From assembly GCF_001514065.1 (NCBI RefSeq), contig NZ_KQ948422.1, positions 930,001 through 994,000 of the forward strand: a stretch of DNA of 64,000 bases, in the 5' to 3' direction. Below are positions 1 to 64,000 of this stretch, piece after piece. The position numbers were made by a program, and so were the translations under genes. The DNA comes from Streptomyces antibioticus (GTDB lineage: Bacteria > Actinomycetota > Actinomycetes > Streptomycetales > Streptomycetaceae). Position 1 is the stretch's first letter. Each line of letters starts with the position of its first letter. The notes beneath the pieces are model-generated. The model had not been told where the DNA came from. It did not search any database and was given only the letters and a program-made list of their open reading frames with translations.

Positions 1-1101
1 GTGGAGAGCTGTCCAGTCCGGGTTCCGGGCGCCAATCCGCCGTTCGTATGGCGTGACGGGTTGCAGGGCAGCCCGCCGGACGGCGAGGCAGCCGTGCTGC
101 GCATCTGCACCGACGAAGGGGTCGAGGGCATCGCGATGGCCCCCCGCCGGGGCAGCGCCGTCATCCTCGCGGATCTCCTGGACCGCTTCCTGCGCAAGGA
201 GCTCGTTGGCCAGGACCCGCTCCAGCGGGAGTGGCTGTGGCACCGCATGTGGGAGCTGGACCGCACCGAGGAGCTGCCCCTCTACCTGCTCGGCCTCGTC
301 GACATCGCGCTGTGGGACCTGGCCGGCAGACTCGCCGACCGGCCCACCTGGCAGCTGCTGGGCGGCTTCCGCACGTCGATCCCCGCCTACGCCTCGACCG
401 TCACCTACTCCTCGGTGGCGGAGTACCTGGACATCGCCGACCAGGCCCTGGAGCTCGGATACCCGGCCATCAAGCTCCACGCCTGGGGTGACGCACGCCG
501 CGACGCCCGGCTGTCGGTGGCCCTGCGGGAACACGTGGGGGACGATGTCCCCCTGATGTTCGACGGGTCCGCAGGCTTCGACCTCCCCGACGCGATCTAC
601 CTCGGACGCGCCCTGTCCGACGCGGATTACCTCTGGTACGAGGAGCCGATGCGGGAGTTCAGCATCACCGCGTACAAGCGCCTCGCCGACGCGGTGGCGG
701 TGCCCCTGCTGGTCGCCGAGACCTCCGACGGGGCCCACATGAACTCGGCCGACTTCATCCAGGCCGGCGCCGCCACCTTCGGCGTCCGCGCCTCCACCCA
801 ACTGCGCGGCGGCTTCACGGGCGCCATGCGCACGGCCCATCTCGCCGACGCCTTCCGGCTGCGCGCCGAGGTGCACGGGCCGGAGATCCCCAACCGGCAC
901 CTGTGCATGGCCATCTCGAACACCACCTACTACGAGTCCCTGGTCATGGGCAATCCGATCAGCCGCGAGAGCGGCATCGACGCCCAGGGACTCGTCCACG
1001 CCCCCACGGGGCCGGGCGTGGCACTGCCCGCCGGCCTGGACTACCCCCAGGTCCTTCAGCGGTTCGTCGACAAGGAGACTTCGACGCCGCCGAAGGCCTG
1101 A
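1..1101 (+). CDS. Enolase-superfamily enzyme, probable sugar-acid dehydratase or racemase (5' end probably cut)
   Basis: Mandelate racemase/muconate lactonizing fold. The barrel carries a KLH motif (Lys158, His160), metal ligands Asp188, Glu214/Glu215 and Glu240, and a possible general acid/base at His292 in the VHGPEIPN motif. The protein reads from the first base (GTG) for 366 residues. Family members usually have a few more residues before the first strand, so the true start probably lies just outside the window. The substrate cannot be read from sequence. The neighbouring alpha-fucosidase-type and hemicellulase genes make a plant-sugar acid such as fuconate a reasonable guess, which is inference only. 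Confidence 0.8.
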   Translation: MESCPVRVPGANPPFVWRDGLQGSPPDGEAAVLRICTDEGVEGIAMAPRRGSAVILADLLDRFLRKELVGQDPLQREWLWHRMWELDRTEELPLYLLGLVDIALWDLAGRLADRPTWQLLGGFRTSIPAYASTVTYSSVAEYLDIADQALELGYPAIKLHAWGDARRDARLSVALREHVGDDVPLMFDGSAGFDLPDAIYLGRALSDADYLWYEEPMREFSITAYKRLADAVAVPLLVAETSDGAHMNSADFIQAGAATFGVRASTQLRGGFTGAMRTAHLADAFRLRAEVHGPEIPNRHLCMAISNTTYYESLVMGNPISRESGIDAQGLVHAPTGPGVALPAGLDYPQVLQRFVDKETSTPPKA

Positions 1102-1117
1102 TCAGTCCAGTCCCGGG

Positions 1118-3064
1118 TCAGAGGGCGATGATCTGCCACTGCTGCTCGGGGGCCCGAGTGTAGGTGAACTGGTTGACGTTGGCTCCGTCGGCGGTCGAGC
1201 CCGAGTCGACGTTGAGCGCCAGGCCGCTGAACCGGTTGACGAGGTAGAAGTAGCCGTCGCCGGTGGGCGTGACCGCCCAGTGCTGCTGGGGAACGTTGCT
1301 GTCCGAGTAGATGGCGACGTTTCCGCCGTCCACCCGGGAGAGTCCGGCCACCTCCATCAGCTTGCCGCTGTTGACGTTCTTGATCTCGTAGTAGCCGTCG
1401 CCGGTGGAGGCGAAGGTCCACTTCTGGGCGGTGTTGTTCAGCCACGGCCACTGCTGGATGTTGGTGCCGTTGGCCTTGCCGAAGTTGTACACGTCGACGA
1501 CCTTGCCGCTCTTGCGGTTGACGATGCGGTAGACCGTGCCGTCCCCCGGCAGGACCCTCGACACCAGGGCCGGCTTGGCGGTCCGTCCGCCGATGTGCAG
1601 GCCGCCGATGTTGGCGTAGCCCCCGGTGGCCGCGGTGGCCTGGATCCGTACGAAGCCCACGTTCCGGGCGGGCCATTCGGCCACCTTGGTGGCGCGGTCC
1701 CCGGCCCAGGTCCCGGTGGCGACCTGGGTGAAGTTCGTGCCGTCGGTGCTGGTGGAGATGGTGTACGAGGTGATGTCTCCGTCGGTGGTGTTGGTGCGGT
1801 TCCACTGCTTGGGCAGGTACTCCAGGGTGGAGACGTTGCTCCACACCCCGCCCAGGTCGATCGTGATCGAGTGGGGCAGGGCCGGAGACAGTCCCCAAGT
1901 CGACCAGCAGGTCTCGTAGCCTCTGTCGCTCAGTCCGTCGATGGCGTTGAGCGGTCCCTCGCCGGCGCGGTATGCGGTCGCGTAGGCGCTGACCGGTGTG
2001 ACGGGGTGCTCGGCGCGCAGCAGCTGCGTCGGCAGTGGCGGGCGGGAGGTGTCGGGGCTCCAGGCCGCGCCGACCTCGGCGAGCCGGTTGACGATGTTGG
2101 TGTCCAGCCTGCCGTTGCGGTTGGGCGGGCAGTTGAGGATGAAGGACGTGTACTTCGGTTCCAGGTCGGCCAGATGGGACAGGATCGCGTCCTTGCTCAT
2201 CAGGCCCTCGGTCGGCGTGGCCGGATGCCAGAACCAGCCGTTGCTGATCGTCTGCCCCTGCGTGGCGGCGTACGTGTTTCCGGCGGGCGCGCTGACGCCC
2301 AACGGCTCCTCGAAGTAGATCGCGTCACCGAGGAACGGCACCGACAGCGCACCGTGGTCGATCATGACGATGTCCGGCTGGAGCGACTTCACGTGCTCGC
2401 GGATCCGCTGGTAGGAGACGGCCTGCTGGCCCATCTGCCACCCGTAACCGTCGGTGACGAAGAGGTCGATGGTGCCGTAGTTGGTGAGCAGCTCGGTGAT
2501 CTGACCGAGGATGAAGGTCATGTCGCTGGGCTGGATGGCGTCGGTGGTCTCGAGTCCGACGTTCTTGTGCCGGCTCTCCCACGCCTCGACGCCGTAGGTG
2601 CGGTCCCATATCGAGTAGTAGAGCCCGACCTTCAGTCCCTTGGCCCGGAAGGCGTCGCAGTATGCCTGCACCACGTCGTGCTGGTAGGAGCTGTTGGCGA
2701 CGTTCTGGGTGCCGTAGGCGCTCGGCCACAGGGCGAAGCCGTCGTGGTGCTTGGTCGTCAGGATGCCGTAGCTCATCTTCGCCGCCGCGGCGGCGTCCGC
2801 CCACTGGGCGCAGTCCACGGCCGTGGGGGCGAACAGGGTGGGGCTCTGGTTCGGGGCGGCCCACTCCTGGTTGGTGAACGTGCCCAGGTTGAAGTGGTTG
2901 AACATGCCGAACCGCATGTCGACCAGCTTCTCCAGGTTGGTCTGCAGGTCAGCGGCTGCGGCCTGGGGCACCAGGCTCGGGAAGGCCGGGGCGACGGCCG
3001 TGGCGGCGGCAGCGCCGGCGGCGGCTCCCAGGAAAGTGCGGCGGGACAGTCTTCCTGACGACAT
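1118..3064 (-). CDS. Secreted GH29 alpha-L-fucosidase-like hydrolase with ricin-type domain
   Basis: 648 residues. A twin-arginine signal (SRRTFLG near residue 8, then an Ala-rich stretch) indicates Tat export. The GH29-type catalytic barrel spans roughly residues 40-340, with the likely nucleophile Asp205 in the strand-end motif LFVTDGYGW. A discoidin-like beta-sandwich (about 350-490) and a C-terminal ricin/CBM13 beta-trefoil (about 500-648, with IQQW, QQHW and QQW repeats) follow. Family members remove alpha-linked L-fucose, for example from xyloglucan side chains. The next gene upstream on the same strand is a GH74 xyloglucanase, which fits that role. Start ATG is preceded by GGGAG. GH29 assignment is confident; exact substrate is not. 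Confidence 0.85.
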   Translation of the reverse strand: MSSGRLSRRTFLGAAAGAAAATAVAPAFPSLVPQAAAADLQTNLEKLVDMRFGMFNHFNLGTFTNQEWAAPNQSPTLFAPTAVDCAQWADAAAAAKMSYGILTTKHHDGFALWPSAYGTQNVANSSYQHDVVQAYCDAFRAKGLKVGLYYSIWDRTYGVEAWESRHKNVGLETTDAIQPSDMTFILGQITELLTNYGTIDLFVTDGYGWQMGQQAVSYQRIREHVKSLQPDIVMIDHGALSVPFLGDAIYFEEPLGVSAPAGNTYAATQGQTISNGWFWHPATPTEGLMSKDAILSHLADLEPKYTSFILNCPPNRNGRLDTNIVNRLAEVGAAWSPDTSRPPLPTQLLRAEHPVTPVSAYATAYRAGEGPLNAIDGLSDRGYETCWSTWGLSPALPHSITIDLGGVWSNVSTLEYLPKQWNRTNTTDGDITSYTISTSTDGTNFTQVATGTWAGDRATKVAEWPARNVGFVRIQATAATGGYANIGGLHIGGRTAKPALVSRVLPGDGTVYRIVNRKSGKVVDVYNFGKANGTNIQQWPWLNNTAQKWTFASTGDGYYEIKNVNSGKLMEVAGLSRVDGGNVAIYSDSNVPQQHWAVTPTGDGYFYLVNRFSGLALNVDSGSTADGANVNQFTYTRAPEQQWQIIAL

Positions 3065-3115
3065 GGGTGTACTCCCGGTTGAGGGCGACTCCGAAGCGCG
3101 GGATGTTACGCATGA

Positions 3116-3144
3116 AGGTCAGTCACATAACTGCCCTGTGTCAA
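3116..3144 (-). promoter_or_regulatory. Candidate promoter of the GH29 gene
   Basis: On the minus strand a perfect TTGACA (-35, 3144-3139) is followed after 17 bp by TGACCT (3121-3116), a weak -10. A small inverted repeat (CCCTGT-4-ACAGGG, 3134-3149) overlaps the -35 box. Confidence 0.4.
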
Positions 3145-3149
3145 CAGGG

Positions 3150-3203
3150 TGAAGGGATGAAAGTCTCCATCAACACAGCGGAATTGGAGATTTCATCCCT
3201 TCA
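3150..3203. promoter_or_regulatory. Long inverted repeat upstream of the GH29 promoter (candidate operator)
   Basis: Left arm 3150-3169 and right arm 3185-3203 are complementary over 19 positions (core TGAAGGGATGAAA) with one bulged base; the spacer is 15 bp. It sits directly upstream of the TTGACA box, where an activator or repressor of the hydrolase gene could bind. It does not match the TGGGAGCGCTCCCA CebR site. Confidence 0.5.
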
Positions 3204-3246
3204 AGTCCCTTTTAACTTCCGCAGACATGCCATGTTCCCCGGAAGT

Positions 3247-3287
3247 AGGGCGGGGCCGCGAGTGGTTGTGGGTCGCGGCCCCGCCCT
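3247..3287 (-). terminator. Terminator hairpin of the GH74 gene
   Basis: A perfect 15-bp GC-rich stem (3247-3261 with 3273-3287) and an 11-nt loop, 13 bp beyond the GH74 stop codon. There is no U-tract, as is usual for Streptomyces terminators. Confidence 0.75.
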
Positions 3288-3300
3288 GGGGTACTGCGGG

Positions 3301-5976
3301 TCAGGACGGGTCGCCGTACTGCAAACCTCGGCCGTTGGTGCCGATGTAGACGCGTCCGTAGGTGTCGGGGTCGCCGGTGATGATGCCGAAGCTGCCGATG
3401 GCGCCCCACTGGTGGGCGTCGTCGTTGACGCGGAGCCAGGTGGCGCCCTTGTCGGTGGAGCGGAAGACGCCGGTGACGTTGTTGACGGTGCCGAGCAGGT
3501 AGAGGGCCTGGTAGTCGGTGCCGGGCTTGGCCTTGCCGAAGCCGAGGGCGGAGGCGGACTTCACCGATCCGAGGGCGGTGAAGGTGCGGCCGCCGTCGGT
3601 GGAGTGCAGCAGTCCTCTGTCGCCGCCGGAGAGCCACAGGTCACCCGCGACACCGGGGACGGCGCTGAGCTTCCCGCTCGGCAGGTTGGAGGTGCGGGCA
3701 CCGAAGGTCGCACCGCCGTCGGTGCTGGCGTAGAGCGTGCCGTTGCTCAGCGAGTAGAAGGTGTTGGCCGCGGACCGGTCGGCGACGACCAGGGCGTCGT
3801 TGCCGAGGCCGTTGACCTTCGACCAGCTCGCCCCCCGGTCGGTGGAGCGGTACGGGGCCTGGCCGGCCTCGGCCCAGACGAAGCTGGAGCCGTCCGCCGC
3901 GATCGCGATGTGGCCGCTGTCCGCACTGGGCACCGGCTCGCCCTTGAAGCCGCTCCAGGTGTGGCCGCCGTCGGTGGAGAGGGCGCCGTCCTGCTTGCCG
4001 TTCCGGCCGACCCGGACCACCAGCGAGGGGTTGGACTGGGCGAAGTCGACGGAGGTGCTGGCGTACATCTCCGGGTTGACCAGCCGGCTGGTGGGTTGCT
4101 TCGTCACGTCGTCGTACACGAAGCCGCCCTGGTCGCCCACCGAGGTGATGAGGGCGGCGGCGCCGGGCGGGGAGACCGCGTCGTAGTACGCCGTCTCCTC
4201 AAGCCCGCGGGCTCCGATGAACCAGTGGCTGGTGCCGCCGTTGTCGGTCGCGTTGGCGTCCTTGCTGGCCCAGATGTTGTTGCCGGTGCCGTACATCACG
4301 TGCCCGGAGTCGAACGGGTCGATGCTCAGCGCGGTCATCCAGTGCCCGATCCCGGTGCCGAGGTACGGGGCGATGGAGGCGTCCCGCACGGACCTGTCGG
4401 ACTGGGTCTTCCAGGTGGCACCGCCGTCGGTGCTGCGGTAGATCTCGTCCTCGGGCCACCAGCGGTCCAGCGTGGTGACCATCACCGTGGACGGCTTCTG
4501 CGGGTCGACGGCCAGACCGGAGAACCCGTAACTGCCCTGCGACGGCGAGATGTTCTTCCACGCCCCGCCGGCGTACTTCCACACCGAACCGCCCGACACG
4601 CTGTTCGGGCCGGGGTGGTCGGTGTACGTCACGTACAGCGAACCGTCACCGGAGAGCACACCGTGCTGCGGCATCTGGCCGGTGGGCTGCCCGGAGACCG
4701 CCTGCCAGGAGCTGCCGCCGTCGGTGGACCGGTACAGGTTGGTGGACTTGTCGGCGACGCCGACGTAGACCGTGTTGCTGCCGGCCGGGCCGTACGTCAC
4801 GAAGGAGATGCCGGTGCCGAAGCTCGCGCCGTTCTTGACCGGGAACGAGGAGACCTGGTTCCAGGTCTTACCGGCGTCGGTGCTGCGCCACAGGCCGTTC
4901 TTGCGGGTGCCCAGCAGCAGGTTGTCGTGGTTCGCGGGATCGATCACCAGGCGCTCGCCCGCCCCACGGCCGTCCTCGTTGCCGCCCAGCTTGACCGGCA
5001 GGTCGGTGTGCTGGAAGGTGCGGCCGCGGTCGGTGGAGCGCAGGATCGCCCCGTTGCCCGCCCACTCGTTGGTGTAGGTGCCGGCGGCGAGGTAGAGCCG
5101 GTTCGGGTCCACCGGGTCGGTGGCCAGCGACTCGATGCCCAGCAGGTTCCAGTCCTTCTCGCCGACCCAGTCGGTCAGCGGTATCCACTGCTCGGCGCCG
5201 GTGTCCCAACGGTACGCGCCACCCATGTCGGTGCGCGCGTACAGCAGGCCCTTCTCCTTCTGGTTGAAGACCAGGCCGGTGACGTAACCGCCGGCCGTCA
5301 CCGGGGCGTTCTTCCACACATACGGGCCTGCCGCGGCCGTCGCCGTCTGTGCCTCGCCGGTCCCGGAGGTCTGGGAGCTCTGGGAGGTCTGGGAGGTCTG
5401 GGACTCGCCCGTCTTCACCAGCTTCCACTGCTGGTTGGCGCCGCCCGTGGCCGGGTACTGGATGATGGCTGCGCCGTTGTCCTTGGAGTTTCCTCGGACG
5501 TCCAGGACCTGGCCGCTCTTGCGGGAGGTGAGGGTGACGGCGTCGGAACCACTCACATCGTCGATCCGCCACTCCTGAGCGGTGGACGAGCTGTCGGTCT
5601 CCTGCTCGGTGAAAGCGGCCGAGGCGGTCGAAGCGCCCTCCACGCCCAGCACCTTGCCGCTGTTGCGGTTCACCAGCTCGTAGTAGCCGTCCCCGGCGGG
5701 CTTCAGCTTCCACTGCTGGTTGGCGGTGTTCTGGTCGGTCCACTGCTGGATACGGGTGCCGTCGGCGGTGGAGTAGCCGTTGACGTCCAGCACCTTGCCG
5801 CTGCTCACCGACACCAGCCGGTAATAGGCACCGCCGTCGACCGTCGCGGCCTGCGAGTCCTCCTGTGCGTAGAGGAGGTACGGCACGAGGACGGCGGGCA
5901 CGCCGAGCACCAGACCGGTAGCGGTCCAGCGGCGGCGGTGACGACCGCGGCGCCCGCCGTTCGTGGGGTTGTTCAT
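3301..5976 (-). CDS. Secreted GH74 xyloglucanase with N-terminal ricin-type domain
   Basis: 891 residues. A basic N-terminus and hydrophobic segment (about 17-36) serve as signal or anchor. A ricin/CBM13 trefoil (about 50-190; repeated QQW motifs) and a Ser/Thr/Gln-rich linker (about 191-215) precede a two-propeller GH74 domain (about 219-891). The family signature YARTDMGGAYRWD contains the first catalytic aspartate (Asp250), and SVGDQGGFVYDD contains the second (Asp615). GH74 enzymes cut the glucan backbone of xyloglucan. Many BNR-type ST(D/T)GG-T-W repeats are visible. Start ATG has AAGGAG upstream. It is divergent from the GH62 gene and probably co-regulated with it. Confidence 0.93.
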   Translation of the reverse strand: MNNPTNGGRRGRHRRRWTATGLVLGVPAVLVPYLLYAQEDSQAATVDGGAYYRLVSVSSGKVLDVNGYSTADGTRIQQWTDQNTANQQWKLKPAGDGYYELVNRNSGKVLGVEGASTASAAFTEQETDSSSTAQEWRIDDVSGSDAVTLTSRKSGQVLDVRGNSKDNGAAIIQYPATGGANQQWKLVKTGESQTSQTSQSSQTSGTGEAQTATAAAGPYVWKNAPVTAGGYVTGLVFNQKEKGLLYARTDMGGAYRWDTGAEQWIPLTDWVGEKDWNLLGIESLATDPVDPNRLYLAAGTYTNEWAGNGAILRSTDRGRTFQHTDLPVKLGGNEDGRGAGERLVIDPANHDNLLLGTRKNGLWRSTDAGKTWNQVSSFPVKNGASFGTGISFVTYGPAGSNTVYVGVADKSTNLYRSTDGGSSWQAVSGQPTGQMPQHGVLSGDGSLYVTYTDHPGPNSVSGGSVWKYAGGAWKNISPSQGSYGFSGLAVDPQKPSTVMVTTLDRWWPEDEIYRSTDGGATWKTQSDRSVRDASIAPYLGTGIGHWMTALSIDPFDSGHVMYGTGNNIWASKDANATDNGGTSHWFIGARGLEETAYYDAVSPPGAAALITSVGDQGGFVYDDVTKQPTSRLVNPEMYASTSVDFAQSNPSLVVRVGRNGKQDGALSTDGGHTWSGFKGEPVPSADSGHIAIAADGSSFVWAEAGQAPYRSTDRGASWSKVNGLGNDALVVADRSAANTFYSLSNGTLYASTDGGATFGARTSNLPSGKLSAVPGVAGDLWLSGGDRGLLHSTDGGRTFTALGSVKSASALGFGKAKPGTDYQALYLLGTVNNVTGVFRSTDKGATWLRVNDDAHQWGAIGSFGIITGDPDTYGRVYIGTNGRGLQYGDPS

Positions 5977-6013
5977 GAAGGGTGTTCTCCTTGCAGGCCG
6001 TTCACGAAGTCAG

Positions 6014-6044
6014 CGGATCCGAGCACCGGAACTGGCCGGATCCG
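6014..6044. promoter_or_regulatory. Paired CGGATCCG palindromes in the GH74/GH62 divergent region
   Basis: Two identical 8-bp palindromes, CGGATCCG (6014-6021 and 6037-6044), have centres 23 bp apart, about two helical turns. They lie in the GH74 leader, and the outer bases extend the pair into a 9-bp inverted repeat. This could be an operator or a 5' hairpin. Otherwise the 327-bp gap 5977-6303 holds only the GH62 promoter and ribosome sites. Confidence 0.4.
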
Positions 6045-6146
6045 CCCCCTTGTGGTCACAGGCCATGCCAAGGGTTGCCGCGAGCCGAGAACTTTCTTTC
6101 CGCAAGCCCCCGGAGAAGTTCCGTGTCGCGAATCGTGCGCGAAGTA

Positions 6147-7725
<1,579 letters not shown>

Positions 7726-7737
7726 CCCGTTAATCCA

Positions 7738-7770
7738 CGGCACCCCAGCCCTACGCCGGCTGGGGTGCCG
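7738..7770 (+). terminator. Terminator hairpin of the GH62 gene
   Basis: A perfect 13-bp stem (7738-7750 with 7758-7770) and a 7-nt loop, 12 bp after the stop codon. Confidence 0.8.
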
Positions 7771-7865
7771 TCGGGATGAACAGGGTCCGCGCCGGGGTTG
7801 GATGTGTCGACAGGGCGGTCCCCGATCGCCGTGTCGCCATCGGACCGCCGTCGAAAGGCAATCCC

Positions 7866-8747
7866 ATGCCACTGCGCCTCGGTGTTTCCCTTCAGCCGCG
7901 CTGGCCCGTCGACGACGGAGCCGCCGTGCTCCGCGCCGCACGCCACGCGGAAGACCTGGGCTTCGATCATGTCGCGGTCGGCAACCGGCTGTTGGACAGC
8001 GGTTTCGGCCTCGACACGGATCCGCTGGTGCTGCTCTCGGCCGTGGCGGGGGCGACGACGCGCCTGCGGCTGCTGACGTCCGTACTCGTCGCGCCGTACT
8101 ACCCGGCGGTGGTGCTCGCCAATCAGGCGGCCACGCTGGATGTCGTGTCCGGAGGGCGCTTGCTGCTGGGCGTCGGCACCGGCTGGAATCCCGAGGAATT
8201 CGCCGCCGTGGGTGTACCCGCCCGAGAACGTGGTGCGCGTACCGACGACCACCTCGGTGCTGCCAAGGCCCTGTGGGCCCGGCGCCCCGCAGACTTCGAC
8301 GGGCCGTTCACGACACTGCGCCAGGCACAGTTGGGAGTGCCTCCGATCACCCCCGGCGGTCCGCCGGTGTGGGTCGGCGGACACAGCGACGCTGCCCTGC
8401 GCCGGGCTCTGCGGTTCGGTGACGCCTGGTACGGCACAGGCGCCGACGCCGAGGAGGTCACCGACGTACGGCGCCGCCTGAGTGACCTCGGCGGCGCGGA
8501 GAACGCCGACCGGCTGACGCTCGCCTCGGCCGCATTCCTCACTCCCCCTGGTGTGCCCGCGGTCATCGCGCCACCGGGGCGGCCGCTCGGCGGCACCGCG
8601 CCCAGCGCGGCGAGTGTCGCCGACGACCTCGGCCGGCTCGCCGAGGCAGGGCTCACCGCTTGCACCCTGTGGCTGCCCATCGCGGCTGAACACGTCGCGA
8701 AGGCCATGGAGTGGGTCGCGGCAGAGGTGGCACCGCGACTCACCTGA
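7866..8747 (+). CDS. LLM-class (luciferase-like) F420/FMN oxidoreductase
   Basis: 293 residues, single luciferase-like domain of the size typical for F420-dependent reductases. It starts MPLRLGVSLQPRW and contains the LLLGVGTGWNPEEF and PPVWVGGHSDAALRRALRFGDAWY segments common in this family. The reading frame is open upstream to 7776, but the ATG at 7866, preceded by GAAAGG, gives the normal N-terminus. It stands alone between a terminator and a regulator; the substrate is unknown. Confidence 0.8.
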   Translation: MPLRLGVSLQPRWPVDDGAAVLRAARHAEDLGFDHVAVGNRLLDSGFGLDTDPLVLLSAVAGATTRLRLLTSVLVAPYYPAVVLANQAATLDVVSGGRLLLGVGTGWNPEEFAAVGVPARERGARTDDHLGAAKALWARRPADFDGPFTTLRQAQLGVPPITPGGPPVWVGGHSDAALRRALRFGDAWYGTGADAEEVTDVRRRLSDLGGAENADRLTLASAAFLTPPGVPAVIAPPGRPLGGTAPSAASVADDLGRLAEAGLTACTLWLPIAAEHVAKAMEWVAAEVAPRLT

Positions 8748-8872
8748 CACCAGGTTCGGGAAGGCCGCCGTCGACGTGGGGCGACCAGGCTGTTCCTCAG
8801 ATCGTCGGACGCGGCACAGTACCCTGACCTTCGAACAGACCGGGTCCGGTGACCCGGCCTGATGGGGGGAAC

Positions 8873-10423
8873 GTGGAGCTCATCGGGCGGGACGATCAGC
8901 TGGAACTGTTGCGTCGGCTGCTGGCCGAGCCGCGGAGCCACGGAGCCGCGGTGCTCGTCCGGGGTGCACCCGGCATCGGGAAGACGACACTGCTCACCCG
9001 GGCCGCCGCCCTCGCCGAGGAACTGGGCTACCAGGTCCTGCGCACCAGCGGTGTCGAAGCCGAGAGCGACATCCCCTACGCCGGCCTGCAGCTCATGCTG
9101 CGGCCGCTGGCCACAGGAGCCGCCGACCTCGCCGCTTCGGACCGGCAGGCACTGGACGCCGCTCTCGGACACGCGGAGAGCGGCGTCCCCGACGTCTTCC
9201 TGGTCGGTCTGGCGGTGCTCAATCTCCTGGCCGACGCCGCCGCGGCCGCACCGGTGCTGGTCCTGGTCGACGACGCCCAGTGGCTCGACGACGCCACCGC
9301 CAGTGTCCTTGCCTTCGTGGCGCGAAGGGTCGGCACGGAGCCGGTGGTCGTGGTGGGAGCCGCCCGGGACGGCTACCGGTCACGGCTCAACTCCGACGAA
9401 CTCACCTCCGTAACCCTCAGTCCGCTCACGGACGCCCAGGCCACGCAGCTGGCGGACCAGGCTCCGGAGCTGCGGCCGACCGCGCAGCGCCGCCTGCTGG
9501 CCGAGGCGGCCGGGAATCCCCTGGCCCTGACCGAACTCTCCCGCACCCTGGGCGCGTCGGTGGATCCTCACCTGTCCCAGCTGCCGCTCACCGAGCGCCT
9601 CGAACGGGCCTTCACCGACCGTCTGGAAAGCCTGCCCGAGATCACCCGCAGTCTGCTGCGGATCGCGGCCCTCAACGACAGCCCGTCGCTCCCCGAGATC
9701 TACCGCGCGACCCGGCAGTTGACCGGCATGGCAGCGGGAACCGCGGAGCTCGACCCCGCCGTACGCTCCCGGCTCGTCCAGGTCGTGGGCGCGGAGCTGC
9801 GCTTCGGGCATCCGCTGATGCGGTCGGCGATCCACCAGACGATGCCCGCCGACATGCGCCACGCCGCGCACGCCGCACTCGCGGCCGCACTCCACGAACA
9901 ACCCGACCGGCAGTTGCGGCACCGGGCCGCCGCGGCCGACGACCCGGACGAGAGCGTCGCCGTGGCGTTGGAGGACGTGGCTCACCGGGCCGCACACCGC
10001 GGCGGCATCGCGGCGGCCGTCACCACCCTCGAACAGGCCCGCGCGCGGCTGCTGTTCGGCGAGTGGCTGCGCCGCTGCAAACGGCGCTCCGATGCCAGGA
10101 CGCAGTTGCGTGCCGCGTACGAGAGCTTCGACGCCTTCGGGGCGCTGCCGTACGCCGAGCGTGCCCGGCTCGAACTGCTCGCCACCGGCGCGACGGCCCG
10201 CAGGCGGTCCGCGGAGACCAGGTTCGATCTCACCCCGCGGGAACGGCAGGTGGCCTCCATGGCAGCCGCCGGGATGACCAACACGGAGATCGCGACCAGG
10301 CTGTTCGTCACGGCGTCGACCGTCGAGTTCCACCTCAGCAGGGTCTTCCGCAAGCTCGGCATCACCTCCCGCAAGCGGATCCCCCGCGCGATCGGCGAAC
10401 AGGGCCCGCCGACCGAGGGCTGA
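8873..10423 (+). CDS. LuxR-family ATPase regulator (LAL type) with a large in-frame central deletion
   Basis: The N-terminus (VELIGRDDQLELL) and Walker A GAPGIGKT (31-38) plus the Walker B segment VLVLVDDAQWLDD define the AAA/NACHT-like ATPase. The C-terminus (LTPRERQVASMAAAGMTN) is a LuxR helix-turn-helix. LAL proteins are usually about 900 residues with a long TPR-like middle. This one has 516, jumping near residue 385-395 from the start of the helical region straight to its last repeat (LLFGEWLRR). The frame is intact, so it may be expressed, but ligand sensing is probably altered. GTG 8873 is preferred over GTG 8849 because GGGGGGA lies just upstream and the homologous N-terminus begins there. 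Confidence 0.8.
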   Translation: MELIGRDDQLELLRRLLAEPRSHGAAVLVRGAPGIGKTTLLTRAAALAEELGYQVLRTSGVEAESDIPYAGLQLMLRPLATGAADLAASDRQALDAALGHAESGVPDVFLVGLAVLNLLADAAAAAPVLVLVDDAQWLDDATASVLAFVARRVGTEPVVVVGAARDGYRSRLNSDELTSVTLSPLTDAQATQLADQAPELRPTAQRRLLAEAAGNPLALTELSRTLGASVDPHLSQLPLTERLERAFTDRLESLPEITRSLLRIAALNDSPSLPEIYRATRQLTGMAAGTAELDPAVRSRLVQVVGAELRFGHPLMRSAIHQTMPADMRHAAHAALAAALHEQPDRQLRHRAAAADDPDESVAVALEDVAHRAAHRGGIAAAVTTLEQARARLLFGEWLRRCKRRSDARTQLRAAYESFDAFGALPYAERARLELLATGATARRRSAETRFDLTPRERQVASMAAAGMTNTEIATRLFVTASTVEFHLSRVFRKLGITSRKRIPRAIGEQGPPTEG

Positions 10424-10441
10424 CTCTCCCTCAGGCCGGTG

Positions 10442-11632
<1,191 letters not shown>

Positions 11633-11716
11633 CGCCGTGAGCGTCGGCCTCCTGCGGTGCGGTGCCCGTCATGGCTGTGCTCCTCGGTCTGTTCCGCTCT
11701 CGCGGGGCGGTCTGAC

Positions 11717-12079
11717 TCACAAGGACGGCGGTGGTCCGGTGACCCGCAGATGGAAGGCGTCGGCGGAGGCCACGACCGCCGCGAGATCGAACTCCGGCGG
11801 CAGGTCCCCCGCTTCGGCGACCGGGGTGCCGTTGGCCCGGAAGTACTCCTCTACGAAGGCCGGGCTGAACAGCACCGCGATCCGCGCCCCTTCCGGCGAG
11901 CGCACCAGATAGCTGTGCGGAACGCCGCGCGGCCCGTACGCGACCTGTCCGGGCACCAGGTCGTGGCGCTGGTCACCGACTAAGAACGTCACCTCGCCGT
12001 CGAGGAGGAACCAGACCTCCTCCTCGTCCTCGTGGACATGGTGCGGGGGTGCGTGACCGACGGGGTCGGCGAACTCCAT
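11717..12079 (-). CDS. Small cupin-domain protein
   Basis: 120 residues, one cupin barrel. The metal-binding motif HHVHEDEEE (His14, His16, acidic residue near 20) and the second cupin motif GVPHSY are present. Relatives often have 30-40 more N-terminal residues. The frame is open upstream and encodes plausible extra sequence (VRSENDRL) but no ATG, GTG or TTG. A strong AGGAG site instead serves a three-codon ORF (AUG-ACC-GCC-UGA) whose stop overlaps the cupin AUG (UGAUG). The product is therefore either a shortened cupin started by termination-reinitiation or a truncated gene. Function unknown; possibly quercetinase-like. Confidence 0.7.
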   Translation of the reverse strand: MEFADPVGHAPPHHVHEDEEEVWFLLDGEVTFLVGDQRHDLVPGQVAYGPRGVPHSYLVRSPEGARIAVLFSPAFVEEYFRANGTPVAEAGDLPPEFDLAAVVASADAFHLRVTGPPPSL

Positions 12080-12195
12080 CAGGCGGTCATTTTCGCTCCT
12101 GACATGAGCACCGGCATGGTGAGGGGCTTCTTCTGGAACCGTGCGTTCGCTGAAACCGGCGGGGCTCCGTTCGCGGCCCGTGCTCTCACGGCGGG

Positions 12196-13023
12196 TCAGA
12201 GGGACTCGACGAGGCCGCCGTCGATGACGAAGTCGGCGCCGGTGATGTTCGCCGCCGCAGGACCGGCCAGGTAGACGACGAGGTCGGCCACCTCGGCCGG
12301 GCGGGTGAAGCGGCCGGTCAGCGACTGGCCTGCCGCACCGCGGGCCACCTCACGGGGATCGACGCCCCGGGACTCGGCGACCGTGGCGGCGACGCCGCCG
12401 GCGCCCTGCCACAGCGCCGTCTCCACCGGGCCGGGACCGATGGTGTTCACCCGCATGCCCTGCGGTCCGACCTCCTTGGACAGGGCCTTGCAGAAGTTGG
12501 TCAACGCCGCCTTGGCCGCGCCGTAGTCGATGACCAGCGGGTCCGGCAGCCTGGCGTTGACGGAGGAGACGGTGACGATGCGTCCCGCGCCGGTGGCGAG
12601 CAGGTGGGGCAGGGCGGCCCGGGTGGTGCGGACGGCGGCCATGAGGTTGACCGTGAACGTCCACTCCCAGTCCTCGTCGGTCACACTCAGGAAGCCGTCG
12701 ACCCGCGGCCGTACCGCGCCGACGTTGTTCACGAGGACGTCCACACCGCCGTGGACCGCAACCGCTTCGGCGACCAGCGCGGCCGGACCGTCGGAGGTCG
12801 CCAGGTCGACTTCCACGACGGTGAGTTCGGTGCCCTGCTTCACCAGTGCGTCGAGAGCTTCGGTAGGTTCCCTCGATCCGGCGACGACACGGGAGCCGGC
12901 CGCGAGGAAGGCCTCGACGACGGCCAGTCCGATGCCGCGCCCGGCGCCGGTGACCACGACGGTCCGTCCGGCGAGAGCCGCGTCGGCACCAGGGTGTGCG
13001 GTGCCCGGGGAGGTCGGCGTCAT
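12196..13023 (-). CDS. Short-chain dehydrogenase/reductase
   Basis: 275 residues. A classical SDR with nucleotide motif TGAGRGIG (25-32), NNVG at 99-102, and catalytic Ser153/154, Tyr167 and Lys171. It ends with the usual GADFVIDGGLVESL. The preceding hydrolase gene overlaps it by ATGA, so the two are translationally coupled and probably act on one pathway. Substrate unknown. Confidence 0.88.
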   Translation of the reverse strand: MTPTSPGTAHPGADAALAGRTVVVTGAGRGIGLAVVEAFLAAGSRVVAGSREPTEALDALVKQGTELTVVEVDLATSDGPAALVAEAVAVHGGVDVLVNNVGAVRPRVDGFLSVTDEDWEWTFTVNLMAAVRTTRAALPHLLATGAGRIVTVSSVNARLPDPLVIDYGAAKAALTNFCKALSKEVGPQGMRVNTIGPGPVETALWQGAGGVAATVAESRGVDPREVARGAAGQSLTGRFTRPAEVADLVVYLAGPAAANITGADFVIDGGLVESL

Positions 13024-13829
13024 CGTGCCTCCTCCGGACTGTGCTGCCGCAGCCAGGTGAGGACGGTGTCCGCGACCTCGCGCCAGCCGCCGTCGATCGT
13101 CAGGGAGTGCCCGCGGTCGGGGAAGTTGATGATGTCGGTGACGGCCTCGGAGTGCCGGTACTGCTTGAGGGTGGCCCGGGTGACGACCTCGGGGACCGTG
13201 TGATCCTTGCCGCCGGAGATGAGCAGCAGGGGGCCGCGTCCGCTGTTGTCCGTGGCGACCTTCGCGGGCGAGTGGGGGTTGAAGTTGGCGGCGGCGGCCT
13301 CGTAGAGCGGCTTGCCCGGTGCGGGGATGGTCCAGCGCTCGTACAGGGCCGCCGATTCCTCCTCCGCGACGGCGTTGCCGAAGGCGAACCGGAACTGCTC
13401 CGGGGTCAGGGAGACCGACCGGCGCTTGTTGGCCGGGTTCTTGAAGACCGGGAGCGTCGCCTTCAGCGCGGACAGCGGCAGGGGCAGCACGCCCTTGATC
13501 TGTGCGGCGTCGATCGCGACCGCGGCGGCGGCGCGGTCCTGGCCGAGCAGCTTCTGGGCGATCATTCCGCCGAAAGAGTGACCGATGAGGATGGGCCGGG
13601 CGGGCAGGGTCTCGATCAGGGCCGCGTAGTGTTCCACGACGTCGTCGATGCCGTATCCGGCGAGGTTCTCGGGGTTCTGACGCGCTTCCTCGACGGTGTC
13701 CGGGTCGCCGGGCCACCCGGGTGCGGAGGGGTCGTAGCCCTCCGCTCGGAACAGATCGATCCACGGTTGCCAGGAGGTGCTGTGCAGCCAAAGGCCGTGG
13801 ATGAAGACCACGGGAAGCGGAACGGTCAT
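13020..13829 (-). CDS. Alpha/beta hydrolase coupled to the SDR
   Basis: 269 residues. An HGLWLHSTSW oxyanion loop, nucleophile Ser85 in GHSFGG, an aspartate in GGKDHTVP and a histidine in DRGHSLT. No signal peptide, so cytoplasmic. ATG 13829 is preceded by GAGAGG. The stop overlaps the SDR start. A near-perfect inverted repeat lies about 70-90 bp upstream in the divergent region. Confidence 0.85.
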   Translation of the reverse strand: MTVPLPVVFIHGLWLHSTSWQPWIDLFRAEGYDPSAPGWPGDPDTVEEARQNPENLAGYGIDDVVEHYAALIETLPARPILIGHSFGGMIAQKLLGQDRAAAAVAIDAAQIKGVLPLPLSALKATLPVFKNPANKRRSVSLTPEQFRFAFGNAVAEEESAALYERWTIPAPGKPLYEAAAANFNPHSPAKVATDNSGRGPLLLISGGKDHTVPEVVTRATLKQYRHSEAVTDIINFPDRGHSLTIDGGWREVADTVLTWLRQHSPEEAR

Positions 13830-13898
13830 GGGCGGGCCTCTCTTGTGTGGGTGCGCCGACCCGGCATGCGCCCACGAAACCCGAACCCCGCCGCACTC

Positions 13899-13921
13899 GC
13901 ACCGGGGTGACACCCCAGTGC
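13899..13921. promoter_or_regulatory. Inverted repeat in the hydrolase/phosphatase divergent region
   Basis: GCACCGGGGT (13899-13908) pairs with ACCCCAGTGC (13912-13921) over 10 positions with one mismatch and a 3-nt loop. Its position between divergent genes suits an operator. Confidence 0.4.
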
Positions 13922-14043
13922 TCCGGCGGGGCCGGCCGGGCCAGTACTGCTCGCGTCCCGGGACACCAAGGCGCCGCTATCATCCAATATGAGTAATTTG
14001 TCGCGAACACCCTCAACATGGTGAAGATCCTTCGGAGCGGTCC

Positions 14044-14874
14044 ATGTCCCGCAAGGGCCCCGCGCACGACGGCGACGAGCTGCTGGCCAGGCTCAGCTCG
14101 CTGACGGCTCAGGCGCGTGAGCAGGCGGAGCTGCAGCGGTCCCAGGTCGAGCTGGCCATCGCCCTGCAGCGCGGCATGCTGCCCGCGGAGATGCCCACGG
14201 TGCCCCGCTACCACCTGGCCGTGCGCTACGTACCGGCACACCACGGCCTCAATGTGGGCGGCGACTGGTACGACGCCTTCTACCTGCCGGACGGCCGGAT
14301 CGGCCTGTCCATCGGGGACGTACAGGGCCACAACATCGAGGCCGCCGCCTTCATGGGGCAGGTACGCGTCTGCCTGCGCGCACTCGCCTCCGTGACGAGT
14401 GAGCCCGGCGAACTCCTCGCCCAGACCAACGATCTCCTCCTGTCCCTCGGCGCCGACCTCTTCGCCACCTGCACCTTCATGCGCCTCGACCCGTCCACCG
14501 GGGTGCTGGAGAGCGCCCGCGCCGGCCATGTCCCCAGTGTCTGGGCGACGGCGGACGGGAAATCCGGCATCGGCAGCGACGAAGGCGGTCCGCCGCTGGG
14601 TGTCGGGGCCGGCATGACCTACCCCGTGACCCGGTACCGGCTCACCACGGGCGGTGTGTTCGTCCTGCTCACGGACGGCGTCGTCGAGGGGCCCTCGATG
14701 GAGGTCGACCAGGGCCTGGACCAGGTCGTACGACTCGCCGGCATCGCCGCCGTGGCCGGGATGGACGCGGGCGCGCTCGCCACCGCCGTGATGCGGGGCG
14801 CCGACCAGGTGGGACACGAGGACGACGCCGCCGTGCTGGTCGTCGGCCACGACGGAATCGAAGCTCAGCTGTAG
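14044..14874 (+). CDS. SpoIIE-type (PP2C) serine phosphatase
   Basis: 276 residues. A short N-terminal coiled-coil (about 10-40, Gln/Glu-rich) leads into a PP2C-like SpoIIE domain with metal-ligand motifs VGGDWYDAF and IGDVQGH, and a terminal HEDDAAVLVV motif. Such proteins dephosphorylate anti-anti-sigma factors. No GAF, PAS or kinase domain is attached, so the input is unknown. The next gene encodes a MASE1-type membrane sensor, which could provide it (inference). Confidence 0.9.
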   Translation: MSRKGPAHDGDELLARLSSLTAQAREQAELQRSQVELAIALQRGMLPAEMPTVPRYHLAVRYVPAHHGLNVGGDWYDAFYLPDGRIGLSIGDVQGHNIEAAAFMGQVRVCLRALASVTSEPGELLAQTNDLLLSLGADLFATCTFMRLDPSTGVLESARAGHVPSVWATADGKSGIGSDEGGPPLGVGAGMTYPVTRYRLTTGGVFVLLTDGVVEGPSMEVDQGLDQVVRLAGIAAVAGMDAGALATAVMRGADQVGHEDDAAVLVVGHDGIEAQL

Positions 14875-14924
14875 GGCCGCATACAGCCGCTCCCACGTCG
14901 CCGGAACGGCCGCGTCGGTGTCTG

Positions 14925-15950
14925 ATGGCTTGTGTGGTGGGTACCGAGAATCTGCGCCGGACCGGCGTCGTCGCCCTCCAGGTGCTGGCCGTCGCCGGCT
15001 GCTACTACGCCGCGGGACGGCTCGGGCTCCTGCGCAATCTGGCCGTCGAAGGGGCGGTGTTCACCCCCATCTGGCCGCCGACCGGTATCGCGGTGGCCGC
15101 CCTGCTGGTCTTCGGGCTGCGTGTCTGGCCCGGCATCGCCCTCGGCTCCCTGCTCGTCATCATGCACCTCACTTCGCTGCGACCCGAGGTGCTGGGCAAT
15201 CTGGTGGGCAACACCGCCGCGCCCGTCTGCGCCTGCCTCATGCTCCGTGCGGTGGGCTTCCGTACCGATCTCAGCCGGTTCCGGGACGGCTTGGCCCTGG
15301 TGTTCCTCGGGGCCCTGACCGGCATGCTGATCAGCGCCACGGTGGGCGTCGGCATGCTCGTGATCACAGACCGGCTCCACGGTCACGGCCTCTGGGAGGT
15401 GTGGCTGGCGTGGTGGGTGGGTGACGCGATGGGGGTCCTGATCGTCACGCCGCTCCTGCTGGCGCTCCACGGGGCACGCTGGCCCCCGCGCCTGTCCCGC
15501 TGGCAGGAGGCCACCGGACTTGCCCTCATCACCTGCGGCTCCGTCGTACTGGTCACCCACAGCAGCCTCAGTGTGCTGTTCCTCGTCTACCCGCTGCTGA
15601 TCTGGACCGCCCTGCGCTTCCAACTGGTCGGCAGCATGCTCTGCGCACTTTTCACCTCCGTCATGGCCACCGTCGCCGCCACGGAGAGGGCCGGCCCTTT
15701 CGAGGGCCTGGACCAGATCGAAGTGATGATCAAACTGCAGGCGTTCAACGGCACCATGGCCCTCACCGCCCTGCTGCTCTCCGCCGTGATCACCGAGCAG
15801 CGCAACACCCGACGCTCGGTGGAACGGGCCTGCCAGGAGCTCGTCGAGGTACTCGAGCACCTCACCGCGGGCAATACGCCACCGGACGGGCCGACACGGC
15901 CGGACGGGGAGCCCGAGGGCAGACCGCGACAGAGGGAGCCGGGCCGCTGA
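14925..15950 (+). CDS. MASE1-domain integral membrane protein
   Basis: 341 residues with about eight hydrophobic helices (15-290) of the MASE1 sensor family (TPIWPPTGIAVAALL, WWVGDAMGVLIVTPLLL). A short cytoplasmic tail (about 290-341, charged and Pro-rich) carries no histidine kinase or GGDEF domain. It may act with the SpoIIE phosphatase 50 bp upstream. The ATG at 14925 is used here, but a GTG at 14937 is equally possible; neither has a strong ribosome site. Confidence 0.8.
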   Translation: MACVVGTENLRRTGVVALQVLAVAGCYYAAGRLGLLRNLAVEGAVFTPIWPPTGIAVAALLVFGLRVWPGIALGSLLVIMHLTSLRPEVLGNLVGNTAAPVCACLMLRAVGFRTDLSRFRDGLALVFLGALTGMLISATVGVGMLVITDRLHGHGLWEVWLAWWVGDAMGVLIVTPLLLALHGARWPPRLSRWQEATGLALITCGSVVLVTHSSLSVLFLVYPLLIWTALRFQLVGSMLCALFTSVMATVAATERAGPFEGLDQIEVMIKLQAFNGTMALTALLLSAVITEQRNTRRSVERACQELVEVLEHLTAGNTPPDGPTRPDGEPEGRPRQREPGR

Positions 15951-15987
15951 GCCACCCCCAGGGTCCGAGCCACCACACAGCTGAACT

Positions 15988-16001
15988 GTCCGGATCCGGA
16001 C
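15988..16001. repeat. 14-bp perfect palindrome between convergent genes
   Basis: GTCCGGATCCGGAC lies between the MASE1 stop and the MFS stop. It lacks a free loop, so a protein site or chance are as likely as a terminator. Confidence 0.35.
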
Positions 16002-17639
16002 TCACGCGTCGGGGAGGGTGCTGTCAGGCACCCGCGCGATGGCGTGTACCAGCGCCGCCAGCATCACGACGGCCCCCAGCAGAAAGGCGGCGTGCAGGGC
16101 ATCGGCATAGGCCTCCCGGAAGGGACGGGACAGCACAGCGTCCAGACGAGCGAGGGCCGAGGAGTCCCGGGGCTCACCATTGCCGCCCGGCCCGAGCAGC
16201 GAGGTGATCACCCGCGCATTGCCGGGCTGCTCGGCAAGGGCACGAAAAGGGGCGTTCCGCGACGCGGCCGAGATCCGCTCGTGGACGTGGGACGCGGTGG
16301 ACGAGAAAACGACGGAGAGGAAGAGCGCCGTGCCCACGGTGCCGCCGCTGGTGCGGAAGAAGTTGACCGCGGCCGTCGCGGCCCCCATGTCGGATCGCGG
16401 TGTCCCGGACTGCGCCAGCGTCGTCATCGTCTGCATCGCGGCACCCATGCCCGCGCCCAGCAGCACCATTCCCGCGGTCACGACGAGCATCGAACTGCCC
16501 AGACCCAGACCGGCACAGACCAGCAGCCCGAGGGCCAGACAAGCCACCCCGGCCACCAGGCAGGGTTTGATACGGCCGGTGCGGGCGATGATCCGCCCCA
16601 CCACCAGGGTCGTGACAAGGCTGGCGGCGGCTGTGGGAAGGGAGGCCAGCCCCGCCTCCACCGGGGTCATGCCCTGCACGAGTTGCAGGTAGAGGGGCAG
16701 GGTGACGGCCGCGCCGAACACCCCGAACCCGACCATGAAGTGCAGGGTGACGCCCAGCCGGAAGACATGGGCACGGAAGAGCCGCAGCGGCAGCAGAGCC
16801 GCGTCGCCGGCGCGCCGCTCCACCGCGACGAAGACGGCCAGGCCGAGCACTCCGGCGCCGTAGAGCGACCAGGCGGTGCGCGATCCCCAGCCCCAGGCTC
16901 CGCCCTGTTCCGCCGCCACCAGCAGCGGGGCCGCTGCGGCGACCAGGGCGACGGCGCCCAGTACGTCGAGCCGGTGACGTACAGGCCGGTGCGGCACGCG
17001 CAGCAGCCGTAGGACCATCACCAGGGCCAGCGCGGCCAGGGGGAGGTTGATCAGGAAGATCCAGCGCCATCCGGCCACCCCCAGCAGCGCGTCCTGTCCG
17101 GCGAGGACGCCTCCGACGACCGGGCCGGCGAGGGCGGCGGTGCCGAACACCGCGGTGTAGAAGCCCTGGTATCGCCCGCGCTCTCGAAGGGTGGTGACAT
17201 CGGCGATCACGGTCATCGCGAGCGAGGCCAGTCCGCCACCGCCCATGCCCTGGACCGCCCGGAAGACGGCCAGTTCGGTCACGGAGCCGGCTGCCGCGCA
17301 CAGCAGGGAGCCGACGGCGAACAGGGCGATCGCGGTGGCGTAGGTGCGCCGGCGGCCGAAGATGTCCGCGAGTTTCCCGTACATCGGGCCGACGACCGTG
17401 CCGGTGACGAGATAGGCGGTGGTCACCCACGCTTGTTGGCTCAGCCCGTGCAGATCGTCGGTGATCGTCCGCAGGGCCACGGAGATCACCGTCTGGTCGA
17501 GGGCCGACAGGAACAAACCCAGCATGACGCTGGTCAGGACGGCCTTCCTACGGCGGTGCGACAGTCGCACGACCGGCTCGACGGAGGCGTCGGCCTGCGG
17601 GCTCGGCGGCTTCTTCACCTCGCTCGGCCCGTCATGCAC
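16002..17639 (-). CDS. MFS drug/product exporter, DHA2 (14-TM) family
   Basis: 545 residues with 14 predicted membrane helices. Motif A-like GKLADIFGRRR and the DHA2 motif C region GPVVGG mark a proton antiporter of the EmrB/QacA class. It starts at GTG 17639, overlapping the end of the glycosyltransferase gene by 8 bp, so the two are co-transcribed and coupled. It probably exports the product of the neighbouring glycosyltransferase and LOG-acyltransferase (inference). Confidence 0.87.
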   Translation of the reverse strand: MHDGPSEVKKPPSPQADASVEPVVRLSHRRRKAVLTSVMLGLFLSALDQTVISVALRTITDDLHGLSQQAWVTTAYLVTGTVVGPMYGKLADIFGRRRTYATAIALFAVGSLLCAAAGSVTELAVFRAVQGMGGGGLASLAMTVIADVTTLRERGRYQGFYTAVFGTAALAGPVVGGVLAGQDALLGVAGWRWIFLINLPLAALALVMVLRLLRVPHRPVRHRLDVLGAVALVAAAAPLLVAAEQGGAWGWGSRTAWSLYGAGVLGLAVFVAVERRAGDAALLPLRLFRAHVFRLGVTLHFMVGFGVFGAAVTLPLYLQLVQGMTPVEAGLASLPTAAASLVTTLVVGRIIARTGRIKPCLVAGVACLALGLLVCAGLGLGSSMLVVTAGMVLLGAGMGAAMQTMTTLAQSGTPRSDMGAATAAVNFFRTSGGTVGTALFLSVVFSSTASHVHERISAASRNAPFRALAEQPGNARVITSLLGPGGNGEPRDSSALARLDAVLSRPFREAYADALHAAFLLGAVVMLAALVHAIARVPDSTLPDA

Positions 17640-18876
17640 CGGACTGTCCGACAGCGGCGAGGATCTCCTCGGCGACCTGCGCCGCTCCCTCCGTGCCCAT
17701 GACCGTCGCCAGTCCCCGCCAGTCCACGTCCGCGTCCCCCGCTCGGCGGACCGCGGTCACGACCCGTGACCGTAACTCGTCCTGGAGCGGTGCCAGGTGC
17801 CGGGACGCCCGGGCCATCCCGTCGTGGACGACGCCGTGGGCGGCGGCTTCGCCCTGTCTGCGTGCCTCGATCACGGCCTCCTCGTCGAACACCTGGGCCG
17901 GCCAGGCGAGCCTGGTGTCCGAGCCCGTCGCCTCCTGGTGGAAGCGGGCGTTGAAGATCTGGCTGACGTTCTGCGGGGGCAGGGTGACCGTCGGGACGCC
18001 GTACGTACTCGCTTCCAGCAGGGTGGTCAGGCCCGGCGAGGTGAGCAGCAGGTCGCAGCGGTCCATGGCCGCGACGAAGTCGTCGTGGACCAGGGGGCCG
18101 AACTCCACTGTGAGGCCCTCGGGTACGTGAGCGGCCAGTTCGTCGATCAGGTCGGGGGTGAGGTTGCCGGCCACCCGCACCGCGCCCGCCTCGCAGTCGG
18201 CAAGTGCCCGCAGCACAGCGGGGATCACGGCCCGCGGGTAGGTGCGCCACTCCGGCAGACCGGGGGCCTGCATCCCGCCGAGGCTCACCAGCGCCTGTCG
18301 CGGCCGACCGGGTGTGCGGGGACTGTCCCGCTCCCCCGTCCGGACCGCCGCCTCCGGAGGTCCGTCCACCGTGCGCCGCGCCGGGCCGATCGGCGGCACC
18401 ACCGCGTCGACCCACCGCAGCCGCTTCGCCGACTCGACCACCGCCCGGCTCTCCTCACCCATCCGCGGGGAACGTTGAGCGCAGTAGGCGGCGGCTTCGA
18501 GGGGCAGCCAGGCCAGATCCCCCTCCGACCACAAGAAGGGCAGGCTGTCGAGGAACACGGCCGGAACGCCCGCGGCCTCGAGCGACTTGGCGGTCGGCCC
18601 GTCGAGCACGCATAACCCCGCCCGTATGCCCTCCGCGTGGACGATCTCCGCGATCCGCGCGGTGTCGGTCCCCTTCACCTCGTACCAGCGGTCGATGCCG
18701 GATCCGGCCAGCAGTGGCCGGCCCAGGTCCGTACTCAGCCCGACCACCCGTGGTGGCACGACGCACAGTCCGCGCAGAGCCCGCAGGACGGAGTCGAGCT
18801 TTCCTGCGCTGCCCCAGCCGAACGAGACACCGGCGACGGCGAGCACCAGCGGCCGGTCCACGGAATGCGTATTCAT
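17632..18876 (-). CDS. GT-B glycosyltransferase, possibly cytosylglucuronate-synthase-like
   Basis: 414 residues. The N-terminal motif GVSFGWGSAGKL (16-27) and a C-terminal donor-site stretch (LLLTSPGLTTLLEAS) indicate a GT1/GT28-like two-domain fold. The opening motif reminds me of the hydroxymethylcytosylglucuronate/cytosylglucuronate synthases of nucleoside-antibiotic clusters, but I cannot confirm this by alignment. ATG 18876 is chosen over the upstream in-frame start (18921) because GAGGG precedes it and homology begins there. It is coupled to the MFS exporter and divergent from the LOG-acyltransferase fusion. Confidence 0.7.
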   Translation of the reverse strand: MNTHSVDRPLVLAVAGVSFGWGSAGKLDSVLRALRGLCVVPPRVVGLSTDLGRPLLAGSGIDRWYEVKGTDTARIAEIVHAEGIRAGLCVLDGPTAKSLEAAGVPAVFLDSLPFLWSEGDLAWLPLEAAAYCAQRSPRMGEESRAVVESAKRLRWVDAVVPPIGPARRTVDGPPEAAVRTGERDSPRTPGRPRQALVSLGGMQAPGLPEWRTYPRAVIPAVLRALADCEAGAVRVAGNLTPDLIDELAAHVPEGLTVEFGPLVHDDFVAAMDRCDLLLTSPGLTTLLEASTYGVPTVTLPPQNVSQIFNARFHQEATGSDTRLAWPAQVFDEEAVIEARRQGEAAAHGVVHDGMARASRHLAPLQDELRSRVVTAVRRAGDADVDWRGLATVMGTEGAAQVAEEILAAVGQSGA

Positions 18877-19023
18877 ATCGCCCTCGATTTCGTCGAGAAT
18901 CGGCAAAAAACTTCGATGCACACTTCAAGCAGCCAAAGCCGCGGTAAACAATCGACAAGCCATTGCGGGAAGCTTCTGGCGTGCTTCAGTGTAGAAACAG
19001 GAGCGCATCGAGTTGGCTTCTTG

Positions 19024-19041
19024 ACGTCTTTCTTACGTCTT
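19024..19041 (+). promoter_or_regulatory. Heptamer direct repeats with 11-bp period before the LOG-acyltransferase gene
   Basis: ACGTCTT occurs at 19024-19030 and 19035-19041, separated by 4 bp. Heptamers with a 4-bp spacer (11-bp period) near the -35 region are the arrangement bound by SARP pathway activators. The first copy overlaps a TTGACG (19021-19026), and a weak -10-like TTACCT lies at 19053-19058. The surrounding region 18877-19096 is noticeably AT-richer than the genes. Confidence 0.4.
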
Positions 19042-19096
19042 CGGCAATTCCTTACCTCAGCAGAAATCGAGCTGTTTTCATTGGGGGGTACGCACT

Positions 19097-20641
19097 GTGT
19101 CCGTGACCAGCGTGACCGTGTTCTGCGGAGCCTCGCCGGGCCACCGTCCCGGCCATCTGCGCATGGCCGGAGAGCTGGGCCGCGCGCTGGCCGAGGCGAA
19201 ACTGCGCCTGGTGTACGGCGGTGCCCGCACCGGCCTCATGGGGGCGGTGGCCGACGGAGCCCTGGCCGCCGGGGGCTCGGTGACCGGCGTCGTACCCAGC
19301 CGCATGCTGCCGTACGAGATCGCACACACGGAACTCACGGAGCTGGAGGTGGTGGCCGACATCCACGCGCGCAAAGCGCGCATGGCCGAACTGGGGGACG
19401 CCTTTGTGGCCCTGCCCGGCGGTCTGGGTACGGCGGAGGAACTGCTGGAGGCGCTGTCCTGGGCACAGTTGCACATCCACCGCAAGCCCTGTCTTCTCCT
19501 GGACCCGGACGATTTCTACGCTCACCTGCTGCGCTTTCTGGAGCACGCCGAGGACGAGGGATTCCTGCGCGCGCGGGACCTGGAGCGGATCGTGGTGTGC
19601 AGGTCGACACAGGAGGTGATCGAACACCTCGTGGGCACGGCGCCGGTGGCTCCTCCACCGTCGCCGCCCGCCGTACTGCCCCAGGGGCGGACCGCCTTCC
19701 TGTTCTCCGGGGCCGGATCGCAACAGGCCGGCATGGGCCGCGAACTCCAGGCCGCCTTCCCGGTGTTCGCCGCTGCGCTCGACGAGGTCTGCACCCTGCT
19801 CGACCCGTATCTGGACCTGCCCCTGCGGGACGTCATGTTCGCCGAGGCCGGCACACGAACCTCCGCACTGCTCGACCGGATCACCTACGGGAACCCCGCC
19901 ATTTTCGCCCTCCAGGTGGCGCAGTTCCGGCTGCTGGAGAGCTGGGGCCTACGGCCGGACGTGGTGCTCGGCTACTCGGCGGGCCGCATGGCCGCCGCAC
20001 ACGTCGCGGGTGTCTTCTCGCTGCCGGACGCCTGCCGGGCCGTCGGCACCCTGTCCCGGCTCATGGCAACGCTGCCGGAGACGGGCGCCATGGCCGCCCT
20101 GGAAGCCGTACCGGCCGAACTGCCCGCGACCGACGGGGTGGTGATAGCGGCGGTCAACAGCCCACGCGCCGTGGTCGTCTCCGGCGACCGGGACGCGGTG
20201 ACAGCCCTGCACGACGCATGGGTGGGACGTGGACGGCGCAGCCGGATCCTGCGGGTGAGCCTGGCGATGCACTCACCGCAACTCGACCCGATGCTGGACG
20301 ACTACGCCAAGGTCCTGCGCGCCATGAAACTGAGGGTGCCGCACACCCCCCTGATCTCCGACATCACGGCGCAACCCGTCCGTGCCGAGGCCACCACACC
20401 CGAGTTCTGGATCCGGGAGCTGCGCGAACCCGTCCGCTTCGCCGACGCGGTCGACCGGCTGCACCGGGACGGCGTGACCACCGGCCTCGAACTGGGCCCG
20501 GGCGAGGTGCTGTCCGGCATGCTCGGCGACTGTCGTCCCGACACGGGCCAAGGAATCAGGGCCTTGGCGATGTGCCGGGACTGGCCGGCCCTGCACAGAG
20601 GCGCCGAGCTGTCCGGAGCACTCGCCGACGCCCCCGCGTGA
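19097..20641 (+). CDS. Fusion of a LOG-family nucleotide phosphoribohydrolase with a malonyl-CoA-type acyltransferase domain
   Basis: 514 residues. Residues 1-180 form a LOG/TIGR00730 domain ([23 protein letters not shown] and PGGLGTAEE at 107-115), the family that releases free nucleobases from nucleoside 5'-monophosphates. After a Pro-rich linker (about 180-195), residues 196-500 form an acyltransferase domain ([19 protein letters not shown] with Ser294, [11 protein letters not shown]). The usual GHSxG is GYSAG, so the nucleophile is kept but its neighbour is changed. No acyl carrier protein or ketosynthase lies in the window. GTG start with GGGGGG upstream. It is divergent from the glycosyltransferase/exporter pair. 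Confidence 0.85.
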
Positions 20642-20655
20642 ATGCGGTTCACACC

Positions 20656-21828
20656 CTACTTGTGGCCGTTGCCGTGACCGTCGGGATGCAGCACGACCTT
20701 CGTCCAGCCCTCGTCACGGGCGTCGAAGTGCTCGTAGGCGGTGGGAGCCTCGTCCAGGCTGAGCTCGTGGGAGACGATGAAGCTCGGCGTCGCCTTCCCG
20801 CCGGCGATCAGGTCGCGCAGCGCCCGGTTGTACCTCTTCACCGGCGCCTGCCCCGTGCCCATGCGCTGGCCCTTGAACCACATCATGCCGAAGTCGATCG
20901 GGACCTTGCCCTGGGCCTCCAGCTCGCCCTGGGCCTCTTCGCCACCGGGGTCCTGGGGGAGGAAGACGCCCACCACGCCGATGTCGCCCGTGAACCTGAC
21001 CGTGTCGATCAGGCCATTGAGCGTGAGGCTGGCGTCCTCGTGTCCCTCGTGGTCGTGTGCCTGGTAGCCGACACACTCACACCCGTTGTCGGCGCCCAGA
21101 CCGAGGGTGGCTTCCTTGACGACCTCCGCCGGGTCCTGGTCGGCGGTGTTGATCGGGATGGCCCCGATCTCCTCCGCCACGCGCAGCCGGTCGGGCTGGT
21201 GGTCGGCCACCCAGACGCGGCCGGCACCCTTGAGCAGGGCGGAGTAGGCCGCCATCAGTCCGACGGGACCGGCGCCGAAGACGATCGTCTGGTCGCCCGG
21301 CTTGACGTTGGCCATCTCGGTGGCGTGATAGCCGGTGGGGAAGATGTCGGCGAGCATCACGTAGTCGGTCTGCCGCTCGGCGGCGTCCTCACCCAGGCGC
21401 AGCGCGTTGAAATCGCCGTAGGGCACACGCAGCAGTTCCGCCTGGCCGCCCTGGTAGGGGCCCATGTCGGCGAATCCGTAGGCGGCTCCGGCGAGCGCCG
21501 GTTCCGGCTGCATGGTCAGGCAGTAGTTGGTCAGGCCCCGCTCGCACTGCTTGCAGAAGCCGCAGGCGATGTTGAAGGGCAGGACCACGTACTCGCCGAC
21601 CTGGACCTTGCGGACGGCGGGGCCGACCTCCACGACCTGGCCCATGTTCTCGTGTCCGAAGGCCCGGCCGGTCTCGAACGACGTGCGGCCCTCGTACATG
21701 TGCAGGTCGGACCCGCAGATGTTGGTCGTGGTGATCTTGACGATGATGTCGCAGGGGTGCTCGATCCTCGCGTCCGGCACGTCCTTGACGGCGACCGTAC
21801 GCGGTCCTTCGTATACCGCTGCTTTCAT
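20656..21828 (-). CDS. Zinc-dependent dehydrogenase, glutathione-independent formaldehyde dehydrogenase type
   Basis: 390 residues, medium-chain dehydrogenase. The N-terminal catalytic domain has the zinc site (Cys38 in NICGSDLHMYEG, His59 in GHE) and the structural-zinc cysteine cluster ACGFCKQCERGLTNYC. The Rossmann domain has GAGPVGLM. The long insertion near QDPGGEEAQGELEAQGK is typical of the glutathione-independent formaldehyde dehydrogenase group. ATG 21828 with GAGGGA upstream. No coupled partner. The 257-bp region upstream (21829-22085) shows nothing I recognise. Confidence 0.85.
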   Translation of the reverse strand: MKAAVYEGPRTVAVKDVPDARIEHPCDIIVKITTTNICGSDLHMYEGRTSFETGRAFGHENMGQVVEVGPAVRKVQVGEYVVLPFNIACGFCKQCERGLTNYCLTMQPEPALAGAAYGFADMGPYQGGQAELLRVPYGDFNALRLGEDAAERQTDYVMLADIFPTGYHATEMANVKPGDQTIVFGAGPVGLMAAYSALLKGAGRVWVADHQPDRLRVAEEIGAIPINTADQDPAEVVKEATLGLGADNGCECVGYQAHDHEGHEDASLTLNGLIDTVRFTGDIGVVGVFLPQDPGGEEAQGELEAQGKVPIDFGMMWFKGQRMGTGQAPVKRYNRALRDLIAGGKATPSFIVSHELSLDEAPTAYEHFDARDEGWTKVVLHPDGHGNGHK

Positions 21829-22085
21829 GATGGCTTCCCTCGGTGTCACGGCATGGCCGCGGCACGGCGATGATGAGACGGCACAGGGAGCCTGGCACTC
21901 GTAGGTGTTGCGCACGGGCTCCGCGGCTCCGGCACGTCTCTGCGGGCCGTCCACCGGGATCAGGTGGAACGGCAGTTCGGGCCGTCGGCCCGCCTGGAGC
22001 AGCTTCGGCGCTCCGACGGCGTGCGGTGCGGGTCCCCGTGGGCCTCGCAGACGAAACGGCTTTTCACCGATCGATCAGGCACCCG

Positions 22086-23201
22086 TCAGTCGTCCTCGTC
22101 GTGGAGCGTGCGGCGACGCTCCTGTTCCCGCTTGGAATAGGCCGCCGACCGGATCGCCTCGTCACTCTCCAGTCCCGATCCCAGCGCGCCGCCCACCGTG
22201 GCGACCGATGCGACGAACCAGGCCAGTGTCCAGTACTCCGTGGCGTGCAACGGGGTGCGCGTCATGGAGACGAACACCGGGCCGTTGAGGATGAAAAGCG
22301 CCCACACCAAGGAGATGAGCAGCAACCCCACGTAACAGATGAGCACCCCGATGCCCACGGTCACGACCGTGGACGCGTTGTAGAGAACCGCCCGCTTCCT
22401 CTCCTGCGGCGAGTGCTCCGTCGCTCGGTGCCACAGGTGCGCGTCGACGATCAGCCAGCCGATCATGAGGGCGATGGACCCGACCGTGGCGATCACGAGT
22501 CGCGTAGTGTCGAGGGAAACGGCCAGGCTCCACATGGTGGAGTTCACGATGGCGATCGCTCCCGCCGCGAGTGCGGCCGCGAGGGCCTTCGACAGCCCCG
22601 GGACCAGGCGCCACGGCCTGTTGGCCCGGACCATACCGCCGAGCACCCTCAGGTAACCGCCGAACCCGCCGACGACGTACCGGAGATCCGCGGCCTCCTC
22701 GTCGCCGACCGGGGCCCGGTGCACAGATGCGAGGCGACTGGTGAAATTCCCCAACGACCGGCGGTGTGCCGCCCCCTCGGCCTCGGCGGCTTGCGCGCCC
22801 GCCAGGCTGAGCACGGCCTCTTCGACCGCCCGCCGGGCCTTGCTCTCGAAGCGCAGTCCCCCCAGCGAGGGGAGGGACAGCAGCGCCAGGCCGTGTTCAT
22901 GGCTCAGATCCACGACGAGCTTGTGCCCCCGTGAGTGCAGCGGCAGGTCGGTGAGGGCTACGACGATGTCCCACTTCTCCTCACGAACACGGTCCAGGAG
23001 CCGCCGTGTCAACACCGTTGGGTCCTCGGTCCCGGCGGTGAAGGGCTCACTCACCACCTCGACGTCGAATCGTCGATGCCCACCGGAGGCGTCCGCGAGC
23101 CGAGCGGGCAGCTCCCGGGCCATGCGCCGCGCGACCTCTGTCGGCGCGTCGGGATCGGCCAGGAGAGCAACGACCGTGACACCCTGCGACGACTCCACCA
23201 T
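22086..23201 (-). CDS. Uncharacterised membrane protein with soluble N-terminal domain
   Basis: 371 residues. An alpha/beta-looking soluble part comes first (about 1-195: VTVVALLADPDAPTEVARRM, WDIVVALTDLPL), then about four or five membrane helices (about 205-345). The tail is short and charged (KREQERRRTLHDEDD). I recognise no enzymatic motif and can only call it a conserved-looking actinobacterial membrane protein. It stands alone. Confidence 0.65.
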   Translation of the reverse strand: MVESSQGVTVVALLADPDAPTEVARRMARELPARLADASGGHRRFDVEVVSEPFTAGTEDPTVLTRRLLDRVREEKWDIVVALTDLPLHSRGHKLVVDLSHEHGLALLSLPSLGGLRFESKARRAVEEAVLSLAGAQAAEAEGAAHRRSLGNFTSRLASVHRAPVGDEEAADLRYVVGGFGGYLRVLGGMVRANRPWRLVPGLSKALAAALAAGAIAIVNSTMWSLAVSLDTTRLVIATVGSIALMIGWLIVDAHLWHRATEHSPQERKRAVLYNASTVVTVGIGVLICYVGLLLISLVWALFILNGPVFVSMTRTPLHATEYWTLAWFVASVATVGGALGSGLESDEAIRSAAYSKREQERRRTLHDEDD

Positions 23202-23268
23202 GACGGCCCCTTCTCGTCGTCCGCCCCGGCGTTCAGCAGTGCCCAGGATGTCCCCGCCGTAACATCGG

Positions 23269-23299
23269 CGCCGCCCGGATCACGAGGATCCGGGCGGCG
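23269..23299 (-). terminator. Terminator hairpin of the M4 protease gene
   Basis: A 13-bp perfect stem (23269-23281 with 23287-23299) and a 5-nt loop, 20 bp beyond the protease stop codon. Confidence 0.75.
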
Positions 23300-23319
23300 T
23301 CGTTCGGTGGGGCCGGATG

Positions 23320-25587
23320 TCAGGGGGTCAGCTGCCAGCGGGCGATGTAGCCGACGTCGATGGCCGCCCAGTCCTGCACGCGCAGGGTCCAGGTGCCGTT
23401 GATCGGTTGCGCGGAGGCGTCGACGGTGAAGGTCTGGTCGACGTTGTCGGCGGAGCCGCCGCTGCGGTTGAGCAGGGAGTAGACGGTGCCGTTGGGGCCG
23501 ACGAGGTCGACGGTGAGGTCACCGCGGTAGGTGTGGACGATGTTGACGTAGACCGAGGTGGTCGCGGAGGCGTTGCCGTCGCGGCCGGTGATGGTGAGCG
23601 GTGACTCCACGGCGGGCCCGACGTCGGGGATGTCGACGCGGGTGGTGCTGGCGTAGACGTAGCCGATCTTCCAGGTGAAGGTGTCCGTGGCGGTCGCCCC
23701 GGTGCTGTCGGTCACGGTGATCGTGACGTCACTGGTGCCGACGGCCGTCGGGGTGCCGCTGATCAGACCGGTCGGGCTGATGCTGAGGCCGGCGGGCAGT
23801 CCGGTGGCCTCGTAGGTCAGGGCGGCGCCGGAGTTGGTGGTGTAGGCGTCGAGTTGGAGGCTGACGCTCTGGTTGATGCCGCTGATCTGGTCGGCGGTCG
23901 GGGCGAGGTTGACGCCGAGGGCGATGCGGTTGCCGACGTTGATCGCGGCCCAGGCGTCGGCGACGGCGAGGTAGGTCGGGCTGTAGGCGCCGAACAGGTC
24001 GCTCGCGGCCGACAGGGTGGCGGTGCGGGCGCCGGCGTAGTTGGTCGTGGAGGTCATGTACGTCGTCAGCGCGCGGTACCAGATCGCGGCGGCGTTCTGG
24101 ATGCCGATGCCGGTGACGGGCTGCCCGTCGTAGGTCGGGCTGTCGTAGGCCACGCCGTTGACGGTCTTGGCGCCGCTGCCCTCGGAGAGCAGGTAGAAGA
24201 AGTGGTTCGCGGGGCCCGACGAGTAGTGGACGTCGATGCCGCCGAGGGTGGAGCTCCAACTGTCGCGGGAGTCGCCGTCCTTGGAGGGCTTGTCCATGTA
24301 ACGCAGCGGTGTGCCGTCACCGTTGATGTCGATCTTCTCGCCGACGAGGTAGTCGGCGGGGTCGGCCGGGAGGTTCTCGTAGAACTCGACGGCGGCGGCG
24401 AAGATGTCGGAGGTCGCCTCGTTGAGCCCGCCGGACTCCCCCGAGTAGTTCAGGCCCGCGGTGGCGGCGGTGACACCATGGCTCATCTCGTGGGCGGCCA
24501 CGTCGAGCGCGGTCAGCGGATGGGTGTTGCCCGAGCCGTCGCCGTAGGTCATGCAGAAGCAGGAGTCCTGCCAGAAGGCGTTGACGTAGTTGCTGCCGTA
24601 GTGGGCGCGGCTGTAGGCGGCGACTCCGTCGTTGCGGATGCCGTTGCGGCCGAAGGTGTCCTTGTAGTAGTCCCAGGTGGCCGCCGCGCCGAACGCCACG
24701 TCGACGCCGGCGGTCTGGCGGTTGGACGGAAGTCCGTTGCCCCAGACATCGTTGTCGTCCGTGAAGAGAGTGCCGGTGCCCGAGGTGCCCTGGTTGAGGT
24801 CGTACGTCCGCTGCCCGGCGCGGTCGGGGTCGACGAGCTGGTACGTCGAACCGGACAGGGTGGAGCCGACCGGGACCTCGCCGGCGTACTGGCCGGTGCC
24901 GGTGCCGGTGTGGACGTGCTCGGCGGCCAGGAGTTCCTTGCCGGTGCCGGCGTCGGTGACGACCTGGAGTTCACTGGGGGTGCCGTCCTTCTGGACGCCC
25001 TCGACGAGGGTCTCCCAGGCCAGCACGGGCTTGCCGGTTCCGGCCCAGACCACCAGGCGGGGCGTCTGCTCCGTCTCGGCCCCCTTCACCTTGCTCTTCT
25101 TCGAGATGCCGAGGGCCTTGGTGGCGGCGCCGGCGGCGGTGAGCTTCGGGCGGAGCGAGGGGACCTGGAGTCGGGCGGAGCTCGCCTTGGTGACGGTCGT
25201 ACGACCGCTCTTGTCGTGGACGACGAGGTCACCGCCGAGGACGGGCAACCCGGCGTAGGTGCGCTCGTAACGGGTGTGCGTGGTGCCGTCGGCGTCCTTG
25301 ATGACGTCCTTGACGACCAGCTTCTCCTTGGCGCCGAGGCCGATCCGCTGTGCGGTGCGGGGTGCCGCGGACCGGGCGCTCTTGATCAGGGCGGCGCGGC
25401 GGGCGGGCGTCAGGGACGACTGGGCGGCGCCGGCCCTGGGGGCGGCGGTGATCTTCGTGGGGCCGGGGTCCGCCGGGACCGCGGTGGCGAGACCGGGGGC
25501 GGCTAGGGCGAGCAGGGAGCTTATCGCCGTGAAGGCGAGGACGGTGGTGCGTCTGCGCCCGATGAGAGCGCGGCGTCGCTGGGGCAA
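23320..25587 (-). CDS. Secreted M4 (thermolysin-family) metalloprotease with P-domain
   Basis: 755 residues from a TTG start. Signal peptide (about 1-35), FTP/PepSY-type propeptide (about 60-210), and peptidase M4 domain with zinc site HEMSH (His366, Glu367, His370) and third ligand Glu390 in GGLNEATSD; spacing equals thermolysin. The donor-histidine region is DVHYSSGPANHFF. An Ig-like (He-PIG) repeat and a C-terminal P/Homo B domain follow. The TTG at 25587 is chosen because AAGGAG lies exactly 6 nt upstream; the frame is open further but without homologous sequence or ribosome site. Confidence 0.92.
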   Translation of the reverse strand: MPQRRRALIGRRRTTVLAFTAISSLLALAAPGLATAVPADPGPTKITAAPRAGAAQSSLTPARRAALIKSARSAAPRTAQRIGLGAKEKLVVKDVIKDADGTTHTRYERTYAGLPVLGGDLVVHDKSGRTTVTKASSARLQVPSLRPKLTAAGAATKALGISKKSKVKGAETEQTPRLVVWAGTGKPVLAWETLVEGVQKDGTPSELQVVTDAGTGKELLAAEHVHTGTGTGQYAGEVPVGSTLSGSTYQLVDPDRAGQRTYDLNQGTSGTGTLFTDDNDVWGNGLPSNRQTAGVDVAFGAAATWDYYKDTFGRNGIRNDGVAAYSRAHYGSNYVNAFWQDSCFCMTYGDGSGNTHPLTALDVAAHEMSHGVTAATAGLNYSGESGGLNEATSDIFAAAVEFYENLPADPADYLVGEKIDINGDGTPLRYMDKPSKDGDSRDSWSSTLGGIDVHYSSGPANHFFYLLSEGSGAKTVNGVAYDSPTYDGQPVTGIGIQNAAAIWYRALTTYMTSTTNYAGARTATLSAASDLFGAYSPTYLAVADAWAAINVGNRIALGVNLAPTADQISGINQSVSLQLDAYTTNSGAALTYEATGLPAGLSISPTGLISGTPTAVGTSDVTITVTDSTGATATDTFTWKIGYVYASTTRVDIPDVGPAVESPLTITGRDGNASATTSVYVNIVHTYRGDLTVDLVGPNGTVYSLLNRSGGSADNVDQTFTVDASAQPINGTWTLRVQDWAAIDVGYIARWQLTP

Positions 25588-26125
25588 CGGGTTCTCCTTC
25601 GATACAACGGACGGCCCGTGGTGGGGGGTCGTGGAGGTGACGGAGCGGCGGTGTGTGCCGGTCCGGAGTGCTGCACGGCATGCGGGTTGAAGGAGGTGGG
25701 GGGTGGACGGCTGAGCGATGGCTCTGTGTGGGGATTCCGTCGAGGAAGCGTGAACTTCCGCAGAAGAGTGGCACCGCACCCACAGTTTTGTCATGGGAAT
25801 GCCAAAGCAACGGCTGGAATTGACCTTGCCGGGCGGGCATATCGGCACAGACGGCGTCGGTTTTCGGCCGCGCCTCAGGGGAGGTCCGGATGCCCCGCGC
25901 CCTTCGACCCCGGACGCGAACTCCCCTGTGAATACAGCCTACTTGGCGGCCGATCAGGGCGACCTGCCGACGTTCACGGCCTGCCTTCCCCGACCGACTC
26001 GCCCTGATCCGTCCGGTCGGCGCCGATCCGTCCCGGGCCGTGGCCCGTTGCGGAGTCACGCCAGGCTTTTCCCGATCCCCAAGTGGGACAGTGGCCTTGC
26101 AAGTTCCAACCAACGGGAGGCAGTT
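25588..26125. other. Gene-free region upstream of the M4 protease
   Basis: 538 bp between divergent genes. It holds the ribosome site of the protease (25594-25599) and presumably both promoters, but I see no convincing -35/-10 pair, RNA element or further coding sequence. Confidence 0.4.
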
Positions 26126-26257
26126 GTGACCAAAATCGTGCGGGTTGTCGCCATCGCGGCCGGGATCGTCATCGCGGTCGCCGGCGCCGGGACCGCGGTC
26201 GCCGCGGGCGACGGCGACACCGTGACGGCGGCCATTGTGGCCGGCGCCTACAAGTAG
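26126..26257 (+). CDS. 43-residue exported peptide
   Basis: A GTG start preceded by GGGAGG at 5-nt spacing opens a 43-residue frame. A basic N-terminus and hydrophobic core end in GTAVAA, a good signal-peptidase site, leaving a mature peptide of about 16 residues, GDGDTVTAAIVAGAYK. A 9-bp terminator hairpin begins 9 bp after the stop, so the unit looks like a real monocistron. It lies between two secreted proteases. No known family is recognised; a signal, an inhibitor or a protease substrate are all possible. Confidence 0.65.
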   Translation: MTKIVRVVAIAAGIVIAVAGAGTAVAAGDGDTVTAAIVAGAYK

Positions 26258-26265
26258 TCCACCAG

Positions 26266-26294
26266 CGCGGCCCGCTCTCCGTGGGCGGGCCGCG
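26266..26294 (+). terminator. Terminator hairpin of the small peptide gene
   Basis: CGCGGCCCG (26266-26274) pairs with CGGGCCGCG (26286-26294); loop 11 nt. A second, bulged stem at 26318-26346 could terminate the opposing S8 protease transcript. Confidence 0.65.
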
Positions 26295-26390
26295 ACGGAC
26301 GCGTCCGGCATGGTCGCCTCGGCTGCGGCGTACACCGCCGCCGAGGCCCATGTCCCCTGCGCGGCCGAGCAGTTCGTACCCGGCCCTGCG

Positions 26391-28190
26391 CTAGAAGGTC
26401 AGGTTCCAGGCGTCGATCCTGCCTGTGTCGGAGGCGGCGTTGTCGTTGACGCGCAGCTTCCAGGTGCCGTTCGCGACCTCGGAGGAGGCGTTCACGGTGT
26501 AGGTCTGGGCAATGTTGTCGGCGCTGCCGCCGGCGCGATTGTGCAGCGTGTAGACGGTCCCGTCCGGCGCCACAAGGTCGACCTTCAGGTCACCGATGTA
26601 GGTGTGCTTGATGTCCACACCCACCTTGAGGGTGGCCGGGGCGTTGCCGGTCACACCGGTGACGGTGATCGGGCTCTCCACGGTCGCGTTGTCGTTGATG
26701 GCGAAGTCCGCGAGGTTCTCGAAGTACGCGCCGGGCGGCGGGGTGGCCCCGACGGCCTTGAGCGCGTCGACCTGTCCCTCGCCGAAGAACGAGTTGTTGG
26801 CCGTCGTGCCCGTGCAGCGGCTGTCCGAGGGGCAGGCGATGTCGTTGGCCTGCTCGGCCAGCTTGGCGCGGATCTGCGCCGGGGTGATGCCCGGGTTGGC
26901 GCTGGCGATCAGCGCCGCGACGCCGACCACGTGCGGGGTGGCCATCGAGGTGCCGCTCTTGCTGCCGTAGCCGCCGCCGGGGACGGTCGAGTACACGCTG
27001 CTGCCCGGCGCCGCGACGTCGATGACACCCTGGCCGTAGTTGGAGAACGAAGCCTTGGTGACGCCCGTGCCGTTGGCCGCGACCGTGACCACGCCCGGCA
27101 GCTCCGTCGGGATGTCGAGGCAGGCGTTGGTGATGGTGCGGGTGACCGGCGTCGAGTCGTTGGGGCTCGCGGAGTCGGTCGTCTTGTGGGCGAGGTCGTA
27201 GTTCTCGTTGCCCGCGGCGGCGATCTGGAGGGAGCCCTTGCTCTCGGCGTACTCCTGGGCGCGCTTGACGCCCTCGATGATGGCGGCCTGGTCGATGTTG
27301 TCCGGGCAGTTGAACTGCCACGGGTCGGTGTAATAGCTGTTGTTGGTGACCTTGAAGCCGTGGTCACCGGCCCAGACGAAGCCGCAGATGGTGTTCTCGG
27401 CGAAGAAGAAGGAGTTACCCGGCTCGGCGACCCGGACCGCGGCGATCTTCACGCCGGGTGCCACGCCGACGACGCCCTTGCCGTTCTTGGCCGCGGCGAC
27501 GGTGCCCGCCACGTGGGTGCCGTGCGTGTCGACGTCCCGCCAGGCGCCGGTGCGGGTGTCGGGCTTGCCGTAGGCGCAGGAGACCGAGTCGGCCGCGTCG
27601 AAGTTGGGCGCCAGGTCCTGGTGCTGGTCGTCCACACCGGTGTCCAGGATGCCCACCTTGACGGAGGCGGAGCCCGGGTTCACGGCCCAGGCCTGGTCGG
27701 CCTTGATCTGGCTCATGTCGGCCCGGACCGGCTCGCCGGCCGGCGTCGTGGACTGGGCCGGATTGGCCGGGAGCGCCGGGTTGTAGGCGTCGGCCGGGAC
27801 GTCCGAGGTACGCGTGGCACCGACCTGCTGCACGCCGGCGACGCCGCGCATGGTGGCGGCGAAGGTGCCGGACGCCGAGTGGGCGACGATCACGCCGATG
27901 GCGTCGAAGCTCGAGAAGACGGTGCCGCCGTTGGCCGCGATCGCGGAGCGGACCGCCGAAGTGTCACCAGGGGTGGTGATCACGAGGTAGGCACGCGTGC
28001 CGGCCACCCAGGCCGCACTCTGGGAAGCCGGTGTGGCGGCCGACGCGTGGGCCTTGGCGGCCGACGCGGTGGAGGGGACGACCGGGAGCGTGCCCGCGAG
28101 GGCGCCCGGGGCGCCGAACACGAGGGTGGCGCCGAGCGTGGCGGCCAGCACCAGCGTGCGTCTCTGTCGGCTGAATATGTGGGGTATCAA
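26391..28190 (-). CDS. Secreted S8 (subtilisin-family) serine protease with P-domain
   Basis: 599 residues from a TTG start. A signal peptide (about 1-32) and inhibitor-like propeptide (about 60-150) precede a subtilase domain with the triad Asp183 (GILDTG), His223 ([10 protein letters not shown]) and Ser415 (GTSMATPH). The C-terminal P-domain (about 490-599) closely resembles that of the M4 protease nearby (both VESP...TVDL/KVDL...NRxGGSADN). TTG 28190 is supported by GGAGGA four bases upstream; no better start exists. A 12-bp perfect hairpin sits just ahead of the ribosome site. Confidence 0.92.
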
Positions 28191-28204
28191 TGCGTCCTCC
28201 GAAG

Positions 28205-28240
28205 ACGGCCCGGCCGCGCTTATGGCATCGGCCGGGCCGT
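28205..28240 (-). promoter_or_regulatory. Perfect 12-bp hairpin in the S8 protease leader
   Basis: ACGGCCCGGCCG (28205-28216) is exactly complementary to 28229-28240, with a 12-nt loop. On the minus strand it ends 5 bases before the GGAGGA ribosome site. It could stabilise the mRNA, shape access to the ribosome site, attenuate transcription or act as a DNA operator. Confidence 0.5.
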
Positions 28241-28283
28241 ACGAAACGAGTGGTGGGAGCAAGATGTCAGGTGCATGCTCCTC

Positions 28284-28303
28284 TACGGAAGTACCTTTCC
28301 GTA
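28284..28303. promoter_or_regulatory. Inverted repeat upstream of the GNAT gene
   Basis: TACGGAA (28284-28290) and TTCCGTA (28297-28303) are perfectly complementary with a 6-nt spacer, 18 bp before the GNAT start and between divergent genes; candidate operator. Confidence 0.4.
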
Positions 28304-28321
28304 CAGGGACGTTGTAGAGGC

Positions 28322-29179
28322 ATGGCTGAAAAACGACGCACCGTGTTCCCAGCTGGATCGTGTGCCAAATGTGTCCTCGATGAAGCCGACGTGATGGACA
28401 GGATGGAACGGAATCTGGCAGAACATGCCTGTCACCTGCACCGGAGCATGGCCAGTGCGACCGTCACCGAGGTTGGTGACCTGCTGGTCGCGGACAGCGG
28501 CCTGGACGACGACACGTTCAACATCGTTGCCGCGGCCCGCTTCACCGCCGCCGAGGCTGCGACACGTATCACCGAAACCGCCGAGGCGCTGGCCCGCACG
28601 GGCCGCCCGTTCTCCTGGTGGGTGGGGCCCGCCTCGACACCGGCGGACCTCAGCACCCGCCTGACGGCGGCGGGTCTGGCTGCCTCCGAACACGAGGCGG
28701 CGATGTGGGCCGACCTGGACGACACCACCCTGTCCCCGCCTGCCGCCCAGAGCCTCGACATCCAGAGGGTGACCACGCCCGAGCAACTCGCCGACTACGC
28801 CTCGGTGGTGGCCGCGAACTGGGATCCTCCCGCCGACACCGTCCGTCGCTTCTTCGCCGAGGCCGCCCCGCAGGCACTGGCCGCGCACTGCCCGGCCCGG
28901 TATCTGGTCGGCTACGTCGAGGGCCGTCCGGTCTGCTCCGCCGAGGTGTTTCACCATGCCGGGGTCGCCGGTATCTACAACATCTGCACCCTGGCCGGCC
29001 ACCGCCGCCAGGGCTACGGCGGTGCCATGACGCTGGCGGCACTGCGCACGGCCCGCGACCGAGGCCACCGCATCGCGGTCCTGCAGGCGTCAGCCGACGG
29101 CGAGCCCGTCTACCGCCGCCTGGGGTTCCGCTCCTGCGGCCGGTTCACCGAACACGCGGTCACTCCCTCAACCGCATGA
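28322..29179 (+). CDS. GNAT-family N-acetyltransferase
   Basis: 285 residues. The C-terminal half (about 160-280) is a GNAT domain with the acetyl-CoA loop [12 protein letters not shown] and an ending [16 protein letters not shown]. The N-terminal half (about 30-130) resembles the extra domain found in actinobacterial GNAT proteins. ATG 28322 has a close GAGG. An ATG at 28394 ([11 protein letters not shown]) is where family resemblance begins and may be the true start. Substrate unknown. Confidence 0.8.
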
Positions 29180-29203
29180 ACCGCCTCAACCGCATGACGT
29201 TCG

Positions 29204-29242
29204 CGGTAGCCGGCCGACGCACAGCGGGGCGGTCGGCTACCG
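29204..29242. terminator. Bidirectional terminator between GNAT and DUF427 genes
   Basis: CGGTAGCC (29204-29211) pairs with GGCTACCG (29235-29242), with extra GGCC/GTC pairing inside, between two convergent genes. A 12-14-bp direct repeat (CTCAACCGCATGA) overlaps the GNAT stop codon. Confidence 0.55.
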
Positions 29243-29259
29243 GCGCCTTGGTCTCATCC

Positions 29260-30063
29260 TCACCCCGCGAGAGTTTTGCTGAAGTGGGTGACCGGGCGCT
29301 CAAGGCGTTCGCCGTCGACGGTGATGTCGACCGCCTCGTTGTAGAAGGCCAGCAGACCCTGGACGGCGCCGACCGCCGGCAGGGGTTCCGGGTAGCTCCA
29401 GACGAGGTTCGGTGGGATGTCGGTGCCGCTCTGCCATGACCAGTACTCGGCGGTGCCCTTGTAGGGGCAGCCGGTGTGGTGGTCGGTGGCGGTCAGCAGG
29501 TCCAGGCGTACGTCCTCACGCGGGATGTAGTAGCGCGTGGGCAGGCCGGTCTCGAACAACAGCACGGGGTGGTGGGTGTCCGCGACGACCGTGCCGTCGA
29601 TCTCGACCACGACGTGGCGGCTGCTCGGGATGGCGTCCACGCGTTTGTGCGGGTCGCGGGGGTGGATGAAGATCTCTTCCTCCTCCTCGTACCAGTGGTC
29701 GAGGCCCCGGCCGACGCGCCGGAACCATTCGAAGGCGATGTGGTCGGCGAGATCGGCGGCCGGGAAGGTCCAGGCGGCGTTCTCCAGCAGCTCGCCGTCG
29801 ACGTCGAGGTCGTAGAAGATCCGTGAGCCGGTGTGGGTGCCCGTCGGCGGGTTCTTCGCGGGGCGCAACAGGTCCTCGCGGACCTCGGTGCGCGGGAAGG
29901 CGTACAGCGGGACGGGGACACCCGGTTCCCAAACCAGGACGGGGTGACGGCTGTCGACCACCGTCACCTCGCCCTTGCGGCCGCGTACCCAGCGCTCGCT
30001 GGGCTCCCACAGGAGGCCTTCCGGGGTGGTCCGCACGGCCCGTGCGGTGGGGAACGTGGTCAT
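29260..30063 (-). CDS. DUF427 (tandem) protein
   Basis: 267 residues made of two DUF427 repeats (about 28-125 and 150-250). Each has the pattern V-DS/DT-HPVLVWE/LLFE followed by YxPREDVR-DLL and ending W-(T/S)(F/Y)P. Function of the family is not established. ATG start, alone on its strand apart from a decayed gene end upstream. Confidence 0.85.
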   Translation of the reverse strand: MTTFPTARAVRTTPEGLLWEPSERWVRGRKGEVTVVDSRHPVLVWEPGVPVPLYAFPRTEVREDLLRPAKNPPTGTHTGSRIFYDLDVDGELLENAAWTFPAADLADHIAFEWFRRVGRGLDHWYEEEEEIFIHPRDPHKRVDAIPSSRHVVVEIDGTVVADTHHPVLLFETGLPTRYYIPREDVRLDLLTATDHHTGCPYKGTAEYWSWQSGTDIPPNLVWSYPEPLPAVGAVQGLLAFYNEAVDITVDGERLERPVTHFSKTLAG

Positions 30064-30081
30064 GAGCGGCTCTCCTCCGGC

Positions 30082-30196
30082 TCACGCGGTCACTTCCGCG
30101 ACGTAGGGGCGGTCCTCGCGCCAGGCCGCGAGCTGCTCGGGACGGCCGAACACGCGCAGGTACTCCTCGACGTTACGCCGGCCCGTTCCCACACCG
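30082..30196 (-). pseudogene. C-terminal remnant of an unidentified gene
   Basis: The frame ending at 30082 reads RRNVEEYLRVFGRPEQLAAW and then a short acidic end before TGA. It looks like a genuine soluble-protein C-terminus with good codon bias. Upstream the frame soon loses protein-like sequence and meets a stop at 30247-30249. Other frames in 30197-30436 also show short protein-like pieces, suggesting frameshifts. I cannot name the parent family. The rest of the 373-bp gap shows nothing recognisable. Confidence 0.4.
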
Positions 30197-30436
30197 AGAC
30201 GGGTTCGAAGTGCCGTCCGGGGCGCAGCGGTCCTCCGTCCCGTTGGTCAGCAGGGTGTCGGTGAACACCTGGAGGGCGTGCGGCGGGGGTCCAGGTGCCG
30301 TCGGGACGCTGGCCCTGCAAGCCAACGGGGTAGCAGCACCGCCGAGCCCAGGGCGACGAGGGCCGGTCGGGTTCTGGCCGAACTCCCGTGTTCTCCTGGG
30401 GTGTCGGTGGGGCGAGCGGCCGAGGGAATCGGGTGG

Positions 30437-31906
30437 TCAGGTCGATTCCTTGGAGCGGGAGACCACGACGGTGTGGTGCGCCGACGCGGGTGCTGACGGG
30501 CCGGGTGGTGTCGCGGCGCGGCGCAGCAGGGACAGCAGCAGGGCCGCGGCGAGCAGGCCGGCGCAGACGCAGGAGGCCAGCGCGTACCCGGCCTCGGGGT
30601 GGCCGCCTCCCGGAGGGCCGGACGCGGCGTGGAGGTACACCGCGGGGACGGCGCTGAGGCAGACGGCCGCGGCGATGCGCTGGGCCATCTGCAGGATGCC
30701 GCCGCCCACTCCCGCGGCCTCCGCCGGGGCGTGCTGGAGCACCTGGGTCTGGTTGGGCGAGACGGTGAGCCCGCCGGCGATACCGGACATCAGCTGCGTT
30801 CCGGCGAAAGCCGGCGGCAACAACGACGCCGGCACCCAGAGCACGACGGCCGCCCCCGCCAGCGCGGCGCCGATGCCCAGGGTCAGGCCGACGGTCACCG
30901 TGCGCGGCCCGATCCGCCCGACCAGCCGCCAGGCGAGGGCCGAGGAGATGCCCATCCCGATCGCCCCGGGCAGCGTGACCGCCGCCGTGAGCAGAGCGGA
31001 CAGGCCGAGCCCGTCCTGGAGGAAGACGGTGAGCACGAGGAACGCGGCCAGGGAGGAGCCGAACTGGGCCATCGCGACCGCCGTGCCCAGCGCATACGGC
31101 TTCGACGAGGTCAGCGTCGGGTGCACCAGCGGCTGACGCCCCCGTCGTACCCGTAGACGCTGATGCGCGGCGAGGACGGCAGCCAGCGCGCACACGGCGA
31201 TGGCCCACAGGAGCGCCTCTCCCCCGTTGTCCGGGGTGCGGATGAAAGGCACCATCAGCGCCAGCGTGCAGCCGCAGAGCAGAGTGAGGCCGAGGAGGTC
31301 CAGCCGGGCGTCGCGGGCGGTGCGCCGCGGCGGGGGCAGCCAGCGGGCCGCGAGGGCGAGGGTGAGTACGGCGCACGGTGCGCTCAGCAGCAGGCAGCAC
31401 CGCCAGCCCGCCTCGGCGCCGAGCCCGGCGACGAGCGCGCCGCCGAGCGGCGGGCCGAGGGCCGTGGCCACGCCGCCGGTGACCGCGTACAGGCCCAGGG
31501 CCCGGCCTCGGTCGACACCGTGGAAGACGTCCTGAATGGTGCCGATCACTTGCGAGTTGACGATCCCGGCCGCCGCGCCCTGCACCAGCCGGGCGGCGAT
31601 CAGGGTCCCCGGCCCTTGTCCGGTCGCGGCCGTCACTCCGGCCGCCAGGAAGACCGCCACCCCGGCCAGGAAGAGACGCTTGCGCCCGTGCAGGTCGCCC
31701 AGGCTGCCCCCGGGGACGAGCGCCAGGCCGAAGGCCAGCGAGTAACCGGCCACGATCCACTGGATGTCCGCCCCGGTGGCCCCGAGCGACTGGCGCATGC
31801 TCGGCACCGCGATGTTCAGGACAGCCTGGTCGAGCAGGGTGGTGGCGCCCGCGGCCATGCACACCAGCAGCACCCGTCGTGCGGCGCGGTCGTCTCCCGG
31901 GAGCAT
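30437..31906 (-). CDS. MFS exporter, DHA2 family, last gene of the sulfur operon
   Basis: 489 residues and about 14 membrane helices, with motif A-like GSLGDLHGRKR and the substrate-region LDQAVLNIAVPSM of EmrB/QacA-type antiporters. Its ATG abuts the TAG of the upstream monooxygenase gene, so it is co-transcribed. It may export a desulfurised product or a toxic analogue taken up by the importer (inference). Confidence 0.85.
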   Translation of the reverse strand: MLPGDDRAARRVLLVCMAAGATTLLDQAVLNIAVPSMRQSLGATGADIQWIVAGYSLAFGLALVPGGSLGDLHGRKRLFLAGVAVFLAAGVTAATGQGPGTLIAARLVQGAAAGIVNSQVIGTIQDVFHGVDRGRALGLYAVTGGVATALGPPLGGALVAGLGAEAGWRCCLLLSAPCAVLTLALAARWLPPPRRTARDARLDLLGLTLLCGCTLALMVPFIRTPDNGGEALLWAIAVCALAAVLAAHQRLRVRRGRQPLVHPTLTSSKPYALGTAVAMAQFGSSLAAFLVLTVFLQDGLGLSALLTAAVTLPGAIGMGISSALAWRLVGRIGPRTVTVGLTLGIGAALAGAAVVLWVPASLLPPAFAGTQLMSGIAGGLTVSPNQTQVLQHAPAEAAGVGGGILQMAQRIAAAVCLSAVPAVYLHAASGPPGGGHPEAGYALASCVCAGLLAAALLLSLLRRAATPPGPSAPASAHHTVVVSRSKEST

Positions 31907-33232
31907 CTACGCCCGCCGGGACGGCCGCGGCAGGCCCAGGTGGTCGCGCAGGGTGGTGCCCGTGTAATGGGTGCGGAACAGGCCGCGGCGGCGCAGCTCG
32001 GGGATCACGAGGTCGGCGAAGTCGTCCAGGGTGCCTGGAAGGTACGGGAAGACCACGTTGAAGCCGTCGGCGGCGCGGCCGTGGAACCACTCCTCGATGT
32101 GGTCGGCGATCTGCTGGGGTGTGCCGGTGACGGTGCGGTCGTCGTTCGCGACCCGATGGACGAGGTCGCGGATGGTGAGGTGGTCGCGACGGGCGTTCTC
32201 GTAGATCTGCTGCTGGGCGGTCTGCGACTGGTTGGAGACGGGCAGTTCGGGCAGTGGGCCGTCCAGCGGGTACGGGCTGAGGTCGAAGCCGCCGAGCCAG
32301 TACGACAGGTCGGCCAACGCGACCTGCGGGGGCAGGAGTTCGGTGAGGCGGGCCAGTTTATCGCGGGCCTCGGACTCGGTGGGGGCAGTGACGACGGACA
32401 GGGCCGGCAGGACCTTGAGGTGGTCCGGGTCACGGCCGTGGGCGGCGGCGCGTTCCTTGATCTCCGCGTAGAACTCCTGGGCCCGGCCGAGGTCGTTGAT
32501 GCCGGAGAAGATCACGTCGGCGATGCGGGAGGCGAGGTTCTTGCCCGCCTCGGAGGCACCGGCCTGCACGACGATCGGGTGGCCCTGCGGCGGCCGGGCG
32601 ATGTTGAGGGGCCCCGCGACCTTCAGGTGTTTGCCCTCGTGGTTCAGGGCGCGCAGCTTGGCGGGGTCGAAGTAGACGCCGCTCGCCTGGTCGTGGCGGA
32701 AGGCGTCGTCCTCGAAGGAGTCCCACAGGCCCGTGACGACGTCGTGGAATTCCTCGGCGCGGTCATAGCGGGTGGCGTGGTCGAGGTGGGCGTCGAGACC
32801 GAAGTTCTGGGCCTCTCCGTCGTTGAGGGAGGTCACCACGTTCCAGCCGGCCCGGCCGCCGGAGATGTGGTCGAGGGAGGCGAAGGTGCGGGCCACGTGG
32901 TAGGGCTCGTTGTAGCTGGTGGAGGCGGTGGCGATGAGGCCGATGCGGGAGGTGCCGGCGGCGAGCGCGGCCAGCAGGGTCGTCGGCTCGAAGGAGTCGT
33001 TGACGACGCTTACCCGGCTGAGGACGTCCTCGCTCGCGAACGGCACGCCGACGAGATCGGCGAGGAACACCGCGTCGAAGGTGGCCCGTTCGGCGGTCCG
33101 CGCGAAGGAGAGAACCTCCCGGATGTTGACGCCCGCGTCCGCAGCGGTGTCCGGGTGGCGCCAGGCGGCCAGGTACTCCCCCGGTGGCTTGAGGAAGGCG
33201 TTGAGGTGCAGTTGTCCGGTGCGGCGGGTCAT
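31907..33232 (-). CDS. Flavin-dependent monooxygenase, NtaA/SnaA/DszA (LLM) family, copy 2
   Basis: 441 residues, a single luciferase-like barrel of the long NtaA/SnaA/DszA type (YNEPYHVARTFASLDHISGGRAGWNVVTS; RPPQGHPIVVQAGASEAG). Such enzymes need reduced FMN from a separate reductase and oxidise organosulfur or polyamine substrates. Its start overlaps the previous monooxygenase gene by ATGA, which gives tight coupling. Context (MetY paralogue, importer) favours an organosulfur substrate. No flavin reductase is encoded nearby. Confidence 0.9.
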   Translation of the reverse strand: MTRRTGQLHLNAFLKPPGEYLAAWRHPDTAADAGVNIREVLSFARTAERATFDAVFLADLVGVPFASEDVLSRVSVVNDSFEPTTLLAALAAGTSRIGLIATASTSYNEPYHVARTFASLDHISGGRAGWNVVTSLNDGEAQNFGLDAHLDHATRYDRAEEFHDVVTGLWDSFEDDAFRHDQASGVYFDPAKLRALNHEGKHLKVAGPLNIARPPQGHPIVVQAGASEAGKNLASRIADVIFSGINDLGRAQEFYAEIKERAAAHGRDPDHLKVLPALSVVTAPTESEARDKLARLTELLPPQVALADLSYWLGGFDLSPYPLDGPLPELPVSNQSQTAQQQIYENARRDHLTIRDLVHRVANDDRTVTGTPQQIADHIEEWFHGRAADGFNVVFPYLPGTLDDFADLVIPELRRRGLFRTHYTGTTLRDHLGLPRPSRRA

Positions 33233-34575
33233 CGTCCGGTCTCCTGGAGGTGTCGGTCACGGACGGCGGGACGCGGCAGCCCGAGGTTCTCGCGCAGGGT
33301 GGTGCCCTCGTACTCGGTGCGCAGCAGCCCGCGTTGCTGGAGCAGCGGCACGACCTGGTCCACGAAGTCCTCGGCGGGGCCGGGCAGATAGGGGAAGGAG
33401 ATGTTGAACCCGTCGGCCGCGTAGGAGCGGAACCAGGTCTCGATGTGGTCGGCGATCTGCTCGGGCGTTCCGGCGACGGCGGAGCCCGCGGCGAAACGGT
33501 GCGCGAGCTGACGTATCGTCAACTTCTCGTCATGAGCGAGCTTCAGCAGCAGATCGCGGCGCGACTTGCTGCGGTTGGTCTCGGGGATGTCCGGCAGCGG
33601 GCCGTCCACCGGGTGGTCGCTCAGGTCGAGGTCTCCGATGTTGTCCTGGACGAGGCGCCGGGCGACGTCGTCGTGGATGAGGTCCTGAAGCTCGGTGAGC
33701 CGCCGCCGCGCTTCCGTCTCGGTGGCCGCGACGAGCGGGGACAGGCCCGGCCAGACCAGCACATGGGCCGGGTCGCGGCCGTGGGCGGCCGCCCGTGCCT
33801 TGATGTCGGCGTAGAAGGCCTGGGCGGCGCCCAGTTCGTGCTGGGTCGTGAAGAGGACCTCCCCGTGGCGGGCCGCGAACTCCCGTCCGGTCTCGGAGGA
33901 TCCGGCCTGGAAGACCACCGGGTGCCCTTGCGGCGGCCGGGAGATGTTCAGGGGGCCGCGGACGGCGAAGTGCTCGCCGCGGTGGTGCGGGGTGTGCAGT
34001 CCGGTGGGGTCGTAGTAGCGGCCGGTCGCCTTGTCCCGTACGACCGCCTCGTCGTCGAAGCTGTCCCACAGCGCCTTGACGACCTGCACGAACTCGTCCG
34101 CGCGGTGGTAGCGCAGCTCGTGTTCGAGGTGGCGGTCGTAGCCGAAGTTCGCCGCCTCCAGGGGGACGACGGAGGTGACCACGTTCCAGCCGGCGCGGCC
34201 TCCCGAGATGTGGTCCAGGGAGGCGAACTTGCGGGCGATGTGGAAGGGGTGGTTGTAGGTCGTGGTCGCCGTCGCCGCCAGGCCGATGTGCTCGGTCACC
34301 AGCGACAGCGCGGCCAGCAGGGTCAGCGGTTCGAAGTGTTCGGCGCGTCCGGTGCGGGACAGGGAGTCAAGCTGGTGGCCCCAGAGAGCGACGACGTCGG
34401 CGACGAACAGCGCGTCGAAGCGGCCGCGTTCGAGGGTGCGGGCCAGGTCGGCGTGGAAGGCAAAGTCGAGCTGTCCGTCGGGGCGGGCGTCCGGGTGCCG
34501 CCAGCCGGCGATGTGGCCGCCGGAGCCCTGGACGAGGGCCCCGAGGGTGAGCCTGCGTGCGGTGGGGTCGGTCAT
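33229..34575 (-). CDS. Flavin-dependent monooxygenase, NtaA/SnaA/DszA (LLM) family, copy 1
   Basis: 448 residues, paralogous to the adjacent downstream gene; both carry ASLDHISGGRAGWNVVTS and RPPQGHP. Differences in the first 60 residues and the HWEL/GHQ substrate regions suggest a different substrate or consecutive oxidation steps, as DszA- and DszC-type enzymes do. GGAGG precedes the ATG. It lies 13 bp after the ABC ATPase gene in the same operon. Confidence 0.9.
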   Translation of the reverse strand: MTDPTARRLTLGALVQGSGGHIAGWRHPDARPDGQLDFAFHADLARTLERGRFDALFVADVVALWGHQLDSLSRTGRAEHFEPLTLLAALSLVTEHIGLAATATTTYNHPFHIARKFASLDHISGGRAGWNVVTSVVPLEAANFGYDRHLEHELRYHRADEFVQVVKALWDSFDDEAVVRDKATGRYYDPTGLHTPHHRGEHFAVRGPLNISRPPQGHPVVFQAGSSETGREFAARHGEVLFTTQHELGAAQAFYADIKARAAAHGRDPAHVLVWPGLSPLVAATETEARRRLTELQDLIHDDVARRLVQDNIGDLDLSDHPVDGPLPDIPETNRSKSRRDLLLKLAHDEKLTIRQLAHRFAAGSAVAGTPEQIADHIETWFRSYAADGFNISFPYLPGPAEDFVDQVVPLLQQRGLLRTEYEGTTLRENLGLPRPAVRDRHLQETGR

Positions 34576-34588
34576 GCGGTCCTCCCGA

Positions 34589-35365
34589 TCATGCGGGCAG
34601 CCGAGGTACGGCGGCCAACAGACGGCGTGTGTAAGAGTGTTGGGGGTCGGCCAGCACGGATGCGGCTGGGCCCTGTTCGACGGCGCGGCCGTCCTTCATC
34701 ACCAGCACGTCGGTACACAGACGCCGTACGACGCCGATGTCGTGGGAGACGAGCAGCAGCGTCAGCCCGTAGGCCTCGGCGAGGTCGTCGAGGAGGGCGA
34801 GGATCTGGGCGCGCACCGACACGTCGAGGGCGCTGAGCGGTTCGTCGCCGACGAGGACCTTCGGACCGGGCGCCAGGGCGCGTGCGAGGGCGATGCGCTG
34901 GCGCTGTCCGCCGGAGAACTCGTGCGGATACCGGCCGCGCACGGACGGGTCCAGGCCGACGGCGCGCAGCAGTTCGTCCACCCCGTCGTCGTGGTCACCG
35001 GGCAGCTTGAGGCACTCCAGCGGCTCGGCGACGATGTCGCGGACGGTGGCGCGGGGGTCGAGGGAGCCCATCGGGTCCTGGAGGACGACCTGCACCTCGC
35101 GCCGGAACCAGGGCTGCCTGCCGGGTTTCACCTCGCGCCCGCGGTAGTGCACCGTTCCGGTGTCCGGCCGGTCAAGCGCCAGCAGGAGCCGGGCCAGGGT
35201 GGACTTGCCGGAGCCGGACTCCCCCACGATGCCGAGGCTGTTGCCTTCCCGCAGCTCCAGGGACACGTTCTGGACGGCGTGGCGGTGGACGGCCGGCGCG
35301 AACAGCGAGGTGCGCGGCAGCCGGAAGCTGCGGCTGAGGCCGGTGCCCTTCAGGAGCTGTGTCAT
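34589..35365 (-). CDS. Opp/Dpp-type ABC importer ATPase (second ATPase, OppF-like)
   Basis: 258 residues. Walker A GESGSGKST, signature SGGQRQR, Walker B KVLVGDEPLSALD and the switch His in LLLVSHDIG. The Opp-family extension (GPAASVLADPQHSYTRRLLAAVP) is present. Its ATG overlaps the stop of the partner ATPase gene (ATGA). With the OppD-like protein it forms the heterodimeric motor of the importer. Confidence 0.92.
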   Translation of the reverse strand: MTQLLKGTGLSRSFRLPRTSLFAPAVHRHAVQNVSLELREGNSLGIVGESGSGKSTLARLLLALDRPDTGTVHYRGREVKPGRQPWFRREVQVVLQDPMGSLDPRATVRDIVAEPLECLKLPGDHDDGVDELLRAVGLDPSVRGRYPHEFSGGQRQRIALARALAPGPKVLVGDEPLSALDVSVRAQILALLDDLAEAYGLTLLLVSHDIGVVRRLCTDVLVMKDGRAVEQGPAASVLADPQHSYTRRLLAAVPRLPA

Positions 35366-36150
35366 CGAGGGACCTCCTCGGCCCCTGTGGCGCGCGCGGC
35401 GGCCACCAGCCTTTGCGTGTAGGGGTGTTGGGGATGGCGTACGAGGGTGTCGGTGGCGCCTTCCTCGACGAGCCGGCCGTCCTTGAGCACGGCGGCCCGG
35501 GAGCAGAGCTGGGCGACGACGGCGAGGTCGTGGCTGATGAACAGCAATGCGGTGCCGTTCTCGCGGACCAGGTCATCGAGGAGCTTGAGCATGTCGGCCT
35601 GGACGGTGACGTCCAGGGCGGTGGTGGGTTCGTCGGCGATGAGCAGGGCCGGGCGGGTGGCGAGGGCCATGGCCAGGCCTACGCGCTGGCGCTGGCCGCC
35701 GGAGAGCTGGTGGGGCCAGGAGCGGACGATGAGATCCGGGTCCGGCAGGCCCACCTGTGCGGCGAGTTCGACGGCGGCGGTCCGGGCCTGGCGCCGGTTC
35801 AGGCCGCAGTGCAGCCGCAGCGGCTCGGCGAGCTGTTTCCCGATCCGCATCAGGGGGTTGAGGGCGCTCATGGGTTCCTGGAAGACCATGGCCATGCGCT
35901 CGCCGCGCAGCCGGGACAGCTCCCTGTCGTCGAGGCCGAGCAGTTCCTGGCCGCCGAGGCGGATGCTGCCGGTTGCCTGGGCGCCGTCCGGGAGGAGGCC
36001 GAGGACGGCGAGTGCGGTGAGGGACTTGCCGGAGCCGGACTCGCCGATCAGGGCGAGCCGTTCACCGGGGTCCAACGACAGGCTCACCTCGTCGACGACG
36101 GTCGTCCCGGCGATCCGCACGCTGAGGTCGGTGATCGTGAGCAGGCTCAT
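35362..36150 (-). CDS. Opp/Dpp-type ABC importer ATPase (first ATPase, OppD-like)
   Basis: 262 residues. Walker A GESGSGKS, Q-loop MVFQEPMSALNP, signature LSGGQRQR, Walker B LLIADEPTTALD. Start ATG 36150 is the second of two near-identical ATG contexts produced by a tandem duplication; the first opens only a 15-codon frame that ends on this start. The frame is open further upstream but overlaps the permease gene. Confidence 0.92.
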   Translation of the reverse strand: MSLLTITDLSVRIAGTTVVDEVSLSLDPGERLALIGESGSGKSLTALAVLGLLPDGAQATGSIRLGGQELLGLDDRELSRLRGERMAMVFQEPMSALNPLMRIGKQLAEPLRLHCGLNRRQARTAAVELAAQVGLPDPDLIVRSWPHQLSGGQRQRVGLAMALATRPALLIADEPTTALDVTVQADMLKLLDDLVRENGTALLFISHDLAVVAQLCSRAAVLKDGRLVEEGATDTLVRHPQHPYTQRLVAAARATGAEEVPR

Positions 36151-36210
36151 GACGCCTCCCGCACGCTCAGATCGGTGCTCGTCAGCAGGCTCATGACGCC
36201 TCCCGCACGC
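36140..36210 (-). repeat. Tandem duplication of a permease/ATPase gene junction with a 15-residue mini-ORF
   Basis: A 27-bp sequence occurs twice at a 44-bp offset (36140-36166 and 36184-36210); each copy contains the ATGA overlap and the first codons MSLL. The upstream copy starts a frame of 15 residues, MSLLTSTDLSVREAS (36194-36147), that ends on the true OppD-like start. Ribosomes could pass from permease to mini-ORF to ATPase by successive reinitiation. The adjacent permease tail also carries a short protein repeat (REAADARLRV/REAADAGLRV). Confidence 0.75.
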
Positions 36211-37063
36211 GCAGGCCGGCGTCGGCCGCCTCGCGTACTCGAAGGCGTGCATCGGCCGCCTCGCGCAACCCGTCGCCGAGCAGGTTGAACCCGAGCACGG
36301 AGGCGGCCACGGCGAGCCCCGGCCAGATGACGAGCAGCGGGCGGGCCGCGATGTACTGCTGCTGCTCGTGCAGCATGCGCCCCCAGGAGATCGCGGGCGC
36401 CGGCGCGCCGAACCCGAGGAACGACAGGGCCGCCTCGGCGAGCACCGCCACGGACAGCACCAGCGAGAGCTGCACGACGAGGGTGGGCGCGATGTTCGGC
36501 AGCAGGTGCTTGCGGACGGTACGCCAGGTGCCGGACCCGGCGGCGTGCGCGGCCAGCACGTAGTCGGTGTTCAGCACCCGTCCGGCCTCGGCGCGGGCGA
36601 CCCGGGCGAGGTTGACGCCCGCGCCGACGCCGACCGCGGTGACCACCGTCCAGGTGGAGCCGCCGTAGACCGCGGTGAGGATCATCGCGATCAATAGGAC
36701 GGGGAAGGCGATCAGCACGTCCGTGAGCTGGACGACGACGGCACCGATCCAGCGCGGTACGAGCACCGCCGCCAGTGCCAGGGTGAGCCCGACGACGGCC
36801 GCGATCGCCGCCGCGAGCAGGGCGGTCAGCAGCGTGCCGCGCGCTCCGGCCAGCAGCTGGCTCAGCTCGTCGCGGCCCAGCCGGTCGGTGCCGAGGACAT
36901 GCCCGCCGGAGAACGGCAGCAGCCAGCCGTCCTGCGGACGCGCGAGAGTGGGGTCGTACGGCGTCCAGACGAGGGAGACCAGGGCGGACAGGACGAGCAG
37001 GCCGACGAGGACCAGCCCTACCGCGCCGCTGCGGCTCTTGAGGACCGCTCTCAAGACGGTCAT
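36191..37063 (-). CDS. Opp/Dpp-type ABC importer permease (OppC-like)
   Basis: 290 residues, about six membrane helices, with the OppC N-terminal segment (LGTDRLGRDELSQLLAGAR) and EAA loop near ARVARAEAGRVLNTDYVLAAHAAG. The last 20 residues contain a tandem repeat (EAADARLRVR/EAADAGLRVR) not expected in this family, reflecting local duplication. Starts with ATGA overlap on the OppB-like gene. Confidence 0.9.
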   Translation of the reverse strand: MTVLRAVLKSRSGAVGLVLVGLLVLSALVSLVWTPYDPTLARPQDGWLLPFSGGHVLGTDRLGRDELSQLLAGARGTLLTALLAAAIAAVVGLTLALAAVLVPRWIGAVVVQLTDVLIAFPVLLIAMILTAVYGGSTWTVVTAVGVGAGVNLARVARAEAGRVLNTDYVLAAHAAGSGTWRTVRKHLLPNIAPTLVVQLSLVLSVAVLAEAALSFLGFGAPAPAISWGRMLHEQQQYIAARPLLVIWPGLAVAASVLGFNLLGDGLREAADARLRVREAADAGLRVREAS

Positions 37064-38010
37064 ACGGCACTCCGCAGCCGAGGGTCGATCAGCCGGTGCG
37101 CGAGGTCCACGAGGAACCCGATGACCAGCACCGCCCCCGTGAGCAGCAGGATCTCGCCCTGCACCTTGTCCAGGTCCCGGTTGCCGACGTCCGTGATCAG
37201 CATCTGGCCGACGCCGGGCAGCACGAAGACCTGCTCCACCACGACCGCCCCCGCGACCAGCGCCGCGATCTGGAGGCCGAGCACCGCCACCACGGGCACC
37301 GCCGCGTTGCGCAGCCCGTGCCGCACCAGCGCGCCGGTGCGTGTGTGGCCCTTGGCGCGGGCGGTGCGCAGCCAGTCCTGGTGCAGGACGTCCAGTACGG
37401 CGGAGCGCACGAACCGCAGCAGGACGGCACCCTCGGACAGGGCCAGCGTCAGCCAGGGCAGGACCAGGCTGCGCAAAGCCTGGCCCGGCTCGGCCCAGCC
37501 GTCCACCGGGAACCCCTGCGCGGGCAGCCAGCGGACCTGGACGGCGAACACGAGGACGAGCAGCAGCCCCACCCACAGGGTCGGCAACGCGATGCCGAAC
37601 TGCCCGACCGCGTTGACCAGGCCACCGAGCCGCGACTCGCGGCGCACGGCGGCGACGATGCCCAACGGCACGGCGAAGGCGAGCGCGAGGACGACCGCGC
37701 CGGCGGCCAGCGGTCCGGTCACCGCGAACTTCTCGGCGAGCTGCCCCGACACCGACGTACCGTCCAGGACCGACCGCCCGAAGTCGCCGGTGACGACTCC
37801 GCCGATCCAGTCGGCGTACTGCGCGGCGAGCGGCCGGTCCAGGCCCAAGTCGTGGCGTACAGCGGCGACTTGAGCGGGCGTGGCCTTGATGCCGCCGATG
37901 GTCTGGGCGATGTCGCCGGGCAGCAGCCGCAGCACCAGGAAGACCAGCACGCTGGCGGCGAGCAAGGACACCACCAGCAGCGCGGCCCGGCGCAGCACAT
38001 ACAGGGTCAC
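37060..38010 (-). CDS. Opp/Dpp-type ABC importer permease (OppB-like)
   Basis: 316 residues, six membrane helices, typical N-terminus VLRRAALLVVSLLAASVLVFLV with LPGD following, and the EAA-type loop QDWLRTARAKGHTRTGALVRHGLRNA. GTG start 7 bp after the binding-protein gene. Confidence 0.92.
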   Translation of the reverse strand: MTLYVLRRAALLVVSLLAASVLVFLVLRLLPGDIAQTIGGIKATPAQVAAVRHDLGLDRPLAAQYADWIGGVVTGDFGRSVLDGTSVSGQLAEKFAVTGPLAAGAVVLALAFAVPLGIVAAVRRESRLGGLVNAVGQFGIALPTLWVGLLLVLVFAVQVRWLPAQGFPVDGWAEPGQALRSLVLPWLTLALSEGAVLLRFVRSAVLDVLHQDWLRTARAKGHTRTGALVRHGLRNAAVPVVAVLGLQIAALVAGAVVVEQVFVLPGVGQMLITDVGNRDLDKVQGEILLLTGAVLVIGFLVDLAHRLIDPRLRSAV

Positions 38011-38017
38011 GCGGGCC

Positions 38018-39652
38018 TCACTTCTTCTTCGCCACGGCGAGGTCCGCGAGGTCGTACCGGTTACTGGTGAAGTTACGCGGCACGCCGGTGACCCCGCTGC
38101 GCACGACGGTGAGGGTCTGGCTGACGAACAGCCAGTCCGCGGCGGCGTCCTGGGAGACCTGCTGGGCGGCCTTCTTCAGCAGCGCGTCCCGCTCGGCGTC
38201 GCCGGTGGCGGTCTGGGCGGCGGCGTACCACTTCTGGACCTTCGCGTTGTCGTAAGCGAAGTAGTAGGCGGGGTTGGCGAAGTTGTACAGATCGCGGGCT
38301 TCCGCGTGGTCGACGAGGCTGAGCTGGTAGTCGTGCTTGGTGTAGACGGCGTCGAGCCAGGTCTGGAACTCCACCTGGCGCACGGTGAGTTGGATGCCGA
38401 CCTGCTTGAGCTCGGAGGCGAGGTAGTCGCCGATCTCCGTGGGGTAGATGTTGGGGATCTGGACGGTGAGCTTCAGGCCGTCGCCGTAACCGGCCTGCTG
38501 GAGCAGCTTCTTGGCGGCCGCCGGGTCGTGGGCGTCGATCGCGGTGAGGTCCTCGTAGCCGGGGTCGGTGGCCGGGACGGGGCCGCCGACTGGCTTGGCG
38601 GCGCCGCCGAGGGCCTTGATGAGACCGGCGTTGTCGATGGCCCGGCGGATGGCGCGCCGTACCCGCACGTCCTTGGTGGGGCCGGAGGCGTTGTTGAACG
38701 CGAGGGTGAACTTGTCGGTGGTGTCTCCGCGCAGGACGGTGTACTTGCTCTTGTCGGAGAACGGCTGGAGCAGGGTCGCGTCCGCGGCGGTCTCGATGTC
38801 GGTCTGGCCGGTCTGCTGGGCGTTGTTGGCCGCGTTGTCGTCCTTGATGTAGTGGAAGACGACCTTGGCGACCTTGGCCTTCTTGCCCCAGTAGGCGTCG
38901 TTGCGGACGAAGGTGAGGGACGAACCGCGCTTCCAGCCGGACAGCTTGAAGGGCCCGGTGCCGTTCTCCTTCCCGGCGAGGGAGGCGAAGTCCGTCCCCT
39001 TCTTGAAGACGATGCCCGCCCGGCCCGTCAGGCCCCAGGTGAAGCCGGTGTCACGGTGCTTGAGCGTGACGACGACGGTGTGGTCGTCGGCGGCGGAGGC
39101 GCTCTTGACCGAGGCGAGCGCGGCCGCGTCGGGGTTCTTCGAGCCCTTCGCGGTGACTTGCTGGAGGGACCAGACGGCGTCGGCGGCGGTGAGCTTGGTT
39201 CCGTCGTGGAAGGTGGCGTTCTCGGCGAGGTGGAAGGTGTAGGTGAGCCCGTCCGGCGACGTCTCGTACGACGTGGCGAGGCTCGGCTCGATCTTGTTGT
39301 TCTCGTCGCGGGTCAGCAGGCCCTGGTAGACGTTGTCGAGCAGGATCTGGTCAAGGGCCGCGCCCGCGGTGGAGGCGATGTCGAGGCTGGTCGGCTCCAG
39401 GACGAGGCGTACGTCGACCGTGGCGCCGGTGTCGATGGCGGCCGGCTGGGCGGCCTGGCTGGTCTGTCCGGCGTTCGCGGGGTCGTCCGTCGAACCGGTG
39501 CCGCACGCCGTCGCGGCCAGGCCGGTGAGAACTGCGGTGGCGGCGAGCCGGAGGGCGGTGGTGCGGCGCATGGCGGATCTAGCTCCCTGGGTGCGTGCGG
39601 TGAGGTTCATACGGCGGCTGCCCGCAGGCCCGCTTCGTGCGGTGAGGTTCAT
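38018..39652 (-). CDS. Opp/Dpp-type ABC importer substrate-binding lipoprotein
   Basis: 544 residues from the coupled ATG at 39652. The SBP_bac_5 domain begins after a lipobox LAATACG (about 20 residues into MRRTTALRLAATAVL). Two extra copies of an MNLTAR start lie upstream because the gene junction is duplicated. The functional start could be 39652 (ATGA overlap with the MetY-like gene), 39610 or 39571; the last gives the cleanest signal peptide. Substrates of this family include peptides, nickel and glutathione; here an organosulfur compound is likely (inference). Confidence 0.85.
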   Translation of the reverse strand: MNLTARSGPAGSRRMNLTARTQGARSAMRRTTALRLAATAVLTGLAATACGTGSTDDPANAGQTSQAAQPAAIDTGATVDVRLVLEPTSLDIASTAGAALDQILLDNVYQGLLTRDENNKIEPSLATSYETSPDGLTYTFHLAENATFHDGTKLTAADAVWSLQQVTAKGSKNPDAAALASVKSASAADDHTVVVTLKHRDTGFTWGLTGRAGIVFKKGTDFASLAGKENGTGPFKLSGWKRGSSLTFVRNDAYWGKKAKVAKVVFHYIKDDNAANNAQQTGQTDIETAADATLLQPFSDKSKYTVLRGDTTDKFTLAFNNASGPTKDVRVRRAIRRAIDNAGLIKALGGAAKPVGGPVPATDPGYEDLTAIDAHDPAAAKKLLQQAGYGDGLKLTVQIPNIYPTEIGDYLASELKQVGIQLTVRQVEFQTWLDAVYTKHDYQLSLVDHAEARDLYNFANPAYYFAYDNAKVQKWYAAAQTATGDAERDALLKKAAQQVSQDAAADWLFVSQTLTVVRSGVTGVPRNFTSNRYDLADLAVAKKK

Positions 39653-39672
39653 ACGGCCGCTGCCCGCAGGCC
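39594..39672 (-). repeat. Tandem duplication of the metY-paralogue/binding-protein junction
   Basis: 37-bp copies at 39594-39630 and 39636-39672 differ at one base and are offset by 42 bp. Each contains ATGAACCTCACC. The unit adds 14 codons, [14 protein letters not shown], ahead of the older start, preserving the frame and the ATGA coupling. Confidence 0.8.
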
Positions 39673-40947
39673 GGTTTCGAGGTCGGCGATCAGGTCGCCG
39701 ACACCTTCCAGGCCGACCGACAGCCGCACCAGGCCGGGAGTGACCCCGGCCGCGAGTTGCTGACCGGCGTCCAACTGGGCGTGGGTGGTGGAGGCGGGGT
39801 GGATGACGAGACTGCGTACGTCGCCGATGTTGGCGAGATGGCTGAACAGCCGGACCCCCTCGACGAACCGTCGGCCCGCCTCCAGGCCGCCCGCCAGTTC
39901 GAAGGCGAGGACCGCCCCGGTGCCGCGCGGCAGATACCGTTTGGCCGGCACGTGCCAGGCACTGGAGGACAGTCCGGGGTAGTGCACCCGCGAGACCTGC
40001 GGCTGCTGCTCCAGCCACTCGGCGAGCGCCTGGGCGTTGGAGACGTGCCGTTCGATGCGCAGGCTGAGCGTCTCCAGGCCCTGGAGGAGCAGGAAGCTGT
40101 TGAAGGGTGAGACGGCCGGTCCCAGATCCCGGACCAGCCGAGTGCGCAGTCGCAGCGCGTAAGCGAGGCCGAGGTCGGAGAAGGAGTCCCAGAACGACAG
40201 CCCGTTGTACGTCGGATCCGGGCGGGTCAGCCCCGGCCAGTGGTCGGGATCGGCGCCGAAGTCGAAGCGGCCGCTGTCCACGACGGCCCCGCCGATGCCG
40301 GTGCCGTGGCCGGACAGGAACTTGGTGGTGGAGTGCACGACGATGTCGGCGCCGTACTCGAAGGGCCGTAGCAGGTACGGCGTGAGCACGGTGTTGTCGA
40401 CGACGAGCGGCACGCCGGCCTCGTGGGCGATGCCGGCCACCGCCTCGAGGTCGAGGACATTGCCGCGCGGATTGCCGAGCGTCTCGCCGAAGAAGGCCTT
40501 CGTGGTGGGGCGCACGGCCGCGCGCCAGGCGCCCAGGTCGTCCGGATCGTCGACGAAGGTGACGTCGATGCCGAAATCGGCGAACGTGTGCTCAAGGAGC
40601 GTGCGGGTGCCGCCGTACAGGGACGAGGAGGCGACGATGTGGTCGCCGGCGCGCGCCAGGTTGAGCAGGGCGAGGCTCGTCGCGGCCTGGCCGCTGGCCA
40701 CGGCGACCGCCGCCGAACCGCCCTCCAGGGCGGCGATCCGCTCCTCGGCCACGGCGGTGGTCGGGTTCGACAGCCGCGTGTAGGCGTGGGTGGTCAGGTC
40801 GGCCAGTTCGAAGGCCGCGGCGGCGTGCGCGGTGTCCCGGAAGACATAGCTGGTGGCCGGGTGGATCGGCACCGCCCGGGCGCCGGTGGCTGGGTCGGGG
40901 ACCGCTCCGGCGTGCACCTGCCGGGTCTCGAAGGCCCAGTTGCTCAT
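39649..40947 (-). CDS. O-acetylhomoserine/O-acetylserine sulfhydrylase-like PLP enzyme (MetY paralogue)
   Basis: 432 residues, Cys/Met metabolism PLP family. The pyridoxal lysine is Lys209 in [11 protein letters not shown]; the cofactor clamp SSLYGGT and the C-terminal motif [21 protein letters not shown] are conserved. It incorporates sulfide (or methanethiol) into acetylhomoserine. Here it likely captures sulfur released by the operon's oxygenases. ATG 40947 overlaps the dioxygenase stop. A second, divergent metY lies 1.6 kb away. Confidence 0.9.
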
Positions 40948-41972
40948 CGGTGTGCCTCTCGCTTCTCCAGGACGTCGGACCACCAGCGTTCGGCGACGCG
41001 TGGATGAGAGCGGAGCCAGCCGACGACGGCGTTCGCCCCGAAGGCGGCCAGCAGCGGGTTGTCCGGGTCATCGGTGACACCGCGGCTCAACGCGGCCAGT
41101 TCCGGCGGGAGTTGGAGCGGATTGACGACCGCGTCGAGGCGCGGGCCGAGGAAGAAGGGGATCGAGTAGCGGTGCACGCCCGACTGCGGGCTGACGACCC
41201 GGTGTTGAGTGGCTTTCAGATAGCCCTGGGTGGCGATCTCCAGCATCTCGCCGATGTTGAACACGAAGGCGTCGGGCACCGGTGTCGCGTCGATCCACTC
41301 GCCGTCCTCGCGCTGCACCTGGAGCCCGCCCACCTCGTCCTGCTGGAGCAGCGCGAGGTAGCCGTAGTCCTTGTGCGCGCCCACCCCCTGGTCGGCATGC
41401 TCGGCGGCGCGCGGCGGATAGTGCACGATCTTCACGTGGACGGCCGCCTCGTCGTCGAACCACTGGTCGAAGTAGCCCTCGTCCTGTCCGAGCGCCGCCG
41501 CCAGGGCCCGCAACACCTCGCGGCTCACCCGCAGCGCCTCCGCCTGCCAGCGCAGCACCGTGTCCCTCAACTCCGGTAGCGCGGAGGGCCATTGATTGGG
41601 GCCGATCAGGCGCAGGTAGTCGGGGTCGTCCGGGCCGACGTCGAGCGCCTTTCGTTCCGGACCGATGTCGATCTGCTCCCGCCAGTCGGCGCTGCCCGCC
41701 GTGTACTCGGTTCCGGTGCGCGTATAGCCGCGGAACTGGGGCGAGTTGAGGTTCTCGATCTCCAGCCGCTGCTCTTCCGGCAGCGCGAAGAAGGCGCGGG
41801 CCGCGCTCAGCACCTCGTCGCGCAGGGGGGCGGACACGCCGTGCCCGGTGACGTAGAAGAAGCCGACTTCGTGGGCGGCTGAGCGGAGTTCGGCGAGGAA
41901 GGCGTCACGGTCGGCGTCCGGGGCGCGGAAGCGGGAGATGTCGATGACGGGCAGGGCTGTGGGCTGGGCCAT
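40944..41972 (-). CDS. Fe(II)/2-oxoglutarate-dependent dioxygenase (isopenicillin-N-synthase-like)
   Basis: 342 residues with a DIOX_N region (about 8-130) and a 2OG-Fe(II) core. Iron ligands His200 and Asp202 (GAHKDYG) and His257 (TQHRVV), plus an HRYSIPFF arginine for 2-oxoglutarate. First structural gene of the 11.5-kb sulfur operon, behind a Cys-Cys leader peptide. A desulfonating role like that of TauD would be plausible, but TauD belongs to another subfamily, so the reaction is unknown. Confidence 0.88.
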   Translation of the reverse strand: MAQPTALPVIDISRFRAPDADRDAFLAELRSAAHEVGFFYVTGHGVSAPLRDEVLSAARAFFALPEEQRLEIENLNSPQFRGYTRTGTEYTAGSADWREQIDIGPERKALDVGPDDPDYLRLIGPNQWPSALPELRDTVLRWQAEALRVSREVLRALAAALGQDEGYFDQWFDDEAAVHVKIVHYPPRAAEHADQGVGAHKDYGYLALLQQDEVGGLQVQREDGEWIDATPVPDAFVFNIGEMLEIATQGYLKATQHRVVSPQSGVHRYSIPFFLGPRLDAVVNPLQLPPELAALSRGVTDDPDNPLLAAFGANAVVGWLRSHPRVAERWWSDVLEKREAHR

Positions 41973-42001
41973 GGGGAATCCTTCGCGGCACGACAGGCCG
42001 A

Positions 42002-42022
42002 CTGCGCATCACAACTGCGCAG
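42002..42022 (-). promoter_or_regulatory. Hairpin between the leader peptide and the dioxygenase gene
   Basis: CTGCGCA and TGCGCAG form a perfect 7-bp stem with a 7-nt loop, about 30 nt before the dioxygenase ATG on the minus strand. It could be part of an attenuator controlled by the upstream cysteine leader. Confidence 0.45.
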
Positions 42023-42098
42023 GGAAATGGGCTGGTTGCGCGGCAGGCGCGAGATCAGGAGGGAAGGGAGGTGCGGGTCGCGAGCCGGGGAACGGCGA

Positions 42099-42188
42099 TC
42101 AGCAACAGACCTGGTCGAACTGGTCGGCGCGGCGGCTCACCCAGAACGGGTCGAGCAGCACCATGTGTGCCGTGCCAGTGGTCTCCAT
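42099..42188 (-). CDS. Cysteine leader peptide of the dioxygenase-importer operon (leaderless)
   Basis: 29 residues ending VSRRADQFDQVCC: two adjacent Cys codons directly before the stop. The predicted transcription start coincides with the A of the ATG (see the promoter upstream), so the mRNA would be leaderless. An internal ATG (42164) is an alternative start. The RR-x(3)-F/V pattern and terminal Cys match the short putative leader peptides that precede sulfur-uptake genes in actinomycetes. Confidence 0.7.
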   Translation of the reverse strand: METTGTAHMVLLDPFWVSRRADQFDQVCC

Positions 42189-42194
42189 GACCGG

Positions 42195-42223
42195 ATCAAA
42201 GCACACCCCGGAAGGTGCGTCCA
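42195..42223 (-). promoter_or_regulatory. Promoter of the minus-strand sulfur operon
   Basis: Read on the minus strand: TGGACG (42223-42218), 17-bp spacer, TTTGAT (42200-42195). Seven bases downstream lies the ATG of the leader peptide. Confidence 0.5.
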
Positions 42224-42295
42224 CCACACATCCCGCAACGTGAGACACCGCCGCAATGCTGGTGAATACCGCCGCCGTTGTGGTTACCTGGCTGC

Positions 42296-42370
42296 ATGAC
42301 CGTGCTCGTGACCCGCCGCCACGTGGACTACGTGCGTGTCACCACCACGGGTTGTTCCGCCGCGAGCTGA
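42296..42370 (+). CDS. Cysteine leader peptide of metY-metX
   Basis: 24 residues containing TRRHVDYVRVTTTGCSAAS: the RRHVD-YVRV-T-T-GC pattern of short actinobacterial leader peptides upstream of sulfur genes, with one Cys codon near the stop. A TTACCT 7 bp before the ATG suggests another leaderless mRNA. It lies 130 bp before metY and only 108 bp from the divergent leader peptide. Confidence 0.7.
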   Translation: MTVLVTRRHVDYVRVTTTGCSAAS

Positions 42371-42500
42371 CGCCGCGCTCCGGCTTCTGACCAGCATCTT
42401 TCTCACCGCATCACGCTGACCGCCCTTCGTCTGGGGCAGCTTCGGCGCTGCGGTCCCCGCACGCATTCCCACCCTCACCCTCCGCACAGGGAGCAGCACC

Positions 42501-43862
42501 ATGAGCCAGCCCATCGACTCCGTCACCGCCGGCCACACCCCCGAGGAAACGCCCGTCGGACCCGACACCTCTGCCTGGTCGTTCGAGACCAAGCAGATCC
42601 ACGCCGGGGCCGCCCCCGACCCGACGACCGGCGCCCGGGCGACGCCGATCTACCAGACGACGTCGTTCGTGTTCCGCGACACGCAGCACGCCGCCGACCT
42701 GTTCTCGCTGGCCGAGCCCGGCAACATCTACACCCGTATCCACAACCCCACCCAGGACGTCTTCGAGCAGCGGATCGCCGCGCTGGAGGGCGGCGTCGCG
42801 GCGGTGGCGCTGTCCTCCGGGCAGGCGGCGGAGACCCTGGCGATCCTGACGCTGGCGAGCGCGGGCGACCACATCGTCTCCAGCACCTCCCTGTACGGCG
42901 GCACCTACAACCTGTTCCGGCACACGCTGCCCAAGTTCGGCATCGAGGTGTCCTTCGTCGACGACCCGGACGACGCCGAGGCCTGGCGGGCCGCGATCCG
43001 GCCGAACACCAAGGCACTGTTCGCGGAGACCCTGGGCAACCCGCGCGGAAACGTGCTGGACGTGCGGGCGGTCGCGGACGTCGCCCACGAGGCGGGCGTC
43101 CCGCTGATCGTGGACAACACGGTCCCGACTCCCTTCCTGCTGCGGCCCATCGAGCACGGCGCGGACATCGTCGTGCACTCGGCGACCAAGTTCCTGGGCG
43201 GGCACGGCACCGCGATCGCGGGGGTCGTCGTGGACGGCGGCACCTTCGACTTCGGGGCGCACGCCGAGCGGTTCCCCGACTTCACCGAGCCCGACCCCAG
43301 CTACCACGGCTTGCAGTACTGGCCCGCCCTCAGCCCCGGCGCCTTCGCCATCAAGCTCCGGGTGCAGTTGCTGCGCGACCTCGGCCCGGCGCTCTCCCCG
43401 CACTCCGCGTTCCTGCTGCTCCAGGGCGTGGAGACGCTGAGCCTGCGCATCGAGCGGCACTCCGCGAACGCCCAGGCGCTGGCCGAGTGGCTGGAGCAGC
43501 GCGACGAGGTCGCCGCCGTCCACTACCCGGGCCTTGAGTCCAGCCGCTGGTACGAGGCCGGGCAGAAGTACCTGCCGCGCGGTGCAGGTGCCATCGTCTC
43601 GTTCGAGCTGCGGGACGGCATCGAGGCGGGCAAGCGGTTCGTGGACGCCGTCGAGCTGTTCAGCCACCTCGCCAACATCGGTGACGTCCGCAGCCTCATC
43701 ATCCACCCGGCGTCGACCACCCACAGCCAGCTGGACGAGGGGCAGTTGGAGGCCACCGGCACCTCGCCCGGCCTGGTGCGGCTGTCGGTGGGCATCGAGA
43801 GCCTGGCCGACCTCAAGGCGGACCTGGAGGCCGGGTTCCGCGCGGCCAAGGGCGCGTCCTGA
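42501..43862 (+). CDS. metY: O-acetylhomoserine sulfhydrylase (MetY)
   Basis: 453 residues. Pyridoxal lysine Lys230 in HSATKFLGGHG; SGQAAETLAILTL and [21 protein letters not shown] motifs of the O-acetylhomoserine aminocarboxypropyltransferase family. Makes homocysteine from O-acetylhomoserine and sulfide. GGGAG precedes the ATG. Coupled to metX, which makes its substrate. Confidence 0.93.
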   Translation: MSQPIDSVTAGHTPEETPVGPDTSAWSFETKQIHAGAAPDPTTGARATPIYQTTSFVFRDTQHAADLFSLAEPGNIYTRIHNPTQDVFEQRIAALEGGVAAVALSSGQAAETLAILTLASAGDHIVSSTSLYGGTYNLFRHTLPKFGIEVSFVDDPDDAEAWRAAIRPNTKALFAETLGNPRGNVLDVRAVADVAHEAGVPLIVDNTVPTPFLLRPIEHGADIVVHSATKFLGGHGTAIAGVVVDGGTFDFGAHAERFPDFTEPDPSYHGLQYWPALSPGAFAIKLRVQLLRDLGPALSPHSAFLLLQGVETLSLRIERHSANAQALAEWLEQRDEVAAVHYPGLESSRWYEAGQKYLPRGAGAIVSFELRDGIEAGKRFVDAVELFSHLANIGDVRSLIIHPASTTHSQLDEGQLEATGTSPGLVRLSVGIESLADLKADLEAGFRAAKGAS

Positions 43863-45004
43863 ACACCGTACTGACGCCTTCCGAGGTTCCCCTCCCGCCG
43901 GCCACCGGGGCCTGGCGGGAGGGGGACCCGCCCGGGCGTCGCCAGTGGTACGCCCGCGAGAAGCCGCTTGCACTGGAGGCGGGCGGTGAACTGCCGGGCG
44001 CGCGGCTGGCGTTCGAGACGTGGGGGCGGCTCGCGGCGGACGGGTCCAACGCGGTCCTCGTCCTGCATGCCCTCACCGGAGACAGCCACGTGGTCGGCCC
44101 CGCAGGGCCCGGGCACCCCACGCCCGGCTGGTGGGACGGCCTCATCGGACCGGGTCGGGCGCTGGACACGGAGCGCTGGTTCGTCGTGGCGCCGAACGTG
44201 CTCGGTGGCTGCCAGGGCAGTACCGGGCCGTCGTCGCTGACCCCGGACGGCCGCCGGTGGGGTGGCGACTTTCCCTTCCTGACCCAGCGTGATCAGGTCG
44301 CGGTCGAAGCCGACTTGGCCGACGCTCTGGGTATCGACCGGTGGGCGCTGGTGGTCGGCGGCTCGATGGGCGGGATGCGGGCACTGGAGTGGGCCGTGGA
44401 GTATCCCGAGCGCACCGGCGCCCTGCTGCTGCTCGCCTCGACGGCCGCGGCGAGCGCCGAGCAGATCGCCTGGGCCAACATCCAGTTGCACGCCATCCGC
44501 GCCGACCCGCACTGGCGCGGCGGCCACTACCACGACACCGGTCAAGGCCCGCACGCCGGACTCGGCCTGGCCCGGCGGCTCGCCCATGTCACCTACCGCA
44601 GCGAGCCGGAACTCGCCGTCCGCTTCGGCCGTACGCCCCAAGGCGCGGAGGACCCGTGGAGTGGCGGCCGGTACCAGGTCGAGTCCTATCTCGACCATCA
44701 CGCCGCCAAGTTGGTGCGCCGCTTCGACGCGGGCAGCTACGTCGTCCTGTCCGAGGCCATGAACAGCCACGACGTCGGCCGGGGCCGCGGCGGGGTGCGC
44801 GCCGCCCTGCGCCGGGTGACCGCGAGGACCCTCGTGGCCGGGGTCGACTCCGACCGCCTCTATCCCCCGTCCCAGCAGGCGGAACTGGCGTCGGGCATCC
44901 CCACGGCCGATGACCTCCGGCTGATCGAGTCCCCCTACGGCCACGACGGTTTCCTCATCGAGGTGAAGCAGGTCGCCGCGCTCGTGGCAGAGCTCGTCCG
45001 CTGA
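43859..45004 (+). CDS. metX: Homoserine O-acetyltransferase (MetX), probable CTG start
   Basis: 381 residues, alpha/beta-hydrolase fold. HALTGDSH, nucleophile Ser169 in VGGSMGG, aspartate in GVDSDRLYPP and histidine in SPYGHDGF. Family-like sequence begins at LNTVLTPSEVPLPPATGAW, where the only in-frame candidate is CTG at 43859. This CTG overlaps the metY stop (CTGA) and has AAGGG six bases upstream. No ATG, GTG or TTG precedes it in frame; the first downstream canonical start would delete about 75 residues including conserved ones. Acetylates homoserine with acetyl-CoA. Confidence 0.88.
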   Translation: MNTVLTPSEVPLPPATGAWREGDPPGRRQWYAREKPLALEAGGELPGARLAFETWGRLAADGSNAVLVLHALTGDSHVVGPAGPGHPTPGWWDGLIGPGRALDTERWFVVAPNVLGGCQGSTGPSSLTPDGRRWGGDFPFLTQRDQVAVEADLADALGIDRWALVVGGSMGGMRALEWAVEYPERTGALLLLASTAAASAEQIAWANIQLHAIRADPHWRGGHYHDTGQGPHAGLGLARRLAHVTYRSEPELAVRFGRTPQGAEDPWSGGRYQVESYLDHHAAKLVRRFDAGSYVVLSEAMNSHDVGRGRGGVRAALRRVTARTLVAGVDSDRLYPPSQQAELASGIPTADDLRLIESPYGHDGFLIEVKQVAALVAELVR

Positions 45005-45037
45005 GCGGCGCCGGGGAGTGCCGACTCGCCGAGCGGC

Positions 45038-45919
45038 TCAGCCGCCGAGTTCCAGCGGCCGCGCCGGGTCCTTCGACCACTCCTCCAGCGAGCCGTCGTA
45101 CAGCGATACGTCGTCGCGCCCGAGCAGCGTGAGCGCAAGCGCCGCGCCCGCCGCCGAGATGCCCCCACCGCAGTACAGGACGACCGGCGCGTCGGCGACG
45201 TCCAGCACGGCGCTTACCTTGCCGGCGAGTTCGGCATCGGGGAGTACGCGGCCCGCGGAGTCCAGCAGGTCACGGCCCGGAAGGCTGCGGCTGCCGGGGA
45301 TGTGACCGCGCCGGCTGTAACGGGTGGGAGCGGAGCCGTCGAAACCGCCGGCCGGCAGGGCGCACACGAGGGCGCCGGGCTGCTCGCCACGGCTGATGGC
45401 CGCCACTTCGTCAACGCTCGTCCACATTCCGGGACGCACGACGGGCGTCACGGGAGTCCCGGCGGGCTCGGGAGCGGCCTGCTCGCCGGAGGCGACCGAA
45501 CGCCCGGCCGCTTCCCAGGCCGCCAGTCCTCCGTCCAGCACGGCCGCCGGCACGGAGATCGCCCGCAGCATCCACCACAGCCGGGCCGCCCAGATCCCGC
45601 CGCCGTTGTCGTACGCGATCACCGCGCTGCCCTCCCCCACGCCGAGCCGGGAGAGCCCGGCGGCCAGCGCCTCGGGGGTGGGTACGGCGAAGTGGTACGG
45701 CCCGTCGTGGTCGGAGAAGTCGCCCGTCAGGTCGGCGTGCCGGGAGCCGGGGAGGTGCCGCTCGACCCAGGCGGCCCGGCCGCTCGCGCTCCGGTAGTCG
45801 CCGTCGTGCCGGGGCGAGGGCAGCAGTGCGGTGGCGTCGAGGACGACCACACGGGGGTCGTCCAAGTGGGCGGCGAGCCAGGAGTCGTCGACCAGTGGGC
45901 CGGGCAGCAGGGAGGTCAT
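45038..45919 (-). CDS. Thiosulfate/3-mercaptopyruvate sulfurtransferase (two rhodanese domains)
   Basis: 293 residues. An inactive N-terminal rhodanese domain (about 10-140) and a catalytic C-terminal one with Cys250 in VLYCGGGISA. The CGGG loop is closer to mercaptopyruvate (CGTGVTA) than to thiosulfate (CRKGVT) type. Convergent with metX. ATG 45919 chosen; the frame extends upstream without homology and over the opposing promoter. Confidence 0.9.
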   Translation of the reverse strand: MTSLLPGPLVDDSWLAAHLDDPRVVVLDATALLPSPRHDGDYRSASGRAAWVERHLPGSRHADLTGDFSDHDGPYHFAVPTPEALAAGLSRLGVGEGSAVIAYDNGGGIWAARLWWMLRAISVPAAVLDGGLAAWEAAGRSVASGEQAAPEPAGTPVTPVVRPGMWTSVDEVAAISRGEQPGALVCALPAGGFDGSAPTRYSRRGHIPGSRSLPGRDLLDSAGRVLPDAELAGKVSAVLDVADAPVVLYCGGGISAAGAALALTLLGRDDVSLYDGSLEEWSKDPARPLELGG

Positions 45920-45992
45920 GGCGGCCGATCGTACGCCCGTGAGCTGCGCGTATCGCCGGTCGAGCAAGGTCGTCCCATATTTCGGACCGCGC

Positions 45993-46023
45993 TTGCGCGG
46001 CATCCCGGGCATGCCGCTATGGT
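45993..46023 (+). promoter_or_regulatory. Candidate promoter of the TPP-like riboswitch transcript
   Basis: TTGCGC (45993-45998) and TATGGT (46018-46023), 19-bp spacer. The predicted start, about 46030, falls at the 5' edge of the riboswitch P1 stem. Confidence 0.45.
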
Positions 46024-46032
46024 TTCGGCCAT

Positions 46033-46152
46033 CTACGCGGGAGCCCCTACCCGGCTGGGCTGAGAGGGCGTCTGGGATCCGTTCGTTCGAACGCGGTCCC
46101 CATGGGGACGCCGACCGCACCAACCACGCCCTCCAGGCGTCCCGCGTAGGAG
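46033..46152 (+). promoter_or_regulatory. TPP-riboswitch-like element with divergent 3' half
   Basis: The 5' half matches actinobacterial TPP riboswitches: ACGCGGGAGCCC, a GCCC...GGGC stem, then CTGAGAGGG (46060-46068), an optional stem GGCGTC/GACGCC (46067-46112) and GACCG. The expected GAACCTGATC...GCCGGCGAAGGGA pyrophosphate-binding half is replaced by a sequence that forms a different stem (ACGCC/GGCGT). The outer strands CTACGCGGGA (46033-46042) and TCCCGCGTAG (46140-46149) can pair over 10 bp and would cover the GTAGGAG ribosome site of the following leader peptide. ThiY-type genes downstream fit thiamine control. Confidence 0.6.
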
Positions 46153-46157
46153 TTCAC

Positions 46158-46229
46158 GTGCACGCAGCAGTCGAGCCCGAGCGACCGGTGTCCCACACCC
46201 CGGTGCGCTGCTCCTGTTGTTGTCGCTGA
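46158..46229 (+). CDS. Poly-cysteine leader peptide
   Basis: 23 residues from GTG, ending PVRCSCCCR: four Cys codons in the last six. The ribosome site AGGAG (46148-46152) is the 3' edge of the riboswitch-like stem. The Cys codons lie inside a GGTGCG/CGCACC stem-loop (46202-46207 with 46237-46242), so a stalled or moving ribosome would change folding before the next gene. This is the layout of a cysteine-responsive attenuator. Confidence 0.7.
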   Translation: MHAAVEPERPVSHTPVRCSCCCR

Positions 46230-46292
46230 CACTCCTCGCACCTCTCTCACCGTTCGCCTCGCGCTCTCGCGCACCCTCTTCGGAGTACCGTC

Positions 46293-47213
46293 ATGCCGCA
46301 CATCCGGGTCATGCTCGACTATTTCCATCCTTGGCCGAATTCAGCCGGTCTGTACGTCTCCCGTGCCCGTGGCTGGTTCGCCGAGGCCGGGCTCGACGTG
46401 GAACTGGTCGTCCAGGATCCGGGACGCGGTGACACCCTCGAGTACCTGGCGCGCGGCGAGGTGGACTTCGGGATCTTCCCGCCGAACCGGCTGCTCGCCC
46501 GCCGCGCCACCCACGGTCAGCCGCTGATCGCGGTGGCGGCCGTCAATCACCGTGGCCTGGAGGCGATCCAGACCACCACCTCCACCGGCATCACCCGCCC
46601 CCGCGACCTCGCCGGACGACGGCTCGCCCTGAACCCGACCCCGCGCGGCCGCGCCATGGTCCGCCACCTGGTGGCGGCCGACGGCGGCGACCCGGACGCC
46701 GTGCTCCTCGTCGACGCCGGCACCCGCGAGCTGACCGTCGACGACATCGAGGCCGGCGAGGCCGACGCCACCTTCGGCACCTACTGGTCCTGGGACGCCC
46801 TGCGCGGCGACCTGGCCGAGGAACGTCGGCTGACCTGGCCGGTGGACGAGATCGGCGCACCCCGCTACCACAGCTATCTGCTGGGCACGAGCGAGTCCCT
46901 GCTCGCCGAACGGCCCGCTCTCATAAGGGACTTCCTCGCCGTCACGGCCCGCGGCTACACCGCCGCCGCGCGCGAGCAGGACGACACCCTGACGCTGCTG
47001 GAGGGCGTGATCCCGTACTTCCCCCGCCCGCTCATCGCCCGCTCGCTCGCGCTGATCGCCCCCACCTGGACGGACCCGGACGGCCGTTGGGGCGTCGTCG
47101 ACGCGAGCCGGATGGGTCCCTACGCGCACTGGCTCGCGGAGAACGGCGCCATCGCGCACGACCGGGACTGGGACAAGTCCTTCACCAACGGCCTGCTGGA
47201 CGTGGCCGCGTGA
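46293..47213 (+). CDS. NMT1/THI5-like protein without a signal peptide
   Basis: 306 residues, periplasmic-binding-protein type 2 fold of the NMT1/THI5 family (HPWPNSAGLYVSRARGWFAEAGLDVE; VDFGIFPPNRLLARR). Unlike the lipoprotein encoded next, it has no signal sequence or lipobox. It may be cytoplasmic (a THI5-like pyrimidine enzyme or ligand sensor) or borrow export. Its stop overlaps the start of another leader peptide (GTGA). Confidence 0.8.
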   Translation: MPHIRVMLDYFHPWPNSAGLYVSRARGWFAEAGLDVELVVQDPGRGDTLEYLARGEVDFGIFPPNRLLARRATHGQPLIAVAAVNHRGLEAIQTTTSTGITRPRDLAGRRLALNPTPRGRAMVRHLVAADGGDPDAVLLVDAGTRELTVDDIEAGEADATFGTYWSWDALRGDLAEERRLTWPVDEIGAPRYHSYLLGTSESLLAERPALIRDFLAVTARGYTAAAREQDDTLTLLEGVIPYFPRPLIARSLALIAPTWTDPDGRWGVVDASRMGPYAHWLAENGAIAHDRDWDKSFTNGLLDVAA

Positions 47214-47278
47214 CGTTTCTGACCCGGCGGCTCGCCGTCGACTTCAAGCGGGTGGCCAGCGCGCTGTGTCGGGCCTGA
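47210..47278 (+). CDS. Cysteine leader peptide before the ThiY-type importer
   Basis: 22 residues, GTG start overlapping the previous stop. It ends RRLAVDFKRVASALCRA, the same RR-(L/H)-x-(V/I)D-x-KR-x-(S/T)-x-LCR consensus as the peptide at 51849. It lies 43 bp before the binding-protein gene. Confidence 0.7.
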   Translation: MTFLTRRLAVDFKRVASALCRA

Positions 47279-47321
47279 CCGCCTCACACAGCCTGTCTCC
47301 CCTCCCTACGAAGGACCCGTC

Positions 47322-48353
47322 ATGCACCGCCGCACCCTGCTGTCCGCGATAGCCGCGACCTCCCTGCTCGCCGTCACCACGGGATGCCAGGCCGACTCCT
47401 CGGCCGCAGCGAAGGACGGCACCACGGCCGTCACCCTCGCCCTGGACTGGACGCCCAACACCAACCACACCGGCATCTACGTCGCCCAGGCCAAGGGCTG
47501 GTTCAAGGACGCCGGGATCGACCTGAAGATCGTGCCGTACGGCTCGACCGCGCCCGAGACGCTGCTCGCGAACCACAAGGCCGACTTCGGCATCTCCTAC
47601 CAGGAGGGCGTGACGACCGCGCGCGCGGCCGGCGCCGACATCACCTCCGTCTACGCGGTCACGCAGAAGACCAACGTCACCATCGCCGTGCGCGCGAACC
47701 GCACCGACATCCACTCCCCCAAGGACCTCGACGGCAAGACGTACGCCGGTTTCGGCGCCCCCTACGAGAAGCCGCTGCTGCAGAAGGTCATCCAGAACGC
47801 GGGCGGCAAGGGCGACTTCAAGCAGATCACCCTCAACACCTCCGCGTACGCGGCCCTTTACGCGGACAAGGCCGACTTCGCGATGCCGATGCCGACCTGG
47901 GAGGGCCTGGAGGCGGAGCTGAGCGGCAAGCCCCTCAAGAGCTTCCAGCTGTCGGACTACGGCTTCCCGGCGATCTATTCGACGCTCGTCGCGTCCTCGG
48001 ACCAGTTCCTGAAGAAGAACCCGGCGGTCGCGAAGAAGTTCGTGGCCGCCCTCTACAAGGGCTACCGCTACGCCGCCGACCACCCCGACCAGGCGGCCGA
48101 CCTGCTGATCTCCCAGAACAAGAGCGTGCTCACCAACACCGAGCTGGTGAAGAAGAGCGAGGCGCTGCTGGCCAAGGAGTACTACGAGGCGGCGGACGGC
48201 ACGCTCGGCACCCAGAGCGCCGAGCGCTGGCAGGCCTTCACCGACTTCGAGTACCGGGCGGGGCTGCTGGTGGACGCCGACGGCAAGAAGCTGACCAAGG
48301 CCCCGGACACCTCGACGTTCTTCACCAACGACTACCTTCCGGCCGCCAAGTGA
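47322..48353 (+). CDS. ThiY-type substrate-binding lipoprotein for thiamine pyrimidine precursor
   Basis: 343 residues. Lipobox LAVTTGC (Cys at about 22) and the motif LDWTPNTNHTGIYVA, characteristic of ThiY proteins that bind N-formyl-aminomethyl-pyrimidine precursors of thiamine. A related sulfonate-binding role cannot be excluded. Coupled by GTGA to the permease gene. Confidence 0.85.
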   Translation: MHRRTLLSAIAATSLLAVTTGCQADSSAAAKDGTTAVTLALDWTPNTNHTGIYVAQAKGWFKDAGIDLKIVPYGSTAPETLLANHKADFGISYQEGVTTARAAGADITSVYAVTQKTNVTIAVRANRTDIHSPKDLDGKTYAGFGAPYEKPLLQKVIQNAGGKGDFKQITLNTSAYAALYADKADFAMPMPTWEGLEAELSGKPLKSFQLSDYGFPAIYSTLVASSDQFLKKNPAVAKKFVAALYKGYRYAADHPDQAADLLISQNKSVLTNTELVKKSEALLAKEYYEAADGTLGTQSAERWQAFTDFEYRAGLLVDADGKKLTKAPDTSTFFTNDYLPAAK

Positions 48354-49111
48354 CAGCCCTGCTGCGGTCGTTGTGGCCGCCGCTGCTGGTGCTGACCGTG
48401 GTGGTCGGCGGCTGGCAGCTTTACGTGAGCGCCGCCGGGGTCGATCCGATGACGCTGCCGTCACCGGCGCGCGTGGTGGAACAGGGCTGGCTCAACCGCG
48501 AGGAGCTGTGGGCGCAGACCCTGCCCACGCTCCAGGAGACTCTCCTGGGCTTCGCGCTGTCCTTCGCGGCGGCTTGGCTGGTCGCCGCCCTGTTGGACTT
48601 CTCCTCGGCGGCCCGCCGAGGGCTGTACCCGCTGCTGGTCGCCTCACAGACGATCCCGATCGTCGCCGTGGCGCCCCTGCTGATCATCTGGTTCGGCTTC
48701 GGGCTGCTGCCGAAGATGCTGGTGGTGACCCTGACGACGTTCTTCCCGCTGGCCGCCAACCTGGCCGCCGGCTTCGCGGCGACGGACCGCGAGGCGATGC
48801 GGCTGCTGCGCTCCCTGGGGGCCGGCCGGTGGCGGGCCTTCCGTCTGGTGCGGGTGCCGAGCGCGATGCCGTACTTCTTCGCCGGGCTGCGGGTGAGCAT
48901 CACCTACGCCGTCGTCGGCGCCGTCTTCGCCGAGTACGCGGGTGCCGAGGCGGGCCTCGGGATCTACATGCAGGCGCAGAAGAGCGCGTTCCGCACCGAC
49001 CTGGTGTTCGCGGCGGTGGGGGTGACGGCGGCGCTGAGCATCGCGCTGTTCGGCGCCACGTATCTGCTGCAACGGCTGGTGCTGCCCTGGGAACGGAAGG
49101 TGGGCAAGTGA
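48350..49111 (+). CDS. ABC importer permease (ThiX/SsuC type)
   Basis: 253 residues, six membrane helices, EAA loop AAGFAATDREAMRLLRSLGAG. Starts at GTG overlapping the binding-protein stop and ends overlapping the ATPase start. The long alternate start in the binding-protein region is a shadow. Confidence 0.9.
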   Translation: MTALLRSLWPPLLVLTVVVGGWQLYVSAAGVDPMTLPSPARVVEQGWLNREELWAQTLPTLQETLLGFALSFAAAWLVAALLDFSSAARRGLYPLLVASQTIPIVAVAPLLIIWFGFGLLPKMLVVTLTTFFPLAANLAAGFAATDREAMRLLRSLGAGRWRAFRLVRVPSAMPYFFAGLRVSITYAVVGAVFAEYAGAEAGLGIYMQAQKSAFRTDLVFAAVGVTAALSIALFGATYLLQRLVLPWERKVGK

Positions 49112-49869
49112 GCAGTCTGCGCATCGAGGGCGTGGGCAAGTCCTTCGGCGAGCTGGAAGTCCTGCGCGACCTCGAACTCACCGTCGACCAGGGCGAGTTC
49201 GCGGCGGTCATCGGGCCGAGCGGCTCCGGCAAGAGCACCCTGTTCAACCTGGTCTCCGGGCTCGACCACCCCACGTCGGGACGGGTTCTGGTGGAGGACG
49301 CACCGGCCTCGGTGGAGTCCGGCAAGGTCGCCTACATGCCGCAGAAGGACCTGCTGTTCCCGTGGCGGACCGTCCTCGACAACACGGCCCTCGGCCTTGA
49401 GGCACAGGGCATGAGGAAGAAGGAGGCCCGGGCGCGGGCCGACGCGCTGTTCGCCGACTTCGGGCTCGACGGCTTCCAGAAGGCGTATCCGTCCCAGCTC
49501 AGCGGCGGTATGCGGCAACGGGCAGCGCTGCTGCGCACGGTGGTGCTGGAGCGACCGGTCCTGCTGCTGGACGAGCCCTTCGGCGCACTGGACTCGCTCA
49601 CCCGGACCGACATGCAACTGTGGCTGGCCGACATGTGGCAACGCCACCGCTGGACCGTCGTCCTGGTCACCCACGACATCCGCGAGGCGGTCCTGCTCGC
49701 GGACACCGTCCATGTGCTGTCCCCGCGCCCCGCCACGGTCGTGGAGCGCATCGATGTGCCGCTTCCCCGCCCGCGGGGCGCGGCGGACTTCACCGCACCC
49801 GAGTTCGCGGCGACCGAACGCCGGGTCTTGGAGACCCTGCGCGGCACAACGGCGGTGAAGGCGGCGTGA
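49108..49869 (+). CDS. ABC importer ATPase (ThiZ/SsuB type)
   Basis: 253 residues. Walker A GPSGSGKS (36-43), Q-loop YMPQKDLLFPWRTV, signature LSGGMRQR, Walker B VLLLDEPFGALD, switch His in VTHDIREAV. Nitrate/taurine/thiamine-precursor subfamily. GTGA overlaps on both sides. Confidence 0.92.
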   Translation: MSSLRIEGVGKSFGELEVLRDLELTVDQGEFAAVIGPSGSGKSTLFNLVSGLDHPTSGRVLVEDAPASVESGKVAYMPQKDLLFPWRTVLDNTALGLEAQGMRKKEARARADALFADFGLDGFQKAYPSQLSGGMRQRAALLRTVVLERPVLLLDEPFGALDSLTRTDMQLWLADMWQRHRWTVVLVTHDIREAVLLADTVHVLSPRPATVVERIDVPLPRPRGAADFTAPEFAATERRVLETLRGTTAVKAA

Positions 49870-50933
49870 GTTCACATCTGGCGCACGGGCTGGGCACCGA
49901 GCCGGTCGAACCCGACTGGGCACCGCTCACGGACACCGAGGTGACCGAGGTCGTCGGCCCGGCGCGGGTGGTCTGGCGCAGCCCGCGTCCCCTGTCGGCG
50001 GCGGCCGTCGTCGAGCGGGACGGGCGGCGCCTGTTCGTGAAACGGCACCACATCACCGTACGAACCCTTGAAGGCCTGGCCGAGGAGCACGCGTTCCTGC
50101 GCCATCTGCGACGCCACGGCGCCCCGGTGGTGGAGGTACTGGACGCGGCGGAGCGCGGTGAGTGGACGTACGAGGTCCACTCGTCCGGCGTCGGCATGGA
50201 CCTGTACCGGGACGCGCTGTCCTGGTCGCCGTTCCGGTCCGCCGTGCACGCGCGGGCGGCCGGCGAGGCACTCGCCCGGCTGCACCTGGCGGCGGACGGA
50301 TTCGACGCACCACGCCGCCAAGTGCAGCCGCTGGTCGCGTCGTTCACGGTGTTCGCGTCCGGGGAGCCCCTGCTCGCGCTGGAAGGACATGTGGCCGAGC
50401 GCCCGCAACTGGCCGCAGCACTCAAGCACTTCCCGTGGCGCGAGGACACCGAACGCGTCCTGCTGCCGCTGCACGAGCGGCTGGCCCCGCACCTCGACGG
50501 GCTCGCCCCGCTGTGGACCCACAACGACTGGCACGCCTCGAACCTGCTGTGGGACGCCCATGGCCAGGTGGCCACGGTCCTGGACTTCGGCATGAGCGAC
50601 CGCACCACCGCCGTGCACGACCTGGCCACGGCCATCGAACGCAACGCGGTCCAATGGCTGCAACCGGGCTACCCGGTGCGCGCGGAGGACGCCGTGGCCC
50701 TCCTGGACGGGTACCGCTCGGTGCGACCACTGACAGCCGACGAATCGGCCGCGCTTCCCGCCCTACTACCGCTGGTGCACGCGGAGTTCGCGCTCTCCGA
50801 GCTCGGCTACTTCCACGGCGTCACACGCTCGGCCGACAACACCCGCCTGGCCTACGACTATTACGTCAGCCACGCCGAGTGGTTCGCCGGAACCGAGGGC
50901 AAGCGTCTCCTGCGGCAACTGACGAGAGGCTGA
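49866..50933 (+). CDS. APH/ChoK-fold small-molecule kinase coupled to the ThiY-type importer
   Basis: 355 residues, aminoglycoside-phosphotransferase fold. The ATP-lysine region is RRLFVKRHH; the catalytic loop HNDWHASN has Asp221 and Asn226; the metal motif DFG has Asp240. Its start overlaps the ATPase stop, so it is the fourth gene of a tightly coupled importer operon. A role in phosphorylating the imported thiamine precursor, thiamine or toxopyrimidine is suggested by context, analogous in fold to thiamine kinase YcfN/ThiK. This is inference. Confidence 0.82.
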   Translation: MSSHLAHGLGTEPVEPDWAPLTDTEVTEVVGPARVVWRSPRPLSAAAVVERDGRRLFVKRHHITVRTLEGLAEEHAFLRHLRRHGAPVVEVLDAAERGEWTYEVHSSGVGMDLYRDALSWSPFRSAVHARAAGEALARLHLAADGFDAPRRQVQPLVASFTVFASGEPLLALEGHVAERPQLAAALKHFPWREDTERVLLPLHERLAPHLDGLAPLWTHNDWHASNLLWDAHGQVATVLDFGMSDRTTAVHDLATAIERNAVQWLQPGYPVRAEDAVALLDGYRSVRPLTADESAALPALLPLVHAEFALSELGYFHGVTRSADNTRLAYDYYVSHAEWFAGTEGKRLLRQLTRG

Positions 50934-50936
50934 ACC

Positions 50937-51228
50937 GTGCTCATCGTCCTGGGCGGTCTGCCCGGCACCGGCAAGACCACCCTCGCCCGTCTCCTGGCGG
51001 CCCGGATCGGTGCGGTCCACGTGAGGGTGGACACCATCGAGCAGGCGATCGTCCGCTCCGGACTGGCAGCAGGTCAGCAACCGGGACTACGAGCCATGGG
51101 ACCGCGAGCATGTCGTCATCGACACCGCCGGGCAGGAACCGGCAGCGTCACTTGCCGCGTTGCTCGCTGCGCTCGCGCTCGGCGCTACGGCGGCGTCGGC
51201 GCCACCGAGGTCGTGTCAGTGCAAGTAG
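50937..51228 (+). pseudogene. Internally deleted P-loop kinase gene
   Basis: The frame starts VLIVLGGLPGTGKTTLARLL (Walker A) and continues to SGLA. It then shifts to another frame reading QQVSNRDYEPWDREHVVIDT, the usual C-terminal end of this AAA/chloramphenicol-kinase-like family. About 100 central residues are missing and the two halves are out of frame. It follows the APH-fold kinase by 3 bp, so it was once part of that operon. Confidence 0.7.
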
Positions 51229-51231
51229 CGT

Positions 51232-51627
51232 ATGAGGATGGCGGAGTTCAAGGCTGTCCAGGTGAACCTGTGGTGCGATGACGTGGAGCGCTGTGCGGCG
51301 TTCTTCCGGCGCCTTGGCCTGCCCGAGCGGTTCCGTTTTCCGCGGGACGGTGAACCGCACCAGGTCGAGGTGGAGGCCGCCGGTGTGCGGATCGGGCTCA
51401 GTTCGGCCCGCGTGGGCGGCGAACTCTTCGGCATCGCCACGACGCCCGGCGCGAACACCGAGGTCGTGTTGTGGTGCGACGACGTGGACGGCTTGCATCG
51501 CAGGGCCCTTGAGGCTGGGGGCGAGCCCTTGGTGGAGCCGACCGACTCCCCGGACGGGCGGCTTCGTTTTGCCTGGCTGCACGATCCGGAGGGCCACCGG
51601 GTGAAGCTCGTACAGGAACGCGATTGA
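51232..51627 (+). CDS. VOC (glyoxalase/bleomycin-resistance fold) protein
   Basis: 131 residues, two beta-alpha-beta-beta-beta modules (VNLWCDDVERCAAFFRRLG; VVLWCDDVDGLHRRALEAGG) and a terminal FAWLHDPEGHRVKLVQ with a likely metal Glu/His. Substrate unknown. ATG 51238 is an alternative start. Weak ribosome site. Confidence 0.8.
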   Translation: MRMAEFKAVQVNLWCDDVERCAAFFRRLGLPERFRFPRDGEPHQVEVEAAGVRIGLSSARVGGELFGIATTPGANTEVVLWCDDVDGLHRRALEAGGEPLVEPTDSPDGRLRFAWLHDPEGHRVKLVQERD

Positions 51628-51663
51628 GCGCGGACCAGGCATGGGGTCGTCCCGGTTGTGGCA

Positions 51664-51693
51664 TTGACGTACGACAAGTCCGCTCCGTACGAT
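51664..51693 (+). promoter_or_regulatory. Promoter of the SAM-IV riboswitch operon
   Basis: TTGACG (51664-51669), 18-bp spacer, TACGAT (51688-51693): a strong vegetative-type promoter. The predicted start, about 51700, is just before the riboswitch. Confidence 0.7.
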
Positions 51694-51706
51694 CACGAAC
51701 GGCATT

Positions 51707-51800
51707 GAGTGTCAGCGACAAGCCCTGGCTTGCTGACCGGCAACCCTCCCGCGCGGTGGGGTGCTCCAGGTGAAAGCCCGGCGGGATCACCGACGATCCC
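51707..51800 (+). promoter_or_regulatory. SAM-IV riboswitch
   Basis: The segment shows the SAM-IV core: the stem GTCAGC/GCTGAC (51711-51716 with 51732-51737) enclosing AAGCC/GGCTT, then CCGGCAACCCTCC, GCGGTGGGGTGCTCC and GGTGAAAGCC. This clan binds S-adenosylmethionine and occurs in actinobacteria before sulfur genes. A GGCCCC/GGGGCC hairpin (51812-51829) follows, ahead of the leader-peptide ribosome site, and may be the expression platform. Confidence 0.85.
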
Positions 51801-51848
51801 CGCAAGCGCGTGGCCCCTTCAAGGGGGCCGGAGATGGGGAGGACCGGC

Positions 51849-51968
51849 ATGCGTCGTCACAGCGATGACCTCAGTGCCTCCTTCGCCGTGGCCGCGGTGT
51901 TCTCCCGGCTCTCGCGCCGCCTGCACATCGATCTGAAGCGTTCGACCAGCTGCCTGTGTCGGGTCTGA
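51849..51968 (+). CDS. Cysteine leader peptide behind the SAM-IV riboswitch
   Basis: 39 residues, ATG with GGGAGGA upstream, ending RRLHIDLKRSTSCLCRV (two Cys). The C-terminal pattern matches the peptide at 47210. After the stop, a CGCCGG/CCGGCG hairpin (51990-52008) and about 190 nt lead to the binding-protein gene. Confidence 0.75.
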   Translation: MRRHSDDLSASFAVAAVFSRLSRRLHIDLKRSTSCLCRV

Positions 51969-52195
51969 CGGTCTGACGGGCATTCCCCCCGCCGGGCGAC
52001 GTCCGGCGCCGGTCGTCGCCGCACTGCTTTCCAGCTGATCCCGCTCTTCCGCCGGATCCCCCCTTCCCGTTGATCTCTGCCTGCACAGCGCTCCCCCGTC
52101 ACCGACACCGCGTCGGCCGGGGCCGCACTCCCATGCACAGCCGTGCCCTGGACGGCACCCCCGTGCCTGGTGACACCCATGAGGAGAACCACCCC

Positions 52196-53821
52196 GTGAC
52201 AGCACTTCCGGATTTCAGAGCCCCCCGATGGGCGGCGCTGACCGCCCTTCTCACCGCCGGCGCGCTGCTGACCGCCTGCGGCTCCGGCTCCGACGGGGGC
52301 GGCTCCGGCAACGACAGCGGCAAGCCGAAGTCCGGCGGCACCCTCACCTTCGCGGTCGGTTCGGATGCCGGCTGCGTGGACCCGCAGCAGGTCGGCAGCA
52401 ACGAGAGCATCTACTCGGTACGCCAGACCGTGGACTCCCTCACCGACCAGGACCCCGAGACCGGCAAGATCGTGCCCTGGCTGGCCAAGAGCTGGGACAT
52501 CAACTCCGACGCCACGGAGTTCACGTTCCATCTGCGCTCGGGTGTCACCTTCAGCGACGGCTCCCAGCTGACCGCGCAGGTCGTCAAGGACAACTTCGAC
52601 GCGGTGCCGAAGCTCGGCGCCCTCGGTGTCCTCGCGCAGGGCTATCTGAGCAGCGTCAAGAGCACCACCGCGGTGGACCCGCTCACCGTCAAGGTGGCCT
52701 TCAAGGAGCCCAACGCCCAGTTCCTCCAGGCGACTTCGACCCACTCGCTGGGCATCGAGTCGGCGGCGAGCGTGAAGAAGACCCCGCAGCAGAAGTGCAG
52801 TGACGGCGTCATCGGGTCGGGCCCGTTCGTGCTGAAGCAGTACGTGCAGAACCAGTCGATCACCCTGACCAAGCGCGCCGGTTACGACTGGGGCTCCTCG
52901 CTGTGGTCCAAGAAGGGCGAGGCCTATCTGGACAAGCTGGTGTTCAAGGTGGTGCCCGAGGCGGGCGTGCGCGCCGGCAGTCTGCAGTCCGGTCAGGTGG
53001 ACGCCATCAGCAGCGTCGGCAAGGCCAACGAGGCGGCGCTCAAGGGCGGCCAGGTCACCCTGCTGCGGCGGGCCAACCCGGGCGTGGTGTTCGGGCTGGG
53101 GATCAACAACTCACGGCCCGTCCTGAAGGACGTGAAGGTGCGCCAGGCGATCCTGGCGGCCCTCGACCGCAAGCAGGTCGCCGACACCGTGTTCCCGACC
53201 GGCACCAAGCCGGCGACCAGCGTCCTGGCGCACACCACGCCCGACTACACCGACCTCTCCGCGGACCTCGCCTTCGACGCGGCCAAGGCCAAGTCCCTGC
53301 TGGACGCCGCCGGTTGGAAGGCCGGCAGTGACGGCATCCGCGCCAAGGGCGGCAAGAAGCTCAGCCTGGCCATCAGCTGGTTCCCCAACGCGGCCACCAA
53401 CCAGCCCGCTCTGGAACTCGTCCAGCAGCAGCTGAAGGCCGTCGGGATCGACGTGACGCTCAAGCAGGGCCAGGTCAGCCAGTTCGCCACCACCCTCCAG
53501 GGCGGCGACTTCGACCTGGTGTGGGGCAACGTGACCCGTGCCGACCCCGACATCCTGCGCAGCTCCTTCTCCAGCAAGCTGGCCAACTTCTACCGTCTGC
53601 CCGCCAGTTCCCTGGACACGGTGCTGACCGGGCAGGCCGCGACCACGGACACGGCCAAGCGCAAGCAGCTCGTGGCCGACGCCCAGAAGCTGATCGTGCA
53701 GAACGCGTACAACGTGCCGGTGGTGGAGCTCCAGACCCAGCTGGCCGTGACGAACAAGGTGCACGATCTCGCCTTCGACTCGGGCAGCCGCATCCAGCTG
53801 CACGACACCTGGATCGGCTAG
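52196..53821 (+). CDS. Opp/Dpp-type substrate-binding lipoprotein (second importer)
   Basis: 541 residues. Lipobox LLTACG within the first 30 residues, a Gly/Ser/Asp-rich linker, then an SBP_bac_5 domain (GGTLTFAVGSDAGCVDPQ; FTFHLRSGVTFSDGSQLTA). GTG 52196 with GAGGAG nine bases upstream is preferred over an ATG 126 bp earlier. Control by a SAM riboswitch plus cysteine leader indicates a sulfur-containing ligand. Confidence 0.9.
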   Translation: MTALPDFRAPRWAALTALLTAGALLTACGSGSDGGGSGNDSGKPKSGGTLTFAVGSDAGCVDPQQVGSNESIYSVRQTVDSLTDQDPETGKIVPWLAKSWDINSDATEFTFHLRSGVTFSDGSQLTAQVVKDNFDAVPKLGALGVLAQGYLSSVKSTTAVDPLTVKVAFKEPNAQFLQATSTHSLGIESAASVKKTPQQKCSDGVIGSGPFVLKQYVQNQSITLTKRAGYDWGSSLWSKKGEAYLDKLVFKVVPEAGVRAGSLQSGQVDAISSVGKANEAALKGGQVTLLRRANPGVVFGLGINNSRPVLKDVKVRQAILAALDRKQVADTVFPTGTKPATSVLAHTTPDYTDLSADLAFDAAKAKSLLDAAGWKAGSDGIRAKGGKKLSLAISWFPNAATNQPALELVQQQLKAVGIDVTLKQGQVSQFATTLQGGDFDLVWGNVTRADPDILRSSFSSKLANFYRLPASSLDTVLTGQAATTDTAKRKQLVADAQKLIVQNAYNVPVVELQTQLAVTNKVHDLAFDSGSRIQLHDTWIG

Positions 53822-53824
53822 CGC

Positions 53825-54784
53825 GTGCGCCGCTATGTGATCAAGCGTCTGGCGCAGGCGGTCGGGGTGCTGTGGGCGGCGTACACGGTGTCGTTCCTGG
53901 TACTGGACTTCCTGCCCGGTGACCCGGTCACCGCGATGGCCGGTGCCGGGATGGACTCGGGGGACGTCGACCCGGCCCGGCTGGCCGCGCTGCGGCACGA
54001 GTACGGCTTCGACAAGCCGATCCTGGCGCAGTACGCCGACTATCTGGGCCGGGCGGTGCGCGGGGACTTCGGCGACGCGGTCTCCACGGGCCGCCCGGTG
54101 ACCTCCACGCTGGCCGACGCACTGCCCCAGACCCTCCAACTGACCGGTGCGGCCCTGCTGTTGGCGGTGCTGCTCGGCGGGGGTCTCGCGGTGGTGGCGA
54201 CGTACACCTCGCAGCGGTGGCTGCGGCAGCTCCTGCTGTCGCTGCCCCCGCTGGGGGTGTCGGTCCCGACGTTCTGGGTGGGGCTGCTGCTCGTCGAGGT
54301 GTTCTCCTTCCGGCTGCACTGGTTCCCGGCGTTCGGCAACGACGGCCTGCGCGGCCTGGTGCTGCCCGCGCTGACGCTGGCGATCCCGACCGGCGCGCTC
54401 GTCGCCCAGGTGCTGGCCAAGAGCCTGCTCACCGCGCTGGACCAGGCCTACGTGGAGACCGCCCGGGCCAAGGGCGCCGGCCGGTGGCGGGTGCATCTGC
54501 GCCATGCGCTGCGCAACGCTTCCCTGCCCGCGCTGACGGTCGTCGGCCTGCTGGTGGGGCAGCTGATCGCCGGTTCGGTGGTCGTCGAGACGGTGTTCTC
54601 CCGCGACGGCCTCGGCCGGGTGACCGCGGCGGCGGTCACGGTGCAGGACATCCCGGTGGTCCAGGGGGTGGTGGTGTTCGGGGCGCTGATCTTCGTGGCG
54701 ACGAACCTGCTCGTCGACCTGGTCTATCCGCTGCTCGACCCGCGGATCGTGGTGGCCTCGGACAGAAGGGCGAGCTTCGTATGA
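53825..54784 (+). CDS. Opp/Dpp-type permease (OppB-like), second importer
   Basis: 319 residues, six membrane helices, N-terminus VIKRLAQAVGVLWAAYTVSF with LPGDPV and EAA loop QAYVETARAKGAGRWRVHLRHALRNA. GTG start 3 bp after the binding-protein stop; ATGA overlap with the next permease. Confidence 0.92.
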   Translation: MRRYVIKRLAQAVGVLWAAYTVSFLVLDFLPGDPVTAMAGAGMDSGDVDPARLAALRHEYGFDKPILAQYADYLGRAVRGDFGDAVSTGRPVTSTLADALPQTLQLTGAALLLAVLLGGGLAVVATYTSQRWLRQLLLSLPPLGVSVPTFWVGLLLVEVFSFRLHWFPAFGNDGLRGLVLPALTLAIPTGALVAQVLAKSLLTALDQAYVETARAKGAGRWRVHLRHALRNASLPALTVVGLLVGQLIAGSVVVETVFSRDGLGRVTAAAVTVQDIPVVQGVVVFGALIFVATNLLVDLVYPLLDPRIVVASDRRASFV

Positions 54785-55710
54785 GTCAGAGCCTTGTCGA
54801 CGACGTCGACGACCCGGCCGAGGCCGCTCTCGGCCTCGCCCGGCCGGTCGACGCGGGACAGGAACCCCCCTCAGTGCCGGGCCGCCGTGCGGGCATAGGG
54901 CGGTTTCTGCTGCGCCGCCCCGGTCTGCTGCTGTCGGGGGCCGTCCTCGTCCTGGTGGTGCTGGCCTCGTTCTGGCCGGATCTGTTCACCTCGCAGGACC
55001 CGTTGAAGGGGGTGCCCTCCGAGAACTTCCGTGCCCCGAGCGGCAGTCACTGGTTCGGTACGGACGAACTCGGCCGCGACGTCTTCTCGCGGGTCGTGCA
55101 TGGCGCCCAGCTCTCCCTGAAGGCGACGATCATCGCGGTCCTGGTCGCGTTCGTGGTCGGCGGGCTGCTCGGCGTGGTCGCCGGGTTCGTCGGCCGCTGG
55201 GTGGACGACGTCCTGATGCGTTTCGTCGACGTCCTCCTCTCCATCCCCGCGCTGTTCCTGTCCCTCGCCCTCGTCACCGCGCTCGGCTATGGGACGGTGA
55301 AGGTGGCGGTCGCGGTCGGCATCGCCAGCGTCGCCTCGTTCGCCCGGGTGGCGCGCGCCGAGGTGCTGCGGGTGCGGCAGGCGGTGTTCGTCGAGGCGTC
55401 GCGCGCGTCCGGGGCCCGCTGGTACTCCGTCCTGGGCCGGCATGTGCTGCCCAACGCCGCCGGCCCGGTGATCGTCCTGGCCACCCTGGACTTCGGCGCC
55501 TCCATCCTGGCCGTGTCGGCGCTGAGCTTCCTCGGCTACGGCGCGCCGCCGCCCGCCCCGGAGTGGGGGACGTTGATCTCCGACGGCCGCAACTACCTCG
55601 CCAACGCCTGGTGGTTGACCGCGCTGCCCGGGCTGGCGATCGCCGCGACCGTTCTGTCCACCAACCGCATCGCCCGCGCGCTGGACGGCGAATGGTCCCG
55701 GCAGCGATGA
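54781..55710 (+). CDS. Opp/Dpp-type permease (OppC-like), second importer
   Basis: 309 residues. Cytoplasmic N-terminal extension (about 1-40), then six membrane helices with GTDELGRDVFSRVVHGAQ and EAA loop VARAEVLRVRQAVFVEASRASG. ATGA overlaps on both sides. Confidence 0.92.
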   Translation: MSQSLVDDVDDPAEAALGLARPVDAGQEPPSVPGRRAGIGRFLLRRPGLLLSGAVLVLVVLASFWPDLFTSQDPLKGVPSENFRAPSGSHWFGTDELGRDVFSRVVHGAQLSLKATIIAVLVAFVVGGLLGVVAGFVGRWVDDVLMRFVDVLLSIPALFLSLALVTALGYGTVKVAVAVGIASVASFARVARAEVLRVRQAVFVEASRASGARWYSVLGRHVLPNAAGPVIVLATLDFGASILAVSALSFLGYGAPPPAPEWGTLISDGRNYLANAWWLTALPGLAIAATVLSTNRIARALDGEWSRQR

Positions 55711-57389
55711 CCGACGAACGTGAGAACGGTGAGGACGTGACCACACCCCTGCTGGAGATACGCGGCCTGTCCGTGTCGTACCGCACCCGCGGCGGCACGG
55801 TCCCGGCCGTGCGAGGCGTGGACCTCGACGTCCTGCCGGGACAAGTGACCGCCGTGGTGGGCGAGTCCGGCTCCGGCAAGAGCACGACCGCGCACGCCGT
55901 CACCCGCCTGCTCGCGGCCAACGGCACCATCGACGCGGGCACCGTCCGCTTCGGCCGCCACGACCTGGCCACCCTGTCGGAGGCGGAGCTGCGGACCGTG
56001 CGCGGAGCGCGCATCGGGCTGGTCCCCCAGGACCCGACAGTCTCCCTCAACCCGGTCAAGCGGATCGGCGAGCAGGTCGCCGAGGTGCTGCGCATCCACG
56101 GACTGGCGACCCGCCGCTCGGCCCCGGCCGAGGCGGTCGCCGTCCTGGACCGGGCCGGACTGCCCGACGCGGCCGTCCGGGCCCGGCAGTACCCGCACGA
56201 ACTGTCCGGCGGTATGCGGCAACGCGCCCTGATCGCGATCGCCATCGCGGCGAAACCCGAGCTGATCATCGCCGACGAGCCCACCAGCGCGCTCGACGTC
56301 ACCGTGCAACGGGTCATCCTCGACCATCTCCAGCACCTCACCGAGGAGTCGGGCACGGCGATCCTGCTCGTCACCCATGACCTCGGGGTCGCCGCCGACC
56401 GGGCCCAGCGCCTGGTGGTCATGGAGCAGGGCAGGGTGGTGGAAGCGGGCCCGACCCGTGACATCCTCGCCGACCCGCGGCACGAGTACACCCGCCGACT
56501 GCTGGCCAGCGCACCGAGCCTGACCGCCGCCCGGCCCCGCACCCCGGCCTCCGCGCCGAAGGCCAACGCGGTCCCCCTGGTCGAAGTGCGCCATCTGGTC
56601 AAGGAGTTCCGGCTGCCCCGCACCGAGGACGGCCCCCAGGTCCTGCGCGCGGTCGACGACGTCAGCTTCACCCTGCACCGCGGTCAAACGCTGGCGCTGG
56701 TCGGTGAGTCGGGATCGGGTAAATCCACCACCGCCCGCCTGGCCCTGCGGCTCACCGACGCGAGCGCCGGACACATCCTGTTCGACGGCACCGACATCAC
56801 CACCGCGCGCGGCGCCCGGGCCAGAGAGCTGCGCCGCCGCGCCCAGCTGATCTACCAGAACCCGTACGCCTCCCTCGACCCGCGCTTCTCCATCGGCGAG
56901 GTGATCACCGAGCCGCTGCGGGCCTTCAAGGTCGGCGACCGCGCCTCCCGGCTCGCCCGGGCCCGCGAACTGCTCGACCGGGTGGCCCTCCCCGCCGCCA
57001 CGCTGGAGCGTCGTCCGGCGGAGTTGTCGGGCGGTCAGCGGCAGCGCGTGGCCATCGCCCGCGCCCTCGCCCTCTCCCCCGACCTGGTGGTGTGCGACGA
57101 GCCGGTCTCCGCGCTCGACGTGTCCGTGCAGGCCCAAGTCCTGGATCTGCTGGCCGAGTTGCAGGCCGACACCGGGGTGGCATACCTCTTCATCTCCCAC
57201 GACCTGGCCGTCGTACGGCAGATCGCCCACCAGGTCGCCGTCATGCGGTCCGGCCGGATCGTCGAGACGGGCCCGCCGGAGGACCTGTTCACCCACCCCC
57301 GCCACGCGTACACCCGCGAGCTGCTCGCGGCGATCCCCGGCGGCCGCGCCCCCTCCCCCACCGCCACCGTCGAATCCACCACGAGCTGA
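55707..57389 (+). CDS. Fused double ABC ATPase of the second Opp-type importer
   Basis: 560 residues, two complete ATPase halves (OppD-like about 12-265 and OppF-like about 290-550). Each has Walker A GESGSGKS, a signature LSGG(M/Q)RQR and Walker B. The single gene replaces the two genes of the other importer in this window. Start ATG overlaps the permease stop. Confidence 0.93.
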   Translation: MTDERENGEDVTTPLLEIRGLSVSYRTRGGTVPAVRGVDLDVLPGQVTAVVGESGSGKSTTAHAVTRLLAANGTIDAGTVRFGRHDLATLSEAELRTVRGARIGLVPQDPTVSLNPVKRIGEQVAEVLRIHGLATRRSAPAEAVAVLDRAGLPDAAVRARQYPHELSGGMRQRALIAIAIAAKPELIIADEPTSALDVTVQRVILDHLQHLTEESGTAILLVTHDLGVAADRAQRLVVMEQGRVVEAGPTRDILADPRHEYTRRLLASAPSLTAARPRTPASAPKANAVPLVEVRHLVKEFRLPRTEDGPQVLRAVDDVSFTLHRGQTLALVGESGSGKSTTARLALRLTDASAGHILFDGTDITTARGARARELRRRAQLIYQNPYASLDPRFSIGEVITEPLRAFKVGDRASRLARARELLDRVALPAATLERRPAELSGGQRQRVAIARALALSPDLVVCDEPVSALDVSVQAQVLDLLAELQADTGVAYLFISHDLAVVRQIAHQVAVMRSGRIVETGPPEDLFTHPRHAYTRELLAAIPGGRAPSPTATVESTTS

Positions 57390-57396
57390 GGGCCGC

Positions 57397-58452
57397 ATGA
57401 GCACCCCCACCATCACGTCACTGGCCTTCCTGACCCCGGGCAACTTCGCCGACGACGACCCCTACACCGGCCTGGAGGAGACGCTCCAACTCTTCGCATA
57501 CGGTGAACGGTTGGGATTCGACGGTGCCTGGATCCGGCAGCGCCACCTCGAACACGGCGTCGGCTCGGCCGCCGTGTTCCTCGCCGCGGCCGGCCAGCGC
57601 ACCGAGCGGATCGAACTGGGCACCGCGGTCATCCCGATCGGCTACGAGAACCCCTTCCGCCTCGCCGAGGACCTCGCGCTGGCCGACGTCCTGTCCCGGG
57701 GACGGCTCCAGGTCGGCTTCAGCACCGGGATGCCCCACGCCGACCTGCTCGGCGACCTCGTGCACGACGGGGACTGGCGGGGCCTCGACCTGTCGTACGA
57801 CAGGATCGCCCGCGTCCTCGACCACCTGCGCGGCGACTACCTCGGCGGTCCGGACACGGTCATCCACTCGCCCGGCAACGTCCAGCGCCCGCGCCTGCAA
57901 CCACACAACCCCGGTATGGCGCACCGCATTTGGTACGGCGGCGGCAGCCTGCGCTCGGTCCGCTGGGCCGCCGAGAACGGGCTGAGCCTGCTGTCCGGCA
58001 ACATCGTCACCGGCGAGGGCACCGACGACTTCGCCACGGCCCAGCTGAACCTGCTGGCCGAGTACCGTCGCACGCTCGACGCGAGCACTCGGGCCCGGGT
58101 CGCGCTGGGCCGGGTCGCGCTGGGCCGGGTCATCGTGCCCTTCGACGGGGCCGACGCGGCCGGCCGGGCCCGCTACCGCGCCTATGCGGCCGGCCGCCAC
58201 GAACGGACCCTGGCACCGCAGGGTCCGAAGCGGACGCTGTTCGCCCCGGACGTGGTAGGTACCGCCGAGCAGATCCTCGAACAGCTCACCGCCGACCCGG
58301 TCCTCGCGCAGGTGTCGGAGCTGCGCCTTGAGCTGCCGTACGAGTTCCACCGCGAGGAGTATGAACAGATCCTCCACGACGTACAGCACCTGATCGCACC
58401 GGAGTTGGGCTGGCGCCCCGCCTCCGTGGCGGCGCAGGAGGCAGCGGTTTGA
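57397..58452 (+). CDS. LLM-class flavin monooxygenase of the second importer operon
   Basis: 351 residues, luciferase-like barrel (HLEHGVGSAAVFLAAAGQRT; LSRGRLQVGFSTGMPHADL). It lies 7 bp after the ATPase gene, so it probably oxidises what the importer brings in. A 15-bp tandem duplication (58099-58113 and 58114-58128) repeats GRVAL in frame. Its family differs from the two NtaA/DszA-type enzymes in the minus-strand operon. Confidence 0.87.
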   Translation: MSTPTITSLAFLTPGNFADDDPYTGLEETLQLFAYGERLGFDGAWIRQRHLEHGVGSAAVFLAAAGQRTERIELGTAVIPIGYENPFRLAEDLALADVLSRGRLQVGFSTGMPHADLLGDLVHDGDWRGLDLSYDRIARVLDHLRGDYLGGPDTVIHSPGNVQRPRLQPHNPGMAHRIWYGGGSLRSVRWAAENGLSLLSGNIVTGEGTDDFATAQLNLLAEYRRTLDASTRARVALGRVALGRVIVPFDGADAAGRARYRAYAAGRHERTLAPQGPKRTLFAPDVVGTAEQILEQLTADPVLAQVSELRLELPYEFHREEYEQILHDVQHLIAPELGWRPASVAAQEAAV

Positions 58453-58500
58453 CGACCTCGTGGCGCGGCGCCTGCTGCTCCAGGAGAAAGACCGTGGTCG

Positions 58501-59463
58501 TCACCGGCGGGGCTCGGCGCCGGACAGCGCCGGGAAGGTGGTGCGGGTGAGCTCTTCGGAGATCTGCCAGACGCGCTGGGCCTCCTCCTGACTGCGGAGC
58601 CGGGAGTAGAGGGGCTGTTCGGCGGGCGGGCCGGACAGGTGCTGGAAGCCGCTGGGCCCGTAGAACCGGCCCCCGCGCGCGTCCGGGGAGGTGGCGGCGT
58701 ACAGGGCCGGCAGTGCCGCGCTCTCCACCGTGCCGAGGATGCCGCGGCGGGACAGCATGCGGATCATGCGTACGGCTGTGGTGTCCTTCGCCCGGCCGAC
58801 CTCGGGGCGGGCGGCCAGCAGGCTGGTCGGTGCGACACCGGGGTGGGAGATGTTGCTGGTGATCCCCCAGTCCGCGGCCTGGCTGCGGACGTCCAGTTCC
58901 AGTGCGAAGAGACCGAACGCGATCTTCGACTGACTGTACGCGCGGCGGCCGTTGTAGGACCGGTCCCAGTTCGGGTCGTCCCAGTTGATGGAGCCCTCGT
59001 TGGCGGCGATGCTGAGCTGACTGGTCACCCGCGCGCGGCCCGCGCGCAGCAGCGGCAGCAGGTGGGAGACCAGGGCGAAGTGCCCCAGATGATTGCTGCC
59101 GAACTGCAATTCGAAGCCGTCCGCGGTGGTCTGCCGGTCCGGTGGCGTCATCACTCCGGCGTTGTTGACCAGAATGTGGATCGGACGGTTCTCGGCGACG
59201 AGGGCGGCGCCCAGCGCGGCGACCGAGCTCAACGACGACAGGTCGAGGTCGCGCAGCGACAGGACCGCCTGCGGGTGCTGCCGCTTGACCTTCGCGATCG
59301 CCGCCTCGCCCTTGCCACGGTTGCGGACGGGCATGACGACCTCGGCACCGGCGGCGGCCAGTCGGCCGGCCAGTACCAGTCCGACGCCATCGCTGGCGCC
59401 GGTGACTACGGCCAGCTTCCCGGAAAGGTCCGGAACGGTGATGTCCGGTCGTGTACGCGCCAT
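58501..59463 (-). CDS. SDR oxidoreductase (retinol-dehydrogenase/protochlorophyllide-reductase-like)
   Basis: 320 residues. TGASDGVG nucleotide motif (about 22-29), NNAGVM, and catalytic YSQSK. The N-R-G-K motif after the second strand suggests NADPH. Divergent from an XRE regulator, the usual arrangement for a regulator controlling its neighbour. Confidence 0.88.
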
Positions 59464-59662
59464 GATTCTTCCTCGCTTCTTTCATCGATCCCTATGGGCA
59501 TGCGATTCAAAGCTGCACCTGATCAGCGCGGGTATCCACGGCCTCTCAATCCCAGGCTGGCCCGACCCAGGAGGGCCCCCAAGGGGGGATCGACAAGCCC
59601 AGGCTCCGGTTCGGCACGGGTGGTAGAACGAAAGAGCACCGGCACTCAGGGAGGAAGAAGCC

Positions 59663-60508
59663 GTGATCGATCGAGGCGGGCTCGCCGAGTTCCTGCGTCG
59701 CCGCCGGGAGTCACTTCAGCCCGAGGACGTCGGCCTTCCGCGCGGTCAACGGCGCAGGACGGCCGGTCTGCGCCGGGAGGAGGTCGCCGCGATCTGTCAC
59801 ATCTCCGCCGACTACTACAGCCGGCTGGAGCGGGAACGCGGACCGCGCCCGTCCGAACAGATGATCGCCTCGATCGCACAGGGTCTGCATCTGTCCCTCG
59901 ACGAGCGCGACCACCTGTTTCGCCTCGCCGGGCACAATCCGCCCACCAGGGGCTCCGCCAGCGAACACATCAGTCCCGGCCTGCTGCGCATCTTCGACCG
60001 GCTCACCGACACCCCCGCCGAGATCGTCACCGAGCTCGGCGAGACACTCCGGCAGACGCCGCTCGCCGTCGCCCTCACCGGCGACCTCACCCACTACACC
60101 GGCCCGGCCCGCAGCATCGGCTACCGATGGTTCACCGACCCGGCCACCCGCAGCCTGTACCACCCCGACGACCACGCGCTGCACTCCCGCGTCTTCGCCT
60201 CCGGACTACGCCAGATGGTGACCCTGCGGGGACCCGAGTCGCCGGCCGCCCACCTCCAGCAGTTGCTGATGGCCCGCAGTGAAGAATTCCGTGCCGTCTG
60301 GAACGAACACGAAGTCGGTATCCGCTACAACGACACCAAGCGATACGTGCACCCCGATGTCGGCCATCTCGAACTCTCTTGCCAGGCGCTTCTCGACCCG
60401 GACCAGTCACACATGCTGCTGGTCTACACAGCCGTCCCCGGCAGCGAAAGCTACGAGAAACTCCGGCTTCTCTCCGTCATCGGAGATCAACAGATCTTTC
60501 AGGCGTGA
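59663..60508 (+). CDS. XRE regulator with MmyB-like ligand-binding domain
   Basis: 281 residues. An N-terminal helix-turn-helix (about 8-80: RTAGLRREEVAAICHISADYYSRLERERG) and a PAS-like MLTR ligand-binding domain (about 105-275). GTG start with GAGGAAG. The 199-bp intergenic region to the SDR contains two copies of CCCAGGCT but no strong palindrome. Confidence 0.88.
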   Translation: MIDRGGLAEFLRRRRESLQPEDVGLPRGQRRRTAGLRREEVAAICHISADYYSRLERERGPRPSEQMIASIAQGLHLSLDERDHLFRLAGHNPPTRGSASEHISPGLLRIFDRLTDTPAEIVTELGETLRQTPLAVALTGDLTHYTGPARSIGYRWFTDPATRSLYHPDDHALHSRVFASGLRQMVTLRGPESPAAHLQQLLMARSEEFRAVWNEHEVGIRYNDTKRYVHPDVGHLELSCQALLDPDQSHMLLVYTAVPGSESYEKLRLLSVIGDQQIFQA

Positions 60509-61419
60509 CTCCCCGGTGAGTGCCGTGCCGGCATGCGCTGACCGAGAAACAGAGCGGCGCGGTCCAGTGCCTCGTCGGCTTCGTCCAAGACGCCGGCGAA
60601 CGCCTGGAAGACATGGGGAACGTCAGCGGTGACGTCCAGGATGACGTCCACACCGGCTTCCCTCGCGCGCGTGGCCATGCGCGTGGAGTCGTCCAGGAGC
60701 ATTTCGTTGGTGCCCGCCTGCAGAAGGATCGGAGGGAAACCGGTCAGGTCGGCGCAGACGGCGGGGCTGAGCTTGGGCTGGTGCGGGTCCTGTCCCGCGA
60801 GGTACATGGCCCCGGTGTGTTCCATCCCGGCACGCGTGAAGAAGGGATCGATGCCCGCCTTGCTGTCCATGCTCTCGCCGGTCCGGGTCATGTCGAGTCC
60901 GGGCGAGAACGCCACGATCGCGGCGGGCATGGGCAGGCCCGCGTCGCGAGCGGCGAGGCAGACGGCGACCGTGAGGCCGCCACCGGCGGAGTCCCCGGCG
61001 AACGCGATCGCGGAAGCGTCTTCGCCGCTGTCGAGAAGTGCGCGGTAGGCGCTGAGCCCGTCCTCGATCGCGGCGGGGAACGGGTGCTCAGGGGCAAGCC
61101 GGTAATCCAACGAGAACGCCCTGAATCCAGTTCTGGCCACCAGGTTCCCGGTCAGTGCCATCGCCGTCTCCGGTGAGCCGACCACGTAGGAGCCGCCGTG
61201 AAAGTAGAGGATCGTCCCGGCCTTCGGAGTGCCGGCCGGTTCGACGAGCACCGCGGGGCGGTCGCCGAGCGTCGCAGTCCGGGTGCGGATCGCCGCCGGG
61301 ACGATCATTTCGGCCATCATCGCCCTGAACCCGGCGCGGAGCTCTTCCACCGACCCAGGCCCCTCAGGCCGGGGGTGCCGGACCATCTCGTCGATCTGCG
61401 CGCGCTGTTGCCTGCTCAT
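60499..61419 (-). CDS. HSL-family alpha/beta hydrolase (esterase)
   Basis: 306 residues. Oxyanion motif FHGGSYVVGS, nucleophile in GDSAGGG and histidine in DVPHVFQAF are the hormone-sensitive-lipase signature. ATG 61419 chosen for its GGAGG at 5-nt spacing; an ATG at 61431 is an alternative. It overlaps the convergent XRE gene by 10 bp. Probably repressed by the divergent MarR protein. Confidence 0.88.
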   Translation of the reverse strand: MSRQQRAQIDEMVRHPRPEGPGSVEELRAGFRAMMAEMIVPAAIRTRTATLGDRPAVLVEPAGTPKAGTILYFHGGSYVVGSPETAMALTGNLVARTGFRAFSLDYRLAPEHPFPAAIEDGLSAYRALLDSGEDASAIAFAGDSAGGGLTVAVCLAARDAGLPMPAAIVAFSPGLDMTRTGESMDSKAGIDPFFTRAGMEHTGAMYLAGQDPHQPKLSPAVCADLTGFPPILLQAGTNEMLLDDSTRMATRAREAGVDVILDVTADVPHVFQAFAGVLDEADEALDRAALFLGQRMPARHSPGSHA

Positions 61420-61455
61420 TGCCGCCTCCATCGCAAGTAAATGCCGAGGAACTAT

Positions 61456-61493
61456 ATGCCTGGGCATGTAGACTAAGATATATGCCATGGCAT
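61456..61493. promoter_or_regulatory. Two MarR-type operators
   Basis: ATGCCTGGGCAT (61456-61467, near-palindrome) and ATGCCATGGCAT (61482-61493, perfect palindrome), centres 26 bp apart, both preceded by TAT. The second spans the marR start codon. The pair lies between the esterase and MarR genes, suggesting joint control with autorepression. Confidence 0.65.
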
Positions 61494-61963
61494 CTAAGTC
61501 AAGCGGTGGCCGGATCGACCTCCCGGGCTTCTTCGACGACCTCGTCCGTTGTGAGACGCGCCTCTACAACGCGCTGAACGACCGTCTTCGCGAGCGGCAC
61601 GGGATCGTCACCTCGCAGTTCGAGTCCCTGCGCTTCCTGCGCGACCACCCCGGGTCCCGGGTGGCGGACCTTGCCGCCGAGTTCGCCATCGGGATCGGCG
61701 CGACCAGCAAGGGCGTCGACCGCCTGGAGAAGCAGGCATGGGTCGTACGGCGAACCAATCCATCGGATCGCCGCTCCTCCCTGCTGGACCTGACCGATGA
61801 CGGTCTGCGACTCGTCGAGACGGCGGAGACGACCTTCACCGAAACACTGGCCGAGCTGACCCAGGGCACCCTCGACGGGCCCTCAGGGCCGGCCGTCGTA
61901 CAGCTCCTCTCGGAACTCCGCTCCGTGCTCGAACGCAACCAGATCGGCCTGCCCACAGGCTGA
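61487..61963 (+). CDS. MarR-family regulator
   Basis: 158 residues, winged helix (about 40-110: SRVADLAAEFAIGIGATSKGVDRLEKQAWVVRR, then the DRRSSLLDLTDDG wing). The start ATG lies inside a perfect palindrome, so binding would block its own transcription. Likely ligand is related to the esterase substrate. Confidence 0.9.
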   Translation: MASKSSGGRIDLPGFFDDLVRCETRLYNALNDRLRERHGIVTSQFESLRFLRDHPGSRVADLAAEFAIGIGATSKGVDRLEKQAWVVRRTNPSDRRSSLLDLTDDGLRLVETAETTFTETLAELTQGTLDGPSGPAVVQLLSELRSVLERNQIGLPTG

Positions 61964-61997
61964 CCGGCATCGCCATCCCGTGCGGCGACCCGCCGCC

Positions 61998-62100
61998 TCA
62001 GTGGAAGTGCTCCAGGTAACGGCGGGCGCTGACGCGGGAGATGCCGGTGGCAGCCGCGCATCCGGCGGCCGACAGGGTGCCGTCCGTGTCGCGGAGCGTG
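61998..62100 (-). pseudogene. C-terminal relic of a CitB/DcuR-type response regulator
   Basis: The last residues read TLSAAGCAAATGISRVSARR and then YLEHFH, the characteristic end of DcuR/CitB-family output domains. The receiver domain and the rest are missing. The relic lies head-to-head with a transporter relic. Confidence 0.65.
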
Positions 62101-62103
62101 ATG

Positions 62104-62226
62104 CACCGGTCCCGGCGATGGACAGCCGAACTCCGCCGCCATGGCTGGACCGACGCGTTCACCACCGGCGACGCGTTCGCCGCGTACCTGTCCGAGCAGG
62201 ACACCTCAGTGGCCCGTCTCGTCGAT
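62104..62226 (+). pseudogene. C-terminal relic of a TctC-type tricarboxylate-binding protein
   Basis: RRHGWTDAFTTGDAFAAYL followed by SEQDTSVARLV matches the typical C-terminus of tripartite tricarboxylate transporter binding proteins, without its N-terminal 85%. Response-regulator and tctC genes normally diverge, so a single deletion through the shared promoter would leave exactly these two ends. Confidence 0.6.
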
Positions 62227-62521
62227 GGCGGTGGTGCCGGACTCAGGTATCGGCGACGCGATCGCCTCCGCCGCGAAAGGGGCGCATCCGAACGTCATCG
62301 TGCTGAGCCTCGGGACGGCGCTCCTCCTGTCCGTGTTCGCCCGACGACTACTGGGCCATGTGCGTCGTGGAGGTGCACACCGCCCCGCCGGCGCGGTCCC
62401 GCGTGCGTAAAATCTGGCCCCCCATCTCGAACGCGGATCGTCCTCCATGAGAAACGAGGACGTCAAGAGCATTAAGGCGGAGTTTCACAGGAGCCGCAAG
62501 CTAAAAACCTTCAAAAGACCC
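62227..62521. other. Probable decayed sequence
   Basis: A short frame from 62226 (DSGIGDAIASAAKGAHPNVI, then a hydrophobic stretch) looks membrane-protein-like and may be another transporter relic, but I cannot assign it. The remainder, to about 62521, is AT-richer and has no gene. Confidence 0.3.
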
Positions 62522-62579
62522 TGCAAACGTGAGGTGTTTGCACGAGTGTTTTGATCAATGCCTGTTGCACTCATGTAAC
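62522..62579 (+). promoter_or_regulatory. Operator-like repeat and promoter of the second XRE gene
   Basis: TGCAAAC (62522-62528) and GTTTGCA (62536-62542) form a perfect inverted repeat. It is followed by TTGATC (62551-62556), a 17-bp spacer and TGTAAC (62574-62579), a plausible promoter. Confidence 0.5.
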
Positions 62580-62651
62580 GCTGAGGAGGGTAGGCTCAAG
62601 GTGTCCCGTTGCGATCCGACGGGGCCGCATCACGTTGACGGGGAGTACACC

Positions 62652-63638
62652 ATGGCAATTGCCGAGCAGCAACGAAAAGAGCTCGCCGCCTTCCTTCGCA
62701 ACCGACGCGAGCGGGTTGCACCGGAAGCCGTCGGCATCAAGAACTCGTACGGACGCCGTCGTACGCCGGGGCTGCGCAGAGAGGAACTCGCGCAGCTCGC
62801 CGGCGTGAGTGTGACGTGGTACACGTGGCTCGAACAGGCCCGCAGGATCAGGGTGTCCAGTCAGGTCCTGAACGGTCTCGCGCGGGCCCTGCAGCTCGAC
62901 ACGACGGAGACCGGACATCTGTTCCGGCTGGCCGGTGAGTTACCGCCGACGGGGCGGGTGCCGTGCTCGCGGGAGCATATTCCGGAGCAGTATCTGACCT
63001 TCCTTGAATTCCAGGATCCGCTGCCCGCCTTCATCGTGAATCATCGGTTCGATGTGCTGGCCTGGAATCAGGGATTCTGTGCGCTGTTCCCCTATTTCGA
63101 ATCCCTGGAGCACTACCGTCGCAACACTCTCGTGATGATGTTCGACGAGCGGGCCCGGGAAATGCACCCGAACTGGGAGCAGGACGCCCTGGAAGCTGCG
63201 GCCCTTTTCCGTGCGCAGGCCGCCGATCAGCTCGCCCATCCCGCATACGCGAAGATGATCGAAGACCTGGAGGCCGAGCACCCGGAATTCCGGGAACTGT
63301 GGGAGCGACTCGACCTGGCTCCGTCCGTGCCGTCCGTCCGTTGCTTCGACCACCCGACGCTGGGGCGGATCGAACTCGGATATGTGAAGCTGCGGCTCGC
63401 GGGCGTGGACGCCACCCTCGTCGTCTACCAGCCCGTTCTGGACAGCCGGCTGATCGACCGCTTCCGTGACCTGGTCGAGACGCGGATCCGGGTGCGGCTC
63501 CGCTCGGCCGGTGGCTCAGTCGGACGCCCGTACCGACAGAGCGTGCCGGAAGACATTCCGCGGATCCCAGACGGCCTTGACCCGCTGGAGTCGAGGGTAA
63601 TTCCCTTTGAAGTACAGCCTGTTCCAAGGAACGCCTGA
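62652..63638 (+). CDS. XRE regulator with MmyB-like ligand-binding domain, extended C-terminus
   Basis: 328 residues. Helix-turn-helix (about 10-85: RRTPGLRREELAQLAGVSVTWYTWLEQARR) and an MLTR ligand-binding domain (about 110-280). The last 40 or so residues run antisense over the flavoenzyme gene and look non-homologous, so the normal stop seems lost. ATG 62652 has GGGGAG upstream. Confidence 0.88.
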   Translation: MAIAEQQRKELAAFLRNRRERVAPEAVGIKNSYGRRRTPGLRREELAQLAGVSVTWYTWLEQARRIRVSSQVLNGLARALQLDTTETGHLFRLAGELPPTGRVPCSREHIPEQYLTFLEFQDPLPAFIVNHRFDVLAWNQGFCALFPYFESLEHYRRNTLVMMFDERAREMHPNWEQDALEAAALFRAQAADQLAHPAYAKMIEDLEAEHPEFRELWERLDLAPSVPSVRCFDHPTLGRIELGYVKLRLAGVDATLVVYQPVLDSRLIDRFRDLVETRIRVRLRSAGGSVGRPYRQSVPEDIPRIPDGLDPLESRVIPFEVQPVPRNA

Positions 63639-64000
63639 GGTGTTCCAGCGCGGATCGGCCAGATCCACGTCCGGATAGTTGATGTACGAGCCGTCGGTAC
63701 GTGCGTCGGAGACGGGTACTCCGCCTGTCTCCGCGTACAAAGCCCGGTAGAGCTCCCGGAGTCTGCGGATGTGCCGCTCGTCGTCGGCGGGATCGGTCCA
63801 ATAGGTCCCCAGATAGCTCTTGAGGACCGAATCCCGCTGCGCGACCACGGTCGCGGCGGGGTCCACGGTGTTGACCTTCCGGCCGTAGGAGAACAGCACC
63901 ACCGTGGTGTGACCGTCGTAGTCCGGGTCGGAGAGATACCGAAACAGCAACTCCGTCTCGGCGGCCGCATACGGCCGGCGCAGGTAGGCACCCTTGCTCT
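63516..64000 (-). CDS. Berberine-bridge-type FAD-linked oxidoreductase, C-terminal part
   Basis: The gene continues beyond the window; about 161 residues are visible, starting SKGAYLRRPYAAAETELLFR. The BBE domain is recognisable from DGSYINYPDVDLADPRWNTS, the YFKGNYPRLQRVK helix and the final VWDPRNVFRH. These flavoenzymes oxidise sugars, alkaloids or polyketides. No N-terminal FAD site is in view. Confidence 0.85.
   Translation of the reverse strand, partial: SKGAYLRRPYAAAETELLFRYLSDPDYDGHTTVVLFSYGRKVNTVDPAATVVAQRDSVLKSYLGTYWTDPADDERHIRRLRELYRALYAETGGVPVSDARTDGSYINYPDVDLADPRWNTSGVPWNRLYFKGNYPRLQRVKAVWDPRNVFRHALSVRASD

Follow-up and report, generated by a model that had tools for sequence, protein, structure and literature searches.

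A conserved variant of the TPP riboswitch with a lost diphosphate-sensing half lies between thiamin-type genes and a divergent rhodanese gene in Streptomyces

The RNA described here is a genuine and conserved TPP-riboswitch variant that escapes the Rfam TPP model. The element occupies positions 46031-46153 of the window, the 64,000-nt stretch of the 10.1-Mb Streptomyces antibioticus assembly analysed here, and is flanked by a divergent rhodanese gene on one side and a THI5/NMT1-like gene on the other (Table 1). Judged by its sequence, the 5' half of the element is of TPP-aptamer descent, and the genes downstream of it are of apparent thiamin type. In the reading that we favour, although we place it a little short of an even chance, the element would be a switch of TPP descent that responds to thiamin or to an unphosphorylated pyrimidine and gates a cysteine-dependent leader; we infer its ligand, its direction and its response to cysteine.

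Table 1. Features of the element and its neighbourhood, in positions of the window.
Feature	Position	Strand	Remarks
Divergent rhodanese/mercaptopyruvate sulfurtransferase-like gene	45038-45919	-	Start codon uncertain; beside the element in 35/36 loci
Promoter	45993-46023	+	TTGCGC (45993-45998), 19-nt spacer, TATGGT (46018-46023)
Outer-helix 5' strand, UCUACGCGGG	46032-46041	+	Invariant in 24 aligned sequences; in silico partner 46141-46150 or 46115-46118
P2 5' strand, GCGG	46037-46040	+	Inside the outer-helix 5' strand
P3 hairpin	46043-46060	+	GCCC (46043-46046) with GGGC (46057-46060); stem invariant, loop identity 0.78
J3/2, UGAGAG, pyrimidine pocket of the TPP aptamer	46061-46066	+	Identity 1.00 (29 distinct loci); hit by R2, the TPP-only model
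P3a with the CCCCAUGGGG bulge region	46067-46112	+	Base near-invariant (identity 0.99 and 0.94); apex 0.56
GACCGCA	46113-46119	+	Identity 1.00; CCGC (46115-46118) is the P2 3' strand
New 3' hairpin replacing P4/P5	46126-46140	+	Identity 0.49 over 46120-46140; three pairs with both-sided changes
CCCGCGUAGGAGU	46141-46153	+	Invariant in 24 aligned sequences; outer-helix 3' strand (46141-46150) plus the Shine-Dalgarno sequence (SD) of the leader
SD of the leader, AGGAG	46148-46152	+	Inside CCCGCGUAGGAGU
Leader peptide ORF, MHAAVEPERPVSHTPVRCSCCCR	46158-46229	+	GTG start (read as M); ends in CSCCCR
C-rich, G-poor stretch, rut-like	46230-46280	+	Candidate Rho site
THI5/NMT1-like protein	46293-47213	+	Pfam NMT1; no signal peptide by eye; PDB 4nmy 85.7 bits, 3ix1 76.5 bits
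ThiY-like substrate-binding protein	47322-48353	+	Lipobox by eye; 4nmy 166.4 bits, 3ix1 104.1 bits
ABC permease	48350-49111	+	Pfam
ABC ATPase	49108-49869	+	Pfam
APH-family small-molecule kinase	49953-50933	+	Pfam APH; candidate thiamin/HMP kinase (putative substrate)

The Rfam TPP covariance model, RF00059, gave no match in the window (45950-46320) or in eight loci of relatives, even at E<=10, which rules out an ordinary TPP riboswitch lying below the threshold. A second covariance model, R2, built from the 5' halves only of 21 ordinary Streptomyces TPP aptamers (L077 left out), matches the element in 24/24 sources that carry it, with E values from 7e-8 to 5e-4; the next best match in the 237 kb searched has an E value of 0.4, and no match occurs in the two loci that have the downstream genes without the element (L025 and L026, see below). 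Chance resemblance to TPP aptamers is ruled out by these matches and by the conservation of the element. The "TPP-like riboswitch" of an earlier note on this DNA therefore fails as a match to RF00059 and stands as a TPP-derived 5' half, and the TPP ancestry of that half is supported by R2; it retains P2, P3, CUGAGAG, the P3a base and GACCG.

The pyrimidine-side motifs (P2, P3 and J3/2 CUGAGA) are found in 23/23 distinct variant cores, and the diphosphate-side motifs GAACCTG, the L5 loop and GCGnAGGGA are each found in 0/23, which upholds the claim that the pyrophosphate-sensing half has been replaced. Canonical elements carry the L5 loop in 35/38 cases, GCGnAGGGA in 38/38 and GAACCTG in 37/38, the last count being high by construction because the search pattern asks for AACCTG; 52 loci were examined for this comparison, and 14 that the pattern did not match were dropped. 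The element, which would work as a switch based on half a TPP aptamer, is not a member of RF00059, either by the model or by its diphosphate half. What had been described as one replaced 3' half comprises two things, the invariant GACCGCA (46113-46119) and a variable hairpin region (46120-46140). Could TPP itself still be the ligand, its diphosphate held at a new site such as the conserved P3a bulge and its binding turning the operon off? GCGUAGG and a hairpin do remain in the 3' region, the base of P3a is near-invariant and the operon is of thiamin type. However, the three canonical diphosphate-side motifs are all absent, and the aptamer fold would release the SD rather than mask it, which gives the opposite sign; we regard this alternative as quite unlikely.

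A model of the variants themselves (R1; 17 sequences, omitting L024, whose 45-nt insertion was misaligned) was used to search for intermediates between canonical and variant elements in 392 genomes of the genus, 147 of the order and 246 of the class, sets that overlap. All strong matches were variants, found in 10/392 genomes of the genus, in 5/147 of the order (window included) and, in the class, in the window alone of 246. The weaker matches inspected were canonical TPP elements, namely all 5 in the genus search and all 17 rows in the class search; in the order search, inspection covered the fetched loci L077-L091 only, to the exclusion of its other rows near 30 bits, and the stricter filters of the R1 searches lose some weak matches. 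All 13 genomes found to carry the element also have thiC and RF00059 matches. In the source genome, an ordinary TPP aptamer precedes thiC and a second gene, which by eye we take to be thiO; since ordinary aptamers occur in the same genome, the variant has been retained alongside them. Of these, the one in the thiC leader (L115, ~900-1070) is canonical and has a long P3a, and RF00059 misses it at E<=0.01.

Conservation of the element was followed from a THI5-like protein search of genome contigs, which reaches close relatives only and returned 25 loci, 24 actinobacterial and one from Metabacillus. The element stands 5' of the THI5-like gene in 23/25 of them (Streptomyces, one unclassified actinobacterium and one Streptacidiphilus) and is missing there from L025 (S. 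phaeofaciens) and L026 (Metabacillus). In the 2 kb upstream of the Metabacillus cluster no TPP-like leader is present, and a search of viral contigs returned no relative. In L025 (2640-3000), where the operon occurs without the element, the coding sequence directly upstream of the operon is, as we take it by eye, monooxygenase-like. Genome searches raised the collection to 36 loci including the window itself, several of them the same place fetched twice, and these correspond to 23 to 29 distinct sequences depending on the amount of flank compared. The original observation is confirmed as real, and the element is conserved across species.

An alignment of 24 sequences was made from the window and 23 loci picked by protein match and CTGAGAG only, with no requirement on the element ends, and in it CCATCTACGCGGGAGCCCC, GGGCTGAGAGGGCGTCTGGG, ACGCCGACCGCA and CCCGCGTAGGAGT are invariant. 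Among the 29 distinct loci, mean pairwise identity is 1.00 in the junction parts, 0.94-0.99 at the P3a base, 0.78 in the P3 loop, 0.56 at the P3a apex and 0.49 in the new 3' hairpin, with 0.67 upstream, 0.73 in the promoter and 0.42 after the leader; the variants in the distinct-locus counts were chosen by exact text at both element ends, so that identity of the ends is by construction, and this selection failed 0 strong R1 matches. P3a varies at its apex. Compensatory, both-sided changes are seen at four P3a pairs and at three pairs of the new hairpin, 7 in total against a shuffle mean of 2.6, with 0/500 shuffles as high, though sequences that are related can score above shuffles. Only 69% of the cells of the new hairpin are paired in the A3 alignment, apparently because L021-L023 adopt a different register. 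Alignment of orthologous leaders had been proposed as a check on the altered half, and the invariance of 46113-46119 together with the three covarying hairpin pairs leaves the note's reading standing as far as conservation goes. L024 (2673-2844) has an insertion of ~45 nt in the region of the new hairpin, and its outer helix is unchanged. At the base of P3a, CCCCAUGGGG (46098-46107) is a 10-nt palindrome that forms part of a 5-nt asymmetric bulge; it is kept in most relatives, with one base changed in L010, L027, L021 and L024, and it is a candidate new contact site.

A -35/-10 pattern with a 19-nt spacer, placed 6-7 nt 5' of an A, recurs in 28/29 distinct loci, and transcription would start at about A46031. 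Because the promoter lies so close to the element, the RNA should start directly with the outer-helix strand. In the window sequence GCGGGAGCCC lies at 46037-46046 and CTGAGAGGG at 46060-46068. CTACGCGGGA (46033-46042) is perfectly complementary to TCCCGCGTAG (46140-46149), and CCCGCGUAGGAGU can pair with CUACGCGGG, the GCGG of which could instead form P2 with the invariant GACCGC. CCGC (46115-46118) and CCCGCG (46141-46146) thus compete for GCGG, and the two folds are mutually exclusive; GACCGCA is unpaired in the outer-helix fold as drawn and paired in the TPP-like fold. The outer helix formed with CCCGCGUAGG has nine Watson-Crick pairs and one U.G, invariant in relatives, and a tenth pair (A-U) can form in the window, L003 and L028 but in no other sequence compared. 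The 10-bp helix that had been said to hide the ribosome site is therefore perfect in complementarity in the window, but it covers the SD in part only, through the A and G of AGGAG and the U.G wobble. At this place, with the tested 5' segment ending at GGG, the variants have 9 bp of complementarity in 28/28 cases and canonical TPP elements 3-6 bp (51/68 loci, those fitting the full pattern); 6/20000 shuffles of the 39-nt 3' segment reach 9 bp or more.

Fold predictions for the two states are mixed and depend on the 3' end chosen, and as model results they count against a simple two-state picture. The outer helix is part of the predicted minimum fold in 24/24 sequences ending at GGAGU and in 15/28 when 10 nt more are included, the window not being among these 15, since it folds at -62.7 versus -61.8 kcal/mol with the outer helix. 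With 40 nt more its probability is at least 0.5 in 20/28 sequences (0.84 in the window), and in the L005-like group (8/28) other folds win over it. The predicted cost of the P2 fold relative to the outer fold is 5.3-14.6 kcal/mol, or 3.7-9.7 kcal/mol with more 3' sequence. In prefixes ending 6 nt past the P2 strand, the mean probability of P2 ranges from 0.03 to 0.97 (window 0.56); just before the outer strand is made, the window has dropped to 0.08, nine of the 28 sequences are at 0.00 and the highest value is 0.98, for L022, so that without ligand the aptamer fold would mostly be gone. As neither the outer helix nor P2 shows any variation in A3, covariation can neither support nor refute either of them. 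A pairing of the loop with J3/2, present in some folds, was dropped as it is not common to the relatives compared by eye. The P3 loop (46046-46050; CCUAC, CCUCC in others) is complementary to the SD region at 46146-46150, a pairing that seems to be present in some minimum folds and which, by eye, is not shared by the Streptacidiphilus sequence L022; in these models the loop is possibly a second SD mask.

A strong and invariant outer helix, a leader conserved independently and the loss of the diphosphate-side motifs in 23/23 cores would all be expected of a decayed TPP riboswitch that binds nothing, in which a fixed RNA would limit leader translation or protect the 5' end and the Cys leader alone would regulate. 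This explanation, which we consider unlikely, leaves unexplained why J3/2, the P3 stem and GACCGCA stay identical amid drifting loops and flanks. Purifying selection on the pyrimidine pocket, as read from these comparisons, likewise argues against the "degenerate" alternative raised in the earlier note.

The predicted leader itself is well kept. Its frame, its N-terminus and SCC(C) are retained in distinct loci, SCC(C) in 29/29, so the description of a poly-cysteine leader holds for the predicted ORF, and CTCCTGTTGT is identical in 29/29 distinct loci. The Cys codons lie near the stop codon, and in some loci the ORF continues several codons past the Cys run. The Cys codon of the leader is TGT; the eight window genes counted use TGC in 4/4 Cys codons. 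A single copy of the 12-mer CTCCTGTTGTTG is present in the 10.1-Mb genome, against two of its reversed control. From the Cys codons to the next SD the mean composition over 29 loci is 0.50 C and 0.21 G, compared with 0.34 C and 0.36 G in the whole window, and Rho may act on this C-rich stretch. Poly-Cys leaders are described in mycobacteria and Propionibacterium acnes, with a weakly proposed Rho site, in the available text of PMC1262725.

The downstream genes agree with the THI5/ThiY-type assignment made from the sequence alone, which is borne out by homology in both sequence and fold. For the ThiY-like protein, Foldseek places 4nmy at rank 1 and 3ix1 at rank 2, with the first SsuA at rank 25; 3ix1 is a formylaminopyrimidine (FAMP)-binding protein and 4nmy is thiamin-bound, as it is listed in the available part of PMC10586155. 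The structure model of the THI5-like protein is of low confidence (mean pLDDT 64), and the APH kinase has only weak homoserine-kinase resemblance in NCBIfam and PDB. The gene order THI5-like, ThiY-like, permease, ATPase and APH kinase is held as far as the fetched loci reach, with two exceptions: L004 retains neither the ThiY-like gene nor most of the permease, and in L023 the ThiY-like gene is shortened; element, leader and kinase remain in both. The Metabacillus cluster has the same five kinds of gene, APH included, in another order. A SAM-IV riboswitch (51701-51814, + strand, 92.9 bits, full length) lies downstream of the operon. The poly-Cys leader, the metX, metY, rhodanese and SAM-IV riboswitch nearby and SsuA-family matches below the cut-off might suggest an SsuA/TauA-like sulfur-scavenging operon whose thiamin-like features are merely inherited and whose true signal is cysteine or sulfur. 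The binding protein is nevertheless nearest to thiamin- and FAMP-binding proteins, ahead of any SsuA, and we hold such an operon to be improbable.

Our preferred reading of a pyrimidine-responsive switch builds on how the TPP aptamer divides its ligand. According to the available text of PMC4112796, the pyrimidine is held by P2/J2-3/P3 and the diphosphate by P4/J4-5, and the KD is 50 uM for thiamin versus 50 nM for TPP; in PMC4005666, the k-junction adenines hardly vary and matter for binding. The element has kept the pyrimidine-sensor half (P2, P3 and the J3/2 k-junction) and lost the diphosphate sensor. As the pyrimidine set is unchanged and the diphosphate set lost, an unphosphorylated pyrimidine should be preferred, if anything is bound. 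A second copy of the P2 strand, CCCGCG, is found just 5' of the leader SD, and the GCGG near the RNA 5' end has two possible partners, GACCGC, giving P2 and the aptamer fold, and CCCGCGUAG, giving the outer helix with the SD partly masked. Thiamin, HMP or formylaminopyrimidine would most likely stabilise P2 during transcription, leaving the SD free and the poly-Cys leader translated; the aptamer fold requires P2, with which the full outer helix is incompatible, so that ligand should expose the SD and the switch should be ON. Under cysteine shortage, ribosomes held up at the UGU codons would shield the C-rich stretch from Rho, and the uptake/kinase operon would be made. This operon would import and phosphorylate unphosphorylated pyrimidine or thiamin compounds.

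Several features of the sequence speak for this ligand-gated reading. GACCGCA is invariant although it is unpaired in the outer-helix fold, the junction parts stand at an identity of 1.00 against 0.42-0.73 in the flanks and 0.49 in the new hairpin, the leader is kept in 29/29 loci, and the cluster includes a putative thiamin/FAMP-type binding protein and an APH kinase. Other observations speak against it. The predicted 5.3-14.6 or 3.7-9.7 kcal/mol would be a lot for a weak half-aptamer to pay, and the 3' hairpin has gained no invariant nucleotides that would replace the lost contacts. The operon occurs in L025 without the element, and the Metabacillus cluster without a TPP-like leader. By analogy, the need for the diphosphate contact in switching of E. 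coli thiM (available text of PMC4112796) would also weigh against it. A k-turn-binding or regulatory protein, rather than a metabolite, might instead choose the fold, given that the conserved core is the TPP junction, which is k-turn-like (PMC4005666, available text); the thiamin-type genes point to a metabolite, and a protein-chosen fold seems to us highly improbable. The stronger claim, that the element is a new ligand class drawn from the TPP aptamer, an ON switch for thiamin or an unphosphorylated pyrimidine that works by moving GCGG from one CCGC strand to the other and is coupled in series to a leader sensing cysteine, is one that we put forward tentatively and with considerable doubt.

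The element shares with TPP riboswitches (RF00059, actinobacterial thiC/thiO) the P2 and P3 stems, the CUGAGAG junction, P3a and GACCG, a position before thiamin-type genes and an SD next to its 3' end. Unlike them, it is without GAACCUG/P4, L5 and GCGnAGGGA, is undetected by RF00059, and has a second P2 strand, an outer helix and an intervening leader peptide. Canonical actinobacterial TPP elements have the SD within their own 3' end, as in the thiC sequence of the source genome, and are read as OFF switches. The HMP-PP riboswitch (thiS motif), as given in the available text of PMC6478431, also senses a thiamin precursor, with an aptamer and an alternative stem that exclude each other, but its small aptamer lies within an intrinsic terminator, whereas our element combines a TPP-type junction with a translational mask. 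By eye, no U-run of an HMP-PP-type terminator is present, the 3' stem of the element being followed by CCCGCGUAGGAGU. The poly-Cys leaders of actinobacterial cys operons likewise have Cys codons near the stop, no intrinsic terminator and a pyrimidine-rich stretch, weakly proposed there as a Rho site (PMC1262725), but the present leader follows an RNA of TPP descent and precedes genes of thiamin type. Variants of the guanine-class and SAM/spermidine riboswitches, as far as the partly available sources describe them, offer a parallel, each being closely related to an established aptamer and presumably binding something new. A comparable variant of the TPP class appears neither among the literature matches listed, whose scope leaves out the 2017 survey of variant riboswitches, nor in the available parts of PMC11109978, PMC12452182 and PMC6478431.

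Each half of the TPP aptamer binds one end of the ligand, and a natural, conserved RNA that retains one half only shows how a riboswitch can be dismantled and re-used. Such a half-aptamer offers a direct test of whether the TPP class can change its ligand and invert its sign, and a single leader here would hold a vitamin signal together with an amino-acid signal. If the new-ligand ON switch is true, the operon would be on only when the B1 pyrimidine is available and cysteine is scarce.
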